Source: Mesobacillus persicus
GTDB taxonomy: Bacteria > Bacillota > Bacilli > Bacillales > Cytobacillaceae
Length of the DNA: 64,000 nt
Direction of reading: 5' to 3'
Assembly (NCBI RefSeq): GCF_900109925.1
Contig: NZ_FOBW01000001.1
Location: 310,001 to 374,000, forward strand
The position numbers and the translations under genes are program-made. Every line of letters begins with the position of its first letter. Within the stretch, counting starts at the first letter, position 1. Below the pieces are notes generated by a model. The model ran no database searches, had not been told where the DNA came from, and was given only the letters and a program-made list of their open reading frames with translations. Shown piece after piece: positions 1 to 64,000 of this stretch.

Positions 1-1244
1 ATATTAACTCCGCTGGTAGCAAGGGCTTTTGCAGCTCTTGCCATAGTCCCTACATTGCAACGCATTCCTTCACCAACGACCATAATTAGGCTTAGGTTGT
101 GCTGTATTTTCACTTCATCTGCCTGCAACTCATTTTTAATCCGCTGCAAGATATCTTGTTCAAACACAAAATTCATTTGTCCTTGGTTTAAAATAATCGA
201 GATATCATCAATACCTGAAGGCAAATGCTCGTAGGATAGCTCGTATTCTTCTAAAATCTGCAGGAGTTTCCGGCCGAAACCAATTTCTCGATTCATTAGA
301 TATTTGCTTACATAAATGCTGCAAAATCCTTTATCACTGGCAATTCCGATTACAGGACCATTTTCATTTTTACGCTTATTTACAATCCTTGTCCCTGGTG
401 CAGTTGGGTTATTGGTATTGCGAACATGTACAGGAATACCTGCATGAAAAGCCGGCATAAGGGCTTCATCGTGAAAAACTGAAAATCCAGCGTAGGAAAG
501 TTCACGCATTTCGCGATAAGTTAGCTCGCGAATTTCTTTCGGATTTTGCACGATACCAGGGTTTACTGAACAGACTGCATCCACATCAGTGAAATTTTCA
601 TACACATCTGCTTTTACGCCGTTGGCTAAAATCGAACCTGTTATATCTGAACCACTTCGGGAGAAGGTAACAATATCCCCGTCCTTCGTATAACCGAAAA
701 ATCCTGGAATAATTAAAATGCCTGGTTTGTTCCTAAGCTCGTATAAATTATCATACGTTTCAGGAAGGACCTGAGCATGACCAGGTTCATCACTTACAAG
801 TAGTCCAGCATCCTTCGGGTTAACATATTGAGCGTCTACTCCTCTGGATTGAAAATAGGCGGCAACCAGTTTGGCGTTATTATCCTCGCCACTTGCCTTA
901 ACAGATTCCATAAAATGCTCACGACTTTTTGAGCGATCTGCCAATAGCTTAAGCAAATCATCTGTAATAATTTCAACAATCTCCTCAGTAAGCCCTAGTT
1001 CGTTTGCAATTGCGGTGTATCTTTGGATGACGGCATCAAAAAACTCGCCACCCTCACCCGTTTCCATCACATGCTCTCCACAAGCAATTAAAAGGTCCGT
1101 CACTTTAATGTCGTCAGGATACCTTTTACCTGGTGCAGAAACAACGACTACTTTTCTTTCTTGATCTGAAGTTATGATATTAAATACTTTTTCTACCTGC
1201 TCACCGGAGGCTAAAGAAGAGCCCCCAAATTTAACGACTTTCAT
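1..1244 (-). CDS. Aspartate kinase (C-terminus cut by window edge)
   Basis: Phosphorylates L-aspartate, the first step to lysine, threonine, methionine and diaminopimelate, in the cytosol. The 414 visible residues start MKVVKFGGSSLAS, the amino-acid-kinase nucleotide loop, and continue through a catalytic region with FSRSGSDITGS and an ACT-domain part (SIYVSKYLMNREIGFG). The start is supported by an AGCGGAGGA ribosome site 7 nt upstream. The length and sequence style resemble B. subtilis YclM/ThrD (about 454 aa), so roughly 40 C-terminal residues should lie outside the window. It appears to be a single gene with its own promoter at 1275-1302. Isozyme class (feedback by threonine or lysine) cannot be decided here. 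Confidence 0.93.
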   Translation of the reverse strand, partial: MKVVKFGGSSLASGEQVEKVFNIITSDQERKVVVVSAPGKRYPDDIKVTDLLIACGEHVMETGEGGEFFDAVIQRYTAIANELGLTEEIVEIITDDLLKLLADRSKSREHFMESVKASGEDNNAKLVAAYFQSRGVDAQYVNPKDAGLLVSDEPGHAQVLPETYDNLYELRNKPGILIIPGFFGYTKDGDIVTFSRSGSDITGSILANGVKADVYENFTDVDAVCSVNPGIVQNPKEIRELTYREMRELSYAGFSVFHDEALMPAFHAGIPVHVRNTNNPTAPGTRIVNKRKNENGPVIGIASDKGFCSIYVSKYLMNREIGFGRKLLQILEEYELSYEHLPSGIDDISIILNQGQMNFVFEQDILQRIKNELQADEVKIQHNLSLIMVVGEGMRCNVGTMARAAKALATSGVN

Positions 1245-1274
1245 TTTTCATCCTCCGCTATAGTTTTGTTTTCC

Positions 1275-1302
1275 ATTATACCTTTAACTTTCAAAGATGC
1301 AA
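1275..1302 (-). promoter_or_regulatory. SigA-type promoter of the aspartate kinase gene
   Basis: On the minus strand TTGCAT is followed after 16 nt by a perfect TATAAT. The implied start of transcription near 1268 leaves a leader of only about 24 nt, so there is no room for a lysine riboswitch or T-box. Confidence 0.6.
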
Positions 1303-1394
1303 GAATTTTCCCTTTTGTTAGAAGAATTAAACTAAAATGAACATTACAAAGTTAAGTCAATATAAAGTACTGAACCGAGTACTAGGTATAAAAA

Positions 1395-2018
1395 CTATTC
1401 TATTGCGGTTACTTTGAGAAAATGCGTTAGAATTCTAGCAGTGAGCCCCCATATTACATGTCCATCATAGGAATAGAAATATTCATCCATATGTCTTGTT
1501 TGCCAATTATAGTTCTCGCCACCAACAATCAAGTCAAAAGGAAACCCATCTTCTGGCTGGACTTCGAAATGAATCTTATATCGGTCGGGCTCCGTTTCTT
1601 TTAGGTAAGAAAGAGGGACTGTGAAAACCTCGCCGACTTCGTCTGGATTAGGTTGAAGTTTATCGATGTCTTCAATGATTCCAACAAATGGATAGATAAT
1701 TGTGCCGAATGCGGAAACCATGTAATCTAGTGGAATAACATCGGAAATGTCGGTTTCATGGATTCCAAGTTCTTCGGTTGTTTCCCTGATAGCACATTGT
1801 CTCTCATCAAAGTCATTTTTATCTAACTTCCCTCCAGGAAAACACACTTCGTTTGGTTGTCTGCGCATGTGACTCGCCCTTACTTCAAATAAAACATGCG
1901 TTTCTCCATCTTTTTCTACAAGGGGCAAAAGGACAGAAACTTTAAAAAAATCCTCTTCCCCGAGGATACCCGGCTTTCTGCCTTTTAGTTTGTTTAGGAT
2001 TTGTTTAGATTCCATCAT
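1395..2018 (-). CDS. Nudix hydrolase, CoA-pyrophosphatase-like
   Basis: Predicted to cleave the pyrophosphate bond of CoA or a related nucleotide. A Nudix box lies at residues 62-86 (FPGGK...RETTEELGI), preceded by the MRRQPNEVCFPGG signature typical of the NudL/UPF0035 subgroup rather than of general Nudix enzymes. The glutamate usually found mid-box is not in its normal register, but the catalytic REXXEE core is intact. The start is set at the ATGATG preceded by GGAGAGGTGAA; the open frame extends 15 codons upstream without a ribosome site. A TATAAT-like element sits about 30 nt upstream. Product 207 aa, monocistronic, divergent from the HAD gene. Confidence 0.8.
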   Translation of the reverse strand: MMESKQILNKLKGRKPGILGEEDFFKVSVLLPLVEKDGETHVLFEVRASHMRRQPNEVCFPGGKLDKNDFDERQCAIRETTEELGIHETDISDVIPLDYMVSAFGTIIYPFVGIIEDIDKLQPNPDEVGEVFTVPLSYLKETEPDRYKIHFEVQPEDGFPFDLIVGGENYNWQTRHMDEYFYSYDGHVIWGLTARILTHFLKVTAIE

Positions 2019-2211
2019 TTTCACCTCTCCTATACGGTCATTTTTTATTATACAACTAAACATGGAGAAACATGATGCAAATGCTTTTTTCGGTTACGTC
2101 AGAATCAGGGCATCTTTTGTGAAGAAGGTATTTTTGACTGAAGATTTGAGCCAAACATCTAAAAACGGTAAAATGGGAAAAAGAATCTATGTTCATGTTA
2201 GGAGAGTAATA

Positions 2212-3003
2212 ATGACAGCCTACAAAATATTATTTCTCGATATTGATGGGACCCTTCTTCGTCCTGACCACACGATGGAACAGTCCACGAAAAAAGCGAT
2301 TTCTCAAGTCCAGAAGCAAGGGATTGAAACTGTGCTAGCGACCGGTAGGCCGATTCATGAAATTACCGAGCTTGGTACTGAGCTCAAGATTGAATCTTTT
2401 ATTGGCTACAATGGTGCTTTAGCCCTTTACAAAGGGGAGAAAGTTTTCGCCGAGCCGATGGATGTAAAAAGTGTCGAATATTTCCTTGAAGTCGCCGCTA
2501 TCCACAAGCATGATATCGTTTTATATTCGAGTACGACAAATTTCTTTACCTCATTGGAAAGCCCTAAGGTTAAAGCATTCATTGAGACGTTTGATCTGCG
2601 GAAAAACGAAAATTATACAGACGACAACGTGGGAGATATTCTTGGGATGACGATTATTACTGATAGTGAAACCGGTAATGATCGCTATTCCCTTGAAGAG
2701 GGCATCCACTTTTCACAAGTACATGTGAACGGCATGCGACACTGTTTCGACGTCATTCGCGACAAAGTCAACAAAGGGGTTGGCATCCAGGTTTTGCTTG
2801 ATCGCCTAGGTATCCCAAAAAGCAGCGCGATTGCCTTTGGGGATGGGATGAATGATAAGGAGATGCTAAGCACCGTTGGCGAAGGATTTGCGATGGGAAA
2901 TGCGCATGAAAATCTCTTTCAATATGCAAAGCATAAAACAACATCGGTAACAGATTCCGGAGTGTATAATGGATTAAAATCGCTTGGGTTAATAGAGGAG
3001 TAA
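2212..3003 (+). CDS. HAD-superfamily Cof-type phosphatase
   Basis: A cytosolic phosphatase for sugar phosphates or flavin-type substrates. HAD motif I is LFLDIDGTLL (Asp10 and Asp12), and motif IV is FGDGMNDKEML near residue 207, with a C2-type cap between, as in the Cof/YwpJ group. The frame is open from 1990, but GGAGAG at 2201-2206 places the start at 2212 (263 aa); the upstream residues overlap the Nudix gene and look random. It is followed at once by a strong terminator. The substrate cannot be inferred. Confidence 0.85.
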   Translation: MTAYKILFLDIDGTLLRPDHTMEQSTKKAISQVQKQGIETVLATGRPIHEITELGTELKIESFIGYNGALALYKGEKVFAEPMDVKSVEYFLEVAAIHKHDIVLYSSTTNFFTSLESPKVKAFIETFDLRKNENYTDDNVGDILGMTIITDSETGNDRYSLEEGIHFSQVHVNGMRHCFDVIRDKVNKGVGIQVLLDRLGIPKSSAIAFGDGMNDKEMLSTVGEGFAMGNAHENLFQYAKHKTTSVTDSGVYNGLKSLGLIEE

Positions 3004-3007
3004 AATA

Positions 3008-3040
3008 AAGGGACCTATTATTTTTTTATAGGTCCCTTCT
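3008..3040. terminator. Bidirectional intrinsic terminator
   Basis: A nine-pair stem (GGGACCTAT with ATAGGTCCC) and an A/T-rich loop between two convergent genes. Confidence 0.8.
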
Positions 3041-3056
3041 CTTATTTGAAAATCAT

Positions 3057-4208
3057 CTACATCTTTCTCAGAAGCGACTTATCAAGCTCTCGAACCGATG
3101 TCCTTCCAGACAGCGCTAGGGTTAAATCTAAGTCCGCAATCAAATTACGCAGCACTTGCTTCACTCCAGCATCCCCAGCGAGAGCAAGTCCGTAAATATA
3201 AGGTCTTCCAACAAGCACAGCTTTGGCACCTAGCGCAACCGCCTTTATGATATCAGCTCCACGTCGGATTCCACTATCCATCAGCACCGGAATCTCGCCA
3301 TTTACTACTTCACAAATTTCTGGTAGTGCCTCAATCGCCGAAATCGCTCCATCCACTTGGCGACCACCATGATTGCTCACAATGATTCCGTCCATACCAT
3401 ATTCAATTGCAAGCTTTGCGTCTTCAGGATGTAGGATACCTTTTAATAAAATTGGTAGAGATGTCTGCATTCGAATAAATTGTAGGTCCTCCCATGTCAA
3501 GCCAGGATTTCCAAACACCTGAGACCATTGCGTCACCGCTCCAATGAGATCTTCCTGTGGCGGTTTGGCTAATCGCGAACAAAATACGGGGTCTTCAAGG
3601 TAGTTGCCAATTCCTTGTCCCATTAAAAACGGTAAATAGGCATTTTCAATGTCTTTTTCACGCCATCCCATCATTGGTGTATCAAGGGTCACGACAATCG
3701 CCCTGTACCCAGCATTCTCTGCCCTTTTCACCATTGAGGCTGCAATTTCTCGGTCCGAGCTCCAATAAAGCTGAAACCACTTTAGTCCATCTTCCCCAGC
3801 AGCTGCGACCTTTTCAAGGCTATGGGTCGAGGCTGTACTTGAAATGAATGGTACTCCGACAGAAGCGGCAGCACGAGCGGAGGCAATTTCTCCTTCGGGA
3901 TGCACAATTGACTGCACACCAACGGGTGCACAAAGCACGGGGTATGGGAGTGTTTGACCGAATAATTCCACACTTAAATCCCTGTTTGTCGTATCACGAA
4001 GCATACGCGGAACGATTTTCCACTGGTTAAAAGCTTCTTGATTGGACTTAGCCGTCACTTCCGCTCCAGCTGAAGCCGCAACATAATAATAAGGAGAAGC
4101 TTCGAGCTTTTCCTTCGCAGCTGCTTCAAGCTCTTCATATGAAACCGGAACGACCGCTTGCTCCTGCTCCTTGTATACCTTTAACTGTACGTGATTGCCA
4201 TAACTCAT
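3057..4208 (-). CDS. FMN-dependent alpha-hydroxy-acid oxidase (lactate 2-monooxygenase type)
   Basis: Oxidises a 2-hydroxy acid, probably L-lactate, using FMN. The 383-residue chain has the complete (beta/alpha)8 family fold: PVGVQSIVHPEGE, the FMN-phosphate region, Lys256 in LLKGI, and catalytic His280 within IVSNHGGRQVDG. An insertion around residues 190-235 and a Trp-rich FQLYWSSD segment resemble lactate 2-monooxygenases more than lactate dehydrogenase LldD. The start follows AGGAGG. About 25 nt upstream of the start is a cre-like box, suggesting carbon-catabolite repression. Substrate and product (pyruvate plus peroxide, or acetate plus CO2) are inferred from family only. Confidence 0.82.
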   Translation of the reverse strand: MSYGNHVQLKVYKEQEQAVVPVSYEELEAAAKEKLEASPYYYVAASAGAEVTAKSNQEAFNQWKIVPRMLRDTTNRDLSVELFGQTLPYPVLCAPVGVQSIVHPEGEIASARAAASVGVPFISSTASTHSLEKVAAAGEDGLKWFQLYWSSDREIAASMVKRAENAGYRAIVVTLDTPMMGWREKDIENAYLPFLMGQGIGNYLEDPVFCSRLAKPPQEDLIGAVTQWSQVFGNPGLTWEDLQFIRMQTSLPILLKGILHPEDAKLAIEYGMDGIIVSNHGGRQVDGAISAIEALPEICEVVNGEIPVLMDSGIRRGADIIKAVALGAKAVLVGRPYIYGLALAGDAGVKQVLRNLIADLDLTLALSGRTSVRELDKSLLRKM

Positions 4209-4231
4209 CGAAATCCTACCTCCTCTTAGAA

Positions 4232-4245
4232 ATACAACGCTTTCA
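4232..4245 (-). promoter_or_regulatory. Possible CcpA (cre) site
   Basis: The minus strand reads TGAAAGCGTTGTAT, 12 of 14 matches to TGWAANCGNTNWCA, just upstream of the start of the lactate-oxidase-type gene. Confidence 0.4.
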
Positions 4246-4323
4246 TTTTTATATGTACTATAGATATAGCATAAGAGGAGGTTGGTTGAGAGTCAACTGA
4301 ATTTTCAGAATTAACATAAAGTA

Positions 4324-4357
4324 AGAACCCACTTCTAGTTTTAAGAAGGTGGGTTCT
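4324..4357 (-). terminator. Terminator after aspA
   Basis: A 13-pair stem with one bulged G (AGAACCCACTTCT and its complement), directly downstream of the aspartase stop. The U tail on the minus strand is short. Confidence 0.65.
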
Positions 4358-4364
4358 ACTATCA

Positions 4365-5789
4365 TCAATCTTTATTTAATAGCTCTTCGGCTGCAATTCC
4401 TGGATTGGTCATTTCAAAAGGATTTAGAATTAAATCAAGCTCTTCCTCTGTTAATACATCGTAAGCAAGGCAAAGCTCACGAACCGATTTACCAGTTAGA
4501 ATCGCTTCTCGTGCTATTCTAGCAACCACTTCATAGCCAAGATGTGGATTAACTGCGGTAATGATCCCAACGCTACGGTCGACATCCTGCTGCAACTTTT
4601 CTTTATTCGCTTCAATCCCCTTTACGCAGTGCTCGGTAAAGACATGGAAGGCATTGTTCATTATTGAAATTGATTGAATTAAATTAAATATGAGCACAGG
4701 CTCCATCACATTTAATTCAAGCTGGCCCGCTTCTGATGCAAGGCAAACTGTGTTGTCATTTCCAATTACTTGGAAAGCCACTTGGTTGATAACCTCGGCC
4801 ATTACCGGGTTGACCTTCCCTGGCATAATCGAGGAACCTGGCTGTCGTGGCGGCAAAGAAATTTCGTTAAAACCGACCCTTGGTCCAGATGCCATTAATC
4901 TTAAGTCATTGGCAATCTTCGACATATTCATCATACATACTTTTAATGCAGCCGATACTTCTGTATAGGCATCTGTATTCTGGGTGGCATCGACAAGATG
5001 TTCAGCGTTGACGAGTGGTTGTCCACTGATTTCGGCCAGATGCACAACTACGCGTTTGATGTATTTTGGGTTGGCGTTTAAGCCCGTACCAACGGCAGTG
5101 GCACCCATATTTACCTCATAAAGATCCATCCGCGTGTTTTTTATCCGTTTGATATCTCTTGCTATCACCCTGCTATATGCCTTGAATTCTTGGCCTAGCC
5201 GAATTGGAACCGCGTCTTGTAGATGGGTTCGTCCCATTTTTATATAGGAGTCGAATTCTTCTGCTTTCTGCTCAAATGCTTCGTGCATGGTTTTCATTGT
5301 AACAAGCAACTGCTCCAATAATGATAGCACCGAGATATGCATCGCTGTTGGAAAAGCATCGTTGGTCGACTGTGCCATATTGACATGTGTATTTGGGCTT
5401 AATTTAAAATAATCGCCTTTTTTCTCACCCATAATTTCGAGTGCACGATTGGCGATCACTTCATTCGCGTTCATATTAATGGAAGTACCTGCTCCACCTT
5501 GAATCGGGTCTACGATGAACTGATCATGCCATTCGCCATCAATGATTTCATCTGCAGCTTGAACGATTACATCTCCTAGTCCCTTATATAATCGACCAAC
5601 TTCCATATTCGCTAAGGCAGCTGCTTTTTTCACCATTGCTAATGCCCGGATTAACTCGCCATGGATGCGGTAACCTGTGATTGGAAAATTTTCAACCGCT
5701 CTTAATGTTTGGATACCATAATAGGCATCAATCGGTACTTCTCTTTCTCCTAAAAAATCTCTTTCAATCCTAATTTGTGATTCAGACAA
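4365..5789 (-). CDS. aspA: Aspartate ammonia-lyase
   Basis: Converts L-aspartate to fumarate and ammonia. At 474 aa it matches the family length. It carries the fumarase/aspartase signature GSSIMPGKVNP near residue 320, the GGAGTSINMNANEVIANRA block near residue 100, and SPNTHVNMAQSTNDAFPT. The start is TTG at 5789 with AGGAGG nine bases upstream; the only nearby ATG is two bases from the Shine-Dalgarno site. It lies 13 bp behind a VOC-protein gene on the same strand, so the two are probably co-transcribed; no asparaginase gene is adjacent, unlike the B. subtilis ans operon. Confidence 0.95.
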   Translation of the reverse strand: MSESQIRIERDFLGEREVPIDAYYGIQTLRAVENFPITGYRIHGELIRALAMVKKAAALANMEVGRLYKGLGDVIVQAADEIIDGEWHDQFIVDPIQGGAGTSINMNANEVIANRALEIMGEKKGDYFKLSPNTHVNMAQSTNDAFPTAMHISVLSLLEQLLVTMKTMHEAFEQKAEEFDSYIKMGRTHLQDAVPIRLGQEFKAYSRVIARDIKRIKNTRMDLYEVNMGATAVGTGLNANPKYIKRVVVHLAEISGQPLVNAEHLVDATQNTDAYTEVSAALKVCMMNMSKIANDLRLMASGPRVGFNEISLPPRQPGSSIMPGKVNPVMAEVINQVAFQVIGNDNTVCLASEAGQLELNVMEPVLIFNLIQSISIMNNAFHVFTEHCVKGIEANKEKLQQDVDRSVGIITAVNPHLGYEVVARIAREAILTGKSVRELCLAYDVLTEEELDLILNPFEMTNPGIAAEELLNKD

Positions 5790-5802
5790 GTGTGCATTCC
5801 TC

Positions 5803-6204
5803 CTATTGCTGTTTTGAATAATTCAAGCCCCAGGTGATACCGAAACGGTCTTTTACAACACCATGCTTTGCACCCCAAAAGGTGTCTGATAATGGAAACG
5901 AAACCGTTCCACTCTCAGCGAGCTTTTCATATACAGTTGAGATTTCTTCCTCACTGCTCATTTCCATAACAAGTTGAAAGTTGTTTCCTGGTATGTGATT
6001 CGATGCAAAAATATCAGTTAAGTATAGAATGCAACTTTCAGTGATATGTAATTCGGAATGAATATACTTTCCCTCATGTCCTTTGAACATTTCAACTCCA
6101 TCGGCAAGCTGAGTGTTTTTAACTTCCCCACCAAACACTTCTTGATAGAAGCTAAGTGCATCCTTGCAGTTTTCTACTGCTAAATTGACAATAATTGATT
6201 TCAT
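5803..6204 (-). CDS. VOC-superfamily (PhnB-like) protein
   Basis: A small vicinal-oxygen-chelate protein of about 133 aa. The N-terminal half has the betabeta-alpha pattern with AVENCKDALSFYQEVFGGEV, typical of PhnB/3-demethylubiquinone-methyltransferase-like proteins, and the C-terminus ends DRFGITWGLNY, the usual end of this group. The start is taken at 6204 because GGAGG lies five bases upstream; the longer form from 6231 has its GGGAG too close. It is probably the first gene of a two-gene unit with aspA. The substrate is unknown. Confidence 0.75.
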   Translation of the reverse strand: MKSIIVNLAVENCKDALSFYQEVFGGEVKNTQLADGVEMFKGHEGKYIHSELHITESCILYLTDIFASNHIPGNNFQLVMEMSSEEEISTVYEKLAESGTVSFPLSDTFWGAKHGVVKDRFGITWGLNYSKQQ

Positions 6205-6483
6205 ACTCTCCTCCACAACCTTTTTCATCATACTCCCTTATTGTAACCGAAACATAAAAACCTTTGCCAAGATTATAACCTTGATTTTGAGTATTGTTGT
6301 TTGTCAAAAGCCCTATGTAATTGTTGTTTTTTGCAGGTGCTTAGGGAATCCCCACTTCTTTTGATAGCTTTTGTCATCTAGCAGGAAAACGGGGACCCCT
6401 TTGCGGAATTTCAATACTACAAACAAAAAAATTGGTTCCATCACTACAACGGACAAATTTTAAATAAAGAAAGGGTTGGCAAA

Positions 6484-7659
6484 ATGAATCAATTTACGAA
6501 GGCGTATACGATTAAAGAAGTTTCAAAAATGATCAGTGTTCCGTCGGGTACTATCCGTCAATGGGAAAAAGACTTGGACGGTTTACTTGTAATCCCACGA
6601 ACAAGACAAGGAGCTAGATTTTACACTGATCATGAAATTGAACTTCTTGAAAATATAAAAAGAATGCGTAGTAAGAACTTGAGCAAGGATATGATACGTG
6701 AACTCATGGAAAAGCACATGAACATGATTTCGCAAGAGGATTCCGAACCAGTCGAAACGACACTTCCTGCTGTTCAGGAAGAGCAGTTACCGGCTGAGCA
6801 AGCTCCTGAATTTGATGTTGAGGGCTTTTTTAATGCGCTTGAAACGTATAAACATGATCTACTTCAAGATGTAAGAGCGGAAATTCGCAATGGGCTCCGA
6901 ACTGAAATTGTCGATGAGGTGAGAAAAGAAATTGCCTCTAATTCCCGTGAAACAGTTAAAGCCTTATCTTTATCGATTCAACGCTCAAAAGACCGGATGA
7001 AAGCCGATTTAACGGAACTTTCGGAGCATGTGTCCGAAGCTTCTGAAAGGACTTCCGAATCCGTCGCAAGTCTTTCCGAAGTCACCGCGCATACAGCTGG
7101 GAAGGTCACTTCGCTTTCAGAAGACATTACGAAGCTTTCAAAAGGGACAACGACGGAAATATCGAATTTAACTTCAAATGTTACGAAAATCACCAACGGG
7201 ACAAAAAAGGAAGTCTCCGCTATTAAAGAGAACTTGAGTAAGCTATCGAAAGGTACCTCTAAGAACCTTTCAAATCTCTCAGAGAACGTTACGAAGCTTT
7301 CAAAAGGTACTTCGAAAGAAATGGCGGCTCTTACAGATAACGTTGCGAAGCTTTCAAAGGGGAGTTCCGAAGAAATTCGTGCCCTTGCTGAAAGATTAGA
7401 TGAATCTTCCGAAGAATTTAAAATTCTAACTGATTATCTTTCTAAAAACAAAGAAATGACCACTTCGGAGTTAAGCACGATGAATGAACAACTTGCCATG
7501 GATCGAGAGTATTATCTTGAAACGCTTAAATTAGAAAGAGAACAATTTCGAGGTGAAATTCAAAAACGTGATGAAATCTTCAAAGATATGGTTGTTACCT
7601 ATCGTGAAGCAGCTGCTGCGAAAGACCCTTTGAAGAAATGGTGGCAACTTTGGAAGTAA
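6484..7659 (+). CDS. MerR-type DNA-binding protein with long repetitive coiled coil
   Basis: A 391-residue protein with three parts. Residues 7-75 form a MerR-like winged helix (YTIKEVSKMISVPSGTIRQWE). An acidic linker and a long predicted helix follow (110-215). Residues 218-307 are five consecutive 18-residue repeats of the form LSKGTSKxxxxLxxNVTK, and the C-terminus (310-391) is helical and ends in an aromatic-basic tail, DPLKKWWQLWK. The architecture resembles DUF3967-type proteins and is loosely like RacA, a MerR-type chromosome-anchoring protein. It lacks an effector-binding domain, so it is more likely a structural DNA-binding or plasmid/chromosome-associated protein than a ligand-sensing regulator. 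Monocistronic with its own terminator. Confidence 0.72.
   Translation: MNQFTKAYTIKEVSKMISVPSGTIRQWEKDLDGLLVIPRTRQGARFYTDHEIELLENIKRMRSKNLSKDMIRELMEKHMNMISQEDSEPVETTLPAVQEEQLPAEQAPEFDVEGFFNALETYKHDLLQDVRAEIRNGLRTEIVDEVRKEIASNSRETVKALSLSIQRSKDRMKADLTELSEHVSEASERTSESVASLSEVTAHTAGKVTSLSEDITKLSKGTTTEISNLTSNVTKITNGTKKEVSAIKENLSKLSKGTSKNLSNLSENVTKLSKGTSKEMAALTDNVAKLSKGSSEEIRALAERLDESSEEFKILTDYLSKNKEMTTSELSTMNEQLAMDREYYLETLKLEREQFRGEIQKRDEIFKDMVVTYREAAAAKDPLKKWWQLWK
7135..7404 (+). repeat. Five in-frame 54-bp repeats
   Basis: Five consecutive 54-bp units inside the MerR-type gene encode 18-residue helical repeats. Units 1, 4 and 5 share the segment CGAAGCTTTCAAA at the DNA level, suggesting growth by duplication. 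Confidence 0.8.
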
Positions 7660-7669
7660 CGTTCATCCA

Positions 7670-7701
7670 AGCAGTGGGACAATCAGACCTACTGCTTTTT
7701 G
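7670..7701 (+). terminator. Terminator after the MerR-type gene
   Basis: AGCAGTGGG pairs with CCTACTGCT (one G-U pair) and is followed by a U run. Confidence 0.7.
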
Positions 7702-7817
7702 TGTGTAAAGAAAAATAACTAGCCTCACCCCCAACGAAGTATAGTTGAAAGACTATTTATCTTATATACTGTAGAATACATAACATAATGGAATTATCTT
7801 GATAAAGAAGGGGTCGA

Positions 7818-8936
7818 ATGAACAGATTTTGGAATCGCGCAAATAAAAACACGCAGTACTTAACTGCTCTGGTTGCAGCCTTTTTCGGGGGCCTCCTCTT
7901 CTCCCTCATCGGTACTCCAGTCCCTTGGCTCCTTGGACCAATCATGGCAACAATGGTGGCATCGCGCTTTAAAAAGGTTCAGTTGAGCTGGTCCCCGCTT
8001 GTTAGGAATACCGGACTGATGATTATCGGCTATTCTTTTGGGTTGGCCCTTACGAAAAAAGCTCTCATCGAAATAAGTGAAAAATTGCCCTCAATGCTTG
8101 GTTTGACGGTTCTATTGATCCTTTTCTGTGCAGGAATTGCTTATTTGGTCTCAAAATTAACGGGAGTCGATTACCCGACCGTATTAACAGGAAGCATCCC
8201 TGGTGGTTTATCGCAAATGATTTTATTTGCTGAAGAACATAAAGGCATTGATCTTACAACAGTTAGCTTTTTACAGGTCGCGCGTCTGTTAATGATTGTC
8301 TTTACAGTTCCTTTCATTATGTTGATCGGTCCCTTTTCAGATTCAACTAACTTAAATGTGGAATTCACAGAAGTAACAACTTTTTCCGGTCCATTCCTTC
8401 CCAATGCCCTTATTTATATGGGTCTCTGTATACTGATGTCCTTCATTGGTCAAAAAGTTCATGCACCTACCCCATTTTTATTGGGCCCAATTATTGCAAC
8501 AGCGTTGCTGAATCTTACAAGTGTTCAGGCTCCATTTTTACCTACCTGGATTCTAGATGTGTCGCAACTAATGATTGGTGGCTATATTGGACTGTTGTTA
8601 AAACCAGAGGGGTTAAAGTCAAAGGCAAAAATGATTACACTTGCGTTAATTAGCGGAGTATTTATGATTTTGGGCAGCATGGTTTTAAGTGGAATCTTAA
8701 TCTATCAATATGGTGTCTCCTTCTCAACTAGTTTCCTAAGCCTTGCTCCCGGAGGCATGGATCAAATGGGGATTCTTGCTCACGAAACAAATGCCAATGT
8801 TTCAATGGTAACCGGTTATCAAATTTTTCGCCTCTTATTCATTTTCTTTGTTGTCCCTCCGTTCTTAAGATGGATATTTCTTAAAAAGAAGAACAATACA
8901 TCTGAAGAAGAAAACGTAAAATCAAGTGCAGAGTAA
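7818..8936 (+). CDS. AbrB-family integral membrane protein (possible transporter)
   Basis: A 372-residue, highly hydrophobic protein with about ten membrane segments. It is an internal duplication: SLIGTPVPWLLGPIMA near residue 30 is echoed by VHAPTPFLLGPIIATALL near residue 220, and PGGLSQM near 135 by PGGMDQMG near 315. This is the hallmark of the family often labelled AbrB or 'ammonia monooxygenase' in databases; it is not related to the AbrB transition-state regulator. The ribosome site AAGGGG lies eight bases before the ATG. Monocistronic. The transported substrate is unknown. Confidence 0.8.
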   Translation: MNRFWNRANKNTQYLTALVAAFFGGLLFSLIGTPVPWLLGPIMATMVASRFKKVQLSWSPLVRNTGLMIIGYSFGLALTKKALIEISEKLPSMLGLTVLLILFCAGIAYLVSKLTGVDYPTVLTGSIPGGLSQMILFAEEHKGIDLTTVSFLQVARLLMIVFTVPFIMLIGPFSDSTNLNVEFTEVTTFSGPFLPNALIYMGLCILMSFIGQKVHAPTPFLLGPIIATALLNLTSVQAPFLPTWILDVSQLMIGGYIGLLLKPEGLKSKAKMITLALISGVFMILGSMVLSGILIYQYGVSFSTSFLSLAPGGMDQMGILAHETNANVSMVTGYQIFRLLFIFFVVPPFLRWIFLKKKNNTSEEENVKSSAE

Positions 8937-8964
8937 GGCGATAATCACGATAACGTTAAATAGC

Positions 8965-8997
8965 CAAAAAAACAGGCCGTGATGAGCCTGTTTTTTT
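8965..8997. terminator. Bidirectional terminator
   Basis: AAAAAACAGGC and GCCTGTTTTTT form an A/U-flanked stem between the convergent AbrB-family and catalase genes. Confidence 0.85.
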
Positions 8998-9058
8998 GCT
9001 GGAAACGATCCTGTTTGTTTTTGTAGAGGGTCTTAACTTGCACGGGAATGAATTATTA

Positions 9059-10699
9059 TTAATATGGGTCTGCTTCATGGCTTTTCTTAACAGCATCTTT
9101 TGTTGCTTCATTCGCAGCTAATGAACCTTGTCCATATTTTGATTGCCCTGATTCACGGCCTGGAACCTGTCCGGTTTTCATTTCTTTCATCTCTATCATT
9201 TTCATTTCGATGCCTTTCTTCACACGACGACCATAATCTTCATCAGCTTTTGTGAAGTGTTCAATCATAGCTTCCTGAATTTTTATATTACATGCTGCTA
9301 GTGCTTCAGATAGGTTTTTAATTAACTCATCGCGCTCCCAATCTTCAAGGCTTCGGTATGTGTCCCCTGCTTGACCATAGTTGTTAGGGCGGTCAATTGG
9401 CGCACTCATTGCCGCTGCATTGTATGTCGGTTGATGCGGTGCGCGGCCTTCTGTATTCGCTTCTTTAAAGCCCCCAAGCATGGATGGCTCATAGTTGATA
9501 TGTGGATTATCTCCTGATTCTTTCGGGTCACGCACGTCCATTTGTCCGCGTTGCTGATTTGTCCGCACAGGGGATTTTGGCGCATTCACAGGTAATTTTA
9601 GATAATTTGCTCCTACACGATAGCGCTGTGTATCTGAGTAGGAGAATGTGCGACCTTGCAGCATTTTATCATCCGAAAAGTCCATCCCATCAACAAGAAC
9701 TCCTGTACCAAAAGCAGCTTGCTCAATCTCTGCATGAAAATCCACTGGATTACGATCAAGGACCATCCGCCCCACAGGCAACCATGGGAACTTATCTTCT
9801 GGCCAGAGTTTCGTATCATCAAGCGGATCGAAATCAAGCTCGGGATGGTAATCATCCTCCATGATTTGTACAAAGAGCTCCCATTCTGGATAATCTCCGT
9901 TCTCAATCGCTTCATACAAGTCTTGTGTGGCATGACCTACGTTTTTCGCTTGAATTTCATTCGCTTCTTCTTGTGTTAAATTACGAATCCCTTGTTTTGG
10001 CTCCCAGTGATATTTCACTAACACTGCCTCGCCCTTTGCATTCACCCACTTATATGTGTTCACACCAGAACCTTGCATATGCCGATATGTAGCTGGAATA
10101 CCCCATGGAGAGAAGAGGAAGGTAATCATATGTGTCGCCTCTGGTGTACGAGAAACGAAATCAAACATACGCTCAGGGTTTGGCACGTTAGAAACTGGGT
10201 CTGCCTTAAACGCATGAATCATATCCGGAAACTTCATCGCATCACGAATAAAGAAAATTTTTAGGTTGTTCCCCACAAGATCCCAGTTGCCATCTTCCGT
10301 ATACATTTTTACCGCAAAACCACGAGGGTCGCGTGCGGTTTCTGGTGAATCCTTTGCTCCTGCTACGGTAGAGAAACGAACCATTAATGGTGTTTTCTTC
10401 CCAGCACCGGAGAAAACTTTCGCGCGCGTATACTTTTCTACCGGCTCCTCTCCTACTTTTCCATACGTTTCAAAATATCCAAATGCTCCCGACCCACGTG
10501 CATGTACGACACGCTCTGGAACTTCTTCCCGATCAAAATGGGAAATCTTTTCAATGAAGTGGTAATTTTCAAGAGTAGCTGGACCGCGATTACCAATCGT
10601 ACGAATGTTTTGATTATCTGATACAGGGTGACCCTGACGAGTTGTTAGTGTTTTATCATCCTGTTCGTTGGTACCATTCATATCTTTGTTTTCTGCCAA
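9059..10699 (-). CDS. Monofunctional haem catalase (KatX/KatA type)
   Basis: Dismutates hydrogen peroxide. The 546-residue protein carries distal His66 ([11 protein letters not shown]), distal Asn144 (GNWDLVGNN) and the proximal haem ligand Tyr353 in [12 protein letters not shown]. The length, with an N-terminal polar extension and a roughly 45-residue charged C-terminal tail, is closer to the spore-associated KatX of Bacillus (about 547 aa) than to vegetative KatA (about 483 aa). The start is TTG with AGGAGG eight bases upstream. Upstream there is a TATAAT-like box at 10753-10758, but I found no convincing PerR box or SigB/SigF promoter, so spore-specific expression is only an inference from length. 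Confidence 0.93.
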
Positions 10700-11067
10700 A
10701 AAGATAACCTCCTCAAAATAATTACTTCAATATTTTTACCTCTACTGGTTAAATTATACAGGTGCGGATGCAAGGTAATCGTAAACAGTCTCCTAAAGCA
10801 AACGATTAGGAGGAATCTCCATTAACCTAATCTAAGGTAAATTTTACCCCATACTAATTTGTCCGTTGTTCACTAGAATATTCCAATTAAAATCTAAATC
10901 TTTTTAAGCTAAGTTAGTGCCGTTGTTAACGCACATTAGTATAAGTCTGGTCTGGGAGTTTGCTAAATGAGCTAAGTACAAAAAATGACACTCAAAAAAT
11001 CATGAGTACCATTTTCTGTTTCTAGTATTAAAGTAGATACTGCATTGATTTAAAAAGTCTTGCTTGG
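10700..11067. other. Intergenic region with overlapping inverted repeats
   Basis: No credible gene in 368 bp. TAATCGT (10776-10782) pairs with ACGATTA (10802-10808), and CTCCTAA (10790-10796) pairs with TTAGGAG (10806-10812). The two pairings share bases and cannot form together. They lie upstream of the likely catalase -10 element, so an operator is more likely than an RNA switch. Confidence 0.4.
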
Positions 11068-11997
11068 TTACTTCGTTGGTCGGTGGTCTAAAAAGTTCTG
11101 ATAAGCAAACCCTCTGACCTGCTCTTCTGAAAAATGCTTCAGTAGTTCATTGATCAAGTCCTGGTATTTCCCTGCATGCTCAAGACCTTTCACATGTGAA
11201 GAGATTCCGTCAAAGTCAGAACCTAATCCAATCTGCTTTTCCCCACCTAAGGAACAAAAATAATCAATATGTTTCACTACATCCTGAATTGTTGCATTCC
11301 CATCTTCGGTCACAAATTGCGGCGCAAACACTACGTGTAGCATCCCGTTGTTTTGAAAGAGGGCTCTGGCTTGGTTTCCATACAAATTCCGAGGATGATT
11401 GCATAGGTGGCGCGCATTCGAATGGCTAGCAATTGGGTAACGAGCCGTTTCCATTACATCCCAGAACGCTTTTTCACATAAATGCGAGACATCCGTTAAA
11501 ATTTGATGTTGGTTGTTAAACTCAACAATTTCTCTTCCGAAAAGAGTCAGGCCCGCCCCTCGAGGCTCTCCTGCCCCATCAGCAGCCAAATTCGCGTTAT
11601 TCCATGTCAGCCCGACTGAACGGACACCAAGTTGGTATAGAATATGTAGTTTACTTATGTCGTTGCCGATAGCATCAACACCCTCAAGAGTGAGCATCGC
11701 CCCAATCTGCTCCGCCCCCAAGCGATCAAAGTCATTCCAGTCTCTAATATGGAACATATCAGGATTCTTCCCTAATACCTCCCGATAAAATAAATCGATT
11801 TGTCCAAGTGCCGCATCAAATTTCTGGTCTTGTTTAATATCAGGATCAATAAAGATGGCAAAGCATTGGACAGCAACGTCACCAGACTTTAAACGTACCT
11901 TGTTGGCATCAAGTTCAGGGGCATCTAAAAAACGCCATTCCCCTTTTGATTCTTGGAGTTTTAATAAAGCATCACAATGTAGATCGATGATTTTCAA
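11068..11997 (-). CDS. Membrane-dipeptidase-type (M19) peptidase
   Basis: A zinc-dependent dipeptidase of the renal-dipeptidase family. The metal-binding pattern is complete: IDLHCDALLK at the N-terminus (H-x-D), LTLEGVDAIG (bridging Glu), SHSNARHLCNHPRNL and IGLGSDFDGI. The frame opens at a GTG at 12006 that touches its Shine-Dalgarno site; a TTG at 11997, giving 309 aa and six to eight bases of spacing, is preferred. No signal peptide is visible, so the enzyme is probably cytosolic. It stands alone between catalase and a small-protein gene on the other strand. Confidence 0.85.
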   Translation of the reverse strand: MKIIDLHCDALLKLQESKGEWRFLDAPELDANKVRLKSGDVAVQCFAIFIDPDIKQDQKFDAALGQIDLFYREVLGKNPDMFHIRDWNDFDRLGAEQIGAMLTLEGVDAIGNDISKLHILYQLGVRSVGLTWNNANLAADGAGEPRGAGLTLFGREIVEFNNQHQILTDVSHLCEKAFWDVMETARYPIASHSNARHLCNHPRNLYGNQARALFQNNGMLHVVFAPQFVTEDGNATIQDVVKHIDYFCSLGGEKQIGLGSDFDGISSHVKGLEHAGKYQDLINELLKHFSEEQVRGFAYQNFLDHRPTK

Positions 11998-12260
11998 TTC
12001 TTTCACCCTCTAAAATAATTTTAACCAGATAACTAAGATTCCGTCTTTGCCTATTTTACCATGTATCCATAGATTCCTCTTAAACAGCCTATTCGTGTTT
12101 AGCCCCGTGTATATGCGAACTAAATATTTTTAATATTTAGACTAATGAGCAAAAAGATTGATAATTACCCTAACGCTGTAATAAAATAAAGAGTATAAAA
12201 TGAATACCCATTCATTTTGGATTTTAATACCAAAAACTAAAAAACAGTGAGGTAATTACA

Positions 12261-12413
12261 ATGCTAATAGTGAAATCTTTTTTCTTATCTGAAATAGAAC
12301 GGTTTAAATTGGAAGAATTAATTCTAAGTACGGAAAAAGGTGTTTCTGAAGCAGATCTTCACAAATTAGATGATCGTGAATTAAAGGAATGGGCTGATAA
12401 ATGCCGGAAGTAG
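12261..12413 (+). CDS. Small protein of 50 residues
   Basis: An ATG preceded by GTGAGG, followed by 50 codons and a terminator, reads as a complete unit. The protein is charged (SEADLHKLDDRELKEWADKC) and predicted helical. The pattern 'xEADLxKLDDxELxEWxDxC' recalls tiny Bacillus proteins of the BH0509 type, but the match is by eye only. It has a dedicated terminator and lies in a gap between two minus-strand genes, which supports its being expressed. Function unknown. Confidence 0.55.
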   Translation: MLIVKSFFLSEIERFKLEELILSTEKGVSEADLHKLDDRELKEWADKCRK

Positions 12414-12446
12414 GAGCTTATCTTTTTATGATGAGCTTCTTTTATT
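12414..12446 (+). terminator. Terminator after the 50-residue gene
   Basis: GGAGCTTATC and GATGAGCTTC pair with two G-U wobbles, followed by TTTT. Confidence 0.65.
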
Positions 12447-12557
12447 GTGTTTCAGTGCTCTTGATTTAGAAAAAAGGTTCTAAATTTTAATGAACCAGAA
12501 ATGGAATTTTGCTTGCCGCTAGGAAGCGGTCTTTCTCATTCTGTAAGATTGATTCAT

Positions 12558-12598
12558 AAAAAATGGGAGAAGCACTTCAAAGCTTCCCCCATTTTTTT
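12558..12598. terminator. Terminator of the trehalose PTS gene
   Basis: A 16-pair stem with one mismatch (AAAAAATGGGAGAAGC on the left) directly after the treP stop, with A and T runs on both sides. Confidence 0.85.
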
Positions 12599-12601
12599 AC
12601 A

Positions 12602-14038
12602 TTAAACAGTTCGTTTTTTTCCAAACTTGATTTTTCCGAAATTCATCCTATGAAACAGTATTGTTAATATAATTGGAACAGTAAAAGCAACCAACATCGC
12701 AAGTGCAAATGTACCCATATGCTGTGCTTGAATGGAGAGAATTCCTGGTAATCCACCGACACCAATTGAATTTGCCATTACCCCATTCCCTACTGAAACT
12801 ACGGCTGCCAATAATGATCCGCACATCGCTGCTAAAAATGGAAATCCGTATTTTAGATTGATCCCGAACATAGCCGGTTCGGTTACACCCAAGTAACAAG
12901 AAATAGTTGCCGGGATGGACACTTGTTTTTCTTCTTCATTTTTACGATTAATGTATATCATCGCTAGAACAGCAGACCCCTGGGCAATATTTGATAACGC
13001 AATCATTGGCCATAGGTTTGTTCCACCAAGCTCACTCATTAACTGCAAGTCGATTGCATTGGTCATATGATGTAAACCGGTAATAACAAGGGGTGCATAG
13101 ATGAATCCGAATACGGCTGCAAATAGCCAGCCAAAAGCCGAAGTTAAACCAGAGTACACGACATCTGAAACCCAAGCCCCGATTTGCCAGCCAATCGGAC
13201 CAAGAAGCGTATGAGCAAGCAATACGGTTGGAACTAGTGATAAAAAAGGAACAACTATCATTGAAATCGAATTTGGTATTACTTTACGTAGCTGTTTCTC
13301 TAAGTAGGAAAAGACCAATCCTGCCAAAATCGCTGGAATGACTTGGGCTTGATAGCCAATCATTTGAACCTTAGCGAACCCAAAATCCCAATGCGGAATC
13401 TCTTCGGCTCCTGCCACCCCATACGCGTTTAGTAGCTGCGGCGAAACAAGTGTAATCCCCAAGACGATTCCGAGGATTTGAGACGCCCCCATTTTTCTAG
13501 CAACGGCCCAGGTGATGCCGACAGGCAAAAAATGAAAGATGGCTTCACCTATGAGCCAGAGGAACGCATGTACACCAGCCCAAAATTGCGAAGACTCCAC
13601 AATCGTTCTTGTTCCATCGTCTACTAATTTAATATCCCCAATGACATTTCGGAAACCCAAAATGAGACCCCCAACCACAAGTGCTGGAATCAATGGGGTA
13701 AAAATATCTGCTAAGTGAGAGATTGCCCTTTGTATGAAATTCATGTTTTGTTTGGCGGCTTCCTTCGCTTCATCCTTTGAGGTATCACTGACACCAGCCA
13801 TTTTGACAAATTCGTTGTAGAAGGACGAAACTTCATTCCCGATAATTACTTGAAACTGTCCTGCTTGTGTAAAGGTACCTTTCACGAGTTTGATTTTCTC
13901 AATTTCCTCGACATTCGCTTTTGCTGAGTCTTTCAATACAAACCTCATCCGTGTGACACAATGTGTGACGACAGAAATGTTTTCACTCCCGCCTATGTGT
14001 GTCAGAAGCTGTTCTGCTGGTTCTTTGAATTTACTCAT
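12602..14038 (-). CDS. treP: Trehalose-type PTS permease, EIIBC
   Basis: Imports and phosphorylates a disaccharide, most likely trehalose to trehalose-6-phosphate. The EIIB domain occupies residues 1-90, with phospho-cysteine 27 in THCVTRMRF. The EIIC domain (about 105-470) has roughly ten membrane segments. The blocks APLVITGLHHMTNAIDLQL, LWPMIALSNIAQGSAV and GVTEPAMFGINLKY agree closely with E. coli TreB and are less like sucrose permeases. There is no EIIA domain, as is usual for this group, which borrows EIIA-Glc. The partners treA (phospho-trehalase) and treR are not next to it, unlike B. subtilis, so the hydrolase must be elsewhere or the substrate differs. Confidence 0.82.
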   Translation of the reverse strand: MSKFKEPAEQLLTHIGGSENISVVTHCVTRMRFVLKDSAKANVEEIEKIKLVKGTFTQAGQFQVIIGNEVSSFYNEFVKMAGVSDTSKDEAKEAAKQNMNFIQRAISHLADIFTPLIPALVVGGLILGFRNVIGDIKLVDDGTRTIVESSQFWAGVHAFLWLIGEAIFHFLPVGITWAVARKMGASQILGIVLGITLVSPQLLNAYGVAGAEEIPHWDFGFAKVQMIGYQAQVIPAILAGLVFSYLEKQLRKVIPNSISMIVVPFLSLVPTVLLAHTLLGPIGWQIGAWVSDVVYSGLTSAFGWLFAAVFGFIYAPLVITGLHHMTNAIDLQLMSELGGTNLWPMIALSNIAQGSAVLAMIYINRKNEEEKQVSIPATISCYLGVTEPAMFGINLKYGFPFLAAMCGSLLAAVVSVGNGVMANSIGVGGLPGILSIQAQHMGTFALAMLVAFTVPIILTILFHRMNFGKIKFGKKRTV

Positions 14039-14406
14039 TTTGTTCCTCCTTACCTTTGGAATGCTTAAATGGTTTTAATAGTGGAGTCATTCCATTTAGT
14101 TTTGAATTAGCTTACCGGTCCGAAACGTATGTAAATATAAGTTTAAAAAGGCCCAATTAACATGGGAAAAATGCAACTAATTTTAGCATTCCCTTCAAAG
14201 TCTTTTTTATAAAAGTAATTCGCTATATCAACATCTTGGTGGTTTTGTAGCAAATGAAAGGGAACCCCTTATAAGTGAGGTTCCCTTTTGTATCATAAAA
14301 CTTTTCATATCATTTTACGAAAGACTCTAGTATAGCAACCCAAAGGTAGGATCATTTTAAAATCAATAATAATAACGGTCAGTTTTTTGCAATATCCTCA
14401 AATTTT
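14039..14406. other. Intergenic region with an isolated terminator-like hairpin
   Basis: No gene in 368 bp. AAAGGGAACC (14257-14266) pairs with GGTTCCCTTT (14279-14288). The U-rich side is on the plus strand, where no gene precedes it. It could end a small RNA, or act in the treP leader on the minus strand. No TreR or cre consensus was found. Confidence 0.4.
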
Positions 14407-15105
14407 TTATCTTTTTGCAGGTCGATACCCTGCCGCTTCAGCTTCACCTTCACTGCAGAACCAAACAATATTATGCTCATTAACGGCATCATAATGTGCA
14501 CCGCTCGGTAAATGATAGATCTTTGAATTTGTATTTCCTTTTATCTGGCCCTTACATTCGGAATTTCCTGGCGATGTCAATTCTTCTTTCTCGGTAGTTC
14601 CTGTGTTATAGCCGTCTTCTTGGGCATAGTTTTCGATGCTCCAGATACCTACTCCGGCTGCTTGCGCTTTTTTCTGAACGCTGTTGAATTGATCGACGTA
14701 CTTTGTGTTCGGTGGAAAAACAGCTACTCTTGCATAGCCTTTTTCAATTAATAATTCATTAAAAAGCGTGTCACCTAACCAAACATACGCTAGCAAGCGA
14801 CCGTATTGATCTCGCTCTTCAACATCCATTTCAAGAACGACCTCCTTGCCTGTCAACTTGGAGGTTGTAAATTCTGAAGCTTCTTTTCCAAATGGCTGAA
14901 CTCCAAGCCTTGGATGCTTCGTCTCCGGAGTATCTATTAGCGTCATCCGGACTCTTTCTTCACTGCCATCTTTTAGTTTTACCTTAATCGTGTCCCCATC
15001 CGTTACCGAGAGAACCTTCGCTGTAAGCCCATCTGTAGCATTAGAAGAACACCCTGTTATGATCAAAGAAATGAAGATCACCAACACAAATAGATACTTT
15101 CTCAT
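14407..15105 (-). CDS. Thermonuclease-family lipoprotein with C-terminal 'sunset' domain
   Basis: A surface-anchored nuclease of 232 aa. A signal peptide ends in the lipobox ITGC (Cys19). The staphylococcal-nuclease domain spans about 27-155, with the conserved Asp/Arg/Glu active-site pattern (VTDGDTIKV, RVRMTLIDTPE, EERDQYGRLLAYV). A linker is followed by a 50-residue domain of the form IKGNxxSKIYHLPSGxxYxxV...WFCSEGEAEAAGYRPAKR, as found at the end of many secreted Gram-positive nucleases. Two cysteines (CKGQIKG and WFCSE) may form a disulfide. Likely role: degradation of external DNA or RNA. Single gene with a good ribosome site. Confidence 0.87.
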   Translation of the reverse strand: MRKYLFVLVIFISLIITGCSSNATDGLTAKVLSVTDGDTIKVKLKDGSEERVRMTLIDTPETKHPRLGVQPFGKEASEFTTSKLTGKEVVLEMDVEERDQYGRLLAYVWLGDTLFNELLIEKGYARVAVFPPNTKYVDQFNSVQKKAQAAGVGIWSIENYAQEDGYNTGTTEKEELTSPGNSECKGQIKGNTNSKIYHLPSGAHYDAVNEHNIVWFCSEGEAEAAGYRPAKR

Positions 15106-15191
15106 TGTTGTTGCACTCCTTAAAGAAAACTTAAGAGCCCGTTAGCTATTTTATCACATGACTTGATATAGCAAGTTTAGGAGGTTACACC

Positions 15192-15833
15192 TTACTCTAC
15201 TAATTTATTTTTCACGGCATAGAGGGCGGCCTGGGTACGATCAGCAACTTCTAGCTTGGCCAAGAGATTTGAGACATGGGTTTTGACCGTTTTCTCAGTA
15301 ATAAACAAGGCAGACGCGATTTCTTTATTGCTTCTTCCCTTGGCAATCTCACGCAAAACCTCTAACTCTCGTTTCGTTAACTCTTCAAATCGTTTTTTAT
15401 CCTGATTGCCCTTTGTAGACAGATTCGCGAGCAAATGGGAGGTTGCCTTTGGGTGAAGTAGATTTTCACCCTCCATCACCTTTTTAATTGCGCTGACAAG
15501 ATCGTCGGGTTGAATGTCTTTCAATTGATAACCTGAAGCACCAGCTTCAAGCGCAGGAATGACATGATCCTGATCCGAAAAACTCGTCAAAATGATGATT
15601 TTCATCTCCGGATGATGCTCTTTAATGAGTTTTGTCGCTTCTATTCCGTCCATTTCTGGCATCACCAGGTCCATTAGAATAACATCTGGTTTTAGTGATT
15701 TTGCAAGTTGAACCGCTTCCTTGCCGTTCCCTGCCTCGCCTATCACTTCTAAATTCTGTTGAGTACGAAGGAAAAAGACCAGCCCCCTTCTCACTACATG
15801 GTGATCGTCGGCAATCAATACGCGTATCCCCAT
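15192..15833 (-). CDS. NarL/LuxR-type response regulator (YhcZ-like)
   Basis: Receiver domain at residues 3-118 with phospho-acceptor Asp55 (VILMDLVMPEMDG), Thr/Ser and Lys positions typical of the class, then a LuxR helix-turn-helix at about 148-210 (LTKRELEVLREIAKGRSNKEIA). It starts 12 bp after the histidine-kinase stop, behind AGGAGG, so the two form one operon. The pair resembles B. subtilis YhcY/YhcZ in domain order and size (213 and 369 aa). Targets are unknown. Confidence 0.9.
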   Translation of the reverse strand: MGIRVLIADDHHVVRRGLVFFLRTQQNLEVIGEAGNGKEAVQLAKSLKPDVILMDLVMPEMDGIEATKLIKEHHPEMKIIILTSFSDQDHVIPALEAGASGYQLKDIQPDDLVSAIKKVMEGENLLHPKATSHLLANLSTKGNQDKKRFEELTKRELEVLREIAKGRSNKEIASALFITEKTVKTHVSNLLAKLEVADRTQAALYAVKNKLVE

Positions 15834-15845
15834 TGTATCTCCCTC

Positions 15846-16955
15846 CTATATTGGAATATGTATTTCAATCTTTGTGCCACTCCCTGGAGCACTTGTTAAA
15901 CAGAAGCTACCATCCAAAGCTTCTGTGCGAGCTTTCATATTTTTTAAGCCTAATGAAGGGATTTCAAGATTGGGATCATAGTTGAAGCCACAGCCTTTAT
16001 CCTCGATGATCATTAAAACGGATTCTTTGCTGAAGTGAAACATTAGCGCAACCTCTGATGTCTGAGCATGTTTTTTACAATTGGCGAGGGCTTCCTGTCC
16101 AATACGCCATAATGCTTCCTCCACCCTCCCCGATAAGCAAACGACCCCGTTTAGCTTTATATCAACCGCTAGACCAAGCATGTCAGCATAACCGGTTAAG
16201 GAACTGATAATTCCGTTCTCCAAACCCTGTGGACGCATTTGCCAGATTAACGCCTTCATTTCACCGAGGGCCTCTTGAGCTAAATCCTGAAGATAGCTAA
16301 ACGTTTGTTTGACTTCTTTTTCCTCGGACATTTCTACTCCTGCTCGTGCGGTTAAGCTAAGTGAAAATAACAATTGGTTAACGGAATCATGCAAATCCCT
16401 TGCTAGACGATTTCGTTCGGCAATTAGCGCCGTCTCTTGTTCTCGCTGGGTTAATTTGATTCGTTTTAGTGACGTGCCAATTTGGAAAGCAATTGCCTCT
16501 AGTAACGCGAGTTCCTCTGGTTGGAAATGTGCCTTATTAGGAGAACCGACGTTTAATAGTCCAAATCGTTCGTCCCCTGCCCCCAATGGAACAGTGGCGT
16601 GGTGGGTTAAGTCACATGTTTTTCCGGCTTTTTCAGCGACTGCGTCTTCAATTCGTTTGCATTCAATGATATTCGAAGCCTTGGTTAGTTTGCGTTTGTG
16701 GTACCGATTCACACACCAGCAATCCCCTTGGCACATGCGGTGATGATTGTTACTCGTTAAGGCTGGTGGCAGTGATTCATGAGCAACCAGCTGATGATTT
16801 CCTCTTTCATCAATCAAAAAGATCCAGCCAGTATGTAGTCCAGTGACATTTAGCAGCTTCGTTAATACCTCTGATAGAACGACCTTCATGTCTGTTCCTT
16901 CATTTAATAGTTCAGCAATTTCTTTTAAAATCGCAATCTCGTTATACCTAGACAT
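15846..16955 (-). CDS. GAF-domain sensor histidine kinase (YhcY-like)
   Basis: A soluble 369-residue sensor kinase without membrane segments. The GAF domain (about 8-165) has an unusual cysteine set: Cys75, Cys79 and Cys81 in CQGDCWC, Cys99 in NIIECKRI and Cys114 in KTCDLTHH. The HisKA_3 dimerisation helix carries His189 (ARDLHDSVNQLLFSLS), and the HATPase domain at the end shows EDKGCGF and SLGLKNMKARTEAL. The cysteines make an iron-sulfur or thiol redox sensor plausible, but that is inference. The response-regulator gene follows directly. Confidence 0.88.
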   Translation of the reverse strand: MSRYNEIAILKEIAELLNEGTDMKVVLSEVLTKLLNVTGLHTGWIFLIDERGNHQLVAHESLPPALTSNNHHRMCQGDCWCVNRYHKRKLTKASNIIECKRIEDAVAEKAGKTCDLTHHATVPLGAGDERFGLLNVGSPNKAHFQPEELALLEAIAFQIGTSLKRIKLTQREQETALIAERNRLARDLHDSVNQLLFSLSLTARAGVEMSEEKEVKQTFSYLQDLAQEALGEMKALIWQMRPQGLENGIISSLTGYADMLGLAVDIKLNGVVCLSGRVEEALWRIGQEALANCKKHAQTSEVALMFHFSKESVLMIIEDKGCGFNYDPNLEIPSLGLKNMKARTEALDGSFCLTSAPGSGTKIEIHIPI

Positions 16956-17062
16956 CCAGACCCCTCCATATTAAGGATTCTTTTATCATTATACCGCGTT
17001 CATTGGGTAACGACTTCACAAAAATGATGGAGTCTCATCTAAGACTTTGGATGTAGAAGAGC

Positions 17063-17106
17063 AAAGGATAAATATCCTCCCACAGGCGTAGTGAGAATCA
17101 TCCTTT
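17063..17106. other. Intergenic stem-loop
   Basis: AAAGGAT pairs with ATCCTTT at the ends, and an inner TCCCAC/GTGAGA pair encloses the loop. It lies between the kinase promoter region and the small plus-strand gene. Role unknown. Confidence 0.35.
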
Positions 17107-17167
17107 CGCTTAATGGATTTTTCTTCCAAACAAAATATACTTAGCCTAGAACAAGGAGGAGATTAGA

Positions 17168-17329
17168 ATGGATCTGAATTTATTTGAATTAGAATATATG
17201 ATGCATGCTAAAAAAACTAAGTTAGAGAAAAATATAGTCATTAAAGAGGTATATAAACAGAATAAGGATAATGATGAAAATAGAAAGAAATATTCTGTTC
17301 GAGTGTTAGGTTTGGAGTTTCGAATATAA
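17168..17329 (+). CDS. Small basic protein of 53 residues
   Basis: ATG with a strong AAGGAGGAG seven bases upstream, followed by 53 codons to TAA. The protein starts MDLNLFELEYMM and is rich in Lys, Asn and Glu, with no membrane segment. An opening of that kind occurs in other tiny Bacillus proteins, but I cannot name a family. It runs divergently from the yhcYZ-like operon. The strong ribosome site is the main support; no terminator is evident. Confidence 0.5.
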   Translation: MDLNLFELEYMMHAKKTKLEKNIVIKEVYKQNKDNDENRKKYSVRVLGLEFRI

Positions 17330-17450
17330 AAGCCAAGATTATTATAGACGAGGGGTTTTGAAGTGTGCAAAAAACAAAACAATAGGAATGTGAGAATGGA
17401 TGAAGAACCAAGGCCTCACTTTCCTATTGCCAGTATCTTTTTTAGAGTAA

Positions 17451-18050
17451 CTATCGGTAACGCTCTTCTTTAAAGGGATTGGCGGTCATCGAGTAGCCCA
17501 TTTCTTCCCAAAATCCGGCTTCATCCTCTTTCATGAAGCGAATACCTGAAGCCCATTTCGTTCCTTTCCACAAATAGAAGCTCTCAGGTGGAATGAAGCG
17601 AACCGGAAATCCATGTTTTGGATCGAGGTCTTGCCAATCATGGTGGTCATCCTTCCATCGATAGACAAATAAGGAATCCTCACCTTGTAGGGCTTCTAGT
17701 GGCAAATTAGCACTATAACCAAACCGATCGCCTTCATAGTAGCCGTAGATTTGAACGTACTTTACATCCTCCTCTAGTTCAACCAACTTCACTAGGTCAC
17801 GAAGAGCAATTCCCTCAAAAGTTGTCCCGAATTTGGACCAGGTTGTCACACAATGCATATTGACCGTCTGAACCGTTTTCGGTAATTGCATGAATTCTTT
17901 GTAGGTTAGCGTAACCATGTCCTTTACATCGCCAAACAGCTGAAAGTCCCATGTTTGCTCATTAAACTGATAGATGTCTCCAACGTGAAGAATTGGCCAC
18001 TTTTCCGTTTCAAATTGACCGGGTGGTAGCTTTTTATCCATTCCATTCAT
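17451..18050 (-). CDS. Sulfite-oxidase-like molybdopterin-binding protein (YuiH-like)
   Basis: A 199-residue single-domain protein of the oxidoreductase molybdopterin-binding family. The molybdenum-ligating cysteine is in VNMHCVTTWSKFGTTFEGI, and the conserved YGYYEGDRFGYSANLPLE and PVRFIPPESFYLWKGTKW blocks are present. The length and motifs agree with B. subtilis YuiH. No signal peptide, so it is likely cytosolic, in contrast to MsrP. The physiological substrate is unknown. The start at 18050 has AAAGG five bases away; a second ATG three codons downstream is possible. Confidence 0.85.
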   Translation of the reverse strand: MNGMDKKLPPGQFETEKWPILHVGDIYQFNEQTWDFQLFGDVKDMVTLTYKEFMQLPKTVQTVNMHCVTTWSKFGTTFEGIALRDLVKLVELEEDVKYVQIYGYYEGDRFGYSANLPLEALQGEDSLFVYRWKDDHHDWQDLDPKHGFPVRFIPPESFYLWKGTKWASGIRFMKEDEAGFWEEMGYSMTANPFKEERYR

Positions 18051-18214
18051 CCTTTCGACGATTCATGCTTTCCTTCCTTTATAATAGATGGTCTTAAAAA
18101 GTAGATTCAAGTTGTTTCAAGATTTTATTATGAATAAAGGCAAGGTTGTGTTAAGCAAGTGTGTTGATTTCCGGTCAAATCAACGGTATTAAAAACCAAC
18201 AATGCTCACAGCAA

Positions 18215-18257
18215 AAAAAGCTGACTTCCTACTAACAAATAGGATTGGCAGCTTTTT
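18215..18257 (-). terminator. Terminator of the SDR/QueA-like/VOC operon
   Basis: AAAAAGCTG and CAGCTTTTT pair, with an inner TCCTA/TAGGA stem and U runs on both sides, immediately after the VOC gene. Confidence 0.8.
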
Positions 18258-18263
18258 GAGTTT

Positions 18264-18617
18264 CTATTTACCGGGATTGATTTGCAGAAATTCAATGACC
18301 TCATGATCAGGTCCTTCACAAAATAAAGTTCTCCAGCCATTCTCAAGTTGGTATGGCCCTTCAAGTATGGGAATGTCCTTCATTACCTTGGTTAAATCGG
18401 CTGCCACAAAACATAGATGGCCCCCGCGGCTATTGCCATCGTACGCTTTAGCTTGGTTCGAGATCAATTCGAGTCTACACTCCCCTAAGGTTAGAAAAAC
18501 GATTTCCTCCCCCATGAATTCCAAGGTTTGCTCGATTTGAAAGCCTAGATGGGTTTGATAGAAAGCGATGCTAGCTTTCAGATTTCTTACCTCTAAGGAA
18601 TAATGGTGAATTTCCAT
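18264..18617 (-). CDS. VOC-superfamily (glyoxalase-like) protein
   Basis: A 117-residue vicinal-oxygen-chelate protein. It starts MEIHHYSLEVRNLKASIAFYQTHLGFQ, the typical first beta-alpha unit with a possible metal-binding His, and ends with a C-terminal Glu (HEVIEFLQI), so a two-ligand metal site is likely. It is the last gene of a three-gene operon, 11 bp after the QueA-like gene. Substrate unknown; its position next to a QueA paralogue is the main clue to its role. Confidence 0.8.
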   Translation of the reverse strand: MEIHHYSLEVRNLKASIAFYQTHLGFQIEQTLEFMGEEIVFLTLGECRLELISNQAKAYDGNSRGGHLCFVAADLTKVMKDIPILEGPYQLENGWRTLFCEGPDHEVIEFLQINPGK

Positions 18618-18628
18618 TTAAATCTCCC

Positions 18629-19660
18629 CTATAGAATCAAATTCATATCACCAAATTCATGCCAGAAATACTTCTGCTCGAGAGCCTGATGATAAGCTGA
18701 AAACAGTGTATCCTCTTTTACAAAGGCAGTGAGCATATCAAGATGACTTGCTTTTGGTTCGTGAAATCCTGTGATAATCCCATCTACCAATTTTAAGGAA
18801 AATTCACGGTGAATATATAAATTCGTCCATCCAGAAAGTACCCCTGTTTTGGCCGCAGACTCCAATGCTCGGACAACGGTTGTACCCACGGCAATCACTC
18901 TCCCCCCAGTAGCTTTTGTCTGTTGAATCCGATCCATGGTCATGGCTGAGACGGAATACTCTTCGTAATTATCTTCAGGAGAATGGACATACTTATCATC
19001 AAGCAGATAGCTTAATCCGGTATGAAGTTGGATATAATCAAGCTGGATGCCCTTTTGTTGTAGCTTGAATAATAGCTCCCAACTGAAGGCTCTTCCTGCC
19101 GACGGCATTTTTACCGAACCGGGTTGGCTAGCGAAGACGGTTTGGTAATAGTCCAAATCCCATGGCTCATCAATATATTCATAGCGCACCGGTTCTCCGA
19201 GCGAATAAATGATATTCAAAAGCTCGAATCCTTTTTGAGAAAACAGAATCGTTTTGAGGGGTGTATCACTGTTTTCGTTGGTCACGACAGCATTTAGTTC
19301 CGGTGAAAACTCAAGAATATCGCCTAGCTTGCTTGAACCGGCAACAATTAATGCTTCCCACCTCGCGTCATCGATTCTTCTCGCCAATCGAACTTCAATC
19401 ATCGCCGATAAAATCATTTCATTTCTTTTTAAACTTGCCCTTAAAATTGCTGGTAAGGTTCGGCTATTATTTAAAATCACTAGGTCTCCTGGGAGTAGGC
19501 AATCTGGAAGTTCGTTGAATCGTTTATGTTTAACATTCCCGGTCTCCTTATTCAGTGTCATCATCCGCACATGATCTCTTCTTACTCCTCGCCTTTCAGG
19601 AGGGTGGGTCGCATTTAATTCCTGCGGCAACTCAAACTCAAATGCGCTTGCTACTGTCAT
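18629..19660 (-). CDS. QueA-family paralogue (SAM:tRNA ribosyltransferase-isomerase-like)
   Basis: A 343-residue protein clearly related to QueA, which transfers ribose from SAM to 7-aminomethyl-7-deazaguanine in tRNA. It keeps LPGDLVILNNSRTLPA, YQTVFASQPGSVKMPSAGRAF, GGRVIAVGTTVVRALES and the C-terminal VDGIITGFHEPKASHLDML. Several normally invariant QueA positions differ: NNSRTLPA instead of NDTRVIPA, PSAGRAFS instead of PTAGLHFT, and HTGLSYLLDDK instead of HVGLGTFRPV. It sits with an SDR and a VOC gene, not with tgt or ruvB. The start follows AAGGAGGTGG and overlaps the SDR gene by 23 bp. It may act on another substrate. Confidence 0.82.
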   Translation of the reverse strand: MTVASAFEFELPQELNATHPPERRGVRRDHVRMMTLNKETGNVKHKRFNELPDCLLPGDLVILNNSRTLPAILRASLKRNEMILSAMIEVRLARRIDDARWEALIVAGSSKLGDILEFSPELNAVVTNENSDTPLKTILFSQKGFELLNIIYSLGEPVRYEYIDEPWDLDYYQTVFASQPGSVKMPSAGRAFSWELLFKLQQKGIQLDYIQLHTGLSYLLDDKYVHSPEDNYEEYSVSAMTMDRIQQTKATGGRVIAVGTTVVRALESAAKTGVLSGWTNLYIHREFSLKLVDGIITGFHEPKASHLDMLTAFVKEDTLFSAYHQALEQKYFWHEFGDMNLIL

Positions 19661-20390
19661 CTTCCGCCACCTCCTTAAAGCCTTGAGCCTCAAAGCGCTG
19701 CCCGTTAACTCCCACCGAGGCTTCTGATGCTAAGTAAAGGAATACTTCTACAACGTCCTGCGGTTTAGCCAATGGATAATCACAATCCGGAACGGCTAAA
19801 GCATGCATTTCTGTATCCATTTCACCGGGGTCTACCATGTTGATGCGAATATTCGTCTCGCTCAACTCATCTGCCCACGTTTCCGTGAGTCCTTCAACGG
19901 CAAACTTGGATATTCCATACGCTCCCCAGCCGCCATAGCCAATATGACCAGCTTCTGACGTTACATTAATAATGGATCCTTCGTTTCGTTGCAACATTCC
20001 TGGAAGCACTCTTCTTGTCATTAAAAATGGTGATACTGCATTCACCCGAATAACCTCAGCATAATCCTCAGCTGGATAATCGAGCAGCAACGGCATCGGA
20101 CTCGGCCCCAATATCGAAGCATTGTTGACCAACACATCGATTCTCCCGTATGCTTCTTCTGCCATCGCGACAAACCGTTCGACATCCCGTGAATGCGATA
20201 AATCAGCAGTAACGGCTAGCACTTCTCCGCCAAAAGCTTCAACCTCTGTTTTGACTTGGAGGAGGAGAGCTTCCGTCCTCGCGCAAATCGCCAAGGATGC
20301 TCCCTCCCGTGCAAAGGCAAGTGTTAGTGCTCTCCCTAAACCTTTGGATGCTCCTGTAATCATCACAACTTTATTTTTCATTGAGTTCAT
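19638..20390 (-). CDS. Short-chain dehydrogenase/reductase
   Basis: A 250-residue NAD(P)-dependent oxidoreductase. The nucleotide loop is VMITGASKGLGRALT, NNAS is present (VLVNNASILG), and the catalytic Ser-Tyr-Lys are in INVTSEAGHIGYGGWGAYGISKFAVEG. The start at 20390 is chosen for its AAGGGGAG seven bases upstream. It is the first gene of a three-gene operon, and its end overlaps the QueA-like gene, indicating translational coupling. The substrate is unknown; the pairing with a QueA paralogue hints at reduction of a nucleoside- or SAM-derived product. Confidence 0.85.
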   Translation of the reverse strand: MNSMKNKVVMITGASKGLGRALTLAFAREGASLAICARTEALLLQVKTEVEAFGGEVLAVTADLSHSRDVERFVAMAEEAYGRIDVLVNNASILGPSPMPLLLDYPAEDYAEVIRVNAVSPFLMTRRVLPGMLQRNEGSIINVTSEAGHIGYGGWGAYGISKFAVEGLTETWADELSETNIRINMVDPGEMDTEMHALAVPDCDYPLAKPQDVVEVFLYLASEASVGVNGQRFEAQGFKEVAEDDSSKRI

Positions 20391-20500
20391 TTTGTATCTC
20401 CCCTTAGCCATTTTTCCTTATGTATTTAGCTTATCGGTTTTTGGCATAATCTTCCTCGTAAAAAAGAGGCAACTTTATCTACAACTTTAGGAGGAGAAAC

Positions 20501-20546
20501 AAAAAATCCTGACCTAGGCGGGAAAAATCCCGTGTCTAGAGTCAGG
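20501..20546 (-). terminator. Terminator of the acyl-CoA synthetase gene
   Basis: CCTGAC pairs with GTCAGG around inner pairs; on the minus strand it is followed by ATTTTTTG. Confidence 0.75.
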
Positions 20547-20644
20547 CTTTAAAAGGCCATTATTCTATTATCGATGTGGCACTTAGGAGTCCCGGAAAAG
20601 TGTACTTATCTGCATCGCCTACCAATCTAATAAACTAGGGGCTT

Positions 20645-22300
20645 TTATTTTTCTTTTAACAATCTTCGAAGCACTTTGCCTGAACTTGTCGCCGGAAGAG
20701 ATTCAATAAACTCAATAAATCTTGGATATTTATAGGCCGCCATATGTTCCTTTGCCCACTCAATCATATCTGCCTCGCTGACCCTTCCCTTTTGGTCAGG
20801 CTTTAAGACAACAAACGCTTTGACGCTTTCCCCTCTGACAGGATCCGGAACACCGATTGCGGCACTTTGTAAGATTGCAGGGTGTTCATTCAACAAGGCT
20901 TCTACGTCCTCCGGAAACACACTGTAACCGGAGCATTTAATCATTTCTTTTAACCTGCCGTGGAAATATAAGTAGCCGTCCTCATCTAGGCTACCGATAT
21001 CACCTGTATGAACCCAGCCGTCACGCAAGGTTTCGGCAGTTGCATCGGACCGGTTTAAATACCCTTTGAAAACACCAGGATTTGTTATAACAATCTCACC
21101 TTTTTCACCGGGCAGAACTCCTTCGCCGGTTTCAGGGTTTACTATTTTCACCTCGGTATCAAAGGTTGGAATTCCGCAGCTTCCCCATTTGATCTGGTCT
21201 GCTGGCATAAATGTATCACATGTGTGGGTTTCGCTTAATCCGTAAGCAGCTTCATACAACAGACATCCATCCGTCAAAGCTTTCCATTGCTCCGCTAACT
21301 GCTCAGTTACCGGAATACCAAAGCTTGTGGCCATATTCCGTCGCAACGACGTTAAGTTTCTTTTGTCAATTCCCGGCGTATGTAAAATCGCTACATTCAT
21401 CGGGGCCACACTATACCAAACCGTCACCTGATACTTTTCAATCGCTTCAATGGCTGCAGCAGGATCAAATCTTGTCAAGAGAACACTGGTACACCCGCTA
21501 TAAACAGGGGTATTGACACCCATGACCATGCCCGCAATATGACAAAGCGGAGCAACTGCTAGTGAGAGATCATCCTCTTTGACTTCATTCGCCTGAACTG
21601 TTGCTGCGGTTTTAAATAGAGCACTAATAAATGGAAGCATAGCTGCTTTCGGGCGTCCAGTTGTTCCGGACGTAAACACCATCAGACCTATATCATGATT
21701 TATGTCGATATCTACTTTCCCCATAAACGGCTCATGCTCTCTTAATAAAGCTACAAAATCAATGGTATCTTCGAAATACCGTTTCTCCGCTTTAACCTCA
21801 TCAGGGACCGGTAGGGTTGGAACAATCGGTAGAAAGTCAGCATAATTCGTCGTAACAATAAACTCGATCGAGGATGTATTTTTAGAAGCATTATGAAGTT
21901 GATTGTACAATTCTTGCCCGGATATAACGCCTTTCACCTTAGCCTCGTTGAGCAAGTATTCTAGCTCGGCTTCTTTGTACATTGGGTTCAAGGGGACAAC
22001 CGTAGCCCCTAAGCGCTGAATCCCATAATGGGCAATGATGTATTGTGGGCAGTTTTGTAAAAATAACGCGATACAATCGCCCTTTTCTACTCCTCTACTA
22101 GCTAAAAAAGCGGCAAAGCGGTCGACATACTCATCTACTTGGCTCCATGTAATTTCATTTCCATAAAACGAATAGGCTACTTTATTAGGCATTTCCAGGG
22201 CATTGTTTTTCACGTACTCATGCAATGGTTTTTTACCTAAACGATATTCCAAAGTGCTTGGAACATTAGTTGGCCAGTAATTTGATACAGATTTACTCAT
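20645..22300 (-). CDS. Long- or medium-chain acyl-CoA synthetase
   Basis: Activates a carboxylic acid to its CoA thioester with ATP. The 551-residue adenylate-forming enzyme has the P-loop VFTSGTTGRPKAA, YGLSETHT, the hinge region GRLKEMIKCSGYSVFPEDVE and catalytic Lys in SSGKVLRRLL. The second of two close ATGs (22300) is used because GGAGG lies nine bases upstream. A consensus cre site 25 nt upstream of the start predicts repression by CcpA during sugar use, in keeping with fatty-acid catabolism. Monocistronic with its own terminator. Confidence 0.9.
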   Translation of the reverse strand: MSKSVSNYWPTNVPSTLEYRLGKKPLHEYVKNNALEMPNKVAYSFYGNEITWSQVDEYVDRFAAFLASRGVEKGDCIALFLQNCPQYIIAHYGIQRLGATVVPLNPMYKEAELEYLLNEAKVKGVISGQELYNQLHNASKNTSSIEFIVTTNYADFLPIVPTLPVPDEVKAEKRYFEDTIDFVALLREHEPFMGKVDIDINHDIGLMVFTSGTTGRPKAAMLPFISALFKTAATVQANEVKEDDLSLAVAPLCHIAGMVMGVNTPVYSGCTSVLLTRFDPAAAIEAIEKYQVTVWYSVAPMNVAILHTPGIDKRNLTSLRRNMATSFGIPVTEQLAEQWKALTDGCLLYEAAYGLSETHTCDTFMPADQIKWGSCGIPTFDTEVKIVNPETGEGVLPGEKGEIVITNPGVFKGYLNRSDATAETLRDGWVHTGDIGSLDEDGYLYFHGRLKEMIKCSGYSVFPEDVEALLNEHPAILQSAAIGVPDPVRGESVKAFVVLKPDQKGRVSEADMIEWAKEHMAAYKYPRFIEFIESLPATSSGKVLRRLLKEK

Positions 22301-22324
22301 GAACATACTCCTCCTTTAATTGAC

Positions 22325-22338
22325 TGAAAACGGTTTCA
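22325..22338 (-). promoter_or_regulatory. CcpA-binding cre site
   Basis: TGAAAACGGTTTCA matches every defined position of TGWAANCGNTNWCA. It lies between the start codon of the acyl-CoA synthetase gene and its upstream region, where a bound CcpA would block transcription. Confidence 0.75.
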
Positions 22339-22489
22339 TCAAACTTTAGGTTTATCACATCGTTTTTTCTCTCCTAATTACTCATTATACATAATTACGA
22401 AAATTCAGTCTATTTTCCTTATATAAATTCATAGTAGTTTTATCTGATACATATTAAAATAAGGACAAAGGTGTGAAAAGGAGAAAACT

Positions 22490-23323
22490 ATGTCTCAAAA
22501 AACAGCAATCGTAACAGGTTCTTCTAGTGGTTTTGGATTATTAATCGTGTTAGCGTTAGCAAAAAAAGGATTCCACGTGATTGCTACCATGCGTGATCCC
22601 AGTAAAGCTTCTTTACTTTTAGAAGAGGCACAGAAACTAAATGTAGTGGAGCGCATTCGAGTTGAACCACTAGATGTCACCATGAAAGAGTCCATTACAA
22701 ATTTCAAATTGGTATTAGCCGAATTGTCTTCAATTGATGTGCTCGTAAATAATGCGGGAAAAGCGATGGGTGGATTTTGCGAGGAACTTTCTGTTGAGGA
22801 CTATCGCGAGCAATTTGAAACAAATTTCTTTGGCGTCATTGCTGTCACTCAAGCCGTCCTCCCTTTTATGCGGGGTCAGGGAAGTGGAAGAATCATTAAC
22901 ATCAGTAGTATTAGTGGCAGAGTTGGCTTTCCGGGATTATCGCCATATACTGCCTCAAAACATGCGCTAGAAGGTTTTAGTGAAAGCCTTCGGCTAGAAG
23001 TAAAGCCTTTTGGTATCGATGTGGTGCTCATTGAACCCGGTTCATACAAAACGAATATATGGACAGGCATGGACCAGGTTGATACAAAAGAGCAATCTCC
23101 TTATTATTCTTTTATGAGGAGTTTGAAAAAGCAAATTGAGAGTGAGAAGCCCAATCATGGAGACCCAGAAGCTGTAGCAAGTCTCGTCGCGCAAGTAGCT
23201 TCCCAAAAAAATACACCAGATTTGCGTTATCCAATTGGAAAGGGAGTCAAGACGAATATCCACTTAAAGAACCTACTTCCGTGGAAAACACTTGAATCAA
23301 TTATATTAAAAAAACTGCTATGA
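22490..23323 (+). CDS. Short-chain dehydrogenase (YusZ-like)
   Basis: A 277-residue classical SDR. The nucleotide motif is AIVTGSSSGFGLLIV, with NNAG (VLVNNAGKAMGG) and the catalytic IINISSISGRVGFPGLSPYTASKHALEGFSE region. The C-terminal lobe ends in a hydrophobic-basic segment (KTNIHLKNLLPWKTLESIILKKLL), suggesting contact with membrane lipid or a hydrophobic substrate, as in the YusZ/retinol-dehydrogenase-like group. It is divergent from the acyl-CoA synthetase gene with 189 bp between, so the two may share control. No terminator directly follows; a repeat-rich region does. Confidence 0.85.
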   Translation: MSQKTAIVTGSSSGFGLLIVLALAKKGFHVIATMRDPSKASLLLEEAQKLNVVERIRVEPLDVTMKESITNFKLVLAELSSIDVLVNNAGKAMGGFCEELSVEDYREQFETNFFGVIAVTQAVLPFMRGQGSGRIINISSISGRVGFPGLSPYTASKHALEGFSESLRLEVKPFGIDVVLIEPGSYKTNIWTGMDQVDTKEQSPYYSFMRSLKKQIESEKPNHGDPEAVASLVAQVASQKNTPDLRYPIGKGVKTNIHLKNLLPWKTLESIILKKLL

Positions 23324-23506
23324 TATATATATGGGGTTTAATACAATACATGGCAAATCCGTCCTGAATTTCGAACCCCCTTTAACAAGGTGTCATAAGT
23401 TTTGTCGGCATGAAAATTCGCATGCTAATTGATGTGCTAGTGGTCTGAGAGGCAGAAGAATGAAGCAGATCTCCTTTCTTATCCTTAATTGAGACCTCTG
23501 ATTGTT

Positions 23507-23701
23507 TAAATAAGGGGAGATTTTCCCGTTAACCTTCAGAATAGGGCTAGGTTCGGAGGATATAAGGGGAGTTTTTCCCGTTACGGCAAAGCAAAATGGT
23601 TCATTTTCATGGTTCTGGAGTAAATAGGGGGAATCTTTCCCCCTATTTACTCCATTTTTCGTGCTTTTTACATAATAAGAGGAATTTCTCCCCTTATTTA
23701 G
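23507..23701. repeat. Cluster of four related palindromic elements
   Basis: Four copies of a roughly 25-nt inverted repeat of the form ATAAGGGGA-ATTTTTCCCCTTAT at 23507-23531, 23560-23583, 23616-23654 and 23674-23701. Copies 1, 2 and 4 are imperfect. Copy 3 is an exact 18-pair hairpin with a 3-nt loop. The copies lie 50-60 bp apart in a stretch without a credible gene. Confidence 0.75.
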
Positions 23702-23763
23702 TGGCATACTTGATGGCAATTCTTGAAGACTTGGTAATCGCTAACTGGTGCTTATCTTGGGAT

Positions 23764-23798
23764 AAAAATGCTTGGAGCATATATCTCCAAGCATTTTT
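23764..23798. terminator. Bidirectional terminator-like hairpin
   Basis: AAAAATGCTTGGAG pairs perfectly with CTCCAAGCATTTTT around a 7-nt loop. It may end read-through from the SDR gene across the repeat cluster. Confidence 0.75.
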
Positions 23799-23901
23799 CT
23801 TTTCTGATTCCCTTGAAAAATAGTTTTTTAATTTTGTACGAATTACTATACGGAAAAGCAATGTTTATTCCTATTTTGTACATCAAAACCGAACCAGTTA
23901 A

Positions 23902-23953
23902 TAAAAGAGGCCTACCCTTTCCCACATGAAGAGAAAGGTGCAGGCCTCTTTTA
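23902..23953 (-). terminator. Terminator of desKR
   Basis: TAAAAGAGGCCT pairs with AGGCCTCTTTTA, with an inner CCTTTC/GAAAGG stem, just after the desR stop. Confidence 0.8.
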
Positions 23954-24001
23954 CGCAACTATACTAGATAAGTGACTCTATGAATTCTGTAGCGTGTTCT
24001 C

Positions 24002-24601
24002 TTACTTAAACCAGCCCTTTTCTTTTGACTGACGAATCGCTTCAATCCGGTTGGTGACCTCAAGTTTATCAAGAATGGTAGAGATGTAATTTCGAACAGT
24101 TCCAGCTGTAATCGTTAATTCCGAGGCAATATCCTTTGTATTTTTCCCATCAGCTACTAAGCCAAGAACTTCCATTTCCCTTTCTGTTAAAGGGTTCTCC
24201 TCACTATAAAGATCGTCCATGAGTTCGGGAGCATATTCCCGACGACCGGCAATGACGCTGCGAATGGAGTCGGCTAATTCCTCACTAGGACTGTCCTTTA
24301 ATAAATATCCTTTCACACCGGCTTTTAAGGCTCTCTGAAAATAACCACTACGGGCAAACGTCGTTAAGATAATGACCTTACAGTCCAACGATTTTAATTC
24401 TTCAGCCGCTTCAAGTCCAGTCTTTTCTGGCATTTCAATATCCATTATACAGATATCTGGCTGAAGCTTTTTGACTAGTTCGATCGCTTCTTCCCCATTG
24501 CTCGCCTGCCCTACTACTTCCATATCATCCTCCAAGCTAAGTAAGGACCCCAAGGCTCCTAGTAACATTCGCTGATCTTCAGCGATTACGATGCGAATCA
24601 T
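24002..24601 (-). CDS. desR: Response regulator DesR
   Basis: Activates transcription of the desaturase gene when phosphorylated by DesK. The 199-residue protein has a receiver domain with Asp54 (CIMDIEMPEKTGLEAAEEL) and a LuxR-type helix-turn-helix (LTEREMEVLGLVADGKNTKDIA). Long blocks such as IILTTFARSGYFQRALKAGVKGYLLKDSPSEEL agree with B. subtilis DesR. The start overlaps the desK stop by four bases, so translation is coupled. It is the promoter-distal gene before the terminator. Confidence 0.95.
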   Translation of the reverse strand: MIRIVIAEDQRMLLGALGSLLSLEDDMEVVGQASNGEEAIELVKKLQPDICIMDIEMPEKTGLEAAEELKSLDCKVIILTTFARSGYFQRALKAGVKGYLLKDSPSEELADSIRSVIAGRREYAPELMDDLYSEENPLTEREMEVLGLVADGKNTKDIASELTITAGTVRNYISTILDKLEVTNRIEAIRQSKEKGWFK

Positions 24602-25737
24602 TCTACCCCCTCCTTTTGAGATTGCTTGAGCACTCTTGGTATTTTTATAATCAGAATTGTTCCATTGGCGCTCTGGATTTCTAAGCTACCATTCACAAAC
24701 TCTAGTCGTTCTCTCATTCCACTTAAACCGCTACCTTTTGAAAAATGGTCTTCAATTACTTCACCCACCCCATTATCTCTGATCTCTAGAGTGATTTCTT
24801 TTTGGGTTTGCTCTATGGATACAGTGCATGTGGAGGCGTTACTATGCTTAACTACATTTGTGACGGCCTCTTTTAAGCACATGCTGAGAATATTTTCAGT
24901 AAGTGGCGGGACGTTCTTTATCGGCATTTCTGCGTTCAGTTCGAATTCAATTTCTGCGGCTTTAAGAATTTGCTGCACACGATGGAGTTCCTCTTTTATG
25001 CGAATTCCACGCATTTCCGAGACCATTTTCCGAACCTCGTTCAAGGCAGTTCGCGATGTACGTTGAACATCCTTCAATTCTGCGCGAGCTTTCTCAGGAT
25101 CTTTATAGACCAATTTACTTGCAAGATCACTTTTTAAGCCGATAAGCGAAAGTTTTTGTCCTAAAGTATCGTGGAGATCCCGGGCAATTCGCTGTCGCTC
25201 CTCCGCTTTCACTAATTCAGCAATTCGTTTATTGGCGTCTTCTAGTTTTTCCTCGAGCCGGTCACGAACAATTTTATTACGGATACTTAGTGGTAAGAGA
25301 ATGATGCTAATCCATACGATAATGACAAAGGGGAGTTGCATTAAGACGAGTCCCTCTTTTAGGATGAGCTCAAAATTTATTGCGATTGACATAGTGACTA
25401 GATGAATAAAATACAGGACAAAGAATGGAATTTTCCCTTGTATTCGTCCAATAAAGTAAGCAATGAAAAAGGCGAAATAGACATAACTAAAGACCAGAGT
25501 TGATGCAATGGAAATACCTATTAGAATCGTAGTCCACAAATAAATCGGCCATGATTTTGAAATAAAGGCGAAACGATAAACTAGAAAGAATGTTAACGTT
25601 AAAATAATCCCAATAACCTTTTCCACTGTTGAATGAGATTGTGAAAATATAAAATAAAACGGCAAAATACCGAGAATAGTCCATATGTAAGGAGAAATCC
25701 CAGTCGTTTTTAGTAGGTTCCAATACTGTTTAAACAT
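24598..25737 (-). CDS. desK: Membrane thermosensor histidine kinase DesK
   Basis: Senses membrane thickening at low temperature. The 379-residue kinase has about five N-terminal membrane segments (residues 18-150), a linking coiled coil (RLEEKLEDANKRIAELVKAEERQR), phospho-acceptor His189 in ARDLHDTLGQKLSLIGLKSD, and an HATPase domain with CLKEAVTNVVKHSNAS and RDNGVG. His189 corresponds to His188 of B. subtilis DesK. A terminator separates it from des, so desKR probably has its own promoter as well as any read-through. Confidence 0.93.
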   Translation of the reverse strand: MFKQYWNLLKTTGISPYIWTILGILPFYFIFSQSHSTVEKVIGIILTLTFFLVYRFAFISKSWPIYLWTTILIGISIASTLVFSYVYFAFFIAYFIGRIQGKIPFFVLYFIHLVTMSIAINFELILKEGLVLMQLPFVIIVWISIILLPLSIRNKIVRDRLEEKLEDANKRIAELVKAEERQRIARDLHDTLGQKLSLIGLKSDLASKLVYKDPEKARAELKDVQRTSRTALNEVRKMVSEMRGIRIKEELHRVQQILKAAEIEFELNAEMPIKNVPPLTENILSMCLKEAVTNVVKHSNASTCTVSIEQTQKEITLEIRDNGVGEVIEDHFSKGSGLSGMRERLEFVNGSLEIQSANGTILIIKIPRVLKQSQKEGVE

Positions 25738-25797
25738 TTCGCACCCTCATACCTTCCCTTGTTCTCTATATTTTACCATATTGAACGAGTATGGTTT

Positions 25798-25833
25798 AAA
25801 AAATAGACTCTCCTGCAGTTTACAAGGAGAGTC
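25798..25833 (-). terminator. Terminator between des and desK
   Basis: GACTCTCCT pairs with AGGAGAGTC; on the minus strand it is followed by TATTTTTTAAA. It would let the desaturase be made in excess of its sensors. Confidence 0.75.
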
Positions 25834-25850
25834 GTCATGTTTTTATGCTA

Positions 25851-26882
25851 TTAGATTTCTGGTTCAGCCTCGACATTTACACGGCGTTTCGCGACCTTTT
25901 TAAGGTGGTTAAAGCCAACAAATTTTCTGCTCTCTTCATCCCAAAGACGGAATTTAAGGGAACTCAAGCTAGTTGCAAGGGTAATCGTTGGCACATTTTG
26001 AAGTGGCTCGGTATTCTCATGTACCTTTTCAAGTTTATAGTTCGGTACTCTTGGACTTAAATGGTGGACATGATGATATCCAATATTTCCAGTTAGCCAT
26101 TGTAGAACTTTCGGAAGCTTGTAAAAAGAACTTCCCTCCACAGCTGCCTTCACATATTCCCAATGCTCATCTTCCTCGAAGTAAGAATCCTCAAAGGTAT
26201 GCTGAATATAGAACAACCATATTCCTAATGCCCCTGAAATCATAAAAATAGGTCCTTGAACTAAAAGGAAACTCTGCCAGCCGATAGCTAAGCATAGTAA
26301 ACCAATAACCAATACAAGCATTATATTTGTAAAATACGTATTCATGCGCTCTTTACGTCTTGCGCCTTTGTGATTAAAGCGGTTTTCAATGCCAAACACA
26401 TAAATAGGTCCTAAGACAAACATAACAAGTGGATTCCGGTACATCCGATATTTGACTTTCGTCCAAAATGGGGCTTCCAAATACTCTTCGACTGTGAGCA
26501 TCCACAAATCCCCAGTACCCCGTTTGTCTAGGTTGCTACTCGTTGCATGGTGAATCGCATGGTCATGGCCCCACTTTTCAAATGGGAATAGCGTTAAAAT
26601 CCCGGTAATCGTTCCGAGGATGCGATTGGCTTTCCGACTTTTGAAGAAGGAATAGTGGGTACAGTCATGAAAAATGATAAACGTTCGGACTAGAAAGCCC
26701 GCTGCAATGACACTGATTCCAAGAGTGAGAAAATAAGAAATCGATAGGCTTTTATAGGCCAAAAACCATAGTAAGATAAACGGCCCCAATGTATTGATAA
26801 TCTGAAGTATGCTATTTTGCAATTCGGATTTTTCATAAGGGGCAACCTGCTTCCTTAAAGCTTTTTGGTTTTGATCTTTCAT
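25851..26882 (-). CDS. des: Membrane fatty-acid desaturase
   Basis: Introduces a double bond into phospholipid acyl chains to restore membrane fluidity in the cold. The 343-residue integral membrane protein has three histidine boxes that bind the diiron centre: HDCTH (72-76), HDHAIHH (106-112) and HHVHH (270-274), separated by paired membrane segments. The start at 26882 is favoured by GAAGGGGAAA upstream; the frame extends 20 codons further without a ribosome site. Gene order des-desK-desR is that of B. subtilis, where the enzyme is the acyl-lipid delta-5 desaturase. Confidence 0.93.
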   Translation of the reverse strand: MKDQNQKALRKQVAPYEKSELQNSILQIINTLGPFILLWFLAYKSLSISYFLTLGISVIAAGFLVRTFIIFHDCTHYSFFKSRKANRILGTITGILTLFPFEKWGHDHAIHHATSSNLDKRGTGDLWMLTVEEYLEAPFWTKVKYRMYRNPLVMFVLGPIYVFGIENRFNHKGARRKERMNTYFTNIMLVLVIGLLCLAIGWQSFLLVQGPIFMISGALGIWLFYIQHTFEDSYFEEDEHWEYVKAAVEGSSFYKLPKVLQWLTGNIGYHHVHHLSPRVPNYKLEKVHENTEPLQNVPTITLATSLSSLKFRLWDEESRKFVGFNHLKKVAKRRVNVEAEPEI

Positions 26883-26955
26883 TATTACAATTTCCCCTTC
26901 CGTAATGTTGTTAATGTAATTATAAAAAAGGAAAAAAACCATTGTAAGTACCAGG

Positions 26956-26985
26956 TGTCATATTTCATATATGATAAATGTCATG
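26956..26985 (-). promoter_or_regulatory. Candidate DesR operator
   Basis: A dyad rich in TCAT/ATGA half-sites surrounding CATATATG, upstream of a weak promoter (TACAAT at 26941-26946 with no good -35). Position and activator dependence agree with the des promoter of B. subtilis; the site itself is inferred. Confidence 0.4.
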
Positions 26986-27194
26986 TTTGTCCAAACTTTT
27001 TGCTCACTACTCCCTTCAACCCATTGCAAACTCTATATTTAGCTGAGGTTTATTTTTCGTTTTAATTCGGTAAAAGTTCATCATTTTTTAATAAAACTTA
27101 GTTAATTGTATGACAACTAATCTTATATAAATAGCCTCCTTATACCGGTATTTTCTTATATACTTCATTCCTATATTAGAAAGAGGGGAAAGAA

Positions 27195-27629
27195 ATGCTA
27201 GCAAACCGCAGATAAAGAGCAAAAATCTACTCGGTTCCCTATTCCAAACGAGGTTAGTGATGAACGAAGTCGTCTGCTTTATTTTGGATAGCTCGCCAAC
27301 AAATGATTCATTAAAACCACTTTTAGCTGATCGTGCATTCCAATCACTATGTGAGATTAGTGAAATTGCAAGGGACCCCTCCATAGCTATTGATTCTCTA
27401 CTTAGAGAGAAAGAAGGATGCATACACGAAGAAAATAATTGATGATCAAGCTTATTTCCTCAACCAGCACTTCGCAAAGTGGGCTCCTACCTTTTGTGAT
27501 ATAGGTTATATAACTCAATAAATCCCCTTTATCAATGTACAGCAAGGTTATTAAAGGAATACATTGAGTTGGAGCAGGAAATAGCGAACTTTTGGGCCAA
27601 GCAATGGAGATCAATAATTATAAATAAAA
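27195..27629 (+). pseudogene. Decayed TorD-family chaperone gene
   Basis: No intact frame, but pieces in two frames read like one TorD/DmsD-type chaperone for molybdo-enzymes. An ATG behind AGAGGGG at 27195 leads, after a frame change, into NLLGSLFQTRLVMNEVVCFI and AFQSLCEISEIARD. A second frame (about 27384-27512) reads LYLERKKDAYTKK, then QAYFLNQHFAKWAPTFCDI, close to the 'FLxxHLxxWVPxFC' core. A third piece (27536-27610) reads CTARLLKEYIELEQEIANFW, like the closing helix. The middle segment (YTRLF-type) is missing. Family assignment is by eye; stops and frame shifts are visible directly. Confidence 0.45.
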
Positions 27630-27631
27630 TC

Positions 27632-27663
27632 AAAAAAGACAGCCTTTTAGCGGCTGTCTTTTT
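27632..27663. terminator. Bidirectional terminator
   Basis: AAAAAGACAGCC and GGCTGTCTTTTT with a 7-nt loop, between the decayed gene and the convergent SRPBCC gene. Confidence 0.85.
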
Positions 27664-27672
27664 GGAAACTCA

Positions 27673-28110
27673 TCATTGGACATCTTCACTTGTTTTTTCA
27701 AGATACTTATATAGTTTTTTGATTAAATTGCTCCAACCTACATCCATATTTTCGTGGACGACGGTATGGGCAGAGCGAAATTCCGTTACTTTATCTGCAT
27801 CCCACCCCGAATGAGTGACGGTGAACTCTGTTAAATCTTCTAAATCTTTTAACTCAAAAGTCACAAGCCAATCTTTTCCCCATGTAAAAGAAAGGTGATG
27901 TGGTGGCGACACTTTTTTCACATAGCAAGGTGAGACCCCAAATTGTCCACGGTTTAATTCAAACTTATGGCCTTCTACAGGTTCAAAGTCATTTAACATA
28001 AACCAGGAATCAAGCCCCTTAGAAGTCGCAACAGCCTCCCACACTTGATCAATTGAAGCAGCAATAAAAGCCTTTTTTTGAAGGTCGGGTAAGACGACTT
28101 TATTTTGCAT
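27673..28110 (-). CDS. SRPBCC/AHSA1-type protein
   Basis: A 145-residue START-like lipid- or ligand-binding protein. The N-terminal pattern KKAFIAASIDQVWEAVATSKGLDSWF and the late VTFELKDLEDLTEFTVTHSGWD and NMDVGWSNLIKKLYKYLE are typical of the AHSA1 group found in many Bacillus genomes (YndB-like). No signal peptide. Monocistronic with a good ribosome site (GGGGGAATTAG). The ligand is unknown. Confidence 0.8.
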   Translation of the reverse strand: MQNKVVLPDLQKKAFIAASIDQVWEAVATSKGLDSWFMLNDFEPVEGHKFELNRGQFGVSPCYVKKVSPPHHLSFTWGKDWLVTFELKDLEDLTEFTVTHSGWDADKVTEFRSAHTVVHENMDVGWSNLIKKLYKYLEKTSEDVQ

Positions 28111-28157
28111 CTAATTCCCCCATTCTCTTGGCAGAGTGTTCATTGATTTATACCTAT

Positions 28158-28188
28158 GCAAAAAGGGCCGCCATTAAGACAGCCCTTT
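28158..28188 (-). terminator. Terminator of the symporter gene
   Basis: AAAGGGC and GCCCTTT pair; the minus strand continues TTTTTGC. Confidence 0.7.
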
Positions 28189-28191
28189 ATA

Positions 28192-29526
28192 TTAAATTAA
28201 TCCAATCGACTGAAGAAAGACAACGGTAATGGCAATCGGCGCAACATAACGAATCGAAAAATACCAAATATCAAAAAAGAAGCCCATTCCATTCGAACCT
28301 AATAATAATTCTTCCTTTACTAACTTGCGCGGCAATCGATATCCCACAAATAGAGAGATAAACAGAGCTCCAAGTGGCAATCCAATATTGCTGACTAGAA
28401 AATCTGCTGCATCAAAGATGGATTTACCAAAAATCTGTACATCGGAGAAAACGCCGAATGAGAGCGCGCTCGGTACACCGACGAGGAAAATGAGGATTCC
28501 ACTAATCCAAGCGATTTTTACACGTTTTTCTTTCTCATCTTTCACCAATGCAGCGACAACGATTTCCAGAATGGAAAATGCTGATGTTAATGTTGCGAAT
28601 AAAAGCAAGACGAGAAAAATGAAAAGGAACAATCCGCCAAAAGCCAATTCATTGAAAACCGCTGGCAAGACAACAAATACAAGGCCTGGGCCATGACCTG
28701 GTTCAAACCCTAGTGCAAACACAGCTGGGAAGATAACGATACCTGCTAAGAAGCATATTAAGATATTTAACCCAGCAACTGAGAAAGCAGATTTAACGAT
28801 GTTCTCTGATTTCCCTAAATAAGAAGCATAAGTAACCATGACTGAGATCCCAACGCTTAGGGTGAAAAATGCTTGTCCTAATGCGAGCAAAATGGTTTCC
28901 GGCGTCATCGCTGAAAAGTCTGGCTTGAGTAAAAATTCGACCCCAGCAGCTGCCCCTTCCAATGTTAACGATCGAATCGCAAGTACAACGAATAATAGAA
29001 ACAATGCAGGCATCATGTATTTGCTTGCACGTTCAATTCCCTTTTGAACCCCGCCTTTAACGACCATAATCGTCATGATGATAAAAATAAATTGGCAGAT
29101 CACTACTTCAAGTGGATTTGCGATGATGTCAGTAAATAATTGTCCATAGTCAGCATTCGATAGTGAACCTGTGACACTTCTTCCTAAATAAGATAGAATC
29201 CATCCTCCCACCACACTATAAAACGAAAGGAGAATAAACGAGAAAACTACACCTGCCGTTCCAAGCAAATGCCACTTCGTTCCTGGTGCCAACTTCCGAT
29301 AAGCCGTAATGGCATCCTTTTGGGTGTTCCTTCCAATTAAAAATTCGGCGATTAAAATTGGAGCCCCTACAAACACAGTTAATAAAATAAATAAAAGAAA
29401 AAAGATGGCTCCCCCATTTGTTCCTGCCATATATGGAAACTTCCAGATGGCCCCTAATCCGATAGCAGAACCTGCTGCCGCAAGGATAAAGCCTAGTTTG
29501 GAAGTCCATTGTTCATGTGTCTTCAT
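28192..29526 (-). CDS. Sodium-dependent transporter of the NSS (SNF) family
   Basis: Couples Na+ entry to uptake of an amino acid or amine. The 444-residue protein has about eleven membrane segments. The TM1 motif GSAIGLGAIWKFPYMAGTNGGAIF contains the unwound segment that binds Na+ and substrate, and FFTLSVGISVMVTYASYLG corresponds to TM6. The length and the lack of a twelfth segment are typical of bacterial members such as B. subtilis YocR/YhdH. Monocistronic with AAAGGAG before the ATG. The substrate cannot be told from sequence. Confidence 0.88.
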   Translation of the reverse strand: MKTHEQWTSKLGFILAAAGSAIGLGAIWKFPYMAGTNGGAIFFLLFILLTVFVGAPILIAEFLIGRNTQKDAITAYRKLAPGTKWHLLGTAGVVFSFILLSFYSVVGGWILSYLGRSVTGSLSNADYGQLFTDIIANPLEVVICQFIFIIMTIMVVKGGVQKGIERASKYMMPALFLLFVVLAIRSLTLEGAAAGVEFLLKPDFSAMTPETILLALGQAFFTLSVGISVMVTYASYLGKSENIVKSAFSVAGLNILICFLAGIVIFPAVFALGFEPGHGPGLVFVVLPAVFNELAFGGLFLFIFLVLLLFATLTSAFSILEIVVAALVKDEKEKRVKIAWISGILIFLVGVPSALSFGVFSDVQIFGKSIFDAADFLVSNIGLPLGALFISLFVGYRLPRKLVKEELLLGSNGMGFFFDIWYFSIRYVAPIAITVVFLQSIGLI

Positions 29527-29736
29527 AAAAAAACTCCTTTTGCGATTTCTAGCTGATATTTCTCAATATTACTATTTTTTCTGATAAAATCAACGATTTT
29601 TTCTTAAGGTATTTAACTGTCGGCTTTCAATCTAAGTATTTCGAACACATTAGGCAGAATAGGAGCGTAACCTTTGTCTAAGTGGTAACATCTAATGTCT
29701 TTAGGCAATAAGATAGGGTATAGTGGAGGTGGGCTT

Positions 29737-30165
29737 ATGGCCGTTGTAAAGCATACTGAGGCAGATATTGATCTGTTAGCACGATTACTAAGAGCGGAAG
29801 CCGAAGGTGAAGGTCAACTTGGCATGATGCATGTTGGTGCTGTAGGAATTAATCGAATTAGAGGAAATTGCTCCGATTTCAAAGGAATTAAAACCATTCC
29901 CCAAATGGTATACCAGGAACATGCCTTTGAAGCAACTCAAAAAGGGTATTTTTATCAAAGAGCACGTGAAGTAGATAAAAAGCTCGCGCGGAAAGCGGTA
30001 AGAGGGCATCGAGATTGGCCAGCAAAATATAGTCTTTGGTACTTCAGACCAACTGGCGATTGTCCGCCAACATGGTACAATCAGCCTCTTGTCGGTCGCT
30101 ATAAGCTCCATTGCTTCTTTGAGCCTAGAGCTGGAGAGTGTGATAACATCTATAGTACGTATTAA
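29737..30165 (+). CDS. cwlJ: Spore cortex-lytic enzyme CwlJ
   Basis: Needed for cortex breakdown in germination, especially with Ca-dipicolinate. The 142-residue product has exactly the usual CwlJ length, and its sequence (LLARLLRAEAEGEG, GAVGINRI, CSDFKGIKTI, RDWPAKYSLWYFRPTGDCPPTWYNQP) agrees closely with the B. subtilis protein. It is a single SleB-type hydrolase domain without signal peptide, as expected for a coat-associated enzyme made in the mother cell. The start is set at the ATG after GGAGGTGG. In B. subtilis gerQ follows; here the gene ends in a terminator and the next gene is unrelated. Confidence 0.95.
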   Translation: MAVVKHTEADIDLLARLLRAEAEGEGQLGMMHVGAVGINRIRGNCSDFKGIKTIPQMVYQEHAFEATQKGYFYQRAREVDKKLARKAVRGHRDWPAKYSLWYFRPTGDCPPTWYNQPLVGRYKLHCFFEPRAGECDNIYSTY

Positions 30166-30172
30166 TCATTGG

Positions 30173-30204
30173 CCTGTTTCCCAAAAGGGATGCAGGTTTT
30201 TTTT
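30173..30204 (+). terminator. Terminator of cwlJ
   Basis: CCTG...CCC pairs with GGG...CAGG and is followed by eight T. Confidence 0.8.
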
Positions 30205-30335
30205 GCTAAGGACACCTATATTCTTCTTTTGATGTTATAATAATATAATTGTTTTCAGAGAGTGGTAGTTTGGTGTCTTCCAACTACTAAAAATATTTTT
30301 CAATACTTTTGCAATCAGCTTAGAGGAGTTTTCAT

Positions 30336-31241
30336 ATGAACCAGGAATTTTTAAATATATTACTATTAATCGGTGTTGGATATTTATTTAAAAGACTTAA
30401 TCTTTTAAAAGAATCTGATGGTGAGGTTTTATCCAGAATTATTTTTAATATTACTTTACCTGCACTCATCATTGTATCTCTTAACTCCGTCGTAATCGAA
30501 CCATCACTAATCCTCCTTCCTTTTATTGTTGTCAGCTACGGTTTAATATCGGTATTGCTTGCCTACTTTATGTTTAAAAAGGAAGAAAAGGAACTCAAAG
30601 GGACCTTTATGATGCTTTCTACTGGGTACAATGTCGGCTTGTTTGCCTTCCCGCTAGTTGAAGCAATCTGGGGAATTGAAGGGCTTTTATATTTCGGAAT
30701 GTTTGATGCCGGCAATGCCTTCCTCGTTTTCGGGGTTTCCTATATTCTCGGAAGTTATTATTCTAAACAGGGATTAAGCCTTAACCCTCTTGGGATTGTA
30801 AAGAAATTTAGCAAATCGATCCCGTTTATGAGTTATATTGTCATGACCGTTCTAAATTTCAGTCATATCAAACTGCCGACAGAATTGATTGATGTTGCAT
30901 CGGTCATCTCTAAAGCGAATATGCCCCTATCGTTGATTGTTTTGGGGCTATATATGAACTTCACCTTTGAGAAGAAATATATTCGTCCGATTATCAAATA
31001 CTTGCTTTTCCGTTACGGTTTCGGGCTACTTTTTGGATTAGGTTTTTATTTCCTCCTACCGGTCGATCAAATGTTCAGACTGACGATCTTAATTGGGTTT
31101 CTGCTTCCAATTGGACTTGCAGTCATTCCTTATTCTCATGAGTTTAAATATACGACCACTCGTTTAATTGGGACAGTCTCGAATATATGTATTGTTATTA
31201 GCATCATAATTTTATACTTTATAGCAAATTATATAATATAA
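30336..31241 (+). CDS. AEC (auxin efflux carrier) family transporter
   Basis: A 301-residue membrane protein with about ten segments in two similar halves. FNITLPALIIVSLNSV near residue 38 and the later SKANMPLSLIVLGLYMNF near 195 are the paired family motifs around the crossover helices. Bacterial members export or import small carboxylates such as malate or malonate. A good ribosome site (GAGGAG) precedes the ATG. Monocistronic between cwlJ and a terminator. Substrate unknown. Confidence 0.85.
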   Translation: MNQEFLNILLLIGVGYLFKRLNLLKESDGEVLSRIIFNITLPALIIVSLNSVVIEPSLILLPFIVVSYGLISVLLAYFMFKKEEKELKGTFMMLSTGYNVGLFAFPLVEAIWGIEGLLYFGMFDAGNAFLVFGVSYILGSYYSKQGLSLNPLGIVKKFSKSIPFMSYIVMTVLNFSHIKLPTELIDVASVISKANMPLSLIVLGLYMNFTFEKKYIRPIIKYLLFRYGFGLLFGLGFYFLLPVDQMFRLTILIGFLLPIGLAVIPYSHEFKYTTTRLIGTVSNICIVISIIILYFIANYII

Positions 31242-31246
31242 AAAAG

Positions 31247-31279
31247 GCTGCCTCTTATTTAAGGGGGCAGCCATTTCTA
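31247..31279. terminator. Bidirectional terminator
   Basis: GGCTGCC and GGCAGCC pair, extended by CTT/AAG, between the AEC gene and the convergent lipase gene. Confidence 0.75.
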
Positions 31280-31312
31280 ATTTTAAAGGAATATCGTTCC
31301 TTCCGTCATATA

Positions 31313-32080
31313 TTAATAGGTTGTTACTAGCTCATTAATCAATTGGCTTTGAACAAAACGGTGCACGTGTTCGACAATGACTTCCTTGTCATTGTCCATT
31401 GAGGCTACATGGTATGAATTTTCTAGAGTAGCCATTGCTTTTATCTTTGATCCAACATTTTTATAGATAAAATCTGTGTTGGTTGGTGGAATGACATGAT
31501 CAACGGTAGATTTGATACATAAAATTGGACTAGTGATCTCTTCTAACAATGCGGGTGTATTCTCCATCAATTCTTGAAGTTGATGGATCGCATGCAATGG
31601 TGTTTTGTGATACGTTATTTCATAAACCCCCTTAGCCTTTATATCTGGTTCGCCTTCGGGAATATATTTCGGAGTTTGCTGCTGCTTTAAATACTCGAAT
31701 GAAGGTAAAGTTAAAGCGGCATTAACGGTCACAACCCCTTTGATTTCGGGATATTTTTGAGCCATCTTGAGGGTTAAGGTCCCCCCCATCGATTGGCCAA
31801 CCATGAAGACAGTGGAGCATTGTTCTGCTAAAAATTGATACCCTCTCTCCAATTCGGCGAACCAATCCTCATGGGTAGCCTTTTCGAGGTCATGATAATG
31901 AGTGCCATGTCCAGGTAAACGTGGTGCTAATACGGTGTAGCCATGATCTGCAAACCTCTCACCAATATAACGGACACTTTGTGGCGTTCCTACAAATCCG
32001 TGCGAGATTAGAATTCCTATGTCATTGCCTTTATAATAAAATGCTTCCGCACCTTCGATTACCGGATATTTTTCTTTCAT
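31313..32080 (-). CDS. Monoacylglycerol lipase / carboxylesterase
   Basis: An alpha/beta hydrolase of 255 aa. The nucleophile is Ser97 in VGQSMGGTL, the acid Asp is in STVDHVIPP, and His in ENSYHVASMD. Oxyanion-loop HGFVGTP and PRLPGHGTHYHDLE match the thermostable Bacillus sp. monoacylglycerol lipase (bMGL, H257) better than the Est30 esterases. Cytosolic, no signal peptide. Likely releases free fatty acids and glycerol from monoacylglycerols. Strong AAGGAGG ribosome site; monocistronic. Confidence 0.87.
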   Translation of the reverse strand: MKEKYPVIEGAEAFYYKGNDIGILISHGFVGTPQSVRYIGERFADHGYTVLAPRLPGHGTHYHDLEKATHEDWFAELERGYQFLAEQCSTVFMVGQSMGGTLTLKMAQKYPEIKGVVTVNAALTLPSFEYLKQQQTPKYIPEGEPDIKAKGVYEITYHKTPLHAIHQLQELMENTPALLEEITSPILCIKSTVDHVIPPTNTDFIYKNVGSKIKAMATLENSYHVASMDNDKEVIVEHVHRFVQSQLINELVTTY

Positions 32081-32418
32081 ATTTATAACCTCCTTAAGTC
32101 CCGTGAAGCTTGATTACCCGATTGGGTTCCTCTTTTGCCGTCGTTTCTTACCTAAATTCATCATAACCTTAGTATTCCTAGTTGTAAAGTATGAATTAAA
32201 TAATCAGAGCCTATATTCCTCTAATACAGGAGGGATTAAAGAACTTTGTTAAGTTTCCTTCCATTTTTATATGAAATCAGCGAAAAACCCTATATGATAA
32301 TGTAAATCCCTTTTAGATGGAAACAAAATCTTACGTCAGCTCGTTTTATGACAGAAGTTCCGGATTTTAATCCGTCGTTATGGGTGGCTATTTTAATAGA
32401 TGGGTGGAGTGAGTGTTC
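32081..32418. other. Intergenic region, no feature recognised
   Basis: About 340 bp between the divergent lipase and guanine deaminase genes. A short CGGATT/AATCCG palindrome lies near 32360, and TATGATAAT near 32293 could be a -10 element. I see no purine riboswitch and no clear TnrA site. Confidence 0.4.
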
Positions 32419-32883
32419 ATGGATAAGTTTATGGAGATGGCTGTGCAGCTTGCACTTGATAATGTGAGAGGCAATACAGGGGGACCTTTTGGCGCTATCG
32501 TTGTGAAAGACGGTGAAATCGTGGGAGTTGGTCAAAATAATGTAACCCGTCTAAAAGATCCTACCGCCCATGCTGAGGTACAGGCAATTAGGGATGCTTG
32601 TCATTTTTTTAGTTCCTATCAACTAGATGATTGTGAGATCTATACGAGTTGTGAACCTTGCCCAATGTGCCTAGGCGCTATCTTTTGGGCTCGTCCGAAG
32701 GCAGTCTACTATGCTTGTACAAAAGAAGATGCAGCTAAAATTGGCTTTGATGATCAATTTATCTATGAGCAACTCGAGGTCCCTCATGAAGACAGACAAA
32801 TCCCGATGATGAAGGTTTCCCCTAAAAATTCCGATGCCCCTTTTCAGGCTTGGGATTGTTCAAGTGAAAAAGTTAGTTATTAA
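32419..32883 (+). CDS. guaD: Guanine deaminase
   Basis: Converts guanine to xanthine and ammonia. The 154-residue protein belongs to the cytidine-deaminase fold. Zinc ligands are His in PTAHAEVQAI (with catalytic Glu) and the two Cys of TSCEPCPMCLGAI. The remainder (GGPFGAIVVKDGEIV, YQLDDCEIYTSCEPC, FDDQFIYEQLEVP) agrees with B. subtilis GuaD, a domain-swapped dimer. The ATG at 32419 is preferred over the GTG two codons earlier, which touches its ribosome site. Monocistronic. Confidence 0.93.
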   Translation: MDKFMEMAVQLALDNVRGNTGGPFGAIVVKDGEIVGVGQNNVTRLKDPTAHAEVQAIRDACHFFSSYQLDDCEIYTSCEPCPMCLGAIFWARPKAVYYACTKEDAAKIGFDDQFIYEQLEVPHEDRQIPMMKVSPKNSDAPFQAWDCSSEKVSY

Positions 32884-33047
32884 TCTAAGGGCATAATAGC
32901 CTCATTGGTACCACATACGCCTTTGCTTAGTCGTTACAAAGGGCACCTAGAAACCTCATAATTGGCGCCCTTTGTCCCCTTCTTTGACTACATAGGTCAA
33001 CTAAAAACTTCTAAGTTACCTTTTGATTTGACTATGTCTGTAAAGTG

Positions 33048-33692
33048 TTAAATTTTCTTTAATGCTTCAAAGATTGGCGTGTCTCCACTAACAACATCGA
33101 AGGATTTTTTATACGTATTTTTTTCATTTAATGATTCAAAGATAATTTTTGCGACGTCTTCACGTGGGATTGAACTTCTCTCAACATTTTCTGCAGCAGA
33201 AATTAATCCTGTACCTGGTTCATTGAGAAGTCCACCTGGTCGGATGATCGTGTAGGTTAAATCACTTTGCATAACAGCTCTATCTGCATAATGTTTGGCC
33301 ACATAATAAGGTCTGATTTTTTCGTTCCAATTTTCTCTTTTGTGAGCTTGAAGGGCACTCACCATAATGAATCGTTTAATCCCTAACTTTTCTGCCGCCT
33401 CAACCGTTTTTACCGCGCCGTCTAAATCAATTAGTAGGGTTTTGTCTGGACCTGTTTTTCCACCAGACCCTGCAGTAAAGACAATCGCATCGCAGCCCTT
33501 TGCAGCCTCGGCAATCTCATCCACTGTTCCTTCTAGACTAGCCAAAGCTGTTTCAATCCCCAGCTTTTGTAGGGCGTCTTGTTGCTCTTCTTTTCTAACC
33601 ATCGCTTTAACGGTATGTTCCTTGCTTTCATTTAAAAGTGTAACGAGATGGCGACCAATTTGCCCATTCGCTCCTACAACAAAAACCTTCAT
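33048..33692 (-). CDS. NAD(P)-binding atypical SDR (YhfK-like)
   Basis: A 214-residue protein with Rossmann motif VGANGQIGRHLV and the blocks IVFTAGSGGKTGPDKTLLIDLDG, KRFIMVSALQAHKRENWNE and YYVAKHYADRAVMQSDLTYTIIRPGGLLNEPGTG. These agree strongly with B. subtilis YhfK, a NAD(P)H-binding (NmrA/epimerase-like) protein of unknown substrate. Ribosome site AAAGGAGC. Monocistronic. Confidence 0.87.
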   Translation of the reverse strand: MKVFVVGANGQIGRHLVTLLNESKEHTVKAMVRKEEQQDALQKLGIETALASLEGTVDEIAEAAKGCDAIVFTAGSGGKTGPDKTLLIDLDGAVKTVEAAEKLGIKRFIMVSALQAHKRENWNEKIRPYYVAKHYADRAVMQSDLTYTIIRPGGLLNEPGTGLISAAENVERSSIPREDVAKIIFESLNEKNTYKKSFDVVSGDTPIFEALKKI

Positions 33693-33949
33693 GGTATCAT
33701 GCTCCTTTCAGAGTTCTATTTTCATTCTATTATAAGTACTCCCTATATCTCCAATAATTGAATTCAGTTCTTAAACACGAACTTAATTTTAACCTCCTCT
33801 AAATTTTTTTGTGATTAATTTAACAGTTATCATTGAAAACCAATGGTAAATTTTGATTTAATGTATAAATATAATGTTTCTAGTCGAATTCATTTGTATA
33901 ATGAAAAGCGGGAGAGAGAACAACTTCATGTAATAAAGGTGGTCATTTT

Positions 33950-36496
33950 TTGAACTTGGGGGAACCTAGAAAAAAACTAACATCCTACTTAAACAGAACA
34001 GAATCAGAATTTTATCAAGAAATGTTTACGATTCACCCAGATGCCATTTATGTGATTGATAAATATGGTTACTTAATGGAATGCAACAAAGGGTTTTTCC
34101 AACTAACCGGGTATAAGGCGGATGAATGTATTGGGCAGCCAGTTTATCAGCTGATTCATCCAGATGATCGAACAAAAGTAATGAATTTCATACAAAAATC
34201 CTTCAATGGTAAAGCTTCTCGAAGACAATATAGATTCGTTCAAAAGAGTGGTATAGTAAAGAATGTTTGGACGGATGCAGCACCAATATATAGTGAAGAG
34301 GGTAAGACAATAGGGCTTTTTATTATTGGAAAAGATGTGACCCAAGAAAAGGAAATCAACGAAATAAAATTACAACAAGAGAAACGATTTAGTTCTTTGA
34401 TTAAAAACTCACACGATATCATCAGTATTATTGATGAAAATATGAGGCTTAACTACCAGAGTCCCTCCATTGAAAACGTACTCGGGTATCCGTATGAAGA
34501 AGTTTTGGAAATCCTATCAAATGATCTTTTTGCCCTAATGCATCCGGATGACCACGAACTTGCAATACTTAAATTACGTGATCTTTATAACAGCCACAAT
34601 GGTAAGCTTTCCATGGAATTACGGCTTAAACATCAAAATGGGGAATGGCGAAACTTTCAAATCACAGGCTCAAATCTTTTACATGATGAAAATGTTAATG
34701 GTGTAGTAGTTAATTACCAGGACATCACGGATATAAAAAAGGCACAAGAAGAAGTTCACTATATGGCTTTTCATGACTATTTGACCGATTTACCCAATCG
34801 AAGATACTTAGAACAAAAACTTGAATCAGAACTGAGAATGAAAAAAGGCACGGAATTAAAGTTAGCTGTGATGTTTATTGACTTAGATCAATTTAAATTC
34901 ATTAATGATACCTTAGGACATGATACAGGTGATAAAGTCTTAATTGAGGTAGCGCAAACATTAAAAAGTTGCGTCTGGGATAGCGATGTTGTGGCCAGGT
35001 TAGCTGGCGATGAATTCATTATCTTACTAACGAACCAAACGAGTATCGAATGTGTAAAAAAGATTGCGCAAAAGATTATCGAGGTTTTTGAAAGACCTTT
35101 TAATGTTGACCAATTCGAACTATTTATTACTGCAAGCATTGGTATCAGTCTTTTCCCCGATTCTGGAGAGGATAGTAAATCCTTAATGAAAAACGCTGAT
35201 CTAGCCATGTACCTAGCAAAAGACAATGGGAAAAATGGTTTTCAGGTTTTTACACCGACCATGAATATAAAGTCTTATAAAACCTTTACTTTTCAAAACG
35301 ATCTCAGGAAAGCATTAAAACAAGATCAGTTTGAACTATACTATCAGCCAAAGGTTTGCACGAGGACAAATAAGATTGTTGGCGCAGAGGCACTTATCCG
35401 GTGGAAACACCCTGAATGGGGAATGGTTCCTCCCTCAGAGTTTATCTTCTTGGCAGAAGAATCTGGATTTATTATTCAAATTGGAGAATGGGTTCTTAGG
35501 AATGTTTGTAGACAAATTAAATTATGGGAACAAGAAGGATTTGAACCAATTATAATTTCACTTAATTTTTCAGTTCTACAAATCCTGCAAACGGATATAG
35601 TCCAAACCATTTCTACTATTTTAGAAGATTCAAAAATAAGCGGGACCCTCTTAGAAATCGAAATTACTGAAAGCATGATATTAGAGAAGGAATCTGAGGT
35701 TTCAAATACGATAGATGAAATCCGCCAATTGGGTGTAGGGGTTGCCCTTGATGATTTCGGTACAGGTTATTCCTCATTAGGCTCATTAAGAAACTTTAAT
35801 TTTGATACGATTAAATTGGATAAATCATTTATTCGTGACATTCACCACAATGAGGAAAGCAAGGCGATTATTAAATTTATTATTAATCTTGCCCGTGAAT
35901 TAAAGATAAATGTTGTTGCTGAAGGGGTTGAGTATGAGGAGCAACTCACTCTTCTTCGCCATCTAGAATGCGACGAAATTCAGGGATATTTGTTTAGTAG
36001 ACCGAAGCCTGTTGAAGAATTCGAAAAAATGCTTGTAGAAAAATCAGTTTCATTTGAAAGTGAAGTATATATGAAACCAGAAAACCGGAATGACTTTAGA
36101 ATTTCCTTCCCCTACCCTCTTGAGGCTGATATGACAATTGTCGAACTCAACGGGAAGGTAATTCAACTGGGAAAAACCAATGTTTTAATTGAGGATATGG
36201 GTCCAAAAGGACTTAGGTTCGTGACCGATATTAAGCTCCCACTGGATACAGCGATGACGATTAAATTTACAACGCAACTCTTTGGCAAGTTCATTACGAA
36301 TTATGGTAAGTTAGTCTTTCAACAAGAACTAGGAGACCTTTATCAGTGTGGTGTTGAATTTTTGCCGCATGAGCAAAACAGCCCTATGTTAAAGAAGCTA
36401 TTGACTCAGCTTGAGGAGGAATTAAAGCATCATCCGCTAATCGAAGAGTCGAATTTCATTACTACTAATAAACTCGATTATTTTATAAATAACTAA
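33950..36496 (+). CDS. PAS-PAS-GGDEF-EAL-PilZ cyclic-di-GMP protein
   Basis: An 848-residue cytosolic signalling protein predicted to make, break and bind cyclic-di-GMP. Two PAS domains (about 18-135 and 145-265) are followed by GGDEF (275-435, active-site loop AGDEF at 352-356), EAL (450-695, EALIRW at 480, DDFGTG at 601, KLDKSF at 622) and a C-terminal PilZ-like domain (711-830, RNDFR at 713-717, DMGPKG at 749-754). The RxxD inhibitory site before AGDEF is missing (WDSD). AGDEF is usually active but can be degenerate; the EAL metal and base residues look intact. The start is TTG after AAAGGTGG. Monocistronic with a terminator. Confidence 0.9.
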   Translation: MNLGEPRKKLTSYLNRTESEFYQEMFTIHPDAIYVIDKYGYLMECNKGFFQLTGYKADECIGQPVYQLIHPDDRTKVMNFIQKSFNGKASRRQYRFVQKSGIVKNVWTDAAPIYSEEGKTIGLFIIGKDVTQEKEINEIKLQQEKRFSSLIKNSHDIISIIDENMRLNYQSPSIENVLGYPYEEVLEILSNDLFALMHPDDHELAILKLRDLYNSHNGKLSMELRLKHQNGEWRNFQITGSNLLHDENVNGVVVNYQDITDIKKAQEEVHYMAFHDYLTDLPNRRYLEQKLESELRMKKGTELKLAVMFIDLDQFKFINDTLGHDTGDKVLIEVAQTLKSCVWDSDVVARLAGDEFIILLTNQTSIECVKKIAQKIIEVFERPFNVDQFELFITASIGISLFPDSGEDSKSLMKNADLAMYLAKDNGKNGFQVFTPTMNIKSYKTFTFQNDLRKALKQDQFELYYQPKVCTRTNKIVGAEALIRWKHPEWGMVPPSEFIFLAEESGFIIQIGEWVLRNVCRQIKLWEQEGFEPIIISLNFSVLQILQTDIVQTISTILEDSKISGTLLEIEITESMILEKESEVSNTIDEIRQLGVGVALDDFGTGYSSLGSLRNFNFDTIKLDKSFIRDIHHNEESKAIIKFIINLARELKINVVAEGVEYEEQLTLLRHLECDEIQGYLFSRPKPVEEFEKMLVEKSVSFESEVYMKPENRNDFRISFPYPLEADMTIVELNGKVIQLGKTNVLIEDMGPKGLRFVTDIKLPLDTAMTIKFTTQLFGKFITNYGKLVFQQELGDLYQCGVEFLPHEQNSPMLKKLLTQLEEELKHHPLIEESNFITTNKLDYFINN

Positions 36497-36500
36497 CAAG

Positions 36501-36532
36501 AACGGCCGTCTATACTAAAGACGGCCGTTTTA
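36501..36532 (+). terminator. Terminator of the GGDEF-EAL gene
   Basis: AACGGCCGTC pairs exactly with GACGGCCGTT, followed by a U-rich tail. Confidence 0.85.
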
Positions 36533-36688
36533 TATCGGAGTCATACCTTAAATGACAAAGGTTCCAGTAGCCTAGAGTTTCTAGTATGGCAGGCTTCAGA
36601 TTTTCATAAATTCAATTAGAAAACGTGTGCAATGGACGAGTTTGTGTTAAGATTATTTAGAATATTCTAATATGAAGGTTGGGATACT

Positions 36689-37189
36689 ATGGTGGTTCAG
36701 TATGATGAAAAAACGGAGAAAGTTCTCCAAGAAGTAAAGGAATATTACGGGTCGATTCCTCAGACTTATTACGCGACTGCAGACGCGGGGGTATTACCTA
36801 GACTGTGGGCCTTAGCTGGAGTGACGTTCAGAACTGGCGCAGCTGAACACGAAGATAAACGAATCTGTGCAGCTGTGATTGCCCACACCTTAGGAATTCA
36901 GGGATTGCTTGAGGCACACTTAATGATTTTAAAACACCAGATGGGCTGGAATCGCGAGCAGTTTGAACAACTTTTACAAGAAACCTACCCTGCTCGCATG
37001 AATGATAGACAGATTTTAGTCGCTAAACTAGCCAAAAGTCTAGCTGCTAACCCCGTTCATGTGGATAGAGAAGTTTTACAGGGACTTAAAAACCAAGGAT
37101 TATCAAAAGAAGGCATTGCTGAACTGATTGCTTTACATGGTTTCGTACGGTACATGGCTACATTTGTAAGCGTTTACGACATGGCTTAA
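36689..37189 (+). CDS. AhpD-like (carboxymuconolactone-decarboxylase fold) protein
   Basis: A 166-residue all-helical protein. VTFRTGAAEHEDKRICAAVIAHTLGIQGLLEAHLMILK has the helix pattern of the AhpD/CMD core, and the second half (YPARMNDRQILVAKLAKSL...GLSKEGIAELIALHG) matches the next helices. The usual CxxC pair of peroxidase-type AhpD is absent (only one Cys, in RICAAV), so thiol-peroxidase activity is unlikely. Function unknown. Good ribosome site; followed by a hairpin. Confidence 0.65.
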   Translation: MVVQYDEKTEKVLQEVKEYYGSIPQTYYATADAGVLPRLWALAGVTFRTGAAEHEDKRICAAVIAHTLGIQGLLEAHLMILKHQMGWNREQFEQLLQETYPARMNDRQILVAKLAKSLAANPVHVDREVLQGLKNQGLSKEGIAELIALHGFVRYMATFVSVYDMA

Positions 37190-37224
37190 TGTATTTTAGT
37201 AGATTGATAGCTTCAATACTTATT

Positions 37225-37258
37225 CTTGACCTGTGCCTTATATTTGGTACAGGTCAAG
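37225..37258 (+). terminator. Probable terminator of the AhpD-like gene
   Basis: CTTGACCTGT and ACAGGTCAAG pair perfectly; the U tail is interrupted. Confidence 0.6.
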
Positions 37259-37396
37259 TTATTTTCGGTTCTCCCTCAGTTTTTTCATCTGTTTAGGCTG
37301 TGTATACGTGACTGTTGTTTTTACTTAAGCTAAAGGTAAACGCATTGAACCGACCTATTCGCTTATCCATAATATTTAAGAGTCTCGTTCTTACTG

Positions 37397-38224
37397 TTAA
37401 TGTATTTGCTTTTCAAACAACACATGACGATCATTCAGCTTAGTGATGCGTTGAAGAAGGATTAGATTAAGTAATAGGATTGCTGCGGAAATCATCAGGG
37501 TGATTTCTACACCAACTAGAAACAAGCCGCTAGCTTGGCCGGCAATCATTCCGATTACTGGGAGGATAATGATTCCCGAAATATTTTGTGCTTCTTGGTA
37601 CGTCTTTACCCTTGATGAGATAAATAGATTTAATAGTACCGTCATTAATGTAACCATCGGCGATAAGCATGTTATAAGAACTATCCAGTTGCCTGATGGG
37701 AAAATGATTTCCTGAAATAACTGGTACCCTAATCCATTTATAATTAGTCCGCAAAGAATAAAACTGATAACTGAAACGAGAAAAGACGGTATAAAAGAGG
37801 CTACCGTTTTACTGATAAATAACGTTTTAATTGATACTGGTGAAAACAATAAACTCTCCAATGTCCGACGCTCCTTCTCCCCTACAAAACTATTGGCGGC
37901 AACGACACTTGCTGTGATGATCGGAACCAGTAAAAATAACGAAGGTAGGATATAGTTGATGAAAAGATAGACGATTTGTTGCTCTGGTGTCTCAGCGATC
38001 CTCTGTTTCGTTCCTATTTCATTTAAAAACATATCCAACATTTTCTGCATATCCGCCCCCATTGCCTTTTCAAGATCAAACAACAAAGCGGAACCAATCA
38101 AAATCGTTGGAAATACGATGGAAAAGATAATCGGGATGATGATAATCGTTGTTAATAAACTTTTCGTCCGATAAATGTCCCGTAAATCTTTTTTTATGAT
38201 TGCTTTCATCATCCTCTTATTCAT
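37397..38224 (-). CDS. ABC-2 type permease
   Basis: A 275-residue membrane subunit with six segments: one near the N-terminus (LLTTIIIIPIIFSIVFPTILI), a large outside loop, then five in the C-terminal half. VGEKERRTLESLLFSPVS after the second segment is the usual coupling-helix signature of NatB/ABC-2 exporters. It overlaps the ATPase gene by four bases and is translated with it. Role: export of an unknown drug, ion or peptide. Confidence 0.87.
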   Translation of the reverse strand: MNKRMMKAIIKKDLRDIYRTKSLLTTIIIIPIIFSIVFPTILIGSALLFDLEKAMGADMQKMLDMFLNEIGTKQRIAETPEQQIVYLFINYILPSLFLLVPIITASVVAANSFVGEKERRTLESLLFSPVSIKTLFISKTVASFIPSFLVSVISFILCGLIINGLGYQLFQEIIFPSGNWIVLITCLSPMVTLMTVLLNLFISSRVKTYQEAQNISGIIILPVIGMIAGQASGLFLVGVEITLMISAAILLLNLILLQRITKLNDRHVLFEKQIH

Positions 38225-39123
38225 CGATTGATCTTCTCCCTTACTTTAAAATAGATCGATTCAAGGTCATTATTAGCTATCTCGACAGAATAAACACGAT
38301 GATGTTTCAGTAGTTCTTTTAAAATAGTCGAAATTTCTTCTTTAGAAGGAAGCGTAATTGTCATTCCATTTTCGAACTTTTCGCATCGAAAGCCTAGAAA
38401 AGTTTTCTCCTGTGGAACATAATCCGTTGAAACACTTACAACGATTTCGGTTAAATATTTTTGCTCGAGCTCTTGTTTAGAGCCTTGTTCAACTATTGTT
38501 TTGTTTTCTAAAAAAGCGAAGGAATCACAAATCGGTTCAAGTTGATGAAGCACATGTGAACAGAGAATAATCGTGGTGCCTGTTTGTTGATTGTAGGTTT
38601 TAAGGTAGGAGAGAACCATTTTAATCCCATCAGGGTCTAATCCGTTGGTAGGCTCATCTAAGAACAAAATCTTGGGATTATGTAACAACGCTTTTGAGAG
38701 GGCGAGCCGCTTTTTCATCCCGGTACTGTATGTACCAACTGGTTTATGTTGATGGTCTACTAGCTCGAATAATTCAAGCAATCTCTTAATTTGAGCATTA
38801 TCCTCAACACCATAAAGTTCAGCAAAGAATTCTAGATTCTCTAATCCACTCATTTGGTGATAAAGACCGGCACTTTCTGTGACAATCCCCGATATCGCCC
38901 TGATGTCGTCACTCTGGGTGGGACTTAGCCCCATGATTGAAATCGTCCCAGCATCCGCTTTAATCACCCCGTTTAAAATCCGAATTACCGTGGTCTTCCC
39001 CGCCCCATTTGGACCTAAAAGGCCAACAATTTCCCCTGCTTTCACCTGAAAATCAACATCCTTTAACACTTGTTGACTCCCAAAGGATTTCGAAACTCCC
39101 CTAACCTCGATCATCTCAACCAC
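38221..39123 (-). CDS. ABC transporter ATP-binding protein
   Basis: A 300-residue ATPase partner of the ABC-2 permease. Walker A is LLGPNGAGKTTVI, the signature motif is deviant (YSTGMKKRLALSKAL instead of LSGGQ), and Walker B is KILFLDEPTNGLDP. The changed signature and the C-terminal extension of about 80 residues are usual in ABC-2 exporters such as NatA. The start is GTG behind GAGGAG. The permease gene follows with a four-base overlap. Confidence 0.9.
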   Translation of the reverse strand: MVEMIEVRGVSKSFGSQQVLKDVDFQVKAGEIVGLLGPNGAGKTTVIRILNGVIKADAGTISIMGLSPTQSDDIRAISGIVTESAGLYHQMSGLENLEFFAELYGVEDNAQIKRLLELFELVDHQHKPVGTYSTGMKKRLALSKALLHNPKILFLDEPTNGLDPDGIKMVLSYLKTYNQQTGTTIILCSHVLHQLEPICDSFAFLENKTIVEQGSKQELEQKYLTEIVVSVSTDYVPQEKTFLGFRCEKFENGMTITLPSKEEISTILKELLKHHRVYSVEIANNDLESIYFKVREKINR

Positions 39124-39158
39124 TTATACTCCTCCTCGTAAATGGTAAATAACTGGAT

Positions 39159-39171
39159 GGTGCCTGGCACC
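39159..39171. repeat. Short palindrome GGTGCCTGGCACC
   Basis: A 13-base palindrome between the ABC and liv operons. A related form (ACACCTGGTAC on the minus strand near 26950) lies before des. Such elements recur in Bacillus intergenic DNA; the function is unknown. Confidence 0.45.
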
Positions 39172-39279
39172 TAGGATAACTTTACTATAAATGACAGGAT
39201 GTTTATTTAAAAGAATTTTTTTCCAATTTTCTCGTGCAAAAAAGGCTGACATCTGTGTGTCAGCCTGTGTTGTAAGTAT

Positions 39280-39990
39280 TTAACTAGATTTACGACCTAG
39301 ATATGCTTCCATGATTCGTGGATCGTTTAGGAGGTCTGATGATTTTCCATCTGCGATGATTTTACCTGTTTCTAGTACATAACCATAATCAGAGACTTTC
39401 AACGCTTGTCTGGCGTTTTGTTCAACTAGTAGCACGGTTGTGCCGGTTTGGTTGATTTCTTTGATGATCTTAAAAATATCTGCGACAACGAGCGGTGCAA
39501 GTCCCATGGAAGGCTCATCTAGAAGCAAAAGCTTTGGACGGCTCATAATCGCTCGAGCGATTGCAAGCATTTGTTGCTGGCCACCGGAAAGTGTTCCGCC
39601 AAGCTGTTTCTCTCTTTCTTTTAAAATTGGAAAGCGTGCAAACATCCTTTCGAGATCCTGGTCGATTTCATTGTCTTTTCGATGGTAAGCTCCCATTTCA
39701 AGGTTCTCTAAAACCGTCATTCCAGCAAGGATTTGGCGCCCTTCTGGAACGAGCGCAATTCCTTTCTTTAACTGCTGGTCAGGTCTTAAGCCGGTTACGT
39801 CCTCACCGAGAAATTCGATTTTCCCCTCTTGTGGTTTTAATAAACCAGAAATCGTCTTCATTGTCGTCGTTTTCCCTGCTCCGTTGGCACCGAGTATCGT
39901 GACAATGCTTCCTTCTTCGACTTCAAGTGATATATTTTTTAAGACTTGAATTTTCCCGTAAAAGGCATTGATTCCATTTACCTTAAGCAT
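39280..39990 (-). CDS. livF: Branched-chain amino-acid ABC transporter ATPase LivF
   Basis: The second ATPase of the high-affinity importer for leucine, isoleucine and valine. The 236-residue product has Walker A GANGAGKTT, signature LSGGQQQMLAIARA and Walker B LLLLDEPSMGLAP, the last being typical of LivF. The start at 39990 is chosen for its GAGGAGGAAG; the frame continues 39 codons further upstream inside livG without support. It overlaps the end of livG by eight bases. Last gene of the five-gene liv operon. Confidence 0.93.
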   Translation of the reverse strand: MLKVNGINAFYGKIQVLKNISLEVEEGSIVTILGANGAGKTTTMKTISGLLKPQEGKIEFLGEDVTGLRPDQQLKKGIALVPEGRQILAGMTVLENLEMGAYHRKDNEIDQDLERMFARFPILKEREKQLGGTLSGGQQQMLAIARAIMSRPKLLLLDEPSMGLAPLVVADIFKIIKEINQTGTTVLLVEQNARQALKVSDYGYVLETGKIIADGKSSDLLNDPRIMEAYLGRKSS

Positions 39991-40756
39991 ATTCTTCTTC
40001 CTCCTCACTTCCGAGGTAGGCCTCGATGACTTGTGGGTTGTTTTGAATTTCTGTTGGCGTTCCTTCTGCAATCTTTTTGCCGAAATTGAGTACGGCAATT
40101 CGGTCACATAACTTCATGACAAGTGGCATATCATGCTCAATTAATAGAACTGTAACCCCTCTAGACTGAATCTTTTTAATTAATTGAAATAAGTCATCCG
40201 TTTCCGTCTCGTTCATCCCTGCGGCCGGTTCATCTAATAAAAGCAGATTCGGGTCGCTTGCCATGGCACGAGCAATTTCTAATCTTCGCTGCTGTCCATA
40301 AGCGAGGTTTTCTGCCGATACTTCAGCAAAGTCTTTAAGTCCCACGAATTCAAGCAATTCTGTTGCACGCGAACGGATATGTTCTTCTTCTTTCCGCTGC
40401 GATTTTGTTCGGAAAACACTACTTAACACACCAGATTTGCTTCGGCAATGAACACCAACCATGACATTCTCTTCCGCTGTCATCAGAGGGAAGAGACGAA
40501 TGTTTTGGAACGTTCGGCAAATGCCTTTTTCGGTAATCTTATTCGGTTTTAATCCATTGATGTTCTCTTCCTTAAAAATGACCTCACCTGATGACAACGG
40601 AAACATTGACGTAATCAAATTAAACATCGTTGTTTTCCCAGCGCCATTTGGTCCAATCAGGCCAAAAATCTCACCTTTTTGAATCGAAAAAGAGACATCA
40701 GAAACTGCAGCGAGACCACCGAAGTTTTTACATGCTTTTTTCACTTCTAGAACCAT
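39983..40756 (-). CDS. livG: Branched-chain amino-acid ABC transporter ATPase LivG
   Basis: The first ATPase of the importer, 257 aa. Walker A is GPNGAGKTT, signature YGQQRRLEIARA (the LivG variant of LSGGQ), Walker B LLLLDEPAAGMN. The characteristic LivG insert TFQNIRLFPLMTAEENVMVG is present. The ATG at 40756 with AAGGGG eight bases upstream is preferred over a GTG nine bases earlier. The start lies within the end of livM (29-bp overlap), so expression is coupled. Confidence 0.94.
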   Translation of the reverse strand: MVLEVKKACKNFGGLAAVSDVSFSIQKGEIFGLIGPNGAGKTTMFNLITSMFPLSSGEVIFKEENINGLKPNKITEKGICRTFQNIRLFPLMTAEENVMVGVHCRSKSGVLSSVFRTKSQRKEEEHIRSRATELLEFVGLKDFAEVSAENLAYGQQRRLEIARAMASDPNLLLLDEPAAGMNETETDDLFQLIKKIQSRGVTVLLIEHDMPLVMKLCDRIAVLNFGKKIAEGTPTEIQNNPQVIEAYLGSEEEEEYA

Positions 40757-41705
40757 GTTTGACACCCCTTTTCGAAACTTTCGATTTAATCCAATTGATG
40801 ATAGTTACATCAATAAGGCCTTGTGGACGGACAGCCATCAAGATGATAATCATTAAACCATAAATCATATAACGATATTCACTGATAAAGCGCAACACCT
40901 CTGGTAAGAAGGTAAGGAAAATTGCACCAAATATTGGTCCCCAGATTACTTCACTTCCACCGAAGATAGTAAATACTAAAATATCGACGGCTCGATGGTA
41001 TGAAAAGTCAGCCGGGCTAATATAGGCAAGAACATGAGCATATAAACTACCAGCAAACCCTGCAAGTAATGCCCCTTGCGTAAAAGCTAAAACCTTATAA
41101 TACGTGATATTGATTCCCATTGATTCGGCCGCTTTTTCATCAAGATTGATGGCCGCATAGGCACGTCCGACACGAGAGCGACTTTGTCTCCTGAAGAACC
41201 AAACTAGGAATACAGTAATCACTAAAAGTAGAAAAAAGATACTTAGAAAGATAAATTGATTGTTTTGAAGACCTAAGCTTTGCGGGTTAAACCCAAACTC
41301 TTTAAACGTTTTAAGGATCTCACGTCCAATATGGGGAATCCCCGATATTCCAACCGATCCTTTCGTTAACGATTCCCAGTTAACAAACACAACCCTGATA
41401 ACTTCACCAAACCCTAGGGTAACAATCGCTAAATAGACACCTTGTAGCCTTAGGGTAGGAACACCGATCAAAATACCAAACAAACCTGCGATTAATGTTC
41501 CAGCAATAACACCTACTATAATCGGGAGCTCAAAATGAATGGTCAAAAGAGCGGAAGTATAAGCTCCCAAGCCCATAAAACCAGCACTAGCTAGTGATAA
41601 TTGCCCTGTAGATAGTGGGACAAAAACACTTAGGGCGAGAATAATATTGATTAAAACAAAACAGCCAATTTGCAAATAATATGGATTGATAAATTCAGCT
41701 AGCAT
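40728..41705 (-). CDS. livM: Branched-chain amino-acid ABC permease LivM
   Basis: A 325-residue permease with about ten membrane segments. LSLASAGFMGLGAYTSALL, VYLAIVTLGFGEVIR and SLYAHVLAYISPADFSYHRAVDILVFTIFGG are LivM signatures. It is 12 bp downstream of livH and overlaps livG. Together with LivH it forms the translocation channel. Confidence 0.94.
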   Translation of the reverse strand: MLAEFINPYYLQIGCFVLINIILALSVFVPLSTGQLSLASAGFMGLGAYTSALLTIHFELPIIVGVIAGTLIAGLFGILIGVPTLRLQGVYLAIVTLGFGEVIRVVFVNWESLTKGSVGISGIPHIGREILKTFKEFGFNPQSLGLQNNQFIFLSIFFLLLVITVFLVWFFRRQSRSRVGRAYAAINLDEKAAESMGINITYYKVLAFTQGALLAGFAGSLYAHVLAYISPADFSYHRAVDILVFTIFGGSEVIWGPIFGAIFLTFLPEVLRFISEYRYMIYGLMIIILMAVRPQGLIDVTIINWIKSKVSKRGVKHGSRSEKSM

Positions 41706-41717
41706 TGGTACACCTTC

Positions 41718-42593
41718 TTACGTTGTGATTTTTTTACCAAATAAACCTTGTGGTCTGATAAGAAGAATAACGATAATTGCCAAGAAAGCAATCGCATCCT
41801 TGTAACCAGAATCTCCGTAGACAACGACGAAGGTTTCTGCTAATCCAAGAATAAGACCACCAGCCATTGCTCCACGTACATTGCCCATTCCACCAAGGAT
41901 AATAATCGCTAAACCTTTTAATCCCATTGATAATCCCATCTGTGGGTTAACGGAGTTAAAAGCCATCCCGACAAGAATTCCTGCTATTCCACCCATTGCT
42001 GAAGCAATGATGACTGTCATCGTAATAATTCTTTTTGTATCGACGCCGAGAAGACTGGCAGTTTCAAGGTTCTCAGCTGTTGCTCTTAAGGCCTTCCCTG
42101 CTTTTGTTTTCCCAAGCCAGAAGGAAAGTGCAACCATTAACAGGATCGAAATGACAAAAATAACGATTTGTACTAAATAAACGGTAATCGAACCAATTTG
42201 AAAGTTGATTTCTGCAAATGGAGCTTCAAAAGGCCTGTTCCCAGCACCGAACATATGATGGGAAAGGTTTTCCAAGAAAATCGAAACCCCAATCGTACTA
42301 ATTAAGGGGGCTAAATGCGATACTCCTTGCTTGCTTCGAAGTGGTCTTAAGGCAAAATTTTCGAGAAAATATCCTAAAATGGCTGTAACTAGAATCGCCG
42401 CTGCAAAGGCTACCCAAAGTGGGGCATCAAATATCGAGGTTATCATGACACCGATAAAGGCACCGAACATGAAGATTTCCCCGTGTGCCATGTTAATGAT
42501 GCCAAGGACCCCGAAAACAAGTGTAAAACCAAGGGCTACGATTGCGTAAATACTTCCTAATGTTAATCCGTTAATCAGTTGTTCTATTAACAA
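41718..42593 (-). CDS. livH: Branched-chain amino-acid ABC permease LivH
   Basis: A 291-residue permease. It begins LIEQLINGLTLGSIYAIVALGFTLVFGVLGIINMAHGE, the standard LivH start, and includes GKALRATAENLETASLLGVD, the cytoplasmic coupling loop that meets the ATPases. The start codon is TTG with AGGTGA six bases upstream. A hairpin lies between it and the upstream binding-protein gene. Confidence 0.94.
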   Translation of the reverse strand: MLIEQLINGLTLGSIYAIVALGFTLVFGVLGIINMAHGEIFMFGAFIGVMITSIFDAPLWVAFAAAILVTAILGYFLENFALRPLRSKQGVSHLAPLISTIGVSIFLENLSHHMFGAGNRPFEAPFAEINFQIGSITVYLVQIVIFVISILLMVALSFWLGKTKAGKALRATAENLETASLLGVDTKRIITMTVIIASAMGGIAGILVGMAFNSVNPQMGLSMGLKGLAIIILGGMGNVRGAMAGGLILGLAETFVVVYGDSGYKDAIAFLAIIVILLIRPQGLFGKKITT

Positions 42594-42634
42594 GGCATCT
42601 CACCTACTTACGTATTTTTTATGAGTCGTTATGA

Positions 42635-42688
42635 AGGAAAAGGCAGCATAACCCATAGTAAGCATGTAAGCTTTGGGATAACACTGCC
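42635..42688 (-). terminator. Partial terminator between livJ and livH
   Basis: GGCAG pairs with CTGCC around imperfect inner pairs (CCCA/TGGG), followed on the minus strand by TTTTCC. Such elements often keep the binding protein in excess of the membrane complex. Confidence 0.55.
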
Positions 42689-42790
42689 CGAAAATGCATT
42701 TCATTCATGAATCAAAATTTGAGTAAAAATTGTCTTCATTACTTATGAATTTCACTTTGTCGAACCATGTTGTGTGTGTAGGAGTCTAAA

Positions 42791-43951
42791 TTATTCGAAA
42801 ACTTTGAAGGCGCCATCTTCAATGACTAATACAGTTGGTGTCATGATAACGTCCCCTTCTGCGTCAAAAGCAAAATCACCTAAGATTCCAGTAATCTTTA
42901 CTTCTGCTAGTGCATCACGGAAAGCGTCACGGTCATTTGAACCAGCATTTTTCAATGCTTCAGCATAAATGTAAAGAGCGTCGTAAGCTTGTGCAGCAAA
43001 TTGGTCAGGTTTTTTACCATACTTTTCTTCAAACTTGCTGACAAATTCTTGAACTTTTGGATCGTCCTTCTCCGCGTACCAAGGTGTAGCAACAATTAAC
43101 CCATCTGCAGCGTCACCAGCGATTTCGATTACTTCTGGAGAGTTAAACCCATTTCCGCCAACAAACGGGACGTCAATTCCCATTTTACGGGCTTGGTCCA
43201 TAATAACGGCTCCTTCATTATATAGAGCAGAAGCTAGAATTAAGTCTGGATTTAAGCCTTTGATCTTTGTTAACTGAGCGTTATAGTCTGATTGACCTTT
43301 TTGGAAGGTTTCAATCGTTAAAATTTCTAAGCCCTTTTCCTCGGCAGCAGCTTTCATCGTATCGAATCCCGACTTTGTGAATACATCATCGTTTCCATAA
43401 AGGATGGCTACTTTTTTGGCATCGTACTTCTCAATTGCTTTATCAATCGATGCAGGGATGGCTAGTGCTTCAGGAAGAGAGTTACGGAAAATATATTCGC
43501 CGATTTGTGGAATTCCTTCAGCAGTTGTCGAAGTTCCGATTGTTGGCACACCATTTAAATCAGCTTCAGGTCCAACTACATTCATTTCTGTACTAAGGGT
43601 TGGTCCAATTAAAGCTGTTACGTTCTCTGAGTTCATTAGCTTTTGTGCAGCTGTTAACGCTTGGTCCTGTTTTCCGGCAGAATCTTCAATAATTAGGTTA
43701 ATTTCTACCTCACCTTTTGCGTTGATTTCTTCAAGCGCTAACTCTAGCCCGCTTGTGATTGCTTCTCCGTATGCAGCCCCTGATCCACTAAGATAAGAAA
43801 CAACACCGATATCCGCTTTTACTACTCCACCGTCGGTTGCTTGTCCATCAGCTTCCCCAGATGTTTGTTCTCCGCCACCTCCACAGGCAGCTAAAGCAAG
43901 CATACTTGCCAATGCGGAAAACTGTGCCACTTTTTTAATTGTCCTTTTCAT
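42791..43951 (-). CDS. livJ: Branched-chain amino-acid-binding lipoprotein
   Basis: The substrate-binding subunit, 386 aa. The signal peptide ends in LALAAC (lipid-modified Cys23), then a glycine/acidic linker precedes a periplasmic-binding-protein type I fold (IGVVSYLSGSGAAYGEAITSGLELALEEINA, ALIGPTLSTE, VAILYGNDD). It is the first gene of the liv operon. A CodY-like box and a possible SigA promoter lie upstream. Specificity among Leu, Ile and Val cannot be read from sequence. Confidence 0.93.
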   Translation of the reverse strand: MKRTIKKVAQFSALASMLALAACGGGGEQTSGEADGQATDGGVVKADIGVVSYLSGSGAAYGEAITSGLELALEEINAKGEVEINLIIEDSAGKQDQALTAAQKLMNSENVTALIGPTLSTEMNVVGPEADLNGVPTIGTSTTAEGIPQIGEYIFRNSLPEALAIPASIDKAIEKYDAKKVAILYGNDDVFTKSGFDTMKAAAEEKGLEILTIETFQKGQSDYNAQLTKIKGLNPDLILASALYNEGAVIMDQARKMGIDVPFVGGNGFNSPEVIEIAGDAADGLIVATPWYAEKDDPKVQEFVSKFEEKYGKKPDQFAAQAYDALYIYAEALKNAGSNDRDAFRDALAEVKITGILGDFAFDAEGDVIMTPTVLVIEDGAFKVFE

Positions 43952-44044
43952 TCTCTTACCCCCATTGTTTTGAATTATCTTAATATTTCAAAAGCCTATT
44001 CTTATTTAAATACAAAACTTCAAGATTGTAAACCATATTGATAT

Positions 44045-44059
44045 AATATTCTGAAAAAA
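44045..44059 (-). promoter_or_regulatory. Possible CodY box upstream of liv
   Basis: AATATTCTGAAAAAA has three mismatches to AATTTTCWGAAAATT. It lies about 95 bp before livJ, upstream of a TTTACA/TTAAAT promoter candidate (44004-44033). Regulation of BCAA uptake by CodY would be expected. Confidence 0.4.
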
Positions 44060-44336
44060 ACTGAAAAATATTTATTTGAGGACCTATTAACAATCCTATC
44101 CAATTAGAAAGTTAAGTTCATTCATGTCAGGACTATTTTCCTAACGAATACCGATTGTATCCATTTTTATGAACCATTGGGTCCTAACAAAGTTAAAAGT
44201 TAAATAGATTCTAGCTAAAGGGGCAAGAACAATATTGTTATTATAATCCTCGATTTATGCTTACACGGTGCATACCTTTATTTATGTGAGATCAAAATAC
44301 GGTGGGGAAAATGATGAAGAAAAGAGGAATTAGGTT

Positions 44337-44627
44337 ATGAAGGAAATTTTACAACAAATAAAAGACGATTTAGAAAAGTGCTACAGCAATCCAGAAAGTT
44401 TTGATTTGGACCGTAGTATCCAACAACTTCAATTCGCAATCGGGCAAAATGGGGATAAAGGAACGACGCTTGAGGATACGATGACTGCCTTAACTCAAGC
44501 GAAACATGCATTACCCCAGCTCGAGAATGCAGGTGATGTGGCATCCTCTGCTGCATTTGGACAAGCTTTTAATGCACTCGAACATGCATTAAAGTCTTAC
44601 ATGGATACCGACAATGATCCTGTTTAG
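44337..44627 (+). CDS. Small acidic protein of 96 residues
   Basis: ATG behind GAGGAATTAGG, then 96 codons and a strong terminator. The protein is mainly helical and acidic (pattern LQQIKDDLEKCYSNPESFDLDRS and FNALEHALKSYMDTDND), without signal or membrane segments. I do not recognise the family. It is divergent from the liv operon, whose promoter region it shares. The ribosome site, codon usage and terminator make a real gene likely. Confidence 0.65.
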   Translation: MKEILQQIKDDLEKCYSNPESFDLDRSIQQLQFAIGQNGDKGTTLEDTMTALTQAKHALPQLENAGDVASSAAFGQAFNALEHALKSYMDTDNDPV

Positions 44628-44632
44628 ATAAA

Positions 44633-44660
44633 AAAACCCTGGAGGGCTCCCCAGGGTTCT
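44633..44660. terminator. Bidirectional terminator
   Basis: AACCCTGG pairs with CCAGGGTT, with A and T runs on the two sides, between convergent genes. Confidence 0.8.
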
Positions 44661-45222
44661 AATTGTTTGAGTTCACAATTTTAAAGGATTGGCGATGAAA
44701 ATTGGTTATATGATTAAAAGCTTCTTTTCCGCTCGAAGGTGGACTGGTTTGATGGAGGGGCAGAACCATCGCAAGGTAAGGCTCCGGAACCCAAATGTAG
44801 TGATGGATATAATCATTTAACAATATAAATCCACAGCTTTCCCAAAAGTGGATCCGGTTAAGGTTTTCACTTGCTTTCTCGGCTTCTACCTCTAACAAAA
44901 TTGACTGAAAACTTTGCTGATTTACAGCCCAATTTTTGATGTAAAGGGATAACTCGTTACCTATTCCTTGTCGTTGGTTGGCCTTTTTCACAGCTAAATA
45001 GTCAATGATGAGGTATTGCGACTCTTTAGTGGATCCAGTCAACGCCATTGCAACCGGTTTGTTTTCTTCGATTCCAATATGAAAGGTGCATAGGCCTTTT
45101 TCAAACATATTTCGGATAATTTTCTCTGGTTTTGCGCCATGATCAGGAAAAGCCTCGTAATAAATGTCCTTTATGTTCAGCCATAGAGTTTCGTCCCATA
45201 CGTTGGTGGTGAGGAATTTCAT
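44659..45222 (-). CDS. GNAT-family N-acetyltransferase
   Basis: A 187-residue acetyltransferase. The acetyl-CoA motif A is VKKANQRQGIGNELSLYI (Q/RxxGxG/A form), preceded by the LIIDYLAV strand and followed by LEVEAEKASENLNRIHFWESCGF. The C-terminal 30 residues are a variable tail. Substrate unknown. AAGGAG precedes the ATG; monocistronic. Confidence 0.82.
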   Translation of the reverse strand: MKFLTTNVWDETLWLNIKDIYYEAFPDHGAKPEKIIRNMFEKGLCTFHIGIEENKPVAMALTGSTKESQYLIIDYLAVKKANQRQGIGNELSLYIKNWAVNQQSFQSILLEVEAEKASENLNRIHFWESCGFILLNDYIHHYIWVPEPYLAMVLPLHQTSPPSSGKEAFNHITNFHRQSFKIVNSNN

Positions 45223-45334
45223 GATCGATATCTCCTTGTCATCTGTGTGGTGAATTATTATCGGGGAGGTATTTTAACCTGCTAAACGGTGCATAATGTT
45301 CTTTATCAACCTAGGCGTTTTATTCAATGTAGTG

Positions 45335-45619
45335 TTACTTCCTCTTCCGCTCTTTAGATTTTTTTATTCTCATTATCTTTGTCGAAGGCTGTTTTCGAAT
45401 CCATTTGATAAAACGAGCAAGTTTTTCGTCTTCACGAAGCTCTTTTAACGTTGATAGGCGGAGGGCGATTTCCTGGTTTGTGTATAAAGCGTGGATTTGT
45501 TTGTGGCATGGAATACATAGATCTGCTGTTTCACCAAAGGTTCCACCCATTTCCTTCGGAAGCAGATGATGAACAGTTGTTTCTACCTCCTTTCTTCCGC
45601 AAAGCTCACACATATTCAT
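45335..45619 (-). CDS. HNH-endonuclease-fold small protein
   Basis: A 94-residue protein with CELCGRKEVETTVHHLLPKEMGG and LCIPCHKQIHALY: a Cys4 zinc site enclosing the HNH-type HH dyad and the final His. The C-terminus is strongly basic (MRIKKSKERKRK), fitting nucleic-acid binding. It is like B. subtilis YisB. AAGGAGG precedes the ATG. It may nick or cut DNA, but activity is not certain. Confidence 0.78.
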   Translation of the reverse strand: MNMCELCGRKEVETTVHHLLPKEMGGTFGETADLCIPCHKQIHALYTNQEIALRLSTLKELREDEKLARFIKWIRKQPSTKIMRIKKSKERKRK

Positions 45620-45771
45620 AAAACTACCTCCTTAGGAACTTACTGATTACATTATTTGCTGTTTTGTCTAAAATATTACGGATTGGAATAAGGTTTTTAG
45701 TTAAATACAAGCTGATAAGCTATTTAAGCATCTTGTTCGTTGGTAATGAGGTCGGTTCCTCCCATCTCTTG

Positions 45772-45864
45772 GAGTTATGCATCGTTTGAACTGAGTTATG
45801 CATTAATTATCTTTAGTTATGGATTGATTATGTTCGAATATGGATTGATTCTTCAAAGTTATTG
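45772..45864. repeat. Four tandem 21-bp repeats
   Basis: Units at 45772-45792, 45793-45813, 45814-45834 and 45835-45855, each about two helical turns long, share the core GTTATGSATTGATT. A partial fifth unit follows. It lies in a 340-bp gap downstream of the nir operon and upstream of the HNH gene, with no other feature. Confidence 0.7.
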
Positions 45865-45904
45865 AAAAAATGGTGACTGAATTGTGACAACTATAAACTT
45901 CAAA

Positions 45905-45952
45905 TAAAAAAATGCCACAAACAGTTCATGGTACACTGCCAATGACATTTTT
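45905..45952 (-). terminator. Terminator of the nir operon
   Basis: AAAAATG and CATTTTT ends pair, with an inner CAGT/ACTG stem; the minus strand continues in a T run. Confidence 0.65.
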
Positions 45953-45963
45953 ATAGTGAATCT

Positions 45964-46752
45964 TCAATTTGCTAAGCCTTCATTAACCCCTATCTCGCAA
46001 TAACCTTGGTTTAGTACTTCTAGTTCTCGAATCCTTTCCCTGAAAAGGACCACTTCGCCCACGACAATCATTGCTGGGTTTTGAATATCCTCGTGTTTGA
46101 CAATACCGACAATTGTAGCCAATGTGCCAGTTACGGTCCGTTGCTCCTTAGTGGTTCCCTGCTGAATAATCGCAACAGGTGTGTTCCTTTTTTTACCGTG
46201 TTTTTGCAACTCTTCACATATATAGGATAGGTTCGTTATACCCATATAAATCGCTAGCGTATCTACCCCCTTCGCAAGGTTCTCCCAGTTAACATCTGTT
46301 GGTTTTCCGGTGGTGCGATGCCCTGTTACGACGGCAAACGAACTAGCCATTTTTCGATGAGTCACTGGAATACCGGCGTAAGCAGGCACAGCAACACCGG
46401 CGGTAATGCCAGGAACGACTTCATACGATAATCCATTTTTAGCGAGCGCTTCAACTTCCTCAGCTCCTCGTCCAAACACAAAGGGGTCGCCCCCTTTTAA
46501 GCGCACAACGGTCTTCCCGAGTTTGGTGAACTTAACCAATAAATGATTAATGGTCTCCTGTTTCATCTCGTGAATCCCTGGTTGTTTTCCACAATAGATG
46601 AGCTGACAACCAGGTTTTGCTTCGGTTAATAACTCTCGATTCACTAGTCGGTCGTATAAAAGAACATCGGCTTTTTGAATGCATTTTAATGCTTTTACAG
46701 TAATTAGGTCTGGATCACCTGGACCAGCTCCAACAATATATGCTTTGCCCAT
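45964..46752 (-). CDS. sumT: Uroporphyrinogen-III C-methyltransferase (SumT/NasF)
   Basis: Adds two methyl groups to uroporphyrinogen III to give precorrin-2, the route to sirohaem, the cofactor of nitrite reductase. The 262-residue single-domain enzyme has AYIVGAGPGDPDLITVKAL, the VVRLKGGDPFVFGRGAEEVEAL block, and VVPGITAGVAVPAYAGIPVTHR. The ATG at 46752 is used because GGGGA lies nine bases upstream. It is the last gene of the nirB-nirD-nirC-sumT operon and corresponds to B. subtilis nasF. Confidence 0.94.
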   Translation of the reverse strand: MGKAYIVGAGPGDPDLITVKALKCIQKADVLLYDRLVNRELLTEAKPGCQLIYCGKQPGIHEMKQETINHLLVKFTKLGKTVVRLKGGDPFVFGRGAEEVEALAKNGLSYEVVPGITAGVAVPAYAGIPVTHRKMASSFAVVTGHRTTGKPTDVNWENLAKGVDTLAIYMGITNLSYICEELQKHGKKRNTPVAIIQQGTTKEQRTVTGTLATIVGIVKHEDIQNPAMIVVGEVVLFRERIRELEVLNQGYCEIGVNEGLAN

Positions 46753-46770
46753 TTTTGCCACTCCCCTATG

Positions 46771-47619
46771 CTATCCCCTTTGAGTACTTGTGATTGGGGC
46801 TTTTGTTTTCGTCATTTTGACCACTTGTTTAGCACTTATTTCCCCGTGTGTTAGATATAAGGCCAAACCTGTAAAAATAAAGCCACTTACGAGATTGCCT
46901 GCTAACACAGGGATCTGGTTCCATACCCACCAATCTGTCATCGTTACATCAGCGCCGAGCACCATACCCGCTGGAATAACAAACATATTAACAACCGCGT
47001 GCTCAAACCCTTGCGCGAAGAAGATGAGAATCGGCAACCACATCGCAGCGATCTTGCCGATAACGGATTTGGCGGTCATTGCCATCACGGCGCCAAGAGT
47101 AACCATCCAATTGCATAACATTGCTTTAACAAACACCACGACCATACCGTCCATTCCAAGACTCTTGTAGCCTAGTGTTTTTGCTTCGGCAACAGCCAAA
47201 ATTTTGACTGCAACAGCGTTGTCTGTGACATGCCCTAGCTGAGTAACGGCTATCACATAAAGAATCGCATACAATCCACCACCGATGAGATGGCCAACGA
47301 TGACCCAAAACCAATTCTTCATCATCTCACCCACCGTTGCCTTCTTTTCCATCACGGCGACTGGAATGAGAGCGAAACTTCCTGTTACTAATTCTAGACC
47401 TAGTAGAATGATGATCACAAAGGCGGCTGGAAACAGCATCGCTCCAATAAAACCCATTCCTGATTGAACCTCTGCTGTGAACGCCAAGGTGGTTCCAAAC
47501 CCAAGGAGGGCCCCTGCAAGCCCCCCGCGAATCAGTAAATCTTTAACTGGTAATTTCGCTTTCGCAGCTCCTGCTTGAATCATACTATCCATTACTTGAT
47601 TCGGACTTACAAATGCCAT
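46771..47619 (-). CDS. nirC: Formate/nitrite transporter family channel
   Basis: A 282-residue pentameric channel subunit with six membrane segments. GALLGFGTTLAFTAEVQSGM, ELVTGSFALIPVAVMEKKATV and CNWMVTLGAVMAMTAKSVIGKIAAMWLPI...FAQGFEHAVVNMFVIPAG are the family signatures. In this operon the substrate is almost certainly nitrite, moved in for assimilation or out to avoid toxicity. The gene lies 71 bp after nirD. Confidence 0.9.
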   Translation of the reverse strand: MAFVSPNQVMDSMIQAGAAKAKLPVKDLLIRGGLAGALLGFGTTLAFTAEVQSGMGFIGAMLFPAAFVIIILLGLELVTGSFALIPVAVMEKKATVGEMMKNWFWVIVGHLIGGGLYAILYVIAVTQLGHVTDNAVAVKILAVAEAKTLGYKSLGMDGMVVVFVKAMLCNWMVTLGAVMAMTAKSVIGKIAAMWLPILIFFAQGFEHAVVNMFVIPAGMVLGADVTMTDWWVWNQIPVLAGNLVSGFIFTGLALYLTHGEISAKQVVKMTKTKAPITSTQRG

Positions 47620-47690
47620 GGTTCCACTCCTTATCTGGCAGCCTAGTATCTTTCTAAAATCAGAGCTATAGATTGATAGTTTATAACTAT

Positions 47691-48014
47691 TTAGTCTTCA
47701 ATCAAAATAAACACTTGGTCTTCCTTGATCTCAACAGGATAGGTCTCGACACAACCGATATCAGGTTCCTGCACGTTACCGTCAACGACGCTAATTTTCC
47801 AATCATGCATCGGACAAAAAACATAGTCTCCACTGACGATTCCTTCTGCGAGGACTCCTCCTTTATGTGGACAGCGATTTTCAATGGCGCGTATTTTTCC
47901 ACTTTCTAATTTAAAAACAGCGATTTCTTTCATACCAATTGTGACTGTTTTCCCAAGCTTTTCGGGTAATTCTGAAACTTTACCAACCAATACCGGACGA
48001 AGAGTATTTTCCAT
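47691..48014 (-). CDS. nirD: Nitrite reductase small subunit
   Basis: A 107-residue Rieske-fold subunit. CPHKGG and CPMHDW supply two Cys and two His, so a [2Fe-2S] cluster should be bound, as in many Gram-positive NirD/NasE proteins; the E. coli NirD fold lacks these ligands. It lies 19 bp after nirB with its own AGGAGG and works in a complex with NirB. Confidence 0.93.
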
Positions 48015-48033
48015 TCTAGTAACCTCCTAAGTT

Positions 48034-50442
48034 TCATTTCGTTTCTGTCGGGATTTTCACCGTTTGATATAGATCTCTTAACAGTGTTTTATTTTCAATC
48101 GCCTCTTTCCAAGGATCTTGAACGATGGACAATGCCTCTTCGATTCGACTGTTTAATTCCATTACTTTCGACTTTTCGGATAGGACCTCTTTTATATGAT
48201 CAAGGCCGAGACGGTCTACCCAGGCTGAAGTTCTTTCCAAATAGTTGGCGGTTTCGCGGTAATATTGGAGGAAAGCACCAATCATTTCTACGAGATCTTC
48301 ACCTGATTTAAACTTGAATAATAGATCTGCCTCGCGAAGATGTGTGCCACCGTTTCCGCCCACATGCATTTCCCAGGCACCTTCTACGCCAACAATCCCA
48401 ACGTCTTTGATTCCACTTTCCGCACAATTACGCGGACAGGCTGAGACGGCCATCTTTACTTTATGCGGAGTATTTAAGCCTTCGAATTTTTTTTCAAGTT
48501 GGATCCCCAATCCGATTGAATCCTGTGTTCCAAACCGGCAGTAATTTTCACCCACACAAGTCTTTACGGTACGAAGCCCTTTCGCGTATGCCGAGCCAGA
48601 AGGCATATCAAGCTCTTCCCAAATTTTCGGAAGGTCCTCTTTTTTGACACCTAGTAAGTCAATTCGTTGGCCGCCAGTGACCTTTATCGTACCTACTTTG
48701 TATTTATCAGCTACGTTTGCGATTTTGCGCAACTCCTCTGATGTAGTGACTCCACCGTACATTCTTGGAACAACGGAGTACGTACCGTCCTTTTGGATAT
48801 TAGCGTGCATACGTTCATTGACATAGCGAGCTTCCTTCTCGTCTTCGTAACGGAGTGGGTCAATCATCCCTAAGTAATAGTTCAGTGCTGGCCTACACTT
48901 CGAACAGCCATCTGTAGTCCAACCAAGGACATTCATCACCTCACGGATATGGGTTAACCCTTTTTCTTTTATTTCATGAACGACCTCATCACGGGATAAA
49001 GTCGTACATGCACATATCGCTTCCTTCTGGTTTGCATCATAAGAATCACCTAGTGTGCATTGAAGTAATTCAGAAACAAGCGATTTACAACCACCACAGG
49101 AGCGGGAAGCATTCGTGCAGCCTTTTACCTGATCAACCGTTGTTAAGCCCTGTGTTTGGATTGCTTCAACAATGGCACCTTTCGTCACACCATTACAACC
49201 ACAAATCATTTCTTCATCCGGAAGTTCAGCAATGGAATTAACCTCGACTTCTGGGTTTTGTGTTGCCTCTACATATTCCTGTACGCTGATTCCTTTTTTG
49301 ATAAAATTAAGCAATTTATTGCCATCCTTTGTGTTTCCAAACAGAACGGCACCGACCATTTTCTCTTCTTCAAACAGAATCTTTTGGTATACTCCACGCA
49401 AGTCATCATGCAGGATAGATACTTTTGTATTTTCGTCTTCATTGATCTTACCTGTGGAAAACACATCTACTCCAGACACCTTTAGTTGTGTGGATAGAAC
49501 AGAGCCTTTGTATCCTTCCCCTGCTACTCCACATAGGTGTTGAGCCAACGCTTGCCCTTGTTGATAGAGCGGTGCCACTAGTCCGTAAACCATTCCCCGG
49601 TGTTCAGCACATTCACCCACCGCATATATATTTGGCACCTCTGTTTCGAGATGGTCATTAACAAGGATGCCTCGGCTAATTGGGATTCCTGCTTCGAGGG
49701 CCAAGGAAACATTCGGTTTAATTCCCACTGCCATGACGACCAAATCGGCTTTGATTCGGCTGCCATCCTTAAACTGAAGGCCAGTGACATGTTTTCTCCC
49801 GAGAATTTCGGTTGTTGACTTTTCAAGGAGAAAATTCATTCCTTGCTTTTCGAGTTCTTTTTGTAGAAGCTTCCCTGCTTTGCGATCTAGTTGACGCTCC
49901 ATTAAATAATCCTGGATATGAATGACGTCTACTTCCATCCCTAAATTCAACAACCCACGGGCCGCCTCAAGACCTAATAAGCCTCCGCCAATGACAGCTG
50001 CTTTTTTATGCTTTTTCGCATACTCGACGATGGTTTCTGTGTCTTTTATATTCCGGAAGGCAATCACACCTTCTTTATCTGCGCCCGGTAATGGGAGCAT
50101 AAATGGATTCGAACCTGTGGCGATGATTAATTTGTCATATGGCTGGACTTTGCCTTTATCGGTATAAACGATTTGTTTCTCCTTATCAATCCTACTAACG
50201 GACTCACCAGGGTACAAGCGGATATTATTGTCTTCATACCACGACCATTCATTTAAGGTAATATCTTTAAGAGTGGTATCTCCTTGAAGGACTTTTGATA
50301 ACTGAATTCGATTATAGTTTGGATAGGGTTCCGTTCCAAAAACAGTAATATCAAATCCATCGGGATTCATTTTTAATATCTCTTCAATCGTTCGAATTCC
50401 GGCCATTCCATTTCCAATGAGTACCAACTTTTGTTTTGTCAT
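48034..50442 (-). CDS. nirB: NAD(P)H-dependent nitrite reductase large subunit
   Basis: Reduces nitrite to ammonium with six electrons from NAD(P)H. The 802-residue enzyme contains an FAD/NAD-binding oxidoreductase (1-310, LVLIGNGMAGIRTIEEIL and AAVIGGGLLGLEAARGL), two BFD-type [2Fe-2S] modules (CGCNGVTKG...SCGGCK near 415-455 and CACTT...GCSKCRP near 480-520), then the sirohaem/[4Fe-4S] reductase half with CVGENYCRFGTQDS and SACPRNCAES. The length agrees with B. subtilis NasD (805 aa). First gene of the nir operon; a TnrA site precedes its promoter. Confidence 0.96.
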   Translation of the reverse strand: MTKQKLVLIGNGMAGIRTIEEILKMNPDGFDITVFGTEPYPNYNRIQLSKVLQGDTTLKDITLNEWSWYEDNNIRLYPGESVSRIDKEKQIVYTDKGKVQPYDKLIIATGSNPFMLPLPGADKEGVIAFRNIKDTETIVEYAKKHKKAAVIGGGLLGLEAARGLLNLGMEVDVIHIQDYLMERQLDRKAGKLLQKELEKQGMNFLLEKSTTEILGRKHVTGLQFKDGSRIKADLVVMAVGIKPNVSLALEAGIPISRGILVNDHLETEVPNIYAVGECAEHRGMVYGLVAPLYQQGQALAQHLCGVAGEGYKGSVLSTQLKVSGVDVFSTGKINEDENTKVSILHDDLRGVYQKILFEEEKMVGAVLFGNTKDGNKLLNFIKKGISVQEYVEATQNPEVEVNSIAELPDEEMICGCNGVTKGAIVEAIQTQGLTTVDQVKGCTNASRSCGGCKSLVSELLQCTLGDSYDANQKEAICACTTLSRDEVVHEIKEKGLTHIREVMNVLGWTTDGCSKCRPALNYYLGMIDPLRYEDEKEARYVNERMHANIQKDGTYSVVPRMYGGVTTSEELRKIANVADKYKVGTIKVTGGQRIDLLGVKKEDLPKIWEELDMPSGSAYAKGLRTVKTCVGENYCRFGTQDSIGLGIQLEKKFEGLNTPHKVKMAVSACPRNCAESGIKDVGIVGVEGAWEMHVGGNGGTHLREADLLFKFKSGEDLVEMIGAFLQYYRETANYLERTSAWVDRLGLDHIKEVLSEKSKVMELNSRIEEALSIVQDPWKEAIENKTLLRDLYQTVKIPTETK

Positions 50443-50479
50443 ATGTAATCCTCCTTGTCAGATGGGATCTTCTATTACC

Positions 50480-50485
50480 TTTATA
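50480..50485 (-). promoter_or_regulatory. Probable -10 element of the nir operon
   Basis: Minus-strand TATAAA, giving a start near 50473 and a 31-nt leader. No good -35 is present, as expected for an activated promoter. Confidence 0.5.
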
Positions 50486-50514
50486 ACACTAGGGAATTTT
50501 TAATAATATAATCA

Positions 50515-50531
50515 TGTTACAAAACCTAACA
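50515..50531 (-). promoter_or_regulatory. TnrA-binding site
   Basis: TGTTACAAAACCTAACA matches the TnrA consensus TGTNANAWWWTNTNACA at all defined positions but one. Its centre is about 50 bp upstream of the predicted start, the position used by TnrA for activation under nitrogen limitation. Confidence 0.7.
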
Positions 50532-50613
50532 TACTATTTCGACAATTAAAGTTAGCGAAGAATCATGGAATGGTTGATACGTTTACAATGGAAGCGAATA
50601 CAAATTTCTTCAT

Positions 50614-50642
50614 AAAAAAACTACCCATACTTAAGTGGGTAG
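50614..50642 (-). terminator. Terminator of the binding-protein gene
   Basis: CTACCCA pairs with TGGGTAG; the minus strand ends in seven T. Confidence 0.75.
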
Positions 50643-50732
50643 TAAACGATTTGCTCATTGGTTTGTGCTGAATCTTTGATTTGCTGTGAGTTGCTTTCGA
50701 CATGTAATCTTAACTTTAATTTCATTGATTAG

Positions 50733-52403
50733 TTATTTTGGCTTACCCGGGTAATAAATTTCTCCTTTTTCGTTCCACTTGTAACCTGCGTCCTTCAGTG
50801 TATTCACCGCCGCTTCGAGATTATACTCATAACCCTCGAGATCGGAACTATGCCACGATTCATTTGCCGGTGCGATTAATCCATTCGCTACTTGAGCGTG
50901 CTCTTTGAGGATTTCTCCAATGATCTTTTCTCTTGGTATCGTGAGAGTTAACGCTTGGCGAAAAAAGTGATCGTCGAATGGTTTTTCTCTTATATTAAAA
51001 TGAACAGCGTCAAGATCTACTGAAGGAACAGAAATGACTTCCATTTCGTTCGATTCATTGAGTTTTTCTACTTCAATCGGGGTAACCTCAGCACCACTTA
51101 TTTCCACGTTCCCATTTATTACATCAGTTATGAGCTTTTCTTCGTTTTCGTAAGGGATACGGAGGATTCCATTTATTTTCGATTGTGAAAAGTAATTCTT
51201 ATTCGTATCAAGCTTTAATTCTTGACCTGGATCCCAATAATCGAAAATGAACGGACCGCTCCCAATCATCTTTTCGTTGCTATCTTCCAACACTCCATTG
51301 CCCCCTTTTTCTTCGAAGATAGGTTGCCAAATATGGTGGGGCAAAATATAGATTTGGGAGAGCGTTTCACTTAAAAATGGAGCAAAGTGTTGTTTCAGAG
51401 TAAAACGAACCGACAGTTCATCAACAATTTCGACTTTTTCAATATGTTCAACTAGAGAATCAAAAGCCGGTATCTTGCTTTCTTTTACTAAATCAAAAGA
51501 AAATTTAATATCCGTAGCAGTGACTTTTTCACCGTCATGAAAGGTCAAGTCCTCCCTAAGCTTAATCAGATATTTTTTTCCGTCTTCGTTTACATCTTCA
51601 ATCGAGGTAGCCGCTGAGTTTTTCACTTCACCTGTTTCGCTTATCCTTACTAAATGGTCATAAACCAACCGGAAAACCTGAGAATCAAGCTTTCTTGAAG
51701 AAGCTAAAGGGTTTAATGTTTCAAGGTCACTTGGGTATCCCCAACGAACATACTTCTGAATCCCTTTTGGCTCTAACTCCATAAAGGTCCAAAAACTATT
51801 TAAACCTTCCCCGGTCGTATATGTAAAATTAGTAAACTTCTCATTTTTAATAGGAAGGAGGTGGTTGCGATGAACAATTGGGGCAATTGGAACATTTTCA
51901 AGCAATTGTTCCTCTGCTTTCTTTATAATCTCTTTTCTATCTCCCAAATTCTTAGTCTTTCTTTGCTCATCTACCATGGCGTTGTACTCGGCATGATCAT
52001 ATCCGGAAAGATTGTCCCCATGATTTGCTCCAAGTCTATTGATAAAAGAATCCGGGTCATACCCATTGAATGAATGATTCCAGGTTAGAATTAGAGAATC
52101 AAACTCCTTCTTTTGAGCGTGAATATCAGAAAAGCTACTCGAATTCAGGGGTTCAACTTTCACATCTAATCCGAGTTTCTTCCACTCTTCAGCCATCATG
52201 AACCCGTATTCATACTGGATTGGATCGTCTTCTTTTGTCGGAACATTTAGGACAATTTCTCTAACCTTTTGATTTTGAGGCAAATCTTTCGTTACAGGAA
52301 GGATGACTTCAGTAGCTGACCCGTTTTCATTGTTGGCAGATATAGAGCATGCTGAGAGAAAAAGTATTGTAGATATTAACAAAAGCAAAATGGATTTATT
52401 CAA
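50733..52403 (-). CDS. Peptide-binding lipoprotein, family 5, with swapped lobes
   Basis: A 556-residue extracellular oligopeptide- or nickel-binding-type lipoprotein. The signal peptide ends in LSAC (Cys19). The order of the mature domain is unusual. Residues 45-212 are the part normally found at the C-terminus (EEWKKLGLDVKVEPL, LILTWNHSFNGYDPDSF, SGYDHAEYNAMVDEQRK, VPIAPIVHRN). Residues 216-556 are the part normally N-terminal (VRWGYPSDLETLNPL, FRLVYDHLVRI, KLREDLTFHDGEKVTATDIKFSFD) and end AVNTLKDAGYKWNEKGEIYYPGKPK, exactly where the usual C-lobe would begin. This is a circular permutation. The start is TTG at 52403 (AAAGGGG eight bases upstream). No permease or ATPase genes accompany it. 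Confidence 0.85.
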   Translation of the reverse strand: MNKSILLLLISTILFLSACSISANNENGSATEVILPVTKDLPQNQKVREIVLNVPTKEDDPIQYEYGFMMAEEWKKLGLDVKVEPLNSSSFSDIHAQKKEFDSLILTWNHSFNGYDPDSFINRLGANHGDNLSGYDHAEYNAMVDEQRKTKNLGDRKEIIKKAEEQLLENVPIAPIVHRNHLLPIKNEKFTNFTYTTGEGLNSFWTFMELEPKGIQKYVRWGYPSDLETLNPLASSRKLDSQVFRLVYDHLVRISETGEVKNSAATSIEDVNEDGKKYLIKLREDLTFHDGEKVTATDIKFSFDLVKESKIPAFDSLVEHIEKVEIVDELSVRFTLKQHFAPFLSETLSQIYILPHHIWQPIFEEKGGNGVLEDSNEKMIGSGPFIFDYWDPGQELKLDTNKNYFSQSKINGILRIPYENEEKLITDVINGNVEISGAEVTPIEVEKLNESNEMEVISVPSVDLDAVHFNIREKPFDDHFFRQALTLTIPREKIIGEILKEHAQVANGLIAPANESWHSSDLEGYEYNLEAAVNTLKDAGYKWNEKGEIYYPGKPK

Positions 52404-52654
52404 CCGATATACCCCTTTCCTTCGTACTATAGTTAGATCCACGCGCATTTTGTCTAAACAATTCTGAACAATCTCTTTATAAATAGTTTATCATATAGTA
52501 AGGAATCTCTATAACTATAAATTTACAGTGATTGTCAATTTTGTTAAATATTAGTTTTTAAATATAGGATTAGATATGTAATTGTCATTTTTAATTAAAT
52601 TTTCTTTAAGGCTCTATTAGTTAATGAATACTTCATCTTAGGAGGTAATATGAT

Positions 52655-53479
52655 TTGAAGGTCTTTGCATTAGTTGGCAAAAGTGGAACTGGCAAAAGTA
52701 CAAGCATTCTGCAATATTGCTATGAAAATCGAATTCCAGCTTTTATTGATGATGGATTATTGATTGTAAACGGGAAAAGGTCTGCTGGAACCTCGGCAAA
52801 GTATGAGAATAATTACATTCGCGCTATCAAGCGAGCGACTTTTCATTTTGATGATCACCGTTTGGAAGTAATCAACGAGATTCAGCGTCTGCCGATTAAA
52901 CACCTCCTCATCGTTGGGACTTCTATTAAAATGGTCGATCAAATAGCGAGCAGGCTAGATCTAGGGAACGTTGATAAATACATTGACGTAACAGAAGTTC
53001 GTTCGAGTCAAGAAATTAAAATGGCCCTTTTTGTCCGAAAAACGCAAGAACGGCATGTCATACCGATTCCCTACATACAGATTGAAGCAAACCGTTTTAA
53101 AAAGCTGATGAAAAAGGGAAAAAAAATCTTCTCGAAACACCAAACCTATATCGGTGAAAATACGATTATTCAGCCTAACTTTACGAAGGGGACCATCTCT
53201 ATTGATGAAAATGTGATGAAAGACATTATTTCCTATACTTGTAGAGAGATAGCTAGAGTTGGGAAGGCGAAAAATATTCGCTATTATTTTGACCCTTCGC
53301 CTCGATTATCACTGCAAGTGGATTTCATCTGTTCAATGAATCAAAACATTGTAAACCTGATAGAGGAAGTCCAAGCAAAAATAGCTGAAACGATACTCTC
53401 GATACTAGAAATTGAGTTAGTTTCAATCGATGTTACTATCACAAATCTAAAGTTTGAGAAGATCGAGAGTTTCACTTAA
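52655..53479 (+). CDS. P-loop ATP-binding protein with C-terminal Asp23-like domain
   Basis: A 274-residue protein. Walker A is GKSGTGKS (residues 8-15), followed by a conserved IDDGLLI segment and SAKYENNYIRAIKRA. The first 170 residues resemble a P-loop family of unknown function seen in Bacilli and Clostridia. Residues about 172-268 (GTISIDENVMKDIISYTCREI, LQVDFICSMNQNIVNLIEEVQAKIAETI, SIDVTITNLKF) match the Asp23/Gls24/YloU pattern. The start is TTG after AGGAGG; an ATG five bases earlier runs at once into a stop. Monocistronic. Possible role: ATP-dependent function at the cell envelope (inference). Confidence 0.72.
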   Translation: MKVFALVGKSGTGKSTSILQYCYENRIPAFIDDGLLIVNGKRSAGTSAKYENNYIRAIKRATFHFDDHRLEVINEIQRLPIKHLLIVGTSIKMVDQIASRLDLGNVDKYIDVTEVRSSQEIKMALFVRKTQERHVIPIPYIQIEANRFKKLMKKGKKIFSKHQTYIGENTIIQPNFTKGTISIDENVMKDIISYTCREIARVGKAKNIRYYFDPSPRLSLQVDFICSMNQNIVNLIEEVQAKIAETILSILEIELVSIDVTITNLKFEKIESFT

Positions 53480-53619
53480 AAACTGTTTTCGTAAAGATTG
53501 TTGTTAAAATCCTAAGGCCGATATTAACGTGCGAAAAGCTATATTGTATAGAAAGCCCAGACAATTAATATTCAGGTTGTAAAGCAACAAGGTTTTAGAG
53601 TAGAAAGAGTCAACTTAAA

Positions 53620-53658
53620 AAAGTAGTAAGAGAGCAACGAATATCGTCGCTCTCTTAT
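53620..53658 (-). terminator. Terminator of the CoA-transferase operon
   Basis: TAAGAGAGC and GCTCTCTTA pair, with an inner ACG/CGT, directly after the CoA-transferase stop; T run on the minus strand. Confidence 0.75.
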
Positions 53659-53660
53659 TC

Positions 53661-54860
53661 TTATACTCTCGCTTTTTCTGAAGTTGTAATATTCGCCTCG
53701 TTGAACTGATTAATTTCAGCCTGACTATATCCTAGTGATTCCAGGATTTCGTTCGTATGTTCGCCTAATTCCGGAGGAACTGTTTTGATTTCCCCGGGTG
53801 TTCTTGAGAACTTGACAGGCGTTCCCAGCATTTTAATAGTTCCTAGCGTTGGGTGTTCCTTTTCGACGACCATTTCCCGTTCGTACATATGCTGGTCGTT
53901 GAGAATGTCTGACATCCGATTAACTGGTCCACATGGTATTTTTGCTTCTTCAAATAAAGCAATCCATTCATTCACCGTTTTTGTCTGGAACACTTCCTCT
54001 AAGAGCGAAATTAGTTCCTCTCGGTGGGCAACTCGATTTGGGTTGGTGTTATACTTTGGATCTTTTAACGTTTGTAATCCTAGAACATCAACAAACTTTC
54101 TCCATAAGCCGTCATTGCCAACTGCGATAATGAAATGTCCGTCAGACGCTTCGAACCCTTGATAAGGGACAATATTCGGATGAGCATCCCCAAGTGGTTG
54201 TGGGTCTTTCCCTGAGGCAAAATAATTTCCTGCTAAATACGTTTGCCATGAGACAACCGTGTCTAACAACGAGGTATCAATCCATTGCCCTTCTCCAGAT
54301 TGATGCCGTTCATGCAAGGCAACGAGAATCCCAAATGCTGCCCACATACCGGTGCCAACGTCAGCAATGGAAAACCCTGCTTTAACGGGACGGCGTCCGG
54401 GTTCCCCTGTTACAGACATCAGTCCACCCATCCCTTGAGCGAGGATATCATAGCCTGGCTTTTGTGAATATGTACCCGTCTGGCCGAAACCAGATATCGA
54501 AGCAAGAATGATTCCGCGATTATGTTGTTTCAAGACCTCGTAATCAATTCCTAGCTTTTTTAATGTACCTGGTCGGAAATTTTCGACTACAATGTCAGCG
54601 TCTTTTATCAGCTTAAAGAAAATTTCTTTTCCTTTATCTTCTTTTAAATTCAGGACCATGCTCTTTTTATTCCGGTTAATGCTCAGATAATAGGCACTCT
54701 CCCCCTCGATGAATGGCGGTCCCCATTGCCTCGTGTCATCCCCTTGTGGTGTTTCAATTTTAATTACTTCTGCACCTAGGTCTGCTAGGGTCATCGTACA
54801 ATATGGACCACTTAAAATACGAGTTAAATCAACTACTTTTATCCCCTTTAATGGTTGCAT
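53661..54860 (-). CDS. CoA-transferase, family III (CaiB/BaiF)
   Basis: Moves CoA between a thioester and a carboxylic acid. The 399-residue protein starts MQPLKGIKVVDLTRILSGPYCTMTLADLGAEVIKIE, the standard family III opening, and has VVENFRPGTLKKLGIDYE, GYDILAQGMGGLMSVTGEPGRRPVKAG and the catalytic Asp in FSIADVGTGMWAA. Its start codon directly follows the hydratase stop, so the two are one operon under the GntR-type operators. The substrate pair is unknown; crotonobetaine-like, formyl- or short-chain acids are all handled by this family. Confidence 0.92.
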   Translation of the reverse strand: MQPLKGIKVVDLTRILSGPYCTMTLADLGAEVIKIETPQGDDTRQWGPPFIEGESAYYLSINRNKKSMVLNLKEDKGKEIFFKLIKDADIVVENFRPGTLKKLGIDYEVLKQHNRGIILASISGFGQTGTYSQKPGYDILAQGMGGLMSVTGEPGRRPVKAGFSIADVGTGMWAAFGILVALHERHQSGEGQWIDTSLLDTVVSWQTYLAGNYFASGKDPQPLGDAHPNIVPYQGFEASDGHFIIAVGNDGLWRKFVDVLGLQTLKDPKYNTNPNRVAHREELISLLEEVFQTKTVNEWIALFEEAKIPCGPVNRMSDILNDQHMYEREMVVEKEHPTLGTIKMLGTPVKFSRTPGEIKTVPPELGEHTNEILESLGYSQAEINQFNEANITTSEKARV

Positions 54861-55661
54861 TTATAATCCTCTCCTTTGAAAGTTTGGTTTTCTTTTTTCT
54901 ACGAAGGAGCGGACCCCTTCTGGAAAATCAACTGGATCTACACTTGAGCCAAGACCGGTTTCCCATGGAATGCTAATCGTTGGATTGTTAAAAGATACGG
55001 CTCGTTTCACAGCAAGCACGGATGCTGGAGATTGTTCCATAATTTTCTTGCCGATTTGGATGGTGAAATGATTAATATCCGCCTCGTTCTCGATGAGGTA
55101 ATTAATCAAGCCAAGGTCATAACATTCTTTCGGTTTTAGTAACCTACCCGTATAGACAAGGTCCATCGTCCGACTTTTACCAATTAGATCAGCGATTCGT
55201 TTCGCAAACATTTGATTTAACGTAATCCCGAGCCTGCCAACTGGAATGCCCATCAAAGTATTTGGAGTGCCGATTCTGATGTCACAGGCAAGCGCTAGTT
55301 CAAATCCAGCCCCCATGGCTGGACCGTTGATGGCGCCAATCGTTGGAAGTGGGATTCTTTCGAATGTGGAAATGGCCTCTTCCATTAATCGAAAGGCTTC
55401 ATTCGCCTCTTCAATCGATAAATGATTAAACTGTTTAATATCCGACCCTGCAGTAAAATGATTTTTGCTGCCTCTAAGAATGACCACTTTATTTTTTGGG
55501 TTTTCTGGGATTTTTCTGCCGATGGCTGCTAAGTCTTTCCACATTCTATTTGTCAGGGCATTTTTCAAATCGGGCCGGTTAATAGTTACAATTGCGAAGC
55601 CTCCACTTTCTTGGAGAATAATCTTTCCATCCTGTTCCGTCTTTTTAATGGTCACCCTCAT
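54861..55661 (-). CDS. Enoyl-CoA hydratase/isomerase family protein
   Basis: A 266-residue crotonase-fold enzyme. The oxyanion loops are NHFTAGSDIKQF and INGPAMGAGFELALACDIRI; one usual active-site Glu is in the position of the GRLG loop (IPVGRLGITLNQMF) and appears replaced. The first reaction is likely hydration or isomerisation of an unsaturated acyl-CoA. The start at 55661 is 11 bases after GAGGAG; a GTG 12 bases earlier has no spacing. It is the first gene of the operon with the CoA-transferase, downstream of two GntR-type operators. Confidence 0.88.
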   Translation of the reverse strand: MRVTIKKTEQDGKIILQESGGFAIVTINRPDLKNALTNRMWKDLAAIGRKIPENPKNKVVILRGSKNHFTAGSDIKQFNHLSIEEANEAFRLMEEAISTFERIPLPTIGAINGPAMGAGFELALACDIRIGTPNTLMGIPVGRLGITLNQMFAKRIADLIGKSRTMDLVYTGRLLKPKECYDLGLINYLIENEADINHFTIQIGKKIMEQSPASVLAVKRAVSFNNPTISIPWETGLGSSVDPVDFPEGVRSFVEKRKPNFQRRGL

Positions 55662-55692
55662 AGGGATGCTCACTCCTCTTTTAACTTGTATT

Positions 55693-55702
55693 TTGTCGAC
55701 AA
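55693..55702. promoter_or_regulatory. GntR-type operator 1
   Basis: The perfect palindrome TTGTCGACAA, 32 bp before the hydratase start. The form fits operators of FadR/FCD-type GntR regulators, and such a regulator is encoded 300 bp away. Confidence 0.6.
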
Positions 55703-55783
55703 TTTAAATAAAAGAACATGAAAGACATTACTCTCCATGTTTGTTAGAGCAGTATTGCATTTTTAGTAATTTGTTTCCTTATA

Positions 55784-55793
55784 TTGTCGACAG
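55784..55793. promoter_or_regulatory. GntR-type operator 2
   Basis: TTGTCGACAG repeats nine of ten bases of operator 1, 91 bp away, in the same divergent intergenic region. Confidence 0.55.
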
Positions 55794-56004
55794 TCGATTT
55801 ATTTGATTGTAATTTTAATGGTAATACATTCTATGAGTTAATTCAATTAAATATTTTGAATTTACCCAATATTCAATACAGGCACTGCATTTCGTGGCTA
55901 ATTGCTAATTTCTTTAAAAGCTATCTTCCCCTTCGATTTATACTGAGAATTTTGGTATTGTAAGAAGAAGAGCACTTCGATGTTGAGATTAGGGGGCAAT
56001 TAAT

Positions 56005-56652
56005 GTGGAACACAAGCTTTTTGATAACAATTCCCTTTCAAGGTTAATTGCTGAGCAAATTACAGAAGAAATCATCACTGGAAAACTAAATCCAGGAGAC
56101 AAACTTGTTGAAACCAATTATGCCGAAGAATTCGGTACAAGCAGAGCCCCAATTCGTGAAGCATTTTATTTACTGGCAATTGACGGGTTAGTCGAACGAA
56201 TTCCTCGAAAAGGTTCAGTGGTGAAAGGCTATTCTGAACAGGATAAAATTGACCTCCTAGAAATTCGCTTGTTTTTAGAAACGTTGGCATTGGACAGAAT
56301 TGCAATTATCGGTCCCTCTGAGGCGATTTTAAAAAGAATGGACGAACTTCAGGAGCAAATGACAAATGTTAAGGGCGATTCAACGGAGTACACAAGGCTC
56401 AACCAAAAGTTTCATCTGGCGATTATAGAAATGAGCAACAGTGAAATTATTCGGATGATGTATTCACGTCTTGGACTTCCATTAAGGTCCTTACAACGGA
56501 TCACATTCGAGGGGGAAGCCAATATCGAAAAATCCCTCCAAGAGCATCAGGAGATCCTTTCATGTTTAAAAAACGGAGATTATCAAGAGGCTAAACAAAT
56601 GTTAATTAAAAATCATCAAAACATATTAAAGCCTGTACAAGATGGTCGATGA
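56005..56652 (+). CDS. GntR-family (FCD subgroup) transcriptional regulator
   Basis: A 215-residue regulator. The winged helix (residues 8-75: IAEQITEEIITGKLNPGDKL, SRAPIREAFYLLAIDGLVER) is followed by an all-helical FCD ligand domain (80-210) with LLEIRLFLETLALDRIAI and FHLAIIEMSNSEIIRMM, whose Asp/His positions bind a metal and a small carboxylate. It is divergent from the hydratase/CoA-transferase operon and convergent with the AtoE-type permease. The start is GTG with AGGGGG nine bases upstream. Probably represses the operon until a short acid is present. Confidence 0.9.
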   Translation: MEHKLFDNNSLSRLIAEQITEEIITGKLNPGDKLVETNYAEEFGTSRAPIREAFYLLAIDGLVERIPRKGSVVKGYSEQDKIDLLEIRLFLETLALDRIAIIGPSEAILKRMDELQEQMTNVKGDSTEYTRLNQKFHLAIIEMSNSEIIRMMYSRLGLPLRSLQRITFEGEANIEKSLQEHQEILSCLKNGDYQEAKQMLIKNHQNILKPVQDGR

Positions 56653-56679
56653 ACCAACTTATTCAATTTACTAAAATTG

Positions 56680-56715
56680 AACGGACCTGAAATTAGTTTT
56701 TTCAGGTCCGTTTTA
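56680..56715. terminator. Bidirectional terminator
   Basis: ACGGACCTGAAA pairs with TTTCAGGTCCGT between the convergent regulator and permease genes. Confidence 0.85.
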
Positions 56716-56740
56716 GAAATGGAAAACTGTTTCTCTTAAA

Positions 56741-58093
56741 CTATAAGAACAACAATCCGATGCTAATCGGGATAAATGACCATAACATCGCAATCACGCA
56801 AAATCCGATAATATCTTTTACTTTTAAACCGGCAATGGCTAGTAATGGCAAAGTCCAGAATGGTTGAATCATATTAGTCCAAGCATCCCCCCAGGCGACT
56901 GCCATCGCGGTTTTCGCAGTATCTACTCCAAGTTCTAGGGCGGCAGGTATCATTATTGGACCTTGAACTGCCCATTGTCCCCCACCTGAAGGGACGAAGA
57001 AGTTGACAATTCCAGCACTAATAAATGTAAATAATGGGAACGTGAACTCATTTGAAATACTAACAAACCAGAGTGACATTTCCTCGGATAGACCTGAGGC
57101 TACCATCATCCCCATAATCCCCGCGTAAAATGGAAATTGCACAATAATCCCACCCGCATTTTTCACTGCGTCGGACACGCTGTTTAAGAAGCGACGTGGG
57201 GTTTTATGAAACAAAATCCCCAAAAATAGAAAGATAAAGTTAACAATATTAATATTTAAATCTAGTCCGTTTTGAACGAAATGATACACGATAAAAACAA
57301 GACCCATTATCCCGACGATAAGTGAAAGCAGCATGCTGTTTTCTAAACGCTCGGCTGGTGTTTTGTCTGAATCATTTTCTGGGTCTGTGCTGTCTTCGTT
57401 CTCTAAGCTTGAGGTTGCAGCCATTAGATTTGGGTTACGGCGTAAATCTGTTTTTTCGCTTCCTTCTATCACCTTTAATAAAAAATAATTCAAAATTGGA
57501 AGCGTTATCAAAAGGGCTAAAACGATAAAGATGTTCTGAGCAGACAACAAAGTTTGCGTGATAGGGACGGTTCCAAGTGTATCTTCTAAAAAATGACCAG
57601 GTGTTGCGATCGTAAGTGGGATTGACCCAGAGAGTCCTCCATGCCAAACCAACATTCCGCCGTAGGCACTTGCAACTAGCAGGCGGTAACTGGTTGTAGG
57701 TACTTGGCGGATCAAGTGGCGAGCAAATAAAGCCCCAATCACTAGCCCGAAACCATAGTTGATTAGACAAGCAATTGCTGTGACAAAAGAAACGAGCATA
57801 ATTGCTTTACCAGGGGTTTTTGCTAGCCGTGCCAGCTTAGCGAGAACTGACTCGAAAAAAGGGCTATTAGCTAACACATAACCTGTAACGACGATTAAAG
57901 ACATCTGCATAGCAAAGGCTAATAGATTCCAAAATCCATCGCCCCAAAATTGGACCATTTGCATCGGAGAACTGTCAGTAAGTCCAATTCCTAAAAGAAA
58001 CACGGCAATCGTTAAGATAATTGCAAATAAAAAAGCATCAGGCAAATAACGTTGAACTAAGCGGTCAAAAAACAAAGTGATTGCTTTAAGCAA
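56741..58093 (-). CDS. Short-chain fatty-acid permease (AtoE family)
   Basis: A 450-residue transporter with about eleven membrane segments. FFDRLVQRYLPDAFLFAIILT at the start, NYGFGLVIGALFARHLI, GGMLVWHGGLSGSIPLTIATPGHF and NFFVPSGGGQWAVQGPIM are signatures of the AtoE short-chain fatty-acid uptake family. The start is TTG behind GAGAGGGGGAGAT. It lies in the same cluster as the CoA-transferase and hydratase and probably brings in their substrate, for example butyrate, crotonate or acetoacetate. Confidence 0.88.
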   Translation of the reverse strand: MLKAITLFFDRLVQRYLPDAFLFAIILTIAVFLLGIGLTDSSPMQMVQFWGDGFWNLLAFAMQMSLIVVTGYVLANSPFFESVLAKLARLAKTPGKAIMLVSFVTAIACLINYGFGLVIGALFARHLIRQVPTTSYRLLVASAYGGMLVWHGGLSGSIPLTIATPGHFLEDTLGTVPITQTLLSAQNIFIVLALLITLPILNYFLLKVIEGSEKTDLRRNPNLMAATSSLENEDSTDPENDSDKTPAERLENSMLLSLIVGIMGLVFIVYHFVQNGLDLNINIVNFIFLFLGILFHKTPRRFLNSVSDAVKNAGGIIVQFPFYAGIMGMMVASGLSEEMSLWFVSISNEFTFPLFTFISAGIVNFFVPSGGGQWAVQGPIMIPAALELGVDTAKTAMAVAWGDAWTNMIQPFWTLPLLAIAGLKVKDIIGFCVIAMLWSFIPISIGLLFL

Positions 58094-58304
58094 CCTATCT
58101 CCCCCTCTCGTTTTTAAGATTAATATCGTTTGGCGAGTTAAACAGGCTCCCCTGTTGTTATCTTATCGATTAACTTTGTCAGATAGTACTAAAATTTCAG
58201 AATACTTGCCAACAGTAAAAGTATCTGCATCCAGATGAGAGATTGGTGGTGAAGAAAGGAGCACTTCGAGGAGACTGCTTCATAGGGAGCTCCTGGTCGA
58301 CATT

Positions 58305-58405
58305 CCGACAAAACTTCTCCAAGAGGCGGTCTTGGCGCAAAAAAAAAGAGCGTCACCCCGACAAAACTGCTCCAAGAGGCGGTCTTGGCGCAGAAAAGAG
58401 AGCGT
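58305..58405. repeat. Two 48-49-bp direct repeats, each with an internal hairpin
   Basis: Copies at 58305-58353 and 58358-58405 (53-bp period) differ at only a few positions. Each holds CCAAGA-N5-TCTTGG. They lie in a 396-bp gap between the amidase end and the permease start. An open frame of 62 codons crosses them (58243-58431) but looks non-coding. Confidence 0.75.
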
Positions 58406-58489
58406 ACTCGATAAATAGTTGTAGCTATTAAAGGGTCATATTGATTTTGCTAACAGTAGAGAGTATCTTATAAGGGTTTTTAAACTAGA

Positions 58490-59929
58490 TTAAGATAATT
58501 GAATATCATTCTTAATAATTAGGTTAGGGCGGCGTTCTCCGTACTTTGTCGCCTGCTCAAAGGCATAACCGATTCTGAGTACCTCATAATCCCCTCGGTG
58601 TGGACCCACGATTTGAAGTCCAAGCGGGAGCCCATCATCGGTGAACCCGCAAGGTACCGATAGCGCAGGGTTGCCTGTGGCGGAAATGTAGTAACAAGAT
58701 CTCATCCAGTCAAGATAGGATTCCATCTGAACGTCATTGATAGCTGTTGGGTATTCTAGGTTTGCATCAAAGGCAGAGACCTGGCTTACTGGTAATAAAA
58801 GCGCGTCATATTTGGCGTAGAAATCTCGCATCTCATGGTAAAGCTGGTGACGAAGGTTTTCAGCACGACTGATATCACTTCCGCGAAGGTTCCGACCCTT
58901 TTCAAGATTCCAAATCAAACTAGGTTTCAATAGTTCACGGTAACGGTCGAATAATGCGGAGAACGACACGTCAAATTCCCACGCACGTAGAACTTGGAAC
59001 ACTTCTTCTGCGCCCTCTAGATTAGGGCAAGCTTCTTCTACCTCACACCCCAAATCTTGAAATACCTTTAGTTGTTGTTCGAAATTCTTTTTAACGGCTG
59101 AATCGACAGGCACCAACCCACCTAAATCTGCGGACCAAGCAATCCGCTTTCCTTTTAAATCATGATTAAATGGAGTTAGAAATTTTGCACCAGGTTCCTC
59201 AATGGATAGAGGCGAACGAGGATCTGGACCGGCCATTACCGATAACAAAAAGGAAGCGTCTTCTACACTTCGAGCGATTGGACCTTGAACAGCTAGTGGC
59301 GAATAGATTGCTGCCTTCGGATAGGATGGAATTCGCCCCGGTGAAGTTCTGAGTCCGACCACATTGTTGAAGCAAGCTGGGTATCGTAATGACCCGCCCA
59401 TATCACTGCCGTCGGCAAATGGAATCATCCCGCTCGTAACGGCGACCGCTGCTCCACCACTGCTTCCACCAGCTGTTTTCCCCGTGTTATAGGGATTTCG
59501 CGTCACACCAAACACTTCATTAAAAGTGTGAGCGCCGGCTGCAAATTCAGGAACGTTCGTTTTCCCAATGACAATCGCCCCAGCTGCTCGCAACCTCTCA
59601 ACTATCAAGTCATCTTCGGTTGCCATATAGTCACGGAAGATGGGCGAACCATTTGTCGTTGGGAAGCCTGCTGCATGATGGGTATCTTTAATTGCAATCG
59701 GTAAACCATGCAACGGCCCGACGTTCTTTCCAGAAGCCAGCATTTCGTCAGCTCGGCTAGCTTCTGCTAAAGCGCGTTCCTCATCAAGAGAGACGATTGC
59801 ATTAACCGTCGGATTGATCCGCTTAATTTGGCCTAAATGAGCTTCAACCACTTCTCGGGCTGATAGTGTCCGTTCGCGAATCATTCTAGCTAAGTGTCGT
59901 GCGCTCGTATAAATAATTTCTTTATCCAC
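58490..59929 (-). CDS. Amidase-signature-family hydrolase
   Basis: Hydrolyses a carboxamide. The 479-residue protein has the Ser-cisSer-Lys triad: Lys81 in IAIKDTHH, cis-Ser156 in GGSSGGAAVAV and Ser180 in DGSDMGGSLRYPA. The rest (TNVPEFAAGAHTFNEVFGVTRNPYN, FNNVVGLRTSPGRIP) follows the general amidase family, without GatA-specific context: gatC and gatB are absent. The start is GTG with AGGAG upstream. Substrate unknown; it may release a short acid used by the neighbouring cluster, but it forms a separate unit. Confidence 0.88.
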   Translation of the reverse strand: MDKEIIYTSARHLARMIRERTLSAREVVEAHLGQIKRINPTVNAIVSLDEERALAEASRADEMLASGKNVGPLHGLPIAIKDTHHAAGFPTTNGSPIFRDYMATEDDLIVERLRAAGAIVIGKTNVPEFAAGAHTFNEVFGVTRNPYNTGKTAGGSSGGAAVAVTSGMIPFADGSDMGGSLRYPACFNNVVGLRTSPGRIPSYPKAAIYSPLAVQGPIARSVEDASFLLSVMAGPDPRSPLSIEEPGAKFLTPFNHDLKGKRIAWSADLGGLVPVDSAVKKNFEQQLKVFQDLGCEVEEACPNLEGAEEVFQVLRAWEFDVSFSALFDRYRELLKPSLIWNLEKGRNLRGSDISRAENLRHQLYHEMRDFYAKYDALLLPVSQVSAFDANLEYPTAINDVQMESYLDWMRSCYYISATGNPALSVPCGFTDDGLPLGLQIVGPHRGDYEVLRIGYAFEQATKYGERRPNLIIKNDIQLS

Positions 59930-60203
59930 TAAACCATCTCCTACTTAATAGTTATGTAACCTTGTGTTGTGACCGATACATACCTGATTTTATTAAGAAT
60001 TCAGAAGGCAATTAATACAGGCCATTTCTGGAAATTATATTTTTGTTTAGGCTCATGTATGTCTTTTATCATATATTTAAAAGTGTTTTATAAAGGTTAC
60101 TAAAATTTAAGGTGGAAATTAACATACTAGAGCTACGGAACTAGTATTAAAAACGACTGGAATACAAAAAAACCACGCAGCCATTGCTGACGTGATTTAT
60201 GTT

Positions 60204-60710
60204 TTAAGATATATATACATCTATTTTAGGTGGAGTGGCTTTTCTAACTAGCCTTCCTTGATCATAAAACTTGCCGTGTTCCTTAACAATTTCCCGAGCC
60301 TCTTCCATAGAAGGGATTTTCCCTCCTGCCGAGTAGGTTAAGTAATAGGTTTGCGTGTTTTTCCGGTGGATGACCCAGCCGAAAAACTTCATCGCGAAAT
60401 GATGCGTCCCTTGATTCCGAAGTTTAGGCATCGACTTGCCATCCCAAACGGTCATCGTTTGCCCATTCCCTCTTCCTCTTTTTAGTTCCCCACCTACCTC
60501 CGCATAAAGAAGGCCAGGCGTTTTTCTCATTTGATGCATGACCAGCAAAGTGAAAACTTGATTGATAATCAGTTGTGCAAAGTTTAAGCCTTCCCCTCTA
60601 GTTAGGGAAATAAATGTTTGATCTGGAAGTGTAGTCGGCTTCTTCCCTAGTACCAATAAGCCACCGTTTCCAGCTCCCTCCTTAATTGAGGTCCACTTTT
60701 TCTTCTCCAT
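60204..60710 (-). CDS. Protein of 168 residues, possibly of an ABM/DUF3291-type fold
   Basis: No certain family. LLYAEVGGELKRGRGNGQTMTVWDGKSMPKLRNQGTHHFAMKFFGWVIHR resembles the strand-helix pattern of heme-degrading or spheroidene-monooxygenase-like (DUF3291) proteins, in which TVW and GxHH are typical. The N-terminal 30 residues and the basic C-terminus are variable. No signal or membrane segment. The ribosome site is weak (AGGG six bases away). Single gene. Confidence 0.55.
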   Translation of the reverse strand: MEKKKWTSIKEGAGNGGLLVLGKKPTTLPDQTFISLTRGEGLNFAQLIINQVFTLLVMHQMRKTPGLLYAEVGGELKRGRGNGQTMTVWDGKSMPKLRNQGTHHFAMKFFGWVIHRKNTQTYYLTYSAGGKIPSMEEAREIVKEHGKFYDQGRLVRKATPPKIDVYIS

Positions 60711-60834
60711 CCCTATCCCTGCCCCCTAGCAAAAACGTCCCTACTCATATTATTTCGTTTTTATGGTACAAATTCCTTTTTACCTGAGTAAATTGGAACT
60801 TTTTCACAGGGAGTCTTCACTCTAAATATGTATG

Positions 60835-61221
60835 TTAAACGATAACAAAATAAACCCCTAGTAGTAGCGCTATGATAATGATAATTAAGCTTAAAGTGAA
60901 AATATATTTTTTAGAGGCGGTAAAGGTTTGGTTATTGATTGAATGGATTTTTCTAAAATAGACAACCATGGACATAACTACAGTCACAACACCAAGTCCC
61001 ACCGTCGCTAATCCGATGATACGTGCAAGCAGGTCCCCACCTCGTGAAAGAGTGATACCCATGTTATAGTGCAAATTGGTCACCAGAAATCCAACGCCCA
61101 TGATGGCAATCGCCGTCCGAACCCATGCCAAAAAAGTCCGCTCGTTGGCTAAATGCTGTTGTATATATTTTGACTCCTCGGTTACGGAAATTACGTCTTC
61201 TTTTAGCTCCCTGTTTCTCAT
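60835..61221 (-). CDS. DUF202 membrane protein (YidH-like)
   Basis: A 128-residue protein with three membrane segments. QQHLANERTFLAWVRTAIAIMGVGFLV is the diagnostic DUF202 opening, followed by a loop, GLATVGLGVVTVVMSMVVYFRKI and the last segment IFTLSLIIIIIALLLGVYFVIV. Function unknown; members are frequent in stress-related loci. Ribosome site GGGAGCGG before the ATG. Confidence 0.85.
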   Translation of the reverse strand: MRNRELKEDVISVTEESKYIQQHLANERTFLAWVRTAIAIMGVGFLVTNLHYNMGITLSRGGDLLARIIGLATVGLGVVTVVMSMVVYFRKIHSINNQTFTASKKYIFTLSLIIIIIALLLGVYFVIV

Positions 61222-61427
61222 CCAACCGCTCCCTTATAGATATTACTCTTTTGATTAATGTAACCTAAATGCAAAATAGCAATCGCCGGTTTAAAGAGTA
61301 CAAAATTAACAAGTAACAGACTGGATAGGACTTTTTCCCAAAACAGCTTATTTTTGTAACAGTTCATATAATTCCTAATGTTTTAGATGGTATCCGCGCA
61401 TAATAGTAAAAAAGAGGAAATGATTTT

Positions 61428-61952
61428 ATGCATCATGCCCTAGCACTAATCAGTATTTTGGCTGTTTGGTACAGGAGGGATTATCGAAATTGGAAGATTT
61501 ACTATTCAACTATGCAATATATTGCGATTGGGAATTTAACCTATAACTTTCTTTGTGCCTCACACTGGTTATGGAGACTATCTCCTGATATTAAATGGTT
61601 TAATCACTCTTTATTGGAAATGAGTTATACGTTTATTACCTTTCCGCTTACTGCACTTATGTTTTTATCTCGTTATCCTGAAGGACAAGGGAAATGGAGA
61701 ATCTTCCGTCATTATGCATTTTGGGTTGGTTTATATGTAGTCGTGGAAATTATTTTATTATTACGAGGAAGTATCCTTTATAAATACGGCTGGAGCCTCC
61801 TTTGGTCGGCAGCTTTCGATTGCCTTATGTTCCCATTTTTACGGCTTCATTATAAAAAACCTTTGTTAACTTTATTCATAAGTGTCCCGTTGACGATTTT
61901 CCTTGTTTGGCTATTTAATATCCCTATCCATGTGCCGATTGAGAAGCGATAA
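61428..61952 (+). CDS. CBO0543-family membrane protein
   Basis: A 174-residue membrane protein with about five segments. WKIYYSTMQYIAIGNLTYNFLCASHWLWRL and the WxxFRxYAFWVxLYxxVE pattern resemble a Bacilli/Clostridia family named after C. botulinum CBO0543. Function unknown. AGAGGAAATG precedes the ATG; a terminator follows. Confidence 0.75.
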   Translation: MHHALALISILAVWYRRDYRNWKIYYSTMQYIAIGNLTYNFLCASHWLWRLSPDIKWFNHSLLEMSYTFITFPLTALMFLSRYPEGQGKWRIFRHYAFWVGLYVVVEIILLLRGSILYKYGWSLLWSAAFDCLMFPFLRLHYKKPLLTLFISVPLTIFLVWLFNIPIHVPIEKR

Positions 61953-62006
61953 ATAAGGTGTTTACCTTCCGATGAATCTCTCCGAAAGGAGCACCTTATT
62001 CTTTTT
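61952..62006 (+). terminator. Terminator of the CBO0543-type gene
   Basis: AATAAGGTG pairs with CACCTTATT, with inner CCTT/AAGG, followed by CTTTTTAC. Confidence 0.75.
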
Positions 62007-62075
62007 ACTAGAAATTCCAACTCGATAGAAGTATACTAAAAAACGGTGACTATTTCGAAAAATACTTTTTTAACA

Positions 62076-62130
62076 AAATAAAGTGCCTAACTTCCGACGT
62101 CATTAAGTATAGGAGGCAGTAAGCACTTTA
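62076..62130 (+). other. Leader hairpin before the efflux gene, similar to the preceding terminator
   Basis: AAAGTGC (62080-62086) pairs with GCACTTT (62123-62129) just before the ribosome site of the drug-efflux gene. Its left arm (AAATAAAGTGCCTAACTTCCGA) resembles that of the terminator 126 bp upstream, suggesting duplication. A leader regulatory role is possible. Confidence 0.45.
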
Positions 62131-62152
62131 GGAAGAAGAAAGGAATTTATTT

Positions 62153-63583
62153 ATGAACAAGTCTATGGAAAAGAAAAATACTTCAATTGTCGTGTTGTTG
62201 TTGGCTGGGACTTTTATTGCTATTTTAAATCAAACCTTGATGATTACGGCTATCCCACCGATTATGGATGAAATGGGAATCACGGCCAATAGCGCGCAAT
62301 GGTTAACGACCGTTTTTATGCTTGTGAATGGGATCATGATCCCTGTTAGCGCGTTTTTATTAGAACGGTTTACGACAAGGCAATTGTTTATTACCGCAAT
62401 GAGTGTTTTCGCCTTTGGAACGTTAGTTGCTGGGATTGCACCAAATTTCGAAGTTTTACTACTTGGACGTATCATTCAATCAAGTGGAGCAGGCGTAATG
62501 CTTCCTCTTATGCAAACGGTCTTTTTTATGATTTTCCCTGTCCATAGACGCGGAGCAGCGATGGGATTGGTCGGATTGGTCATTTCCTTTGCGCCGGCGA
62601 TTGGACCTGCTTTATCAGGCTGGGTAACTGAGCATTATTCATGGAGAGTACTTTTCTTTATTATTTTGCCGATTGCCTTGATTGATATTCTAATAGCTTC
62701 CTTTGTTTTAAGGAATGTAACGGAAGTAACTAAGCCTAAATTAGATGTATTATCAGTTATCTTGTCTTCATTCGGCTTCGGAGGACTTCTATATGGTTTT
62801 ACATCGGCCGGGAACGCAGGCTGGCTCGCGATTAGTACCATCCTTACCCTAGGAATCGGCGTAATTTCATTGATTTTGTTCATTACAAGGCAATTACGGC
62901 TGGCCCATCCTATGCTCGAGTTTCGTGTGTTTAAGCACGCGCTTTTCCCTCAGGCAGTGATTATTGGAATGGTTACCTTTATGGGGTTGATTGGTTCAGA
63001 AACAATTATTCCGTTGTTTATGCAAAACATGCGTGAATTCACCGCTCTTGAAGCCGGTCTTGCTCTTTTACCAGGAGCAGTAATTACCGCAATTCTATCC
63101 CCTGTTACCGGAAGAGTATTTGACCGATTTGGAGCTAGGTGGCTCGTTATTACTGGGTTAGCAATTATTACACTTGCATCGTTCGGGTTATCACACTTGA
63201 GTCCTACGACTTCGTTTACTTATATCATGATGATGTACTCCGTTCGGATGTTTGGGTTGGCAATGGTGCTTATGCCAGTTTCAACAGCTGCTTTAAACAG
63301 ACTACCGAAAAAATTGATTGCTCATGGAGCAGCGATGGATAATACAATGAAGATGATTGCAGCTTCTGTCGGAACAGCTGTGCTTGTAACGGTCATGACT
63401 ACAACAGAATCTACCGTTCAAAAAAGCATTGATATTCCTAATCCTGATATCTATGGTGCCAATATGGCCTTTCTCGCTTTAACTATCCTCTCGTTAGCTG
63501 CCTTTATTCTTTCGTTTTCAATAAAGGATCGTAAGCCAGGGCTTTCGGATAAAGAAACGCAGGGAGAAAAAGTTGAACAATAA
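62153..63583 (+). CDS. DHA2-family multidrug MFS transporter (LmrB-like)
   Basis: A 476-residue proton antiporter with about 14 membrane segments. LLLAGTFIAILNQTLMITAIPPIMDEM, the TM5 motif C region (VGLVISFAPAIGPALSGWVTEHYSWRVLFFI) and LLPGAVITAILSPVTGRVFDRFG are signatures of the EmrB/QacA (DHA2) group. The size is close to B. subtilis LmrB, but the TetR-type regulator LmrA is not adjacent. GAAAGGAATT precedes the ATG. Substrates are probably lipophilic cations or lincosamide-like drugs (inference). Confidence 0.88.
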   Translation: MNKSMEKKNTSIVVLLLAGTFIAILNQTLMITAIPPIMDEMGITANSAQWLTTVFMLVNGIMIPVSAFLLERFTTRQLFITAMSVFAFGTLVAGIAPNFEVLLLGRIIQSSGAGVMLPLMQTVFFMIFPVHRRGAAMGLVGLVISFAPAIGPALSGWVTEHYSWRVLFFIILPIALIDILIASFVLRNVTEVTKPKLDVLSVILSSFGFGGLLYGFTSAGNAGWLAISTILTLGIGVISLILFITRQLRLAHPMLEFRVFKHALFPQAVIIGMVTFMGLIGSETIIPLFMQNMREFTALEAGLALLPGAVITAILSPVTGRVFDRFGARWLVITGLAIITLASFGLSHLSPTTSFTYIMMMYSVRMFGLAMVLMPVSTAALNRLPKKLIAHGAAMDNTMKMIAASVGTAVLVTVMTTTESTVQKSIDIPNPDIYGANMAFLALTILSLAAFILSFSIKDRKPGLSDKETQGEKVEQ

Positions 63584-63587
63584 GATA

Positions 63588-63642
63588 AAAACTCCTCCAA
63601 ACCACATTGTTGTTACTCAGTGGATTTGGAGGAGTTCTTTTA
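63588..63642 (+). terminator. Terminator of the efflux gene
   Basis: AACTCCTCCAAA pairs with TTTGGAGGAGTT and then CTTTT. Confidence 0.8.
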
Positions 63643-63689
63643 ATTTAGTTAGGGTCTTCATTTTTATCTCTATAGAGAAAGGGTGAAGT

Positions 63690-64000
63690 TTAATATAGAC
63701 GTTTCCTGTATCCCTCCGCCAGCCTTTCTGCAATGGAATCCGACGTGGTTCCGGGGAGCTTTGCGTGTTCAAATATGATTTCAGCAGCGTTGGGTAATGA
63801 CTCTTGAGGTGCCCACGTGGTGGGTTCCCATAACTTTGAACGTTTAAAAGCCTTTGCACAATGAATGAAACATTCCTCAACTTCTACTACAATACCTATT
63901 TGAGGCTTTTTCCCTCTCACTGCCATTTGTTCTAAAACTTCATCGTCTGTAATCAATGTTGCCTTGCCGTTGACTCTAAGAGTTTCTTCTAAACCAGGAA
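63690..64000 (-). CDS. PPOX-type flavoprotein (N-terminus cut by window edge)
   Basis: The C-terminal 103 residues of a pyridoxamine-5'-phosphate-oxidase-fold protein. GLEETLRVNGKATLITDDEVLEQM, GIVVEVEECFIHCAKAFKRSKLWEP and the terminal AERLAEGYRKRLY are typical of the MSMEG_1061-type FMN-dependent group. The start lies beyond the window. The minus strand runs convergent to the efflux gene. Substrate unknown. Confidence 0.78.
   Translation of the reverse strand, partial: PGLEETLRVNGKATLITDDEVLEQMAVRGKKPQIGIVVEVEECFIHCAKAFKRSKLWEPTTWAPQESLPNAAEIIFEHAKLPGTTSDSIAERLAEGYRKRLY

Follow-up and report, generated by a model that had tools for sequence, protein, structure and literature searches.

Within the window, the 64,000-nucleotide stretch of Mesobacillus persicus DNA that was analysed, one gene encodes a family-5 solute-binding lipoprotein in which the segment that normally ends the chain stands first. 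This raises the question of whether the gene is broken or wrongly joined, or encodes a circularly permuted binding protein, and which transporter such a protein would serve. The explanation that we hold, as a whole, to be very probable is that the protein is an intact, presumably working, permuted family-5 lipoprotein, that most of its relatives are encoded together with an importer lineage of their own, and that it is an orphan in the genus of the window.

Segment order in the predicted protein

The features of the gene are collected in Table 1. The reading frame was unbroken over 556 residues from the TTG at 52403; an alternative ATG at 52448 would give 571 residues. A lipobox (LSAC, residues 16-19) was found by translation and a simple pattern, and the protein thus carries the signal peptide and lipobox of an ABC-importer binding lipoprotein. 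The lipobox and single uninterrupted frame cited by the initial annotation in favour of a working gene were present, as was a terminator-like hairpin at the place of the terminator. The C-terminus that it gave, AVNTLKDAGYKW, was wrong; translation extends the protein 13 residues beyond it (NEKGEIYYPGKPK).

Table 1. Features of the permuted gene and its product (window coordinates)
Feature	Position	Strand	Details	Basis
Permuted family-5 solute-binding lipoprotein	50733..52403	(-)	556 aa, TTG start	Profile and HMM matches
Signal peptide and lipobox LSAC	52347..52403	(-)	Residues 1-19	Translation, simple pattern
Ribosome-binding-site-like GGAAAGGGG	52412..52420	(-)	5' of the TTG	Sequence reading
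Segment Y, canonical C-terminal part	51786..52205	(-)	Residues 67-206, canonical HMM 381-521	Profile and HMM
Join of old C-terminus and old N-terminus	51756..51785	(-)	Residues 207-216	HMM match limits
Segment X, canonical N-terminal part	50778..51755	(-)	Residues 217-542, canonical HMM 45-361	Profile and HMM
New C-terminal tail	50736..50777	(-)	Residues 543-556, from the clade-A cut loop	HMM, alignment
Intrinsic-terminator-like hairpin with T run	50620..50643	(-)	3' of the stop codon	Sequence

The Pfam profile SBP_bac_5 (PF00496) matched the whole 556-residue chain at 223.7 bits (cut-off 32.4), in two stretches of swapped order instead of the collinear order of the family: residues 260-549 corresponded to profile positions 2-286 and residues 50-127 to positions 288-363. 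The protein is therefore described as a permuted variant and not as an ordinary member. Scanned alone, the N-terminal 211-residue piece scored 28.6 bits (E 1e-6), below the PF00496 cut-off by itself. NCBIfam matches had the same swap. In sequence comparison with the PDB, 5u4o, Lmo0135, NikZ and AppA each aligned in two blocks in the four alignments shown, the N-terminal part of the chains with window protein residues 222-554 and the C-terminal part with residues 53-198. An HMM was built from 33 canonical family-5 proteins (the canonical HMM). Its two matches to the window protein left positions 45-521 unmatched only at 362-380, around the cut, and hence nearly the whole domain is present, rotated.

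All four kinds of match bear out the proposal that this gene encodes an intact family-5 lipoprotein in circularly permuted form. Both segments match canonical family-5 (cluster C) proteins (AppA, 1xoc; NikZ, 4oet; Lmo0135, 5isu; DppA, 1dpp) over nearly the full domain; these are also secreted proteins or lipoproteins, and most of the permuted relatives whose contexts were read are likewise clustered with permease and ATPase genes (B, C, D and F). The difference lies in the segments, which are swapped in the window protein. Tandem duplication, followed by loss of the outer halves, may have produced the rearrangement; no intermediate was encountered among the loci read.

Homologues in the same order and the number of origins

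A search for full-length homologues with the same order, as suggested in the initial annotation, succeeded in the family, the order, the phylum and plasmid records. One such homologue was found in Oceanobacillus halotolerans (locus L001, 53%). At least 5 of the 193 family genomes searched and at least 5 of the 397 order genomes, with the window genome counted in both, had homologues in the same order; these are lower bounds, as up to seven candidates were scored per genome for the family and up to three for the order and phylum. Thirty-five plasmid records, from alphaproteobacteria and haloarchaea and including near-duplicates, spanned 80% or more of the query at E 1e-30.

The first collection comprised 25 permuted proteins (the window protein included; 15 from plasmid records). 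With the canonical HMM, the order was swapped in all 25, L032, L067, L069 and L070 reading as permuted, and the 33 canonical proteins each gave one collinear stretch, as did nine further canonical proteins from outside the HMM set. L042, with one partial match from which the order is unreadable, and L040, which is the window again, were left out of the comparison. In a profile search of the phylum, at least 158 of 398 genomes passed E 1e-60, with many matches to segment X alone, as in canonical proteins. The order was checked for 30 loci from this search plus two viral-contig loci; L092 had no open frame of 380 residues with a match, and the 31 proteins classified comprised 21 permuted (one being the window again) and 10 canonical (L097 being L013 again). 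Second clade-A-like places in genomes G578, G592 and G625 stand outside these counts. No relative was found in viral contigs with a four-row profile, and a broad profile gave two matches there, both canonical. None of 39 matches in phage records covered 80% of the query, all being partial. In all, 45 permuted proteins were found, the window protein included, some of them haloarchaeal and some alphaproteobacterial, with the cut in one loop.

For the first 25 permuted and 33 canonical proteins, one tree was made from segment X, with 334 columns, and another from segment Y, with 159. The permuted proteins lay on one side of a branch in both (SH-aLRT 95 for X and 90 for Y). The nearest canonical row was L008 for X, and L008 together with the long-branched L037 for Y; since the nearest canonical relative is shared, both pieces most likely derive from one ancestral gene. 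The possibility that the swap is an artefact, in which pieces of two genes were fused or an assembly or sequencing error was made, is scarcely credible. An order rearranged in a single genome could arise in this way, and nothing in this analysis supported it; the order is common to 44 further proteins, including those from plasmid records, and the X and Y trees, to the extent of their resolution, point to the same nearest canonical relative. The two-gene-fusion and artefact readings were rejected on these grounds. Of the outcomes named beforehand as fatal to the permutation, collinearity over the whole chain was not found, and a sequencing error or the joining of different genes is made very unlikely by the recurrence of the order in relatives that were sequenced independently.

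Three groups of permuted proteins were separated. Clade A contains 31 proteins (the first 25 and L085-L090), cut after an AGYxW-type motif near the new C-terminus. Group B contains 13 (L091, L093-L095, L100-L102, L104-L106, L108, L109 and L111), and group C is L099 alone, which falls among canonical proteins in the tree and begins 20 bases from the edge of a contig. Groups B and C share with clade A the swapped order and the cut region (canonical HMM about 357-370), but have Y and X nearly touching, with 0-5 residues between the HMM matches, and lie apart from clade A in the trees. The haloarchaeal clade-A proteins L079 (5719-7629), L080 (5527-7455) and L081 (5707-7656) are 636-649 residues long and extended at both ends; the Y match of L081 is weak and starts only at canonical HMM position 427. 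The C-terminal tail of L001 resembles its own N-terminal linker by eye, over a length too short to count.

Topologies were compared for X, Y and X+Y (465 columns) on 76 rows, after removal of 12 of 88 rows (three very long canonical proteins, the long L037, and eight near-copies or duplicates). On X+Y, a single clade of all permuted proteins was rejected (p-AU 9.9e-6), as were A+B (0.0059) and A+C (6e-8); B+C was not rejected (0.275). On X alone, the all-permuted clade was rejected (p-AU 0.0007) and A+B weakly so (0.044). On the shorter Y segment alone, neither the all-permuted clade (p-AU 0.067) nor A+B (0.253) was rejected. The support of clade A was weak (11, X+Y tree) once its sister canonical proteins were added, and in the 76-row Y tree the three haloarchaeal clade-A rows fell apart and L008 fell inside. 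On these trees, two or more separate permutations at this one loop are likely, though not proven.

Cut site, fold and membrane anchor

In AppA (1xoc), the equivalent of the cut lies between chain residues 346 and 359. AlphaFold models reached a pLDDT of 39.4 with 4 rows and 58.2 with 14 rows, and are too weak to show the packing of Y against X. A Foldseek search with the weak model gave TM scores of 0.33-0.38 (normalised by query) among the 50 matches listed, mainly over lobe I; lobe I of the model with pLDDT 58.2 matched at Z 18-20 among the 50 matches listed, with lobe II hardly covered. The matched lobe ended near AppA residue 262, which places the cut in the other lobe. The initial annotation had spoken of permuted lobes: the segment order is indeed swapped, but the cut falls in a loop inside lobe II and not between the lobes.

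In canonical proteins such as OppA and DppA, the N- and C-termini both lie in lobe I, so the old ends can be fused. In the proposed mechanism, a short linker would have joined the old C- and N-termini, and the lobe-II loop would have opened to give the new ends. The permuted chain would be expected to form the usual two-lobed clamp; with the cut in lobe II and the old ends in lobe I, the lipid tether would move from lobe I to lobe II. Such a move cannot explain the permutation in general, because some members have no lipobox by the simple pattern. These are 10 of the 31 clade-A proteins, including all six alphaproteobacterial ones (among the ten, L001 has a lipobox-like TTGC), and 11 of the 13 group B proteins.

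Three canonical proteins, L008 (1423-3225), L098 and L107, have a strongly hydrophobic, lysine-followed C-terminal segment, and are the only ones to do so among 43 canonical rows (in which L097 repeats L013). They have no lipobox by the pattern, as if anchored at the C-terminus, and adjoin clade A in the trees. In L112, a protein of the same group as L098 and L107, a lipobox takes the place of the hydrophobic C-terminus. As a lead rather than a result, the sister group of clade A may have a history of changing its mode of anchoring.

Importer genes and the orphan copy

Gene contexts were read for 29 of the 31 clade-A proteins (L086 and L089 being outside), with some genes in GC-rich loci masked by longer frames on the opposite strand. 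In 25 of the 29, the cluster also contained dipeptide-type permease genes. The usual gene order was binding protein-B-C-D-F, sometimes with a fused double ATPase; exceptions had the binding protein last (L138) or an ATPase gene first (L077). Permease genes were absent from four of the 29 contexts: the window, L032 and L033 from the same genus, and G592 (L141; 10 kb read). Some clade-A neighbours were annotated as M20, M28 and M81 peptidases, D-aminoacylase, dipeptide epimerase, creatininase and hydantoinase/oxoprolinase, which suggests peptide-like ligands.

Several clusters had unusual features. In the haloarchaeal loci L079, L080 and L081, two permease genes are followed by one long ATP-binding gene that is apparently a fusion of D and F. 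In Nitratireductor (L061, 9616-13589), the second permease (about 557 residues) and the ATP-binding protein (about 767 residues) are both unusually long, the latter apparently being a fused double ATPase. In O. halotolerans L001, a canonical family-5 gene cluster (24-4013) lies upstream of the permuted cluster, with about 4 kb between its end and the latter.

In a tree of 47 permeases, from which the L140 permease was excluded by a length filter, the 24 clade-A rows formed one clade (SH-aLRT 96), and nearest to them was a long-branched permease encoded beside L008 (support 83). Permeases from one cluster each of groups B and C fell among canonical permeases, an independent sign of separate origins. 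In most relatives, the binding protein would presumably feed a dipeptide/nickel-type ABC importer (B, C, D, F) of its own lineage, with peptides or modified peptides as its presumed ligands. The boldest reading of these data is that two or three independent permutations at one lobe-II loop produced a bacterial and archaeal permuted class of cluster C, that this shifted the free ends (in lipoproteins, the tether) out of lobe I into lobe II, and that clade A has its own permease lineage, with selection on the loop and tether shift as its most daring part; we would give it an even chance.

The window's contig had no match to a clade-A, family-5-type permease, and none was recognised among the window ORFs. 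The initial annotation had noted that no permease was present; this holds for the window genome's contig and is untypical of the family, in which cognate permease and ATPase genes are usually nearby. A search of the three genomes G000, G001 and G003 with a clade-A permease gave eight matches, only 31-35% identical, and the three G000 permeases fell among canonical ones in the permease tree; the clade-A importer was found neither next to the orphan nor anywhere else in these three genomes. The binding protein was present in at least three of the seven genomes of the genus searched, orphan in all three, with its place near nirB kept. A divergent P-loop ATPase gene (window 52655-53479) adjoins the binding-protein gene and is 69% identical and likewise adjacent in G001; no counterpart was recognised within the 19 kb examined around the G003 copy.

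The missing permease might mean that the window copy is a relic, decaying after loss of its importer and with no transport or sensing left. The distant permease matches and the canonical placement of the three G000 permeases would fit this, as would the rate of change: dN between the three orphans was 0.38-0.45, against 0.04-0.22 for five syntenic neighbouring genes (and 0.17-0.21 for three operon-encoded relatives), and the window copy is without five residues that are held by its five nearest relatives in the alignment. Decay is nevertheless improbable, given that frame and lipobox are intact in three divergent species, that the place near nirB is conserved, and that pN (0.30-0.34) was well below pS (0.68-0.74), which indicates purifying selection on the orphans, though with fast evolution. 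With synonymous sites near saturation, these rate estimates are rough.

An extracellular ligand sensor, or a scavenger that delivers nothing to a permease, would also be an orphan in all three members of the genus that have the gene. In G003, a putative PAS-GGDEF-EAL signalling gene (by eye; L032, 10719-12575) is the next downstream on the same strand, after a 400-base gap, which slightly favours a sensor there. No such gene adjoins the binding-protein gene in the window or in G001, and we regard this function as unlikely for the orphan. Service to another family-5 importer, to which this fast-evolving protein would pass its ligand, is the likeliest role, at roughly one chance in two.

The closest parallel is TpMglB-2 (Tp0684) of Treponema pallidum, a circularly permuted type I binding protein for which the class 'Type Ic/Cluster Bc' was proposed (PMC4990184). 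Like the window protein, it is a naturally permuted binding lipoprotein of an ABC transporter and has homologues in other bacteria; it differs in binding sugars, in belonging to type I/cluster B and in having its cut in the N lobe (PMC4990184). The class described here belongs to family 5, is cut in lobe II, occurs in archaea too and probably has more than one origin. No type I/cluster B sugar-binding domain was listed for the window protein, PF00496 being the sole listing for the whole chain. In a search of open-access literature, with most subscription papers beyond its scope, none of the papers listed concerned permuted family-5 proteins, judging from title and opening of the abstract; within the literature searched, TpMglB-2 was the one described natural permutation of a whole transporter binding protein. 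The swap goes unflagged by annotation, as all 13 annotated plasmid members read carry the plain name 'ABC transporter substrate-binding protein'.

A family-5 class that is widespread, is cut at a fixed place and has an importer lineage of its own would make it possible to test directly whether the choice of tethered lobe matters, and why one loop is reused. That the rearrangement recurs in bacteria and archaea, usually beside transporter genes, suggests a design that works and not a gene that is broken.
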